Virus record (IMG/VR): IMGVR_UViG_3300034683_000626
Coordinates: 1-27,336 of that record
Reading direction: 5' to 3' (one strand)
Origin: a virus
Length of the DNA: 27,336 nucleotides
Part shown: positions 1 to 27,336 of the stretch, piece after piece
How positions within the stretch are numbered: the stretch's first letter is position 1
Layout: each line of letters starts with the position of its first letter
Position numbers and translations under genes: made by a program
Notes under the pieces: model-generated
The model's database searches: none
Told to the model about the DNA's origin: nothing
The model's input: the letters and a program-made list of their open reading frames with translations, nothing else

Positions 1-1608
1 TTAAAAACAACTTCCCGTTGAAAGCTTATACGACACCTCTCTTCCATCCTTAAAAACAAATACCAGTCTCCTATCCGATTCAACCTTGATATGATCAACG
101 GTGGATATCCAAATGTCCTTGTCAAAGGAATCCAGTAGTTCTTCTTGGTTTCTGATGATATCCATAAAATCACCTATCAGGCTCCTCCGCACCCTTTTGC
201 TTTCAATCGACTCCTTGAGTTCCTCAATTCTTTCCTCGATTACACCAAGGTTATCCGCCATGTGCCCGTACTTCCTGATGTACTCGTCCTGGTCCATAGG
301 CAGTCTTGCATTGTCATGTATCAGTTTCTCCATGGCTGACTGTAAAATCTCCAGCTCAACTGTCATGGTTTCCAGGTCCGACTTTTCTTCAGTGGAATCA
401 GTTATGCTGTCGATAAGTTCAATGCATCCATCGACTATCCTTTCCCTGTCGTCCACGAGAGTGTTGAATACTTGCACAAACGACTTTTTGATGTCTTCCT
501 CGTTCAGGTGCGTGGTCTTACATTTCTTGTCGTTGCTGTACTTGTGGTTGCACTGCCACACAACCCTTCTGTATTTGCTGTTTGAGTGCCAGATTTTCCT
601 TCCATAGAAGTTTCCGCATTCACCGCATACTATCTTACCCGAAAAACAACCCTTGCCTGTCTTGTAACCCTTGGCCTTCTTCCTTCTTTCAATCTCAAGC
701 TGCACCATGTCGAAAGTATCAGGTTCTATGATTGCGGGATGACTGTTCTCCACATAGTACTGCGGAACCTCCCCTTCATTGATTTTTCGCTTCTTTGTTA
801 GGAAATCAACCGTATATCCTTTCTGCAGGAGGGCATCACCCTTGTACTTCTCATTCTGCAGTATGCTGTTAACTGTTGATACACTCCACTTCTCCTTGCC
901 GCTTGGGGTTCTTATGCCATCTTTTGTAAGGTTTCTCGCAATACCGTAGGGTGTCTTCCCTTCCAGAAAAAGTCTATATATCTCCCTGACCGTTTCCGCC
1001 TCTTCCTCAACAATCCTGGGCAGACCGTCCTCACCCTTCTCGTAACCCAGAAACTGTCCATAGGGAAGGCTAACCTTTCCGTCTGCAAACCTCTTCCTGT
1101 GTCCCCACGTGACATTCTCGGAAATCGACCTGCTCTCCTCCTGGGCCAGTGAGCTCATTATTGTAATGAGCAGCTCTCCCTTGCTGTCCATGGTGTATAT
1201 GTTCTCTTTCTCAAAGTACACCTCCACACCCTTCTCCTTAAGCTTCCTGACCGTTGTGAGGGTGTCTACGGTGTTTCTTGCGAATCTTGATATGGATTTG
1301 GTTATGATAAGGTCTATCCTGCCCTCAAGGGCATCCCTGACCATCCTGTTGAATCCATCCCTTTTCTTGGTGTTTGTTGCTGATATCCCCTCATCGGTGT
1401 AGATCTCCACAAGCTTCCAATCTGGCTTTGACCTTATATGCCTCAGGTAGTACTCCCTTTGGGCCTCAAAGCTTGATATCTGCTCGCCAAAATCAGTTGA
1501 AACCCTGGCATATGCCGCCACCCTCTTTTTTTGTGTTCCGGTCATGGAGTCGCCCTCTGAAATCTTCTTTCTTGCCGGTATTACCGTAACCGTCTTGACA
1601 GCTTCCAT
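1..1608 (-). CDS. Large serine recombinase (phage integrase), downstream copy of a tandem pair
   Basis: Site-specific recombinase that would cut and rejoin att sites through a phosphoserine intermediate. From the chosen start the protein is 535 aa. The N-terminal resolvase domain has the YARVST motif with catalytic Ser37 and the conserved SISRFARN segment near 104-112. A recombinase domain follows at about 180-310, then a zinc ribbon with Cys328, 331, 353 and 363, then a long charged coiled coil at about 400-490, the usual layout of large serine integrases. I chose ATG 1608 because GAGAGGG lies just upstream and homologues begin near here; the frame runs open to 1773 but that part overlaps the upstream gene. 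It starts 7 nt after the stop of the second recombinase, so the two are co-translated. The stop codon is the first base of the window, so no downstream attachment site is visible. Confidence 0.93.
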   Translation of the reverse strand: MEAVKTVTVIPARKKISEGDSMTGTQKKRVAAYARVSTDFGEQISSFEAQREYYLRHIRSKPDWKLVEIYTDEGISATNTKKRDGFNRMVRDALEGRIDLIITKSISRFARNTVDTLTTVRKLKEKGVEVYFEKENIYTMDSKGELLITIMSSLAQEESRSISENVTWGHRKRFADGKVSLPYGQFLGYEKGEDGLPRIVEEEAETVREIYRLFLEGKTPYGIARNLTKDGIRTPSGKEKWSVSTVNSILQNEKYKGDALLQKGYTVDFLTKKRKINEGEVPQYYVENSHPAIIEPDTFDMVQLEIERRKKAKGYKTGKGCFSGKIVCGECGNFYGRKIWHSNSKYRRVVWQCNHKYSNDKKCKTTHLNEEDIKKSFVQVFNTLVDDRERIVDGCIELIDSITDSTEEKSDLETMTVELEILQSAMEKLIHDNARLPMDQDEYIRKYGHMADNLGVIEERIEELKESIESKRVRRSLIGDFMDIIRNQEELLDSFDKDIWISTVDHIKVESDRRLVFVFKDGREVSYKLSTGSCF

Positions 1609-1615
1609 GACCCTC

Positions 1616-2875
1616 TCACTCCTTCCCTGTTTCGGTGGTTTTCTTCCTTGATTTGTGCTTCCACTCTCTTTCAATAACGGATTCGTCTTTAAGTGAGAAC
1701 TGAATCCTGAACGGCCCAGGTATATCAATCTGCTCCACCCATTCCTTGAATGGGCCTTCAGAGAATTCTTCAAGTCCTAGGATATCCCTTACCATGTCGG
1801 TCAAAACCTTCTCCGGTATCTGCCCTACTTTGCACTCATCCTTGCCGAAGTGAAGGTATGTGCTGCAACCCCAGTATACCCTACCGTGGTTTGACTTCCT
1901 GTTGAAGTTCTTTCCGCACATTCCGCACCTTATCATGCCAGTGAATGGGTAGGAGCCCTTTCTCTTGCCTCCTGAAAACCTCTGCGCGTTTTCCTTCAGG
2001 ATTGTCTGCACCTTTTCAAAGTCCGCCTTGTCTATGATTGGGGGATGGCTGTCCTCAACGTAGTACTGTGGAAGGTCGCCCTTGTTTCTTACCAGCTTCT
2101 TGGAAAGATGATCTTTCACAAGCTTCTTCTGCAGCAATGCATTCCCTGCATACTTTTCATTCTTAAGGATCTCGGCCACCCTCTCCGATGTCCATGTTCC
2201 CCCTCTGGGTCTTTCCACATCCATTTCCCTCAGCTTCTTCGCTATGGCTGCTGTCCCCATTCCGCCAAGATAGTCTGAATACACCATCCTGACAGTCCTT
2301 GCCTCCTCCTGGTTTATGGTTAGCCCGTCAGCATTCACATTGTATCCGTACATGAATCTGAGATTGAGGAGCTCCCCTTGGGAGAAGCCCTTCCGGATCC
2401 TCCACTTGCAGTTCTCACTGACGGAAAGGCTCTCCTCCTGAGCAAAAGAAGCGAGGATAGTAAGCATCAGCTCACCGTCCCCGCTTATGGAATGGATGTT
2501 CTCCCTCTCAAAATACACATCAACGTTCTTTCCTTTCAGTTCCCTTACAGTCTCCAGCAGAGTCAGGGTGTTCCTTGCAAACCTGGATATGGACTTGGTT
2601 ATCACCATATCCAACTTGCCGTTTCTGCAGTCCTCAAGCATCCTCTGGAACTCTACCCTCCCGTCACTGGTACCTGTGCTTGCCCCATCGACATAAACAC
2701 CTGCATACTCCCACTGGGGGTTGCTCTGTATCATCCTGCTGTAGTGGCTAACCTGGGCTGACAGGGAATGAAGCATTGATTCCTTGCCGCTTGACACCCT
2801 GACATAGGCGGCCACCCTTTTCCTCATGATGGACTTCTGAGCAGTTGCCTTGATTTCTATAACTTTTCTTGCCAT
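1616..2875 (-). CDS. Large serine recombinase, upstream copy of a tandem pair
   Basis: A 419-aa serine recombinase. The resolvase domain carries YVRVSS with catalytic Ser28 and SISRFARN near 94-101. The recombinase domain covers roughly 170-300, with the DSHPPI segment common in this family. The zinc ribbon uses Cys317, 320, 337 and 348. It lacks the long coiled coil of its neighbour and ends soon after the ribbon, so it is a shorter variant. ATG 2875 is preceded by AAGGAGGG. Pairs of unequal serine recombinases next to the lysis genes are common in clostridial prophages. The two may act as a heteromeric integrase, or one may direct excision; the sequence does not settle this. Confidence 0.93.
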   Translation of the reverse strand: MARKVIEIKATAQKSIMRKRVAAYVRVSSGKESMLHSLSAQVSHYSRMIQSNPQWEYAGVYVDGASTGTSDGRVEFQRMLEDCRNGKLDMVITKSISRFARNTLTLLETVRELKGKNVDVYFERENIHSISGDGELMLTILASFAQEESLSVSENCKWRIRKGFSQGELLNLRFMYGYNVNADGLTINQEEARTVRMVYSDYLGGMGTAAIAKKLREMDVERPRGGTWTSERVAEILKNEKYAGNALLQKKLVKDHLSKKLVRNKGDLPQYYVEDSHPPIIDKADFEKVQTILKENAQRFSGGKRKGSYPFTGMIRCGMCGKNFNRKSNHGRVYWGCSTYLHFGKDECKVGQIPEKVLTDMVRDILGLEEFSEGPFKEWVEQIDIPGPFRIQFSLKDESVIEREWKHKSRKKTTETGKE

Positions 2876-2932
2876 TGTCCTACCCTCCTTCCATCATGAT
2901 ATTAACTCTGAATCCGATACAAAGCAAGTCAT

Positions 2933-3094
2933 TTAGCCATTCAACGACCCTATCAGGGGTCTGTATTTTCTTATGAGACCCTTGCTGATCTTTTCGTATT
3001 CACCAATGCCAATCAGCTTTCTCTCAAGCATGTTCCTGACAATGTACATTGAAACCTGGTAGTTCTTCTCCCTTTCAAACTGCTCCTTGGTCAT
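2933..3094 (-). CDS. Small SHOCT-domain-like protein next to recombinases
   Basis: A 53-aa basic protein starting MTKEQFEREK. The segment MLERKLIGIGEYEKI followed by a KYRPLIG tail resembles the short SHOCT domain, an oligomerisation or nucleic-acid-associated helical hairpin often found beside clostridial serine recombinases. ATG 3094 is chosen over the longer frame to 3130 because AAGGGGG lies about 10 nt upstream. It sits between the lysis cassette and the recombinases, in the same direction, so it may be a recombination accessory factor (inference from position). Confidence 0.7.
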   Translation of the reverse strand: MTKEQFEREKNYQVSMYIVRNMLERKLIGIGEYEKISKGLIRKYRPLIGSLNG

Positions 3095-3168
3095 AAATAA
3101 AATCCCCCTTGCAAATTGTCTGTTAAGCACTCAAAATGCATGATTGACATACTCTCCATTACCCAATA

Positions 3169-3867
3169 TCAGTCATACTTCATATAGGCATCAAAACCTG
3201 CCTTCTTGATTTTGTCCATTAAAGCTTCCGCATTCTTCCTGCTGCTGAAGGCTCCAACCTGAACCCTGTAATACTTCATTTTGGCAGGCGCCTTCTCTTC
3301 TTCCAGCCTTTTCCCCACAGCAGTTCTGAAGGTATCCATGCTCTCCCCATGCTTTGGAAACCAGTGAATGGGGTCTGCATGGTTGCTTGCAATACCTTTA
3401 CTGTGCCCCTCGGCATGGCCTATGATGTTCTTCTCCGTCAAACCATACTCCTTGCAAAGCTGAACACAAAGGTTCACTGCATTTTGCCACGCTTTTCTAA
3501 AGTAGGCTTCATTTTTCTTCACATCATAGCCCACCATATTAGAACCACCAGAATAAGAAAACCCACCTGGCTCACAGATTTCAAAACTGATGTGGGTATT
3601 ATTCGCATCTCCTCCTGCATGCCAACCTCGATGGTTCCAAGGCAGGTACTGCCAGATCTCTTTATCATCCAGGAAGGCATGAACACACACTTGACGGTTG
3701 ATTTCTCCAGTTTTATAGGATTTGTTCCATCTGCTGAACCAATCAGCAGCCATCACACCAGGTGTTGCAGTGGAATGAACCATAATGCCTTTAGGTGTGA
3801 TCTTTCTTCCGGCTGTATAACAATCGTTTCTGGTCATGTACTTTGTCTTTAAATTACTTAGTGCCAT
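3169..3867 (-). CDS. Endolysin: N-acetylmuramoyl-L-alanine amidase with C-terminal SPOR-like domain
   Basis: A 232-aa phage endolysin that would cut the amide bond between MurNAc and L-Ala in peptidoglycan at lysis. The amidase_2 (type 2 amidase) fold covers about 1-175: the first Zn ligand is His31 in MVHSTATPG, the middle ISFEICEP strand is typical, and the later ligands are probably His155 and Asp165 in the GHSKGIASNHADPIHW region. The last 35 residues (YYRVQVGAFSSRKNAEAL) form a SPOR-like wall-binding repeat. There is no signal peptide, so export depends on the holin encoded just upstream. The start overlaps the holin stop by 14 nt, and GGAGGGG precedes ATG 3867, so the two are translationally coupled. 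Confidence 0.93.
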   Translation of the reverse strand: MALSNLKTKYMTRNDCYTAGRKITPKGIMVHSTATPGVMAADWFSRWNKSYKTGEINRQVCVHAFLDDKEIWQYLPWNHRGWHAGGDANNTHISFEICEPGGFSYSGGSNMVGYDVKKNEAYFRKAWQNAVNLCVQLCKEYGLTEKNIIGHAEGHSKGIASNHADPIHWFPKHGESMDTFRTAVGKRLEEEKAPAKMKYYRVQVGAFSSRKNAEALMDKIKKAGFDAYMKYD

Positions 3868-4270
3868 CCTTATCCCCTCCGTCTTTTAACTGCTCCAGTA
3901 TGTCTCTTAACTTTCCAGGGATAGGCAGTCCAAGTCTTGTTGAGTTTTCAATGATGCTGATTCCTTCATTGGATAGATAAAAGAAGATAACAGCAGTTCT
4001 TATGGCACTGCCATCTCCTATAATGTTCTGATCAATGATGTGTGCCACACCTACCAGGGAGAAAATTACCACTTTCTTGAAGATGCCCTGAGCACCTACA
4101 TCGCTGGACAGATGTTTATCCAAAATGGCACACATCACTCCCAGCAGATAGTCAATTACTACAAAGGTAATCAGGGCGTATAAAAATCCATCGTATCCTC
4201 CAAGAAACCAACCAAGCCAACCACCAATGGCTGCAAAAGCCATCTGAAGAAAGGTCCAAATATCTCTCAT
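3854..4270 (-). CDS. Phage holin (toxin secretion/phage lysis holin family)
   Basis: A 138-aa membrane protein. Hydrophobic segments lie at about 7-27, 30-50 and 65-85, followed by the family signature FFYLSNEGISIIENS and LGLPIP, then a charged tail ending in DGGDKDGTK. This matches the Firmicutes phage_holin_4 family. The holin oligomerises in the cytoplasmic membrane, times lysis and lets the amidase reach the wall. The amidase gene overlaps its 3' end. Confidence 0.93.
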   Translation of the reverse strand: MRDIWTFLQMAFAAIGGWLGWFLGGYDGFLYALITFVVIDYLLGVMCAILDKHLSSDVGAQGIFKKVVIFSLVGVAHIIDQNIIGDGSAIRTAVIFFYLSNEGISIIENSTRLGLPIPGKLRDILEQLKDGGDKDGTK

Positions 4271-4353
4271 GTTCTTTTCCTCGCTTTCATAAAAGTTTGT
4301 ATATAAAAAGACGCCCGGTTAAGAGCATCCTAATCATTATCCTCAATCGTGTT

Positions 4354-5427
4354 TTAGTACGGAGCGTAATACACATAGCCGCTGGCTTTGGCATAGAAAC
4401 CGTCACCAGGAATATACATAGCACCATCGAAAGTGTCGTACTCACTCGTGGTGAAACCTGGCTGTTCAACCCCCTCCCAATATAATCCGTCATTGGATAC
4501 GCAGAGCATACTCTCTTTAAGAAGCGCAAACTTTCCCCAGTCCTCCATCCAGATGATGTTCCTCGGATTTGGGATGTTGTTGTTGGCAAGATCCCCTACC
4601 CAGGAAAGATTGGTCTCAGTAATCTGGGTGGCATCGTCACTCATGACGCAGAGCTTCACATAGTAGGTGTAATCACCGCCCACATTGGTGTAGTTGAACT
4701 TCATCACGAAGAGGACGTCATTCACGGACCTGATAAACATATACCGAGTATCATTCACATCCTCTGGTATGGTTGTGCTCCAAGAACCTGGACTTGATGA
4801 ACTGGCCCTTGCGATAGATTTGTCGCCACCAACCACACCTACAAAGTTTCCTTTATGGGTGGTCAAATATTTAAAGATCGGTACCGAGGTACCATCCTCA
4901 CCGACCAAGGTCCATGCGGTTCTTTCCTCAAGTGAATCAAAGCTGTAATAGACCGGTGACTTGTAATACCACCAACTGACGATACCAGAGCCTCTGGCCA
5001 TGTCATACGCCCCACAAGTCATGGCATTATAAGCTCCCGGACAATATCCAGCATTATGCCAAGTGATACCGTCAAAGGAAACGATGACATTGGCAAGCCC
5101 TACGATTTTTGCAATAAACACACCATCTGCTGCATAGAGAATCTCCGGCTGACCATAGCTCCACCAAGGAACGCTGACAACCGTCCATTGCTTGGTAGTC
5201 TTGTTCCAGTAGGACATGTAAGGAGTCTTGGCGTAATAAACTGCAATCTGAGCATTGCCATTATCATAGACGTTGATCTGCTTCTCACTGCCATATTGGG
5301 TATAGCCAAAATTGTTATAATATTTCTTGGTCCAGCTGAGTGTTGGAATGGTGAAAAGTACTTCTCCCCGGCCACCAAAGGTTGTCCAAATGGCTAGGGT
5401 ATTATTAAAAATATGATCATAGCTCAT
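4354..5427 (-). CDS. Tail-associated or appendage protein, predicted beta-rich
   Basis: A 357-aa protein rich in aromatic residues (Trp, Tyr), Gly, Ser and Asn, with recurring blocks such as SFDGITWHNAG, YYSFDSLEERTAWT and VSNDGLYWEGV. These resemble the sialidase-like or propeller-like repeats in phage tail appendages and receptor-binding proteins ('S.DG..W' repeats). No catalytic motif is recognised. ATG 5427 follows AAGGAGGG. It lies between the tail-protein fragment and the holin, where Firmicutes phages encode tail fibres or baseplate appendages, so a host-binding role is likely but inferred. Confidence 0.7.
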   Translation of the reverse strand: MSYDHIFNNTLAIWTTFGGRGEVLFTIPTLSWTKKYYNNFGYTQYGSEKQINVYDNGNAQIAVYYAKTPYMSYWNKTTKQWTVVSVPWWSYGQPEILYAADGVFIAKIVGLANVIVSFDGITWHNAGYCPGAYNAMTCGAYDMARGSGIVSWWYYKSPVYYSFDSLEERTAWTLVGEDGTSVPIFKYLTTHKGNFVGVVGGDKSIARASSSSPGSWSTTIPEDVNDTRYMFIRSVNDVLFVMKFNYTNVGGDYTYYVKLCVMSDDATQITETNLSWVGDLANNNIPNPRNIIWMEDWGKFALLKESMLCVSNDGLYWEGVEQPGFTTSEYDTFDGAMYIPGDGFYAKASGYVYYAPY

Positions 5428-5442
5428 TGATTCAGCCCTCCT

Positions 5443-6015
5443 TTATACTTTTGTGACGCTGGTGATTCGTCCACCACTATCCACGGTGTAGTTGTATGTC
5501 GCTGTTGTTCCGTCTGCGTATTCAATATAAAAACTCATCATATCCACCGTCAAAGTGGATACTTCCTTCAAGAGAAGCTCCGAGAAAATGTTGTCAAGGG
5601 TAATGCTCGTGATTCTTCCTCCACTGTCGGTGGTGTACTGGTACTGGGCATGGTACTGATGGGTATCTCCCTTCTCAACGGTATAGGTCACATCAATGGC
5701 GGTCTCTGTCACCACCAGATTGGAAACGATGGTATAGGAAACTCCCAGATCATTCACCTGTGTTTGAATGTCATCCACTGAGCTTCCCACATTATTTAAA
5801 GAACTCTCGATCCGGTAAAAGGTATCTGAAATGCTGGGTCTGTATCTTCCGACCTCTACCCGGATGTTGTAGCGGTAGAATGGATTGTATTCCAGGGAGA
5901 TGATTCTTGTCTTCACGTTGATTCCCAGGGGATTAAAAACAATCTGTACATTATCGCCTACTGAAAGATCCAGAAGTTTAAAAAAGGAAATATCATAAGA
6001 GGCAGAATTCTCCCA
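5443..6015 (-). pseudogene. C-terminal fragment of a phage tail endopeptidase or minor structural protein, cut at its 5' end
   Basis: The frame is open and protein-like from 6015 (WENSASYDIS, then LDLSVGDNVQIVFNPLGI) down to the stop at 5443. The part reading VGDNVQIVFNPLGINVKTRIISLEYNP matches the end of prophage tail endopeptidase proteins (siphophage baseplate/tail tip). A GTG at 5916 could head a 157-aa ORF, but the sequence upstream is plainly coding and lacks an SD, so I read this as a truncated gene. Immediately upstream an in-frame TAA at 6016-6018 lies in AT-rich DNA of different character. The C-terminus holds an internal duplication: YTTDSGGRITSITL and YTVDSGGRITSVTK, about 50 residues apart. 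Confidence 0.75.
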
Positions 6016-6030
6016 TTAATTATATCAGAC
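6005..6030. other. Seam between truncated phage late genes and an unrelated AT-rich region
   Basis: Left of about 6015 the sequence is GC-richer tail-protein coding DNA. Right of it the frame stops at once, composition becomes AT-rich, and no other tail or head gene appears anywhere in the window. No target-site duplication or inverted terminal repeat is visible by eye. It could be a deletion, a recombination joint or an assembly join. Confidence 0.6.
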
Positions 6031-6100
6031 ATATACAATTACAACAACACATATGTTTGGTATAAGTATATTTATTCTTCCATTTACCCAACTAATGTAG

Positions 6101-6106
6101 TATAAT
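6101..6106 (+). promoter_or_regulatory. Candidate -10 box (TATAAT) for the tiny rightward ORF
   Basis: A consensus TATAAT about 60 nt upstream of the 26-codon ORF at 6168. The best -35 at a 17-nt spacing (TTCCAT, 6078-6083) is poor, so this is a weak call. Confidence 0.3.
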
Positions 6107-6167
6107 ATATGTAGCACCTTTTTTATGACCGTTAACAGGCAGATGGAAAAACTAAAGGAGGAATTGC

Positions 6168-6248
6168 ATGAAGAGATACTATGGACCGTATGATGAGCTA
6201 CCAGATGATGTAAGTGAAGAGGAATTTATAATAATAATTGACGAATAA
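6168..6248 (+). CDS. 26-aa acidic mini-protein with a strong ribosome-binding site
   Basis: ATG 6168 sits 6 nt after AAAGGAGG and opens 26 codons: MKRYYGPYDELPDD, then an acidic and isoleucine-rich end finishing IIIIDE. It faces opposite to its neighbours and is followed directly by a terminator hairpin. A second overlapping frame (ATG 6125 or 6143, reading MEKLKEELHEEI, stop TGA 6191-6193) contains the SD, so a leader-peptide arrangement is possible. No family is recognised. It may be a genuine micro-ORF or a remnant left at the seam. Confidence 0.4.
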   Translation: MKRYYGPYDELPDDVSEEEFIIIIDE

Positions 6249-6280
6249 AAATGAGCCCTTTTATGGGCTCATTTGCTTTT
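6249..6280. terminator. Bidirectional intrinsic terminator
   Basis: Perfect stem ATGAGCCC (6251-6258) / GGGCTCAT (6265-6272) with loop TTTTAT, extended by two A-T pairs. A run of A on the left and TTTGCTTTT on the right give U-rich tails both ways. It ends the mini-ORF from the left and the HicB-like/exonuclease operon from the right. Confidence 0.8.
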
Positions 6281-6311
6281 GGATATACTTAGATCTTCCT
6301 GAGTTGCTGCA

Positions 6312-6584
6312 TCAGACAACCTCTAGCATCTCCATTATCTTGCTTTCATCATCCAGATTCAGAAGAATATTATTAATCAGCAACTGTTGTTTGACATTTA
6401 AAACACCTGAGAATACTTCTATATTATCATCATAGTCCTTGGCAAACTCCTTAGCTCCCTCAATCATATTAGATACAGCCTCTTCTTTAGTAGTTCCTTC
6501 CCCGCATATCTGTGGAACGATTGTATTATAGGATGTGTAGACCTGCAGTTCTTCGTCAAATTCAACTATATTTATATCTTCCAT
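6312..6584 (-). CDS. HicB-like (antitoxin-fold) small protein
   Basis: A 90-aa protein. The first half shows the HicB pattern: a short beta strand (VEFDEELQVYTSY), a PQICGEG turn, then TKEEAVSNMIEGAKEFAKD, corresponding to the G-x-T-xx-EA-xx-N helix of HicB antitoxins. No HicA toxin ORF lies next to it; its operon partner is the exonuclease homologue 23 nt upstream. The C-terminal half (LNVKQQLLINNILLNLDDESKIMEMLEVV) has no obvious DNA-binding motif. GGGGAG precedes ATG 6584. It may be a stand-alone HicB-fold protein repurposed to bind the neighbouring protein or RNA (inference). Confidence 0.6.
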   Translation of the reverse strand: MEDINIVEFDEELQVYTSYNTIVPQICGEGTTKEEAVSNMIEGAKEFAKDYDDNIEVFSGVLNVKQQLLINNILLNLDDESKIMEMLEVV

Positions 6585-6607
6585 ATAAATTACTCCCCTG
6601 CCCCTCT

Positions 6608-7201
6608 CTAAGCCTCTATCCCCTCTTGCCCCTTATAAGAGATACTTTGTATCAGCTGATAAGCTATAAGGGCCTCTACCCTTGCTCTAGTGCCTCTCTC
6701 ACTGTCATACTCAATGTTTTCCTCTCTTGCTGCCTCAAGTATGCTCTTGTATTTCTTCCTACTCCAATCCTTATCGTACTCATCCTTTATCTCTGAATAA
6801 TTCTCCATAATACAGAATATATCCTCTGTGTAATTAAGAGGACTTTCAAGGTTATACTTCTGGCTGGTCTGTCTAATGATCCTGGCTCCAATATCAGCAT
6901 TGTAGATGCAAACAACCTTACCCTCGACAAGCTCCAACAGCTCTGTATATATGCTCAGATAGGAAGGCTCATCAACAAGGTCATTAAAGCTTATTCCATT
7001 AATCTTATGTGCCTGTTCAGATACAGTAACAGTAGGTCTTATAAGCTGATCCATTAGGATATTGCCATCCAGGTCAACAAGGCAAACCTCGATAATCTCA
7101 TCAAGCTTTCCCTCTCCTGTTGTGGCCAAGCCTAATATGAGTGTGTCTTTGTTAAGGATATTCTCAAATCTCCAAATAGCAAGGTCCCTATCTTCTGTCA
7201 T
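6608..7201 (-). CDS. DEDDh 3'-5' exonuclease homologue with missing catalytic residues
   Basis: A 197-aa protein with the DnaQ-like exonuclease fold: ExoI strand LILGLATTG at 21-29, then the DEIIEVCLVDLDGNIL strand, the INGIS segment, the CIYNADIGARIIRQT ExoII region at 98-112, and a C-terminal ExoIII-like helix near 171-176. Active family members read LILDxETTG, YNADFD and HxxxxD. Here the positions are Gly24 for Asp, Ala26 for Glu, Gly105 for Asp, and probably Thr171/Glu176 for His/Asp. The frame is intact and has a good SD (AAAAGGAG), so it looks maintained as a non-catalytic nucleic-acid-binding protein rather than decayed. It is first in a two-gene operon with the HicB-like protein. Confidence 0.75.
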   Translation of the reverse strand: MTEDRDLAIWRFENILNKDTLILGLATTGEGKLDEIIEVCLVDLDGNILMDQLIRPTVTVSEQAHKINGISFNDLVDEPSYLSIYTELLELVEGKVVCIYNADIGARIIRQTSQKYNLESPLNYTEDIFCIMENYSEIKDEYDKDWSRKKYKSILEAAREENIEYDSERGTRARVEALIAYQLIQSISYKGQEGIEA

Positions 7202-7250
7202 GGCATATCTCCTTTTCTCTTATATAAATGTATATGTTTTCCATATGTTA

Positions 7251-7279
7251 AAGGTATCATACCCACTATCTTATGTCAA
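7251..7279 (-). promoter_or_regulatory. Promoter of the pseudo-exonuclease/HicB-like operon
   Basis: On the minus strand, a perfect TTGACA (7274-7279), a 17-nt spacer, and TACCTT (7251-7256) preceded by the extended TGA. It lies between the upstream terminator (7289-7312) and ATG 7201, which supports independent expression of this gene pair. Confidence 0.5.
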
Positions 7280-7283
7280 CAAA

Positions 7284-7312
7284 CGAAAAAATAGCCCATG
7301 ATAGGGCTATTT
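7284..7312 (-). terminator. Intrinsic terminator downstream of the tyrosine recombinase
   Basis: Perfect 9-bp stem AAATAGCCC (7289-7297) / GGGCTATTT (7304-7312), loop ATGATA. In the leftward direction it is followed by further T residues (TTTCG). It closes the long leftward operon that ends with the recombinase. Confidence 0.8.
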
Positions 7313-7338
7313 AGTAGTGGGTCATTATTCAAAATATT

Positions 7339-7368
7339 TTTTTGACTCATCCAGGAATTTTTGACTCA
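7339..7368. repeat. Direct repeat TTTTTGACTCA x2 beside the tyrosine recombinase: candidate arm-type or att sites
   Basis: TTTTTGACTCA occurs at 7339-7349 and 7358-7368, exactly 19 bp apart (about two helical turns), between the recombinase stop codon and its terminator. Short direct repeats beside an int gene are typical of integrase arm-binding sites within attP. No core crossover site can be identified from this window alone. Confidence 0.45.
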
Positions 7369-7390
7369 ATTTCCTAAAAATGTGTGTATA

Positions 7391-8335
7391 TCAGTATTCC
7401 AGCTTGTTCATCTCTTGTTTCTTAAGTTCATTGCTTATTACATGTGAATATATATCCAGTGTCGTACTTGTATTTGAATGTCCTAATATGTCGCTTAAAG
7501 CTCTCAAATTCACATTTGATTGAATAGCATAGCTGGCAAATATATGTCTTAGGGAATGTGCTGTTATGTTCTTCTCTATCCCCGCCTTTTTACAAGAGTT
7601 TTTAACTATCTTAAGGACATTTCTTGCAGTCATTGGACTATCCTTTAACCCTGTCTGTGGGTTTACCCTCTCACTTCTAAACACATAGTCAGACTTTACA
7701 TTATAGTCAGCATTGTGTAGTTTCTCAATAATGTCTCTAAAGTTGTATAGGCTATCCTTTACCTCTTGCCTTAGTGGAACGATCCTCTCCTTGTTGCCCT
7801 TGCCAAGTATCCTAATCTCGTTATTTATAAAGTCTATATCAGAGAACTTGACATTTACAACCTCGCCTCTTCTAGTGGCAGTATAAAGCATAAAGATAAT
7901 CAGAGTGAGATTCCTAGCCTTTGGATATATGTTATAACCCTTGGCTTTCTTTAGTTCATCTGTTAGGTGGTTTATCAGCTGCTTTATCTCCTCTGGCTCA
8001 AGAATATCAATTTGCTTTCTGTTGTTCTTAAGATTCTTTATATAATGAGAGAAGTCTTCCTTAATATAGTCTCTCTCATATAGGAAAGAAATAAAGGACC
8101 TGATCCCTGACCTCTTGGTGTTAATGCTGCCAATCTTAAGCTCACCACTTAAAGTATCAATATATTCCATTGTGGCATCCTTAAACTCAAACTCTCCCTC
8201 ATATGTATCCTTAATAAATGAAAGGAAGTCATTAAGGCAGGTATTATAGCTAATGATGGTATTCTTTGATTTTCTATCTGATTTAAGTTTTTTCTTGTAT
8301 TTCTCTACATAGCCATGAAGCTTTCTATGATCCAT
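7391..8335 (-). CDS. Tyrosine recombinase / site-specific integrase
   Basis: A 314-aa XerC/D-type recombinase. The N-terminal SAM-like core-binding domain spans about 1-100, with catalytic residues in the C-terminal domain: Arg155 in TATRRGE, Lys179 in GKGNKER, His260 and Arg263 in HSLRH, His286 in LGHS, and nucleophile Tyr296 in LDIYSH. All are intact, so it should be active. It has no long arm-binding N-terminal extension. ATG 8335 follows AAGGAG. It is the last gene of the leftward operon that starts near 16039 and is followed by direct repeats and a terminator. With the two serine recombinases this makes three integrases from two unrelated families in one window. Confidence 0.93.
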   Translation of the reverse strand: MDHRKLHGYVEKYKKKLKSDRKSKNTIISYNTCLNDFLSFIKDTYEGEFEFKDATMEYIDTLSGELKIGSINTKRSGIRSFISFLYERDYIKEDFSHYIKNLKNNRKQIDILEPEEIKQLINHLTDELKKAKGYNIYPKARNLTLIIFMLYTATRRGEVVNVKFSDIDFINNEIRILGKGNKERIVPLRQEVKDSLYNFRDIIEKLHNADYNVKSDYVFRSERVNPQTGLKDSPMTARNVLKIVKNSCKKAGIEKNITAHSLRHIFASYAIQSNVNLRALSDILGHSNTSTTLDIYSHVISNELKKQEMNKLEY

Positions 8336-8354
8336 CTTATCAGCACTCCTTATG

Positions 8355-8585
8355 TTACTTCCATTTCTTGTTGACTATCTTTACATGGTAGTCTCTGTCC
8401 GATATGCCACAAATAGGACACCTCTTCACCCCAAGCTCCTTGTCCTTAACAAAGATAACCGGGCAGCTGCAATAAGGACACCACATTTGCTTTCCCTTAA
8501 GTTCAACCCTATCTGGCACTTTCTTGTCTGGCTCTTGATTTGTATCATGTTTTACCAAAGAAAATAGATTGTATTCTCTTGCCAT
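8355..8585 (-). CDS. Small zinc-ribbon protein
   Basis: A 76-aa protein starting MAREYNLFSLVKHD. The C-terminal half has CPYCSCP and CPICG, two CxxC knuckles about 20 residues apart, a rubredoxin or zinc-ribbon fold. It ends in a basic stretch (KIVNKKWK). ATG 8585 is chosen for GGAAGGTGAG upstream; the frame is open to 8600. It lies 19 nt before the recombinase, so it is probably co-transcribed. Function unknown; nucleic-acid binding is plausible. Confidence 0.65.
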   Translation of the reverse strand: MAREYNLFSLVKHDTNQEPDKKVPDRVELKGKQMWCPYCSCPVIFVKDKELGVKRCPICGISDRDYHVKIVNKKWK

Positions 8586-8762
8586 ATACTCACCTTCCAA
8601 AGCTACATTTCGTTTGTAATAGCTGTAACCCTCAATATAACTACATCATAACACAGAGGGAGTGTTTCTTCCTAGTGTAAAGAATAACACTAATAATTTA
8701 ATGAACAAATAAATATTGCCACTAAAAAAATATATAAAGCAAAACACTTTAGGATTCAACTA

Positions 8763-8993
8763 CTATACATCTTCCTTCTCCTTATACCTTTTAGTTGTCT
8801 TGTTATCTAGCAAGTGCCTCATCCTATCATCCAAAGCACCATTTTTGACATCAAGCTTTCGTTGGTTGATTCTCCACACTTCCATGAAATCATCCTCTGT
8901 AAATGTATCCTTGCCTTTGCAGTATTCCTCTGCTACAGCCTTTCTTGCATAGCCAGACTCCCTACATATTCTAATAAACTCATCCTTGTTCAC
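8763..8993 (-). CDS. Small protein of unknown function, GTG start
   Basis: A 76-aa charged, mostly helical protein (MNKDEFIRICRESGYARKAVAEEYC, then a Lys/Glu-rich tail). The segment with GYARKAVAEEYCKGKDTFTEDDFMEVWR resembles a short helical DNA-binding or replication-accessory fold, but I recognise no family. GTG 8993 is chosen because GGGAGG lies 6 nt upstream; the TTG at 9011 has no SD. It follows the RusA-like gene. The 177 nt between it and the next gene show only AT-rich sequence. Confidence 0.6.
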   Translation of the reverse strand: MNKDEFIRICRESGYARKAVAEEYCKGKDTFTEDDFMEVWRINQRKLDVKNGALDDRMRHLLDNKTTKRYKEKEDV

Positions 8994-9023
8994 AATATCC
9001 CTCCCAAACAAACAATAGAATAA

Positions 9024-9398
9024 CTATTCCTTCTCCACCACAATAACAGTTTTCTTATACCCACATTTAGATATTCCATTGATTCTTAAGTCGATACATG
9101 AAAAGCTATCGTCTTTGATTATGCCCTCATTGACAAGCCCATCAAGGAGGAACTTACCTGAGTAGTTGTCCGGATCTCTCCTCCTACTGTCCTTGAAATG
9201 ATAGGTTATATTTACAACTGCCCTTTCAAAAGGTTTTGTTGGCCTCTTTCTTATGGCAGCCTTGACAAGCCATGCCCACTCGGTCTTCTCGTTTTGGTAA
9301 TCAAGTATTTGCTCCTTCTTTCCCCCTCTGCCCTGGTACTTGTTGTTAGATGGAGGAACATCTGGTATTTGCAGTGTTATCTTATTATCATCTGTCAT
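9024..9398 (-). CDS. rusA: RusA-like Holliday junction resolvase
   Basis: A 124-aa RusA-family endodeoxyribonuclease that would resolve branched DNA made during phage replication or recombination. The N-terminal PPSNNKY segment and the core RRRDPDNYSGKFLLDGLVNEGIIKDD are diagnostic. Asp75 and Asp77 in DPDN, with Asp96/97 in the IKDD turn, match the metal-binding aspartates. ATG 9398 is chosen over 9413 because GAGGAG lies 7 nt upstream. It follows the acidic protein gene by 4 nt. Confidence 0.9.
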   Translation of the reverse strand: MTDDNKITLQIPDVPPSNNKYQGRGGKKEQILDYQNEKTEWAWLVKAAIRKRPTKPFERAVVNITYHFKDSRRRDPDNYSGKFLLDGLVNEGIIKDDSFSCIDLRINGISKCGYKKTVIVVEKE

Positions 9399-9402
9399 AA
9401 GC

Positions 9403-9909
9403 CTACTCCTCAAACAAGTGCTTTATTCTGTTTATATTATAAACTCCATTAACCTTGCTTTCTTTCTCTTCTTCCTCTTCCTCATCAAGATCATACATAT
9501 ACCCAGGCTCTGTAGGACCTACGGATATTTCATCCTGCTCATGCTCCACTTCGATATAGGTGTCTTTTAACAAGCCCACAGCTCTGGCCACACTTTCATC
9601 ACCAGCAATAAAGGTTTCAATTATGCTATAAAGAACTCCGATATTCTTAATGACTCTTGCCTTGTTTCTACCGCTTTTATCTTCATTATATAAAGTAGTA
9701 TTGCCTACAAGGTCAAGACTTGCAAGCATCAGCTCGAAAAGGGCATTATCAAAGCCTTTATCCTCATATATTTTCGCTAGTTTCTCAAACTTTTTCATCT
9801 CATCTTCATATGAGAAATCATCAAAGATTGGGTTCTCATCATGTTCGTACTCATACTCAAACTCGTTTGTGTCAAATTCATCGTTGTTAAAAATCTCGTT
9901 GAAATCTAT
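9403..9909 (-). CDS. Acidic protein of unknown function with no standard start codon near its SD
   Basis: The frame is open from a TAA near 9925 to the stop at 9403. A strong SD (AAGGAGGAG) lies at its upstream end, but the only in-frame initiator at normal spacing is ATA 9909 (168 aa), with ATT 9915 too close. The first ATG is 9798 (131 aa) and lacks a good SD, and the 37 codons before it look fully coding: acidic and aromatic (FDTNEFEYEYEHDENP). The middle part is helical (FEKLAKIYEDKGFDNALFEL), then comes DLDEEEEEEKES. Acidic phage proteins of this kind can be DNA mimics or chaperone-binding proteins, but that is only a suggestion. The true start is uncertain. Confidence 0.6.
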   Translation of the reverse strand: MDFNEIFNNDEFDTNEFEYEYEHDENPIFDDFSYEDEMKKFEKLAKIYEDKGFDNALFELMLASLDLVGNTTLYNEDKSGRNKARVIKNIGVLYSIIETFIAGDESVARAVGLLKDTYIEVEHEQDEISVGPTEPGYMYDLDEEEEEEKESKVNGVYNINRIKHLFEE

Positions 9910-9943
9910 ATTAATCTCCTCCTTAATATATTACCTGTATTTT

Positions 9944-10915
9944 TTAGGCAGAATAAGTCCGACCTAACACCTCATGCTGTGGCAATTCATATATTTCCTC
10001 AATCAAACTGTGGTAATCATAAGTTACTACCAAATCGGCTCCTGGACAACCAAAATGAAGTTGCTCTAATAAAAATGCTAAGTCTCTATGGTCCTGCTCT
10101 GAGTAATAGCTGTTATAAAGAGCCTTCCCCTTTTCAACATATGGAGGATCAATAAATATTGTTGAGCTGTTATCCCAATAAGCCTCTTCTATAAGTTCAA
10201 GAGCATCCATGTTAGTAATGGATATCCTGTCACTCAGAGAATGAATATAATTAATTCTCTTTAACAAATCATTAGAATTCCAACGGGATAGCAATATTTC
10301 ACTAGAGCCATTTTTACCACCTAAAGGGTTAGCCCTGGGTATACCGCTATATGCTAGACGGTTAACTATTAATGTTGCCCATGCAGAATCAAGGATACTA
10401 CTTCCACTATAATTGTCTTTAATTATTTGTTGAGCATTGAAAAAGTCTTTGTGAGTAGGGGTTATGTTGAGTAGCTTATCAGCAAGATAATCAGGTCTGT
10501 GCTTTATGGCCCACCAAAGGGCATAAATACCCCTGTCTATATCATTTAAATGCAATTCTTCAACTACTCCTGCATTCAGCATAGCAAGTTCAAAGCTACC
10601 ACCACCAGTATATGGAGAGACAAGCTTATTTGATTTTGTTGCCTGAAGGTGAGTGTAGAGATAATCTATAACTTTTGACTTGCCTCCCGGGTATCTCAAG
10701 GGTGATAATCTCTTGGAAAATTTGATACCAGAATAGCTGCCATTTATCTTCTTACCCTTTACACATTCAGTTATAAGTGTAAACCTATGCTTGGTTGAGT
10801 GACCCTCTAAATATGTAAAACCGTCACATTCTTCACACCAAAATCCATTGCCTAACTTGTCTAGTTGAAAGTAGTCATAACTACCCTTTAAACCGCAAAA
10901 TTGGCAAGTAAGCAT
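9944..10915 (-). CDS. Dam-like DNA adenine methylase with an N-terminal zinc ribbon
   Basis: A 323-aa N6-adenine methyltransferase of the D12/Dam class, using AdoMet to methylate adenine at a short DNA site. It has PLRYPGGKS near 72-80, AdoMet motif I SPYTGGGSFELA near 100-111, and catalytic DPPY at 256-259. Before the methylase domain is a zinc ribbon with Cys4, 7, 27 and 30 (CQFCG, CEECDG), which is unusual for Dam proteins. ATG 10915 follows AAAGGAGG. No restriction endonuclease gene is adjacent, so it probably acts alone, for example to protect against host restriction or to regulate. The target sequence cannot be told from here. Confidence 0.9.
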   Translation of the reverse strand: MLTCQFCGLKGSYDYFQLDKLGNGFWCEECDGFTYLEGHSTKHRFTLITECVKGKKINGSYSGIKFSKRLSPLRYPGGKSKVIDYLYTHLQATKSNKLVSPYTGGGSFELAMLNAGVVEELHLNDIDRGIYALWWAIKHRPDYLADKLLNITPTHKDFFNAQQIIKDNYSGSSILDSAWATLIVNRLAYSGIPRANPLGGKNGSSEILLSRWNSNDLLKRINYIHSLSDRISITNMDALELIEEAYWDNSSTIFIDPPYVEKGKALYNSYYSEQDHRDLAFLLEQLHFGCPGADLVVTYDYHSLIEEIYELPQHEVLGRTYSA

Positions 10916-10927
10916 GGTATTCCTCCT

Positions 10928-11794
10928 TTAGAAACAAGCCTTACAAGGAACATATCCACTTGCAGCTGCATGATCCTCGCTATCAAAGACTATGATATTG
11001 TGCTCTGCTATCTGTCCGTCATGGGTATAGCCCTTGATGTGGTACTTGTCTGAGTTTACACTTCCAATAAGAACCAAGCCGGATGTTTCCTTACTTGAGG
11101 CGGGATCACCCTTACTCTCTCCCCACAATCCAACTCCATTATCTCTGGCCACCCTCTGCAGGTCTGTAAAGACATCGACATACTTTACATTTGGCGGATA
11201 GGTTGCAACTTGAGCATACCCTTTTTCAAGTAGTATCTTATTAACCATCTCTCCATCAATATACGCATATGCTAACAACCTCCCGTATTGGTCCCTTTCC
11301 TCTACATCAAACTCCAAGGCTACATATGCATCTTTTAGGAGCTCTTTGGTGAAGTTTGATGCTACCTTCCCCTCTTCTGTGTTTCTGCTCTCATCAGCGT
11401 GTACGCTTTCAGGAGTGTCTATTCCAATTAGCCTAACAGCTTCATTATTGCCATAATAATCTATTTCAAAGGTGTCTCCATCTCTTACATGAGTTACCTT
11501 GAATGTCTCTTCCTCTTGTACCTCTTCTATTTCCTCAACCTCTTCTACTTCTTTTGCCTCTTTTGCCTCTTCCTCATGTACTTCTTCGACCTCTTGTACT
11601 TCCTCTACCTCTTGTGTTTGCTCTGTCTCAACTGGCTCCTGAGCCTCTTTAAATGGCTCTTGTTCAGATACGCTAGTCGATTCCTCATTGATCTTTCTCG
11701 ATAGTTTCTCCCTAAACTCAGACTCGTTACCAGAACAGCCTGTCACAAGTATAAAAGATAATATTATTACTATTATATATAGTAGTTTTTTCAC
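10928..11794 (-). CDS. Lipoprotein thermonuclease (SNase family) with an EV-rich linker
   Basis: A 288-aa predicted surface lipoprotein. GTG 11794 (after GGGGTGG) begins MKKLLYIIVIILSFILVTGC, a lipoprotein signal with lipid-bearing Cys20. A low-complexity Glu/Val/Lys stalk covers about 50-100. The staphylococcal nuclease domain follows: DGDTFEI, RLIGIDTPES and ERDQYGRLLAY contain the metal-binding Asp and catalytic Arg/Glu/Arg. The C-terminus (KYHIKGYTHD to GYVPCKACF) resembles the small metal-binding module common in secreted nucleases, but the usual first Cys after YH is absent. It would digest DNA outside the membrane, perhaps for nutrient recovery or exclusion of incoming DNA (inference). 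Confidence 0.85.
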   Translation of the reverse strand: MKKLLYIIVIILSFILVTGCSGNESEFREKLSRKINEESTSVSEQEPFKEAQEPVETEQTQEVEEVQEVEEVHEEEAKEAKEVEEVEEIEEVQEEETFKVTHVRDGDTFEIDYYGNNEAVRLIGIDTPESVHADESRNTEEGKVASNFTKELLKDAYVALEFDVEERDQYGRLLAYAYIDGEMVNKILLEKGYAQVATYPPNVKYVDVFTDLQRVARDNGVGLWGESKGDPASSKETSGLVLIGSVNSDKYHIKGYTHDGQIAEHNIIVFDSEDHAAASGYVPCKACF

Positions 11795-11808
11795 CAGTAC
11801 CACCCCAA

Positions 11809-11997
11809 TCAATACATTATGTTGCTGGTTAACTTCCTGTTACTCTCCTTTGGTAATTTCCCCAGTTGTTCCTTATGGCCACATACACACCTATAACTGT
11901 AGCCTGTGGCAGAATCCCCTTGGATCTTGACCTCTCTCTTGCATACTTGACACTTACCCTCTGTCGTTTCTCCATTGTCCATACCAAAACAAACCAT
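11809..11997 (-). CDS. Small zinc-ribbon protein
   Basis: A 62-aa protein with CQVCK and CVCGH about 18 residues apart, a four-Cys zinc site, flanked by basic residues. AGGAGG lies 10 nt before ATG 11997. It sits 9 nt after the sigma4-alphaCTD gene, so it is probably in the same operon. Function unknown. Confidence 0.6.
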   Translation of the reverse strand: MVCFGMDNGETTEGKCQVCKREVKIQGDSATGYSYRCVCGHKEQLGKLPKESNRKLTSNIMY

Positions 11998-12006
11998 ACT
12001 CCTTTA

Positions 12007-12633
12007 TTACCTCCTAAGTTTTAATCCGTATTTACTAAGTTCCTCCACTATTTCCTCTATCGACTTGTCCCCCATGCCTTGTATCTTTAGCAGATCGTAT
12101 TCAGATACCTCAATTATCTTTCCAACAGTATCTAGTCCAGCTCTCCTAAGCAGATAATATGGTCTGGCACTAAGATTTAGTTCCTCAATGGGTTTCTCCA
12201 TAAGGGCTGAATATCTTGCTAGTTCAGATATATCACTATCACTGGACTCATCACCAACCAATAAATCATAAGCTCTTTTAAGGTTGTCCAACTCCCCTCT
12301 AATCTGATACAATTCCTGCTTAACATCAAGCATTCTCTTAAAGGGAACACCCTCATACATGGCCCTTCTACTAGGATGCTTTAGCTTTCTTATTGCTCTT
12401 ACAATAATCTGTCTTATTCTTTCCTGGGTTACTCCGTAAATCTCACCTATCTTTGAGTAAGTAAAGCCATCAAGATACCTTAGCTTAAGAATTTCCTTCT
12501 CCCTATCCATAAGAGTATCAAGGGCATTATAAAAGCCTTTAAGATAACTCATTTCAACCTTATCTTCATCTCCTTGGATCTCCAACAGGAGATTAAAGGG
12601 ATATGTCTTTAGTAGATGTTCAATATTACTCAT
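12007..12633 (-). CDS. Sigma-region-4 protein fused to an RNA polymerase alpha-CTD-like domain
   Basis: A 208-aa predicted transcription factor. Residues about 36-90 (MDREKEILKLRYLDGFTYSKIG, then VTQERIRQI) form sigma70 region 4, the helix-turn-helix that reads the -35 box and binds the RNAP beta flap. A helical linker runs about 100-145. Residues 148-208 (IEELNLSARPYYLLRRAG, then the KIQGMGDKSIEEI helix-hairpin-helix) match the alpha-subunit CTD. Arg156 and Lys190-Ser191 align with the DNA-contacting Arg265 and Lys298-Ser299 of E. coli alpha, while the Asn268 position is Tyr. Sigma region 2 is absent, so it cannot melt a promoter alone and more likely co-opts host RNAP. Its start overlaps the previous gene by 8 nt. 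Confidence 0.8.
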   Translation of the reverse strand: MSNIEHLLKTYPFNLLLEIQGDEDKVEMSYLKGFYNALDTLMDREKEILKLRYLDGFTYSKIGEIYGVTQERIRQIIVRAIRKLKHPSRRAMYEGVPFKRMLDVKQELYQIRGELDNLKRAYDLLVGDESSDSDISELARYSALMEKPIEELNLSARPYYLLRRAGLDTVGKIIEVSEYDLLKIQGMGDKSIEEIVEELSKYGLKLRR

Positions 12634-13171
12634 GGTCTTCCTCCTTCTTAAATCCCAGGTTTAGTCCCAACAGCCTACCTCTAAGCTCACTTATATGGGC
12701 AAGGGTTAGGATTTTGTTGTCTTTGAAATACTCTTCTGTTTCCTCAATTATATCTCCAATGGTCCTAAAGCCACATTTGGAAAGTCTCAAGAATATCCTT
12801 GTACTAATATCAAGGCACTCAATGGGTGAAGATAAGAGTTCGTCTCTATCCCTGATTTCCTTTAGGGCAAGGTACTCTTCGCTTTCCTCATACTCTGGCC
12901 TGTGAATGACAGGCTCCCCATCATCAGAGGCATGTATCAAGACAAATTTTAGGTTTACATCATCCACCAGGAACAAATCATCGAACTGTCTTCCAATGGC
13001 CATGATGGGTTTCTTCCCATATATTACACTTATATAGAGATTATCATCAAGGCTATCCATTATCTTTCCTTCCAATTCCTCTTGAATTGCCTTTTTCAGA
13101 TAATCAATAGGAAACCCGCCTTTGAGACATTCTCTTTTCGCCTTTGTGCTAAACCTAACGTCAATCATCAT
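12626..13171 (-). CDS. Protein with a C-terminal alpha-CTD-like domain, coupled to the sigma4 gene
   Basis: A 181-aa protein. Residues about 117-173 (IECLDISTRIFLRLSKCGFRTIGDI, ending LRGRLLGLNLGF) follow the alpha-CTD pattern of IEELDLSVRSYNCLKRAG.TVGDL and ..L..LGL.F, with the Arg at the Arg265-equivalent position kept. The N-terminal 110 residues (KGGFPIDYLKKAIQEELEGKIM, then YISVIYGKKPIMAIGRQFDD) are not recognised. Two ATGs (13171 and 13168) follow GGAGG; 13168 has the better spacing. The stop overlaps the start of the next gene by 8 nt, implying coupled translation and probably joint action on transcription. Confidence 0.6.
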   Translation of the reverse strand: MMIDVRFSTKAKRECLKGGFPIDYLKKAIQEELEGKIMDSLDDNLYISVIYGKKPIMAIGRQFDDLFLVDDVNLKFVLIHASDDGEPVIHRPEYEESEEYLALKEIRDRDELLSSPIECLDISTRIFLRLSKCGFRTIGDIIEETEEYFKDNKILTLAHISELRGRLLGLNLGFKKEEDHE

Positions 13172-13212
13172 ATCACCTCCGAAAGAAACTTTGGGTAAAC
13201 AGCTGCACTCTC

Positions 13213-13389
13213 TTATTCTTCGATACCTGTTATTCTAACATATTCAGAAGTATTGACCAACCGCATTTTGGCACAAACAAGCATCTTATCGTATGATGCC
13301 ATGCACTTTCCAACAACAGGCTTATCTCCGGTGAACTGTTTGCACTTAGCACAAGTATTTTTCTTGAATTTCTCCCTATCAATTCTCAT
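13213..13389 (-). CDS. 58-aa Cys-containing small protein
   Basis: ATG 13389 after GGGAGG opens 58 codons starting MRIDREKFKKNTCAKCK. Cysteines lie at 13, 16, 29 and 39 (CAKC, then GKCMASYDKMLVC), a likely zinc or metal site. It begins 4 nt after the stop of the preceding small gene, whose last codons contain the SD. Proteins of this kind are frequent in Firmicutes phage early regions but have no assigned role. Confidence 0.65.
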   Translation of the reverse strand: MRIDREKFKKNTCAKCKQFTGDKPVVGKCMASYDKMLVCAKMRLVNTSEYVRITGIEE

Positions 13390-13392
13390 AAA

Positions 13393-13572
13393 CTACCTCC
13401 CAAGTACAAATCTTCTCTCCCTAACATAATCAGCTACTACAGATCTTTTCTCCTGTGCTATAATTCGATTTAGCTCGTCTTTTTCCTTTCTCCAAGCCTT
13501 GTATATATCACAAGATCCGTGACAAATTGAGTTTCTTTTTTCGCAATTTCTGCATGGAATCTTTCTGCTCAA
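13393..13572 (-). CDS. 59-aa Cys-rich, basic small protein, TTG start
   Basis: TTG 13572 lies 7 nt after AGGAGG and opens 59 codons starting MSRKIPCRNCEKRNSICHG. The cluster CRNC..CHGSC suggests one zinc-binding knuckle, followed by a long basic helix (YKAWRKEKDELNRIIAQEKRS). It resembles small phage proteins of the CxxC...CH..C type. It is packed head to tail with the next gene. Confidence 0.65.
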   Translation of the reverse strand: MSRKIPCRNCEKRNSICHGSCDIYKAWRKEKDELNRIIAQEKRSVVADYVRERRFVLGR

Positions 13573-13602
13573 TTAAATCCCTCCTGTTATGTAAAAATGT
13601 CC

Positions 13603-13668
13603 TTATGTATCATCACCAATAACAATTGTTTCGCCGCTGTCAAAACCTAGTTGCTCACATTTTGCTAT
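13603..13668 (-). CDS. Possible 21-aa micro-ORF behind a strong SD, ATA start
   Basis: AAGGAGG lies 10 nt upstream of ATA 13668, which opens a frame reading AKCEQLGFDSGETIVIGDDT and then TAA. There is no ATG, GTG or TTG at usable spacing. It fills most of an otherwise empty gap between two genes of the operon. It may be a real micro-ORF with an unusual start, a decayed gene, or chance. Confidence 0.25.
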   Translation of the reverse strand: MAKCEQLGFDSGETIVIGDDT

Positions 13669-13710
13669 TGTAGAAGTGCCTCCTTAACCTAGAATCCTCT
13701 CTGCCCCCCA

Positions 13711-14028
13711 TTAGAACTTAACCTTCCAATCCAACAATTGTCCGCATTCCCCACAGTAGTTGACGCCATCGCCTATTCTATCCCAAATTGTATCTTCATC
13801 TCCGCAAGAAGGGCATTTTAATATGTCTACTGATCTCGAAAATTCACTCTTGCCAACTTTATAGGTTTCACTCACTACTTTCATGGGCATATTCCTGTCC
13901 ACTATTCTTTCAAGAGTTTGCCATAGAGCTTTATCTTTTGGACTGTCTGTGAAATGGTACAATAGTTCTTTTGACATATCCGACAATTTCTTTATCCTCA
14001 GCACTTCTAAATCATATATTTTATCCAT
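13711..14028 (-). CDS. Zn-ribbon protein of unknown function
   Basis: A 105-aa protein starting MDKIYDLEVLRIKK. The N-terminal two thirds is helical. The C-terminus has CPSCGDEDTIW and CGECGQL, a zinc ribbon like those in transcription and replication accessory proteins. ATG 14028 overlaps the previous stop as TAATG, and GAGG lies upstream; the longer frame to 14079 is rejected. Confidence 0.65.
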   Translation of the reverse strand: MDKIYDLEVLRIKKLSDMSKELLYHFTDSPKDKALWQTLERIVDRNMPMKVVSETYKVGKSEFSRSVDILKCPSCGDEDTIWDRIGDGVNYCGECGQLLDWKVKF

Positions 14029-14327
14029 TAAAGGTCCTCGCTTTCTGCATTCTCTTCCACTTCTATATCGACTCCACACTTGGCCATAAGATATATATAG
14101 TTCTCGACACTCATCTTCACCAATTCCTCATCATCTTTCAGATAGGATATGCTCTCTGCCTTAAGCCCCAGTATCCTTCTGTTGTTATTCTTAGGATTCT
14201 TAGGTCTTTTGTTCTTGAATGTTATATAGCCGAGTTCCTTGAATGTATTTGCCTTATTCCATATATCGACTAGGTTTTTAGCCTCTTTTGGGTAGCCTTT
14301 GATAGTTATATTAAACTGTGCCACCAT
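14028..14327 (-). CDS. Unknown protein in small-gene operon
   Basis: A 99-aa protein starting MVAQFNITIKGYPKEAKN, with a basic middle (FKNKRPKNPKNNNRRILGLK) and an acidic C-terminus (EVEENAESEDL). No family recognised. It overlaps both neighbours as TAATG, with AGGAGGG before its own start, so translation is coupled along this stretch. Confidence 0.6.
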   Translation of the reverse strand: MVAQFNITIKGYPKEAKNLVDIWNKANTFKELGYITFKNKRPKNPKNNNRRILGLKAESISYLKDDEELVKMSVENYIYLMAKCGVDIEVEENAESEDL

Positions 14328-14584
14328 TATCCCTCCTTTATTGAAGCACCATATATTTTGTTGAACTTCACAACAAAGCTGTCATATTGCCATCTAAAAA
14401 TCTGCTTATTCTTTAGAACGATATCCATAAAATAATCAAAGTGTTCACGATCGTCAAAACCTCTTTTTCTGATCATTTGGCTAATGAAAAAATGACCATA
14501 TATCTTGTACCATATTCTTTGAGTATTCCATCTTCGAACATCTACAAGAAAATTATCAAGCCTTCTTCCTAACTCCATGAACAT
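14327..14584 (-). CDS. Unknown small basic protein
   Basis: An 85-aa protein rich in Arg, Lys and aromatic residues (RRWNTQRIWYKIYGHFFISQMIRKRG). No signal peptide, clear membrane segment or domain is recognised. GGGAGG lies 10 nt before ATG 14584. The 3' end overlaps the next gene by one base (TAATG). Confidence 0.55.
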   Translation of the reverse strand: MFMELGRRLDNFLVDVRRWNTQRIWYKIYGHFFISQMIRKRGFDDREHFDYFMDIVLKNKQIFRWQYDSFVVKFNKIYGASIKEG

Positions 14585-14600
14585 ATCTCACTCGCCTCCC

Positions 14601-14822
14601 TTATGCACACTCGATCATTTCAGTCCTTACCTCTCTGGTCTTGTAACTTCCATCAGGGTATTTAAACATCACAACAAAACTTACATTCTCTTCTGATACC
14701 TTGATGCAGACTACATTTCCTACAAGTCCATCATATGGGCTCCTGTTACTACCTGTCACCATGCCACCCACTGAAACCTCGCTACTAACAACCTTCTGGC
14801 CACGCTTGTTTAGGATTAACAT
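14601..14822 (-). CDS. Unknown small beta-rich protein
   Basis: A 73-aa protein starting MLILNKRGQKVVSSEV. It alternates short strands and turns (GNVVCIKVSEENVSFVVMFKYPDGSYKTREV), like a small SH3-type or KOW-type barrel. ATG 14822 follows GGAGGGG; upstream ATG/TTG codons to 14849 lack an SD. Its start lies 38 nt inside the previous gene. The predicted fold resembles that of its upstream neighbour, so the two may be distant paralogues. Confidence 0.55.
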   Translation of the reverse strand: MLILNKRGQKVVSSEVSVGGMVTGSNRSPYDGLVGNVVCIKVSEENVSFVVMFKYPDGSYKTREVRTEMIECA

Positions 14823-15027
14823 TCGTATCCCCTCCATTCGCAAGTACAACAGTTATGCTGCCATTTGTCACATCACACTTTAAAAATGACTCCCTATAGC
14901 CTTTGTCAGCCTCAACTAAGAAGTATCTCTCATACACTCCCAAGACCTTTCCCTTTAGTGTCCTCGTTTCCTTACTCTTCTTGCCTAGATTCTTTGTTAG
15001 GTTAATTCTGTCTCCTGTTCTAAGCAA
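14785..15027 (-). CDS. Unknown small protein, possible SH3-like barrel, TTG start
   Basis: An 80-aa basic protein (MLRTGDRINLTKNLGKKSKETR, then LKGKVLGVYERYFLVEADKGYRESFLKCDV). The pattern 'GDRINL ... GKVLGVYERYFLVE ... YRESF' fits a small beta-barrel with a basic face. TTG 15027 lies 4 nt after GGGGTGG and is the only initiator in place. It overlaps the next gene by 38 nt. Confidence 0.55.
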   Translation of the reverse strand: MLRTGDRINLTKNLGKKSKETRTLKGKVLGVYERYFLVEADKGYRESFLKCDVTNGSITVVLANGGDTNVNPKQAWPEGC

Positions 15028-15045
15028 ACAACCACCCCTTTGTAT

Positions 15046-15573
15046 TTATAACAGCCCTTGCATATTCTTATATGCCACCACAAACAATGCTATTGAAATC
15101 ATCCACTCGCCAAATGCGTAAGGGAACAGTCCAGACCTATAACTGCCTATATTGACTCTCTTATCGTATGGGTAGAACAACTTTACTCCACTCCAGGTAA
15201 ACATATCAAGGACAACATGACTTATCATTCCAATCATAAAGGAAAGAGTAAATAATTTCGTAGACCCATCAGAAAAGCCAAGAGCCTCCATTATAAAGAA
15301 AAGCAATAAGCTAAATGTTAGAACACCCACTATTGAATGGGTATATCCTCTGTGCTTAAAGAGTTTGCTTGTAAAAAAAGATACAAGTTTTGTCTTTTGT
15401 GACATATAGCTTGTCTTAATGTCAATGTCTGGCATAAGCGAGCCGATAACAAGACCAGCAGTTGCAATCATAAATGTTGGACTGTCATTAACATAATGAG
15501 AAAGAGCATCCACATTGTTAAAGAGTACATATCCTAGTGCCACTCCACCTGCTACATGAGTTTTATATTGCAT
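15046..15573 (-). CDS. YdjM-like membrane-bound metal-dependent hydrolase family protein
   Basis: A 175-aa integral membrane protein. It carries the family's histidine and aspartate clusters: MQYKTHVAGG at the start, GSLMPDIDIKTS, HRGYTHSIVG, and SHVVLDMFTWSGVKLFYP. These mark the YdjM/LexA-binding inner membrane hydrolase family (PF04307), whose reaction is poorly known. Several hydrophobic segments span the membrane. ATG 15573 is chosen because GAGGGG precedes it; the longer frame to 15669 overlaps the Zn-ribbon gene. Phages and plasmids carry this family often, possibly for SOS or membrane roles. Confidence 0.85.
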   Translation of the reverse strand: MQYKTHVAGGVALGYVLFNNVDALSHYVNDSPTFMIATAGLVIGSLMPDIDIKTSYMSQKTKLVSFFTSKLFKHRGYTHSIVGVLTFSLLLFFIMEALGFSDGSTKLFTLSFMIGMISHVVLDMFTWSGVKLFYPYDKRVNIGSYRSGLFPYAFGEWMISIALFVVAYKNMQGLL

Positions 15574-15577
15574 GTAA

Positions 15578-15814
15578 TCACCCCTCTTTTGTAAGCCTGT
15601 AGTCTGGATCAATAAACATGAACTGACCACTTGCATTAAAAACCCTAACTCCCCTATCATCAAACTCACTTAAACAATTACTGCAAAAGTAGCACCACTC
15701 AAGTCCATATTTGTTTCCGGCACTACGGGATAACACTTCTCCCACTGTTCCCTTGGACCCGCACACAGGGCAAGGTCTTTTTGTAGCCTTATCCAAATTT
15801 CTTTTCCTTGCCAT
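15578..15814 (-). CDS. Zn-ribbon protein
   Basis: A 78-aa protein with CPVCGSKG and CYFCSNC in the first half (four to five Cys), then a mixed tail (RVFNASGQFMFIDPDYRL). The basic start (MARKRNLDKATKRP) suggests nucleic-acid binding. GGAGG precedes ATG 15814. It lies between the regulator and the membrane protein in the same operon. No specific family. Confidence 0.65.
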   Translation of the reverse strand: MARKRNLDKATKRPCPVCGSKGTVGEVLSRSAGNKYGLEWCYFCSNCLSEFDDRGVRVFNASGQFMFIDPDYRLTKEG

Positions 15815-15829
15815 AACACACCTCCAAGG

Positions 15830-16039
15830 TTAATCTTCCCTATAATATACTCCACCATTTACCTTCCCTCTTTTAATCTCCAGCTGAGGATAGACATTTT
15901 TAAGATAGGCAATGTCCGTTCTTATTGTTCTTCTTGTGACATTACATTCTCTGGCCAACTCTTCCATGGTCGCAAATTTTTTCCTCTTTAGTATCTCGAT
16001 GATTTTTTCCTTCCTATGATCCACATTGTGTTTTCCCAT
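15830..16039 (-). CDS. DeoR/HTH_11-type winged-helix regulator
   Basis: A 69-aa DNA-binding protein made of a single helix-turn-helix. RKEKIIEILKRKKFATMEELARECNVTRRTIRTDIAYLK matches the DeoR N-terminal winged helix, with the recognition helix at about 38-50. It has no effector domain, so it is a minimal regulator. It is the first gene of the leftward operon and faces the divergent rightward promoter, so it is a good candidate for controlling the switch region at 16040-16362. ATG 16039 follows AAGGAAG. Confidence 0.85.
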   Translation of the reverse strand: MGKHNVDHRKEKIIEILKRKKFATMEELARECNVTRRTIRTDIAYLKNVYPQLEIKRGKVNGGVYYRED

Positions 16040-16362
16040 AGCATCACTTCCTTACTAACATAATTTACCATTTAACTGTGTTCCCATAATTCAGTATAAT
16101 AGGAACTCCGTTTAACATTCCACTGTTTCCAATACCTCTAAGGGACACCCCCTATGATTATTGCTTTAAATCTATTGTATTCTCATTATATGTATCTTGT
16201 TGCAACCTTTGATAATGTAAATTATTTTACCAACTGACTATATTATATCATATTATTAATATTTGCACAACATATATATTTATATACTAAATTGTGTATA
16301 AACTTGCATAATTTGAGGTAAATATATATAATAGATAACATTGCTTACAAGGAGGTAATAAA
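16040..16362. promoter_or_regulatory. Divergent AT-rich control region between leftward and rightward operons
   Basis: About 320 bp with no ORF worth calling. It separates the winged-helix regulator from the DUF3846-like operon. It holds a strong rightward promoter (16304-16332), a leftward TATACT-type -10 near 16090-16100 without a good -35, and small palindromes that could be operators: GTTGCAAC near 16210 and GTAAA-TTAT-TTTAC near 16217-16230. It is a natural place for autoregulation by the neighbouring regulator (inference). A replication origin cannot be excluded, but no iterons are seen. Confidence 0.6.
16304..16332 (+). promoter_or_regulatory. Strong rightward promoter of the DUF3846-like operon
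   Basis: TTGCAT (16304-16309), a spacer of exactly 17 nt, and consensus TATAAT (16327-16332), ending 30 nt before ATG 16363, which has its own strong SD (ACAAGGAGG). Confidence 0.75.
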
Positions 16363-16953
16363 ATGGGAGGAACTAATAAGAGCATTGAGGTATTCTTCTA
16401 CACCCATGATCGGAAGGAACCGAAACTAATCAAGATCAACAGTAATCTTCACTCCATCAAGTCATATCTTGACACACAGAAGCCAAAGGAGTTGGCACTG
16501 CCAAAGGCATACCACCTATACTTTGATCCAAAGAACAAGAACATGGACCAGCTTAACAGAAAATATGGGATAATAGGCAGCTTTCTAATCACCAGAAAAT
16601 ACGAGCAAGGGTATTTCACCCTTGATGAGCATGATATCAGGTATCTAAGAAAACATGATTTAAGGCTTATTAACACCCAGAGAAAATCAGAGAAATCAAT
16701 GTGTATCCATGAGAAGATAGATCTTCTTAGAAAAGCAGTCTCAGAAGGTGACAGAGAAAGGATAGACAACCTGGTGGCACTAATAAAAAAGGGATACAAC
16801 AAGAGCAAGGCATCACCCTCTATGGAGAAGTTGGTTGTGTTTATGTCTCAGCTAAACACACTTTCCGATAGGTACATGACACCCTACATATTCACTGAGC
16901 CATACTTTGAAGTAGAAGTGATTAAAGATTATGCAAAGGAACTTTCCAGGTAA
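16363..16953 (+). CDS. DUF3846-like protein 1
   Basis: A 196-aa protein. Residues about 1-95 read KSIEVFFYTHDRKEPKLIKI, an LHSIKSYLDT helix, YHLYFDP, then RKYGIIGSFLITRK, LDEHDIRYLRKH. This is the pattern of DUF3846: an N-terminal strand, a helix, then 'GxFxI' and 'L...DI.YL' near the end. Two other genes in this operon share it. The C-terminal 100 residues are helical (KIDLLRKAVSEGDRERIDNLVALIKKG) and differ between paralogues. ATG 16363 follows AAGGAGG. Biochemical role unknown; related domains are common in phages and conjugative elements. Confidence 0.6.
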   Translation: MGGTNKSIEVFFYTHDRKEPKLIKINSNLHSIKSYLDTQKPKELALPKAYHLYFDPKNKNMDQLNRKYGIIGSFLITRKYEQGYFTLDEHDIRYLRKHDLRLINTQRKSEKSMCIHEKIDLLRKAVSEGDRERIDNLVALIKKGYNKSKASPSMEKLVVFMSQLNTLSDRYMTPYIFTEPYFEVEVIKDYAKELSR

Positions 16954-17045
16954 AAGTAAATAATGATACTGCTACCCCGTAAATAAGCATATGTTGTCCG
17001 TATATTATATTGTACGCAATAATAAATATTATCACAATGTATATA

Positions 17046-17074
17046 TTGTTATAATATTATTTATATGATATACT
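17046..17074 (+). promoter_or_regulatory. Promoter of the second rightward gene
   Basis: TTGTTA (17046-17051), 17-nt spacer, TATACT (17069-17074) with an extended TGA before it. It lies about 40 nt upstream of ATG 17115, in a 160-nt AT-rich gap, so this gene can be transcribed separately from the first. Confidence 0.6.
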
Positions 17075-17114
17075 TAAATAGAACAAAAGTGTTATAGGCA
17101 CAAAGGAGGACAAT

Positions 17115-17531
17115 ATGAACGGACAAGATAAGGTAGTAGCACTTGATGAGTACAGAAACACCAGGGATAATAAGGATACAAAAGAAGAGAGTCTTTTCGA
17201 TATGGATATGAATGAAATAAATGAAGCAATACAGTTTACAAACCATATGCCCCCTCTAGTTGTAAAAGAGGATCTGGTGGCAGATGCAATTAGAAAAGGA
17301 GATATTAAGATTATTTCTAAAATCATGGCCAAGGAATACCTAAAAGATTACATAGATTTATCCAGTAAGGATTGTTCAGATAGTCAAATTGAAATGATAG
17401 CAAGATTTATTGAGGGAGTTTATGATATGCACAACACTACAGTAATTGATGGCCACATTGTCTACCAAAAACATAAAAAAGAGAGAGAAATTTGGATTGA
17501 TGGCTACAATTCCCTTCTACAATTGCTATAA
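17115..17531 (+). CDS. Unknown acidic helical protein
   Basis: A 138-aa protein starting MNGQDKVVALDEYRNT, which is followed by a charged, likely disordered stretch (RDNKDTKEESLFDMDMNE) and a helical body (DLVADAIRKGDIKIISKIMAKEYLKDYIDL). No DUF3846-like motif and no recognised family. It sits between DUF3846-like genes and has its own promoter. AAAGGAGG lies 7 nt before the ATG. Confidence 0.6.
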   Translation: MNGQDKVVALDEYRNTRDNKDTKEESLFDMDMNEINEAIQFTNHMPPLVVKEDLVADAIRKGDIKIISKIMAKEYLKDYIDLSSKDCSDSQIEMIARFIEGVYDMHNTTVIDGHIVYQKHKKEREIWIDGYNSLLQLL

Positions 17532-17547
17532 TAAAGCATTGGTGAAA

Positions 17548-17631
17548 AAACGGCCTCACAAAATCGTTTCTAAGGCATTTTAAAAAGGCAAGGATACCTA
17601 TCCTATGGCTAGAATGCCAAAAACGGGCATT
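17548..17631 (+). ncRNA. Candidate structured leader with mutually exclusive hairpins
   Basis: GGCATT occurs at 17574-17579 and 17626-17631, with its complement AATGCC at 17613-17618 between them. The middle segment can pair upstream (8 bp with one wobble, enclosing the AGGATA-CC-TATCCT palindrome at 17591-17604) or downstream (6 bp, loop AAAAACG), but not both. Before this, AAACG (17548-17552) can pair with CGTTT (17565-17569), competing with GCCT/AGGC. This is the logic of a switching leader for the next gene at 17709, about 80 nt downstream. I do not recognise a known riboswitch class. Confidence 0.35.
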
Positions 17632-17708
17632 TGTTGGAAATAATGACTGAAAAAGGATTAGAGCTTATAGACCATGTGTTTAGGCTCTTTTTTCTAGGAA
17701 GGAGGCTT

Positions 17709-18041
17709 ATGCAGAGGATATTAGCACTAATCTACCCTCACTTTAGCGACAAACCAGTGGTAATTAATATGCCAAAGAGTTTAAAAAGCTTTAAGGAGCA
17801 TATTGGTGAGGAAATAATAAGACATAAGATACACAAGGATTATGTTGCCCTTATTGGCAGCTGTAAGAACAACAAAAGGTATAACTCAGGGATAGGCATC
17901 CATGGAAACATAATTATTGTAAAGGAGAAAGACGATATTCTTCTCTCTCTGAATGCAAATGACATAAGCTATCTTACAAGCAAGAGTAGTTTGATAAAGG
18001 ATAAGATAAGAAACATTGGAGAAAGAAGGAAGATCAGTTAA
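17709..18041 (+). CDS. DUF3846-like protein 2 (short form)
   Basis: A 110-aa paralogue of the genes on either side, reduced to the shared domain: MQRILALIYPHFSDKPVVINM, the helix SLKSFKEHIGEEI, YVALIGSC, IGIHGNIIIVKE, and LNANDISYL at the end. ATG 17709 is preferred over TTG 17631 because AGGAAGGAGG precedes it and because the first strand then lines up with the start of the third paralogue (MSTIKVMTFPYGSDEPIV). It ends 11 nt before the next gene. Function unknown. Confidence 0.6.
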   Translation: MQRILALIYPHFSDKPVVINMPKSLKSFKEHIGEEIIRHKIHKDYVALIGSCKNNKRYNSGIGIHGNIIIVKEKDDILLSLNANDISYLTSKSSLIKDKIRNIGERRKIS

Positions 18042-18052
18042 GGAGGAATTAA

Positions 18053-18739
18053 ATGAGCACGATAAAAGTTATGACATTTCCCTACGGAAGTGATGAACCC
18101 ATAGTGCAGGAGATAGAGAATGCTCCGGATGAGTTTATACAGATTATTGAAGGGAAGTTCCAGGATGTACCCTTGCCGATGAATTATCTATTGTTGATGA
18201 ATGACTCAGTGGCAGAGGATTTCAAGTTTCAAGAAAAGTATAATCTTCATGGAAACTTTATCATCTGCAAACACAACTACAGAAGACCAATGTCACTGGA
18301 GAATAAGGACATAGAGTATCTAAAGGAAAAGGCAAGCGAGCTGATAGATGGAAGATACCCTGAAGTGTTCATGCCAGATATTGAAGCTTATGTAAAGCAT
18401 ATGAGGATCGAGCAACAGACAAGTGAGTTTCCTATACTTGATGAGTTGGAAGAGTTGGTTGAGGCGGCTTCATTTGAAGATGCCGAAGAGATACTAAAAT
18501 CCATCGAGGACATTGCATACTACACAAGGGCAAGACACTATAAAAAGGATGAACTTGGAAATGAAGAGTTGGACTCTCTCCACCAACAGGCAATTACTGG
18601 GCTAAATACTATAAACAGAATGGCTGAAAAACATAAAATGAGAACTACCTTCCCTGGTGATTTCACAGCTACATTTATAATGGATGAACACATAGTAAAC
18701 CTTGCAAAAGAATATTACACGAGAAAGGCTAAAAAGTAA
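18053..18739 (+). CDS. DUF3846-like protein 3
   Basis: A 228-aa protein. Residues 1-95 show the clearest DUF3846-type pattern: TIKVMTFPYGSDEP, the helix DEFIQIIEGKFQDV, LPMNYLLLMND, YNLHGNFIICKH, LENKDIEYLKE. The rest is helical and acidic (PILDELEELVEAASFEDAEEILKSI), ending in a basic tail (RKAKK). The C-terminal half does not match that of the first paralogue, so a common domain carries different partners. AAGGAGG precedes ATG 18053. The stop lies at the foot of the terminator hairpin. Confidence 0.65.
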   Translation: MSTIKVMTFPYGSDEPIVQEIENAPDEFIQIIEGKFQDVPLPMNYLLLMNDSVAEDFKFQEKYNLHGNFIICKHNYRRPMSLENKDIEYLKEKASELIDGRYPEVFMPDIEAYVKHMRIEQQTSEFPILDELEELVEAASFEDAEEILKSIEDIAYYTRARHYKKDELGNEELDSLHQQAITGLNTINRMAEKHKMRTTFPGDFTATFIMDEHIVNLAKEYYTRKAKK

Positions 18740-18775
18740 AGCACCCCTCGGGGGTGCTTTTAGTTTTTGCAAATA
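18738..18775. terminator. Bidirectional terminator between converging operons
   Basis: Ten-bp perfect stem AAAGCACCCC (18738-18747) / GGGGTGCTTT (18751-18760) with loop TCG. TTTTAGTTTTT follows on the right and A-rich sequence lies on the left, so it works both ways. It overlaps the stop codon of the third DUF3846-like gene and ends the DUF3990 cassette coming from the right. Confidence 0.88.
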
Positions 18776-18778
18776 CTT

Positions 18779-19015
18779 TTAGACTAAATGTTTCTTTAAG
18801 GTTTCAATTTCTCCATTCTCAGTTAACAGTTTTACTGCCCAATTGTAAGCTGAATCATGTAAAGCAATAGGGTGTTTTAATATTATTCTTTCCATATCGC
18901 TATTCTTTACCAGATCTTCAGCTTCAGATATGGACTTATTAAACCTCACTATCAATTCTTTTGTAGTATTGATGGCTAACAAGTGAACATCTTTTTTTAT
19001 CCTTCGCCTTTTCAT
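18779..19015 (-). CDS. Small partner of the DUF3990 protein (possible antitoxin)
   Basis: A 78-aa protein with a basic start (MKRRRIKKDVHLLAINT), then helical segments (KELIVRFNKSISEAEDLVKNSD) and a HDSAYNWAVKLL segment. ATG 19015 overlaps the DUF3990 stop as TAATG, and GGAGGTGA lies inside that gene, so the two are tightly coupled. DUF3990 genes are often paired with a small DUF3791-type gene; this one has the right size and place but I cannot confirm the family. An immunity or antitoxin role is inference from the arrangement. Confidence 0.6.
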   Translation of the reverse strand: MKRRRIKKDVHLLAINTTKELIVRFNKSISEAEDLVKNSDMERIILKHPIALHDSAYNWAVKLLTENGEIETLKKHLV

Positions 19016-19572
19016 TAACACTCTATCACCTCCAAAATTTCTATACAATTTATTGCTTCTTTTGTGTGTACTGACAATTGGTTGTAGCCATTGTAGGCTT
19101 TTATTTCAGATGGGTATAATGATTGAATCCCACCGTCCGCTACTGGACCGTAAACCCAATCATAAAGATGGATTGTACCGCCACTTCTATTTTCAACAAC
19201 GAATTCTTTCCATCTAAGACTATCAACTGTATATATTTGCTTGTTTAACCTCTCGAAACACAGTATATCATTAATTCTAAATGCAATAACTATGGGTTTC
19301 ATTCTCATTCTTTGTTCTAAAAAATCATCAACTGATTTATTCATCTCACACAACAATTGCTTTATTGGTCTAGGATGTCTGGCAGTATATTCCGCCCACT
19401 CTTTTGCTTGATTAAAGTTATCAACTGTCATGTAAAATCCATTGCCAAAATCAGAATCTACAATCTCTCTATTCACAATACTTATACCCTTGTTGACAAT
19501 GTGTTCAACATAAAAATCAATTGTCCCATGGTATAACACTGACTTGCTGTCAAGATTAAACTCTAATTGCAT
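19015..19572 (-). CDS. DUF3990 protein, predicted ADP-ribosyltransferase-like
   Basis: A 185-aa protein. It opens with VLYHGTIDFYVEHIVNKGI and continues with DFGNGFYMTVDNFNQAKEWA, the DUF3990 signature, related to ADP-ribosyltransferase folds (H-Y/F-E type): YHG binds NAD and DFGxGFY forms the next strand. The C-terminal part has VYGPVADGG and CIEILEVIEC. If active it would modify a protein or nucleic acid with ADP-ribose, but this is not shown. ATG 19572 follows AGAAGGTG; the upstream frame to 19629 is rejected. It has its own promoter and ends at the shared terminator, so it forms a self-contained cassette with the small gene downstream. Confidence 0.75.
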   Translation of the reverse strand: MQLEFNLDSKSVLYHGTIDFYVEHIVNKGISIVNREIVDSDFGNGFYMTVDNFNQAKEWAEYTARHPRPIKQLLCEMNKSVDDFLEQRMRMKPIVIAFRINDILCFERLNKQIYTVDSLRWKEFVVENRSGGTIHLYDWVYGPVADGGIQSLYPSEIKAYNGYNQLSVHTKEAINCIEILEVIEC

Positions 19573-19591
19573 AATGCACCTTCTTTCGAAA

Positions 19592-19620
19592 ATATTATCA
19601 TAATAGTATGTTAATATCAA
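19592..19620 (-). promoter_or_regulatory. Promoter of the DUF3990 cassette
   Basis: On the minus strand, TTGATA (19615-19620), a 17-nt spacer, and TAATAT (19592-19597) with an extended TGA. It lies about 20 nt before ATG 19572. Confidence 0.65.
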
Positions 19621-19668
19621 GAAAAACACACTCGCATCTCTGCCTAATATAAATCAAACTCTGCACTT

Positions 19669-20325
19669 TTAGTTTCCCAGCAAATACTGTGTTATGTGAT
19701 CCAGTAGATAACCTTCCCCCAGCGTATAATCATCACTATTGTTGAAATGATACCTTACTGGAATTTTGTTAAATTCTGACTCTGTCTTGTGTTTTTCTGA
19801 AGCTTTCTTGTATGCACCATCTCTAAGAGAAAGTCTCTCTTTTCTTATGAAGGGGTCTGCCTCTAGTCTTACTCCAACAAACCCGCCTTTATTAAGAGCA
19901 TCCCCTTCAATCCCAAGTCTAACATCATCAATTATAACCGGATGATCCTTTGAAATATTAAGGGCCCTTTCAATCAGTGCATTCTCATTATACTTTCTGA
20001 TAATATCTCCTAATTTCTGAAGGGCATATCTTGGCTTAATCGAGGACTTAACATCCTCAATTATGTCATTCCCTATCTCCCCTCTTATGAAATAGGTAGT
20101 GGTTAAATCAAATCCAAGATCCTCAAGGACCTTGTTTAACCCACTGTATCTATCCTCTCTTATCAGCTCCACCATATCATACAAGGGCTGTGCTATCTTA
20201 ACCTGCTTGTAGCAGGGGCGGTTATCAGCTATCCAATTTGATAGATAGCTTTTACCTACCCCTTGCTCCCCACAGATAAATATCTTAGGGTGCTTAAGCA
20301 GTTGACAATCATTTCTGTATAACAT
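19669..20325 (-). CDS. P-loop deoxynucleoside monophosphate kinase-like protein
   Basis: A 218-aa kinase-like protein with P-loop GEQGVGKS at 19-26. The later segments PRYALQKLGDIIRKYNENALIERAL and PVIIDDVRLGIEGDALNKGGFVGVRLEAD match phage dNMP kinases of the T4 gp1 type, which phosphorylate dNMPs to supply DNA replication. Substrate range is not readable here. It lies downstream of PcfJ, with the AAGGAGGATGATGAGAT box before ATG 20325. Confidence 0.8.
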   Translation of the reverse strand: MLYRNDCQLLKHPKIFICGEQGVGKSYLSNWIADNRPCYKQVKIAQPLYDMVELIREDRYSGLNKVLEDLGFDLTTTYFIRGEIGNDIIEDVKSSIKPRYALQKLGDIIRKYNENALIERALNISKDHPVIIDDVRLGIEGDALNKGGFVGVRLEADPFIRKERLSLRDGAYKKASEKHKTESEFNKIPVRYHFNNSDDYTLGEGYLLDHITQYLLGN

Positions 20326-20346
20326 ATCTCATCATCCTCCTTGTCT

Positions 20347-22293
20347 CTAACTTGCCTTTTTCAATGACTCAAGTTTTTTCTCGTATCTTTCTACCGCCTC
20401 TTTCACTTCATCAACTGGGTTTGAGTTGTTCTGACCTCTGCATTGTCTTATCTTGTAATTCTCTGGCGACACTTCAATGGTGAAGAACGGTTTTTTAAGC
20501 TCGTCTTTCTTTCTTAAGAACAAGATTATTGTTTCGCCTTTTGCCATTCTCTCACTGTAGCTGCCAGCAACACAATGCTTGAGCTTACTACCCTCTGTTA
20601 GTAGATCCTCATGTGACTTTGGAGGGAATACCACAAACTCACCATCTTCCCATCTGAACTTATCATTAAGGCTATCAAACAGCTCTCCAAGTCTTTCAGT
20701 TACTATTTCATTCTTCTTATGCTTAACCTGTGAGATAGTATCTTGATGTGCCTTTTGTAGATTCTTTGGAAATAGGAAGAAGTCATTTTTTAAATCATAA
20801 CCCAGGAACTCGCAATCCCTTAGATAGTCATTATAGGTTCTCATATAAGATGGAATCCTGTCATTGTAAAGACCCTTGCCATAAGTGGCTATTTGCTTAT
20901 CTAAATACTTGTGGAGCTTATGGTAGGATGTGTGCTTGAGACAACCAAACACGGTATCAGTATGGTACATTTCTTTTATTTCATATATCTGCTTATCAGT
21001 AAGGGATATATTAATCTTTTCAGCCTCCTGGAGTATCGTTAGTATCTTGAAAGTTCCATTTAGCCTAACAAGTCTATTTATGCTTTCCTTACTTAATTTC
21101 AGTACCTCCTTGATACTTTTACCTTCCATGTTGAAAATCCTCATTTCATAGCTAGGTGCTACTAGCACTTGTGAAGCTATGCTTGTAAGCCCCATCTTTA
21201 CAAAGTATTCAAGCTGCATGAATGCTGGATATACAGATAGGTATCTCCACACCGGAAACTCGAAGTCCACTTCTTCTTTTGCATAAATGTCAATGGCTGA
21301 GTACTCGTATCTAGTACCCTTTAGCTCCCTTTTAAGGTTTGATGGATATAGTACAGATGGATTTACATTAACATATCCATGTTCCTTGCACCATCTCACC
21401 TCATCAGTTTGCTTAAATCTCGCCCATTCATACGAATGTGCCTTCCATTTCCCATTGCTTGTGTAAAAATCCCTTGAAATTTCACGAATCCAAAGATCTG
21501 GATTTCTGTATCTTTCGTATCTGTAGTTCTTGGTAACATGAAAATACCTTGTTACCAGTTCATCGCCAGCCTTCTGGATCAAAGCTACATATACATCATC
21601 CATCAGTGTTTGCACCTTCCCACTTGCCTTGTAGGTAACAGGGCTCTTGCAATTAGGGCAAACTCCCTTTTCGTTATGCCTTGGTCCCTCTACCCTCACA
21701 TCGGTCTTACAGTGAGTACAATAACCGTCTAGGACCTTTCTAGCAGCATACTTGTAAACAATGTATCTGCTCTTGAAAAGTGCCTTTTCCTCTACCCATT
21801 TTTCAAAGTTCTTTGGCAATTTCTTTACACGATTCATTCTTTCATCAATTTTGTCCTTTTCCCTCTGGTGCTTTTGGGCAAGTCTTTGTTTCCTTATCCT
21901 TGTATGCAAGGAAACCAAACTTTCAACCTCATCAGAATTAAGAAATTCCAACATGGCCGAAGTTGACTTATCATCCAGCAACACAATATCATCATAATAA
22001 TATATAAGGTTATCAAGTGATGCTGTCCTCCAAGCAAAATCCTCAAAGTCATGCTTAACATAATCTATGAAGTATTGTGTCAAATAATCACTCTTGCTTG
22101 TAAACACCCTATACATAAGTGACTTGTGTTGCTTTGAGAAGATACTCAAAACGAGTACCTTCTCCTTATCAACCTCTATTATCTCAGCATCTGCCAGATG
22201 GCTAATGTCTGATTTGTTTAAGAGTTTTGCCAGGTGATCCCAACTACTATCCCACTCCTTTAATGGTATATCTTTTAATATTGATTTTTTCAT
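20347..22293 (-). CDS. PcfJ-like protein
   Basis: A 648-aa protein named after PcfJ of the pCF10 conjugation region, with many phage homologues. The N-terminal half is helical and basic, with a zinc ribbon at Cys192, 195, 212 and 215 (CTHC, CPNC). The C-terminal PcfJ domain has LLTEGSKLKHCVAGSYSERM, then ILFLRK and PFFTIEVSPENYKIRQCRG, with conserved His and Cys in LKHCVAGSY. Its biochemistry is unknown; a role in DNA handling is generally assumed. It follows the PcfK-like gene by 12 nt, so they form one unit. GGAGGGATAGGAG precedes ATG 22293. Confidence 0.85.
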   Translation of the reverse strand: MKKSILKDIPLKEWDSSWDHLAKLLNKSDISHLADAEIIEVDKEKVLVLSIFSKQHKSLMYRVFTSKSDYLTQYFIDYVKHDFEDFAWRTASLDNLIYYYDDIVLLDDKSTSAMLEFLNSDEVESLVSLHTRIRKQRLAQKHQREKDKIDERMNRVKKLPKNFEKWVEEKALFKSRYIVYKYAARKVLDGYCTHCKTDVRVEGPRHNEKGVCPNCKSPVTYKASGKVQTLMDDVYVALIQKAGDELVTRYFHVTKNYRYERYRNPDLWIREISRDFYTSNGKWKAHSYEWARFKQTDEVRWCKEHGYVNVNPSVLYPSNLKRELKGTRYEYSAIDIYAKEEVDFEFPVWRYLSVYPAFMQLEYFVKMGLTSIASQVLVAPSYEMRIFNMEGKSIKEVLKLSKESINRLVRLNGTFKILTILQEAEKINISLTDKQIYEIKEMYHTDTVFGCLKHTSYHKLHKYLDKQIATYGKGLYNDRIPSYMRTYNDYLRDCEFLGYDLKNDFFLFPKNLQKAHQDTISQVKHKKNEIVTERLGELFDSLNDKFRWEDGEFVVFPPKSHEDLLTEGSKLKHCVAGSYSERMAKGETIILFLRKKDELKKPFFTIEVSPENYKIRQCRGQNNSNPVDEVKEAVERYEKKLESLKKAS

Positions 22294-22305
22294 CTCCTAT
22301 CCCTC

Positions 22306-22713
22306 CTACATTTCAAATAGACTAATCTGTGGTTTCTTCTCTTCCTTCTTTGGAGTCGGAGGAGTAAATGCCTGTCTACTTGTATCTATCTTAGGAGGCT
22401 CTGGAGCCTTTTCAATCAACTCACCATCTAAAGTGAAGTAGTCAGTTGCCATATCATAAACAACTTGGTCTGCCAGGTATCCATTCTTGCTATTAAGTGC
22501 CTTTTTAACTTCCTGCATAACATACTGGAAGCACTCTTTAACAGTTTTTTCCTCTAGCATTACCCTATCTGCAAACTCTTCATCCTCTTTTGCCTTAGCA
22601 ATAAGGTAATTAAGGATCGGCTTTGCTGGGACCATACCATCATGCTTATTTCCTAGCTCACCATCAAACATTTTTACTGCATCTTCTCTCTTATCAACCT
22701 TAGTTTCCATCAT
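22306..22713 (-). CDS. PcfK-like protein
   Basis: A 135-aa protein with the PcfK-like core (LNYLIAKAKEDEEFADRVML, TVKECFQYVMQEVKKA, GYLADQVVYDMATDYFT), followed by a Pro/Lys tail ending ISLFEM. PcfK and PcfJ are adjacent in pCF10 and in many phages, which supports joint action. ATG 22713 follows the GGAGGATGATGAGAA box; a second ATG comes right after it. Confidence 0.85.
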   Translation of the reverse strand: MMETKVDKREDAVKMFDGELGNKHDGMVPAKPILNYLIAKAKEDEEFADRVMLEEKTVKECFQYVMQEVKKALNSKNGYLADQVVYDMATDYFTLDGELIEKAPEPPKIDTSRQAFTPPTPKKEEKKPQISLFEM

Positions 22714-22740
22714 TTCTCATCATCCTCCTAGTTATTTTAT

Positions 22741-23256
22741 TTAATTTTTCTTATCAGCCTGAACTTGTTCTACAAAGCTAAAATCACACCAATCAAACAA
22801 GTTTTCATACCCTAGATTATAGGGTTGTTTCTTAACCATTACCTCAATTCCATTCCTTATATAATTCTCAATCTCATAAGGAGCATCCTCAAAGGCAATA
22901 TCGACACCTAGTTTACTTGCTATGCTGAGCTTGTCATTGGTAAAATGCAGTTCTCCCTTTGGAAAACCATATCTCTTTAACCAAATTCTAGTCACAAGCT
23001 CTGATTCTTTAGGTCTGGCCGTAATATAGACAATTTTGTTATACTTGGCCAGCTCGCTTATGACCACATTTGAATTTCCCAGCACCTTAGCATCAAGGAA
23101 TACATCAAGGTTTTTCTTGAAATAATCCCTATCCTTTATCCCTGGATGAAAGTAAACATCAGGGGTAGGACTAACTCCTAGCCTTGCATTCAGTTCAGAA
23201 ATAACATCAGCAAGGGTATTGCAAATATCCACTGCAATTATCTTGTTCTTTAACAC
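22741..23256 (-). CDS. HAD-superfamily 5'-nucleotidase-like protein with altered motif I
   Basis: A 171-aa protein of the deoxyribonucleotidase (NT5C-like) type. Motif I reads AVDICNTLAD: the nucleophile Asp10 is present, but the usual second Asp (DxD) is Cys12. Motif II Thr is in YITARP, the motif III Lys region is NDKLSIA, and motif IV is AFEDAP. Normal function would be removal of phosphate from dNMPs, balancing pools with the kinase downstream. The missing general acid/base Asp suggests weak or changed activity. GTG 23256 is used because GGGGGTGG is in place and the nearby ATG is out of frame. Confidence 0.75.
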   Translation of the reverse strand: MLKNKIIAVDICNTLADVISELNARLGVSPTPDVYFHPGIKDRDYFKKNLDVFLDAKVLGNSNVVISELAKYNKIVYITARPKESELVTRIWLKRYGFPKGELHFTNDKLSIASKLGVDIAFEDAPYEIENYIRNGIEVMVKKQPYNLGYENLFDWCDFSFVEQVQADKKN

Positions 23257-23284
23257 ATTCCCACCCCCTATTTAGTTTTTCATA

Positions 23285-24010
23285 TCAGCTGTAGTATCTG
23301 TAAGGCTCATTGATTCTTTCAACTTCAAAGTTTGATAGCCTATCAGAATACTTATCTAAATACTTTTCAGCCTCCTTTTCTGTCTTAAATCTCTTTGCAC
23401 TACTTTTGTAACTTGAATATGAATATCCGTATTTCCTAAGTTTATACAAGTAGTCATATCCATAACTCAAGGCAAAGTAGTGGTCCTGTTCAATTAGAAC
23501 TTTTTCTTTTTCAACCCTGTTTCTCCTTGGCAGAATCAGCTTTCTTTCTCGAAAACCAATGCTGACACTTTTTCCTTCTGACTGAAGCTTTTCAATCATT
23601 TGGAGCATTTCCTCTGTTGAATTGGGAAAGTGAAATCTTGGATCTTTATAGTCCGTTATATCACTAACAACAAAGGTATTGCCAAACTCAAGATAATACT
23701 CCAAAGGTTTGGCTCCCTTTATCCCATTCTTAAAGAACCGGATAAACTCCTCTTCAGAAAAAGACCTGCCCCTTGACTTTGCATTGTTACCATCGTTGCA
23801 AGCATTGGCTATTTTCATAACCTCTTCTTCCGAAAATACAAACCTGTCATCGAAAGTGTAGTTGAGGCAGCTCCAGTTTTTCTCTGCAACCTCTCTACCA
23901 GTAGAAAAGTTCCAATCGGTACAATTGTTGCTACCGTGTTGAATGATTGGAATGTAGCTATCCTCTCCTACCAAAAGAAACCTTTTGTCATAAAATATTT
24001 CGTAACCCAT
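23285..24010 (-). CDS. Unknown phage early protein
   Basis: A 241-aa protein starting MGYEIFYDKRFLLVGEDSYIP. The N-terminus (IIQHGSNNCTD, then CLNYTFDDRFVFSEEEV) recalls a conserved but uncharacterised family in clostridial phages. The C-terminus is basic and Tyr-rich (YLYKLRKYGYSYSSYKSSAKRF). ATG 24010 follows AAGGAGGATGATGAGAAG; upstream GTG/ATG codons in frame lack an SD. It is first after a promoter at 24166-24194. No function is proposed. Confidence 0.65.
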   Translation of the reverse strand: MGYEIFYDKRFLLVGEDSYIPIIQHGSNNCTDWNFSTGREVAEKNWSCLNYTFDDRFVFSEEEVMKIANACNDGNNAKSRGRSFSEEEFIRFFKNGIKGAKPLEYYLEFGNTFVVSDITDYKDPRFHFPNSTEEMLQMIEKLQSEGKSVSIGFRERKLILPRRNRVEKEKVLIEQDHYFALSYGYDYLYKLRKYGYSYSSYKSSAKRFKTEKEAEKYLDKYSDRLSNFEVERINEPYRYYS

Positions 24011-24165
24011 CTTCTCATCATCCTCCTTTTTCTCTTGGTGCATACAAAAAAGACTTAATGGAATATCCACAAGTCTTATCAGCACCAATTACTCTATGTT
24101 CTTATCAGCCTCCGCAGAAAAATAATCATTCTTCTGCTACATATATAATTTTGTTGCTTATGTAA

Positions 24166-24194
24166 ATTATACCAAATATATATATTGGTGTAAA
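24166..24194 (-). promoter_or_regulatory. Promoter of the HAD/PcfK/PcfJ/dNMP kinase block
   Basis: On the minus strand, TTTACA (24189-24194), 17-nt spacer, consensus TATAAT (24166-24171). It lies just after the terminator of the upstream block, with a long leader of about 150 nt before ATG 24010 that contains another GGAGGCTGATAAGA box but no good ORF. Confidence 0.75.
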
Positions 24195-24199
24195 CATAA

Positions 24200-24230
24200 A
24201 AATAATAGACCACTCAAAAGAGTGGTCTAT
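24200..24230 (-). terminator. Intrinsic terminator
   Basis: Eleven-bp perfect stem ATAGACCACTC (24205-24215) / GAGTGGTCTAT (24220-24230) with an AAAA/TTTT tetraloop, then TATTTTTATG in the leftward direction. It ends the block of small unknown genes at 24255-26630. Confidence 0.85.
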
Positions 24231-24254
24231 GGTAGGTTGTGTTTTAAATATTTG

Positions 24255-24467
24255 TTAAAACGGTATGGAACAGTCCACTTTAATATCCTCCATCAACATA
24301 TTAAGAGCATATCTTAAATCATCATCAATACCAACATCACTTTCGATGCTGCAATCATCAATATCATTATTTATGATCGCTTGTTTGAGTGACTCGTGTA
24401 ATATCCCACCGTCTAGATTATAGACTTTCATAATGTTTTCTAATCTTCTTAAATAAAAATCCATCAT
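24255..24467 (-). CDS. Unknown small acidic protein
   Basis: A 70-aa protein (MMDFYLRRLENIMKVYNLDGG, then acidic NNDIDDCSIESDVGIDDDL). No family recognised. Its SD is AAGGAGGCTGAT, a variant of the block's recurring box. It is the last gene before the terminator. Confidence 0.6.
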   Translation of the reverse strand: MMDFYLRRLENIMKVYNLDGGILHESLKQAIINNDIDDCSIESDVGIDDDLRYALNMLMEDIKVDCSIPF

Positions 24468-24477
24468 ATCAGCCTCC

Positions 24478-24888
24478 TTAAGCCAAAGGATAAGCGACTA
24501 GAATATCTCTGCTTATATTGATACTTTCAGCAGCCTCATAGATAGCCTCTTCCTCTGAATTGCCTTCATATACCCCTAGTATCAGCTCACCTTTAAGGTC
24601 ATACCAGGGTAGGTTGTAGTCTATATCATCATCAACTATTGCCTTGTGGACATACTCGTCACAAGGGACCTGTGAATCCCTTACAAACCCTTCCTTAACA
24701 GCAATTAGGTACTTGTATTTACCAGTCTTTAACCGGGTAAACAACTCTTCCCTTTCTCTCTTATACTCATCATACCTAGGCTCGATTGCCTTTATATCCT
24801 CATCCAAGAGAAATACCTTAAAATCTGGAACATCAGAAACAATCTCCATGAAGTTGCCGCCTTTGATTCTAATAACTCCCTTTGCCAT
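24478..24888 (-). CDS. Unknown protein in the GGAGGATGATRAGA-box block
   Basis: A 136-aa protein starting MAKGVIRIKGGNFMEIVS. It has a mixed fold with SDVPDFKVFLLDEDIKAIEP and a C-terminal EGNSEEEAIYEAAESINISRDILVAYPL segment. No family recognised. The start at 24888 is chosen from the box (AGAGGATGATAAGA) before it. It lies 20 nt inside the preceding gene. Confidence 0.6.
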   Translation of the reverse strand: MAKGVIRIKGGNFMEIVSDVPDFKVFLLDEDIKAIEPRYDEYKREREELFTRLKTGKYKYLIAVKEGFVRDSQVPCDEYVHKAIVDDDIDYNLPWYDLKGELILGVYEGNSEEEAIYEAAESINISRDILVAYPLA

Positions 24889-25111
24889 TCTTATCATCCT
24901 CTCTGTTGTATTCGACTTTTGTGGAGTTAGGATTTTTCTTGTAAGTGTATATGTCTCTCCTACAAGCGTTGCAAACACCATAGGTTATGTCCTCATCAAC
25001 ATCATATTGCTGGTGAAAACAATTAGATCCACAACCACAAGGGTTTCTCTCACCTTGAACCATAAAGGTTTCAAGTTCTCCATCTATTAGCCTTGGGATT
25101 CTCTTCCCCAT
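24869..25111 (-). CDS. Small zinc-binding protein
   Basis: An 80-aa protein starting MGKRIPRLIDGELE. It has NPCGCGSNCFHQQY and CNACRRDI (about five Cys plus His), a likely zinc site, and a charged tail. TAGGAGGATGATGAGA precedes ATG 25111; in-frame ATG ATG AGA upstream would add MMR. Its end overlaps the next gene by 20 nt. Function unknown. Confidence 0.6.
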   Translation of the reverse strand: MGKRIPRLIDGELETFMVQGERNPCGCGSNCFHQQYDVDEDITYGVCNACRRDIYTYKKNPNSTKVEYNREDDKNGKGSY

Positions 25112-25124
25112 TCTCATCATCCTC

Positions 25125-25628
25125 CTATATATGGTTGCAATATACTATATTGCCATTTTCAAGTTGATTCTTTACATCCTCAAGATACTCTTCCAGAGAG
25201 TAGTTACACGAAGCTGTTGGCCCCATGAGTACATCCAAATACTTTCTTTCTGCCTTGCTGTAAACATCACGAGGATCAATCCTTACACTAAAATGTATCC
25301 CCTCATACTCGTTTACATAGTCATAGACATATCCTCTGGGCCCCACATGATACTTGTAACCAAAGGTCAAGTTTAAAACACTCTCAGCACTTCTGCTAAT
25401 ACGCACATCCTTTGACTTGTAACCTAAATCAAAGCTTTTTTGAAGAGCTGACTTGTTCCCTAGTCTAAATCCAAGTATCTTGCAAGCATTGGCTATTGCA
25501 TTTTTGGACTTGAAGTGAAGAGTCAGAGAATAATCCAAATCTCCATGATACTCTCCAGCTCTTTCCTCAATACCTCTAATTTGAACTGCCAAGCCTTTCT
25601 TGTAAACCATCTCACTTGCCTTTAACAT
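25125..25628 (-). CDS. Unknown protein in the GGAGGATGATRAGA-box block
   Basis: A 167-aa protein starting MLKASEMVYKKGLAVQIRG. A beta-rich middle (LDYSLTLHFKSKNAIANACKILGFRLG) and a Tyr-rich segment (VGPRGYVYDYVNEYEGIHFSVRIDP) are visible. No family recognised. GGGAGGATGATAAGA precedes ATG 25628. Confidence 0.6.
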   Translation of the reverse strand: MLKASEMVYKKGLAVQIRGIEERAGEYHGDLDYSLTLHFKSKNAIANACKILGFRLGNKSALQKSFDLGYKSKDVRISRSAESVLNLTFGYKYHVGPRGYVYDYVNEYEGIHFSVRIDPRDVYSKAERKYLDVLMGPTASCNYSLEEYLEDVKNQLENGNIVYCNHI

Positions 25629-25705
25629 TCTTATCATCCTCCCGCCTTTTGGCCATTAATTTTACTCTTATACTTCATATCCCACTTGTATGGGAGTCTT
25701 ATCAG

Positions 25706-25734
25706 CAGGGGAGTGAATAATCATCCACTCCCTG
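25706..25734 (-). other. Hairpin without a T-run in the 25629-25748 gap
   Basis: CAGGGGAGTG and CACTCCCTG pair as a stem of about 9 bp with one bulged G and a loop of about 10 nt. No T-rich tail follows in either direction, so it is not a standard terminator. It may be an mRNA processing or stability element between two genes of the block. Confidence 0.35.
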
Positions 25735-25748
25735 ATCTCATTGGTTAA

Positions 25749-26099
25749 CTAATCCCTAAATCTGTCGTCTTTAATGGCTACAAGTTTGCCTTCTTCAAAC
25801 ACCAGGAGTTCATCGTAGTTCTCGCTGTATTTGTTCTTTAGGTTTTCATTGTCCTTAAAGTACCTAACACAGTCTTCGTAATTTCCTCCATTGGAAATTA
25901 TGCTGTTGTACTCCTTCCTATGGTCGCCGTTAAGTACTAGAAACTTAACGGGTTCTTCGGTAACCAAAGCAGTGGTTGCACACCCATAGTCACCTATACT
26001 TCGGTCATTATAGCTGATATAGAAATCCTCAGCTACATCTGTTATGTCATTTGGGACCATTACTGGAATTCCATCAAAGTTAACCATTTTTCCCGTCAT
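25749..26099 (-). CDS. Unknown protein in the GGAGGATGATRAGA-box block
   Basis: A 116-aa protein starting MTGKMVNFDGIPVMVPND. Motifs visible are FYISYNDRSIGDYGCATTALVTEEP and FLVLNGDHRKEYNSI. No family recognised. GAGGAGGATGAAT precedes ATG 26099, at 6-nt spacing. Confidence 0.6.
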   Translation of the reverse strand: MTGKMVNFDGIPVMVPNDITDVAEDFYISYNDRSIGDYGCATTALVTEEPVKFLVLNGDHRKEYNSIISNGGNYEDCVRYFKDNENLKNKYSENYDELLVFEEGKLVAIKDDRFRD

Positions 26100-26116
26100 A
26101 TTCATCCTCCTCAAAG

Positions 26117-26326
26117 TTATTTTAAAACAGCCATATAGTATTCCCCCCGATGATAATCCCATCTCCAGCCTAATTCAATGGCTTTTGATAGCTTATCCTG
26201 ATGGGTTAAGCCTTCAAATTCAGCCCTACTAAACAGAGCTTCAGTACTAATATGAATATAGTCAAGCACCTTACCCCAAAGGCTCTTTTGAAATTCTATA
26301 TAGTCTTTACATTGTTCTAAATCCAT
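26117..26326 (-). CDS. Unknown small protein
   Basis: A 69-aa protein starting MDLEQCKDYIEFQKSLW, with a Trp-rich end (ELGWRWDYHRGEYYMAVLK). No family recognised. AAGGAGGATGAAGAGA precedes ATG 26326, and its start overlaps the upstream gene by 20 nt, the same overlap length as at 24869-24888. Confidence 0.6.
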   Translation of the reverse strand: MDLEQCKDYIEFQKSLWGKVLDYIHISTEALFSRAEFEGLTHQDKLSKAIELGWRWDYHRGEYYMAVLK

Positions 26327-26630
26327 TCTCTTCATCCTCCTTGAAAAAATAAAGCACTTCGTAATTATGAAGCTCTGAATACTCAACATCCTCTATCCCC
26401 TCTGGCAGATCGCAGTTTAACACTATTGATAGAGTTGCCAGGTTTTTCTTTATCCCAGCCTCTACAAACAAGCCATCATCAATACTCTCAAAATAGTCCC
26501 AAGTGTTTTGGAACCAATCATAAGGTGCATTCTCATTGTTTGTTTTTACAAGCATTGAATTGCTAATTTCAAACTGCTTTCTGTATCGAGTTGCTAAAAT
26601 GATATTAAGTAAAGCCTTGTTTAGTTTCAT
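26307..26630 (-). CDS. Unknown protein in the GGAGGATGATRAGA-box block
   Basis: A 107-aa protein starting MKLNKALLNIILATRYRKQ. Acidic middle and C-terminus (DVEYSELHNYEVLYFFKEDEENG). No family recognised. The box AAGGAGGATGATGAGA sits directly before ATG 26630; in-frame ATG ATG AGA just upstream is too close to the SD to be the main start. Confidence 0.6.
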   Translation of the reverse strand: MKLNKALLNIILATRYRKQFEISNSMLVKTNNENAPYDWFQNTWDYFESIDDGLFVEAGIKKNLATLSIVLNCDLPEGIEDVEYSELHNYEVLYFFKEDEENGFRTM

Positions 26631-26646
26631 TCTCATCATCCTCCTT
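26631..26646 (-). promoter_or_regulatory. Recurring ribosome-binding box AAGGAGGATGATGAGA
   Basis: The same box, with few changes, precedes nine genes of this block: minus-strand positions 26631-26646, 26327-26342, 26100-26112, 25629-25643, 25112-25127, 24889-24902, 24011-24028, 22714-22730 and 20326-20342. It holds the SD plus tandem in-frame or out-of-frame ATGs (for example ATG ATG AGA ATG). It is much longer and more uniform than an ordinary SD. Confidence 0.7.
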
Positions 26647-27238
26647 AAACAGCTGCGTATTGCTTTCCAAGCGGTCTTAACTGGTAAACTCCCCTATCAA
26701 TGCTTACAAAGTCCTTATAGGTTTGTACTACCTGTCTGATTTTTTCCTTCCAGTGCTGATTGGTCTTAGTCTTTGCATGACCTTCAATTTCTCTATAAAG
26801 GTCACTTAGACTAGCCTTTCCGCCAAGTCTCTCCATTGCATTCTGCACAACATTTAACCAACTCATCTTACTTCTTGTTCTTGAGTCAATATCAATTGTC
26901 TTAGTGATTTTTCCTCTTATGATATACTCATCATCTTTTCTCAAGACAATAAGGTGTTCATGCACGATGGGTATGAAGTTGCCACCACCGTACTGGATCT
27001 TATCACTAAAACAGTTGTGCTGAAGCTTTATGATGTGCTGGATAGGTGTTCCATACCAACTCATGTCCTTAATCAGAGAGTATAATACTCCCCTTCTCTT
27101 AACATCACCAGTTAGGATTGCCAGGTGTCCTCCTTTTCTTAGGGAGTTATACATTTTGGCATGGGCAATATCAATTTTTTTGATAAAGTCCTCATAACTG
27201 GAGCATCGTGACATGTCGAGTGCGTTGTGGGAATACAA
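26645..27238 (-). pseudogene. C-terminal part of a phage DNA methyltransferase with a winged-helix tail, 5' end missing
   Basis: The frame starts inside what would be catalytic motif IV: PLYSHNALDMSRCSSYEDF matches the region just after the (D/H)PPY motif of phage N6-adenine/N4-cytosine methylases. Next come YNSLRKGGHLAILTGDVKRRG (motif V-like strand) and HEHLIVLRKDD, then a winged-helix tail (KASLSDLYREIE, WKEKIRQVVQ, RGVYQL). The TTG at 27238 is unlikely to be a true start; the frame is open to 27265, then hits two stops. The AdoMet-binding half is absent, so it cannot be active as it stands. This marks a break at the right edge. Confidence 0.65.
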
Positions 27239-27336
27239 AGGGTAGAATCTACGAAATAGCTGTATTTACTAGGGTTCTAGACGATTTTCAGTTCACTAGA
27301 GATGGCGATGATTTTAGAAATAAAGTGCCTATTGGA
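27208..27336 (+). CDS. Start of an unrelated rightward ORF running off the window edge
   Basis: An open plus-strand frame from about 27187 to the edge reads, from 27241, GRIYEIAVFTRVLDDFQF, then TRDGDDFRNKVPIG. This is protein-like and starts just where the methyltransferase loses similarity. GTG 27208 is the first usable start in frame but has no clear SD. I do not recognise the family. It may be the inside of a foreign gene joined here. Confidence 0.3.
   Translation, partial: MTCRVRCGNTKGRIYEIAVFTRVLDDFQFTRDGDDFRNKVPIG

Follow-up and report, generated by a model that had tools for sequence, protein, structure and literature searches.

A DnaQ-like protein with all five catalytic residues replaced, encoded with a HicB-like protein beside an integrase gene in a viral record

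The material analyzed was an IMG/VR virus record of 27,336 bases, and the full record is referred to here as the window. Two co-oriented genes on the minus strand are separated by a gap of 23 bp. The upstream gene (6608–7201) encodes a 197-aa protein which, by its reading frame, profile matches, alignment, and structure model, has a DnaQ-like/DEDDh fold with the residues GAGTE in place of DEDHD in its active site. The downstream gene (6312–6584) encodes a 90-aa protein assigned by profile and homology to the HicB-fold, C-terminal half of the PHD_like antitoxins (PF12910). The next gene upstream of the pair is that of a tyrosine integrase (7391–8335, minus strand). A hairpin scan revealed a terminator-like structure on either side of the pair: one at 7289–7312 (minus strand), after the integrase gene and 5′ of the pair, and a bidirectional one at 6249–6274, 3′ of the pair and 60 bp from the 90-aa gene. 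SD-like sequences precede both genes, and the intact SD, frame, and terminator of the original prediction were thus recovered. The promoter claimed with them was recovered in part: TTGACA is present upstream, but a good −10 element at the normal distance is absent, and the scanner reported no strong promoter. A 26-codon ORF with a strong SD (6168–6248, plus strand) is convergent with the pair and ends at the shared terminator.

The 197-aa protein scored 32.6 bits against RNase_T (PF00929; Pfam cut-off 24) and fitted PHROG_192, 'DNA polymerase exonuclease subunit', with an E-value of 7e-18. Its nearest relatives were exonucleases of a Brevibacillus plasmid (35–37% identity), Vibrio phage VP882, and phage 186 (Orf81). 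Judged from these sequence matches, it is a member of the phage 186 Orf81/PHROG_192 family of DEDDh exonucleases, with which it shares the fold, the length, the conserved scaffold columns (28–35% identity), and the location among mobile-element genes; the examined known members have DEDHD, whereas the window protein has GAGTE. The phage 186 record annotates Orf81 as a non-essential protein whose function is unknown. An AlphaFold2 model built with 48 relatives as input had a pLDDT of 95.4 and a pTM of 0.90, and a Foldseek search of the PDB with this model matched Pol III epsilon, DinG, ExoX, and RNase T. Since active relatives steer such a model, it indicates compatibility with the fold and is no independent proof. 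Taken with the Pfam score, the confident model and the PDB matches agree with the exonuclease fold proposed originally. The best fold and profile matches were the exonuclease domains of E. coli Pol III epsilon, PolC, and DinG; in contrast to these, the window protein has neither a metal ligand nor the catalytic His and stands alone, with no polymerase or helicase as partner in the window.

Alignment located the replacements in all three exonuclease motifs. Codons 24–26 (7124–7132, minus strand) encode Gly-Leu-Ala in place of Asp-Thr-Glu of motif Exo I; at codon 105 (6887–6889, minus strand), GGA puts Gly where motif Exo II has its second catalytic Asp; and codons 171–176 (6674–6691, minus strand) have Thr and Glu at the positions of His and Asp in motif Exo III. 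Of the 102 aligned relatives' rows, some few being duplicates, 99 had D/E/D/H/D at the five catalytic positions, and G24/A26/G105/T171/E176 was found in the window protein alone. The three remaining rows were a Priestia plasmid protein with DEFRD, one with DEDHG, and one whose frame ended before Exo III. In E. coli Pol III epsilon, the five residues correspond to D12/E14/D103/H162/D167. The alignments with epsilon and with the relatives bear out both the residues named in advance and the claimed loss of the active site. Three pocket positions, T25, L30, and H68 (epsilon T13, M18, and H66), are lost as well, with Asn68 standing where epsilon has His66.

Two acidic residues were considered as parts of a rebuilt site. 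Asp103 is also present in many active members (IYNADYD) and is no substitute for the lost ligands; Glu30 was rejected because it sits in place of a base-contacting residue. With a GAGTE site, the protein belongs to the fold family, yet it should not be named an active DEDDh exonuclease: from what is established for DEDDh enzymes, its cutting activity is almost certainly gone. The Priestia megaterium plasmid relative with DEFRD (L006:1156-2049) carries an extra N-terminal domain and probably represents a second, independent loss of activity.

With the protein alone as query, scans of IMG/VR and GTDB genomes found no close relatives. A profile then yielded 80 loci in IMG/VR, and in each of them the active site was intact or almost so; some bias of this profile scan is possible, as one of its two patterns covers Exo I, though dead letters were admitted there too, and the second pattern (DEIIE) is independent of the active site. 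A pattern of the dead Exo II motif had no match in IMG/VR. With tblastn against phages and plasmids (41 and 2989 records, respectively), the best identity was 34%, and the aligned proteins were intact except for that of Priestia. The exonuclease was absent from 42 records of sibling prophages, which resemble the left part of the window. Four matches were obtained in 398 Bacillota genomes, intact wherever the motif was readable, and none in genomes of further orders and one class. Overall, IMG/VR, the sibling prophages, and the aligned relatives yielded no orthologue sharing this dead site. In two Bacillota genomes (L023:667-1992 and L024:1411-3003), an exonuclease of this family with an intact site is followed by a membrane segment and a repeat-like C-terminal region.

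The 90-aa protein matched positions 60–133 of PF12910 PHD_like with an E-value of 1.9e-5 and 25.1 bits, slightly under the cut-off of 27. Nine loci in 7 of the 398 Bacillota genomes matched it, with E-values down to 9e-8; no relatives were found in phages, plasmids, or IMG/VR. These bacterial relatives are proteins of 140–190 aa with an additional N-terminal PHD-type half, and most of them adjoin a small HicA-type gene. When the small neighbor proteins were scanned, three of four matched HicA_toxin weakly (E-values 0.0004 to 0.03, under the cut-off), and the fourth had no match. The 90-aa protein aligns to the C-terminal half of these antitoxins: its ORF begins at the HicB-like half, and the N-terminal PHD (DNA-binding) half is absent. 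Given the relatives with this half and HicA-type neighbors, the protein looks like the toxin-binding half alone. A single-sequence structure model was poor (pLDDT 46.7), and the HicB fold is supported by homology, not by structure. In contrast to the PF12910/HicA pairs, the locus also has no toxin gene: no HicA gene was found beside the 90-aa gene, and a scan of another ten small ORFs in the window brought up none either. A HicB-like partner without HicA, as first proposed, is consistent with all of this. Searches of genomes, phages, plasmids, and IMG/VR revealed no second locus with the exonuclease and HicB-fold gene pair.

The region of the window from 3.3 to 6.0 kb had 68–89% DNA identity to about 80 other IMG/VR loci. 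Similarity to these sibling prophages ends sharply inside a tail gene, at 6012–6014 in nearly all of them; a few end slightly earlier or reach 6037 weakly. The tail gene that is cut at this junction runs on in the siblings, and no sibling match continues past 6100. An 8-base sequence, GGGAGAAT (minus strand; 6007–6015), is shared there. Position 6014 lies 0.3 kb from the gene pair and 1.4 kb from the integrase gene; with the integrase so near, the arrangement looks like one element inserted in the tail gene of another, which would put the pair in the usual cargo position. The identical crossover region expected beside the shared bases was not seen at the junction, and a chimeric contig at 6014 is possible. 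No relatives of the integrase were found in genomes at an E-value of 1e-30 or in IMG/VR.

Several other features were observed in the window. Between 20310 and 26645, AGGAGGATGATGAGAATG (minus strand) recurs at gene starts in eight near-identical copies; this repeated box, a ribosome site with stacked start codons, is common to genes of the right half. The region 12007–13171 contains a sigma factor gene whose product has a C-terminus that reads like the RNA polymerase alpha C-terminal domain, and adjoining it, a gene whose product matches RNA_pol_A_CTD weakly. The gene at 10928–11812 encodes a protein of the thermonuclease type that has a lipoprotein-like signal and a long linker rich in Glu and Val, and the one at 19015–19629 a DUF3990 protein matching several PADLOC candidate-defense models (PDC-M13, PDC-M10). 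Scans of the window for Rfam families and tRNAs gave no hits.

The state of the 197-aa gene could reflect retention of an inactive protein or degeneration, in which drift removed the activity and the frame is not yet broken. Among 48 relatives, 35 columns were conserved at ≥80%. All 7 active-site columns (24, 25, 26, 68, 105, 171, and 176) were lost in the window protein, and 21 of the 28 others were kept (Fisher p 0.0005). In active relatives, 0 to 11 of the 35 columns are lost, never more than one of them from among the seven. Compared with consensus codons, the seven active-site codons differ by at least 11 base changes. When neutral change was simulated at 0.2 to 0.5 substitutions per site, the level implied by 11 changed bases of 21, the frame stayed open with a probability of 0.03 to 0.002, which serves as a guide only, the seven codons having been picked after the fact. 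Codon use equals that of neighboring genes (0.153 vs. −0.048 ± 0.044 expected from base composition). Degeneration would fit a single example with intact relatives and a long branch (5.71 changes per column, second longest of 79, with unresolved placement in the tree), a branch length that would also suit relaxed constraint, and the two residues missing from the Priestia protein indicate that losses do occur in this exonuclease family. We nevertheless consider it rather unlikely, as the frame is open despite multi-base changes in several active-site codons, codon use is normal, the scaffold columns are preferentially kept, and the downstream gene and terminator are intact. The open frame, the multi-base changes, and the fitting codon use together make it more likely that the activity was lost long ago and the gene then retained than that decay is recent. 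Thus, the earlier suggestion that the protein was retained agrees with its open frame, element-like codon use, and mostly kept scaffold; close intact homologues with signs of fresh decay, which would have spoken for the opposite, were not found, the nearest intact ones being 35–37% identical and the frame undecayed. With a single sequence and no close relative found, we infer selection for retention from these features.

With middling confidence, we regard the 197-aa protein as a retained pseudoenzyme with a protein-binding role, encoded beside the integrase, and its HicB-fold partner as a protein that most likely neutralizes or senses HicA-type toxins. On this view, the 197-aa protein descends from a DEDDh 3′–5′ exonuclease of the phage 186 Orf81 type that lost the ligands of both metal ions and the general-base histidine long ago. 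The inactive protein, presumably expressed as accessory cargo next to the integrase, would have been kept for a non-catalytic, most likely protein–protein, role. For example, it may occupy a partner or site otherwise used by an active DEDDh exonuclease, be it the host's or that of a rival element, and such occupation would be a dominant-negative or scaffold role. The HicB-fold protein, as the toxin-binding half of an antitoxin, would act on toxins encoded elsewhere. With one example at hand, we infer these functions, and a functional link between the two proteins is suggested solely by their adjacency.

The original prediction had offered a 3′-end sensor, a decoy, or a regulator. A dead domain that still holds single-stranded DNA or RNA 3′ ends, shielding or sensing them, would be in line with the kept fold and with the neighbors of active relatives, which are rolling-circle replicase, recombinase, or filamentous-phage replication genes and make ssDNA the probable ancestral substrate; DEDD-dead DinG also retains weak ssDNA binding (PMC12525004). 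However, T25, L30, and H68 of the pocket are gone along with the metal ligands, and the protein has a net charge of −17 (pI 4.44), compared to a median of −7 for its relatives, 92 of 95 of which are less acidic; such acidity makes nucleic-acid binding unlikely. In B. subtilis DinG, the D10A E12A substitutions alone abolished degradation and weakened ssDNA binding ~37-fold, though the helicase domains of DinG contribute to binding too (PMC12525004). A 3′-end binder is therefore unlikely in our estimation, the sensor is not supported, and the lost pocket and the charge are the reasons to prefer a protein-binding role. A decoy or regulator could stand if it acts on proteins. The pair could also be a two-gene toxin–antitoxin or anti-defense unit, with the pseudo-nuclease in the place of the toxin and bound by the HicB-fold protein. 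Co-oriented genes 23 bp apart with terminators on both sides, a position beside the integrase, and the binding of small toxins by HicB-fold proteins would suit such a unit, but it is highly improbable: the supposed toxin has no catalytic residues, its gene order and size are unlike those of HicA, no second locus was found, and two strongly acidic proteins (the 90-aa protein has a pI of 4.05) are an unlikely pair by charge. A broader extension of the protein-binding reading, which we hold to be very unlikely, is that the pair forms an accessory module disarming host or rival defenses without enzyme activity, one protein blocking the partner of a DEDDh nuclease and the other neutralizing HicA-type toxins.

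DnaQ-like domains with a disrupted active site are known inside DNA polymerases, namely PolB2, PolA2, and many Pol I (PMC12926913). As in those, the domain has been kept and its active site disrupted, whereas the window protein is separate, small, and located on a mobile element. The DEDD diDNases encoded by genomic islands of Clostridia and Actinomycetes (PMC11706625) likewise come from DEDD-type nuclease genes on Gram-positive mobile elements, but those are active DEDDy NrnC-like dinucleases, in contrast to the dead DEDDh-type protein described here. In the literature, we found no report of a separate mobile-element DnaQ-type protein with all five residues replaced. The reach of one example is limited; even so, automatic labels such as '3′-5′ exonuclease' may be wrong for whole genes, and if the 197-aa protein is retained for a non-catalytic role, it would serve as a clean natural experiment on what, apart from substrate, the exonuclease scaffold binds.
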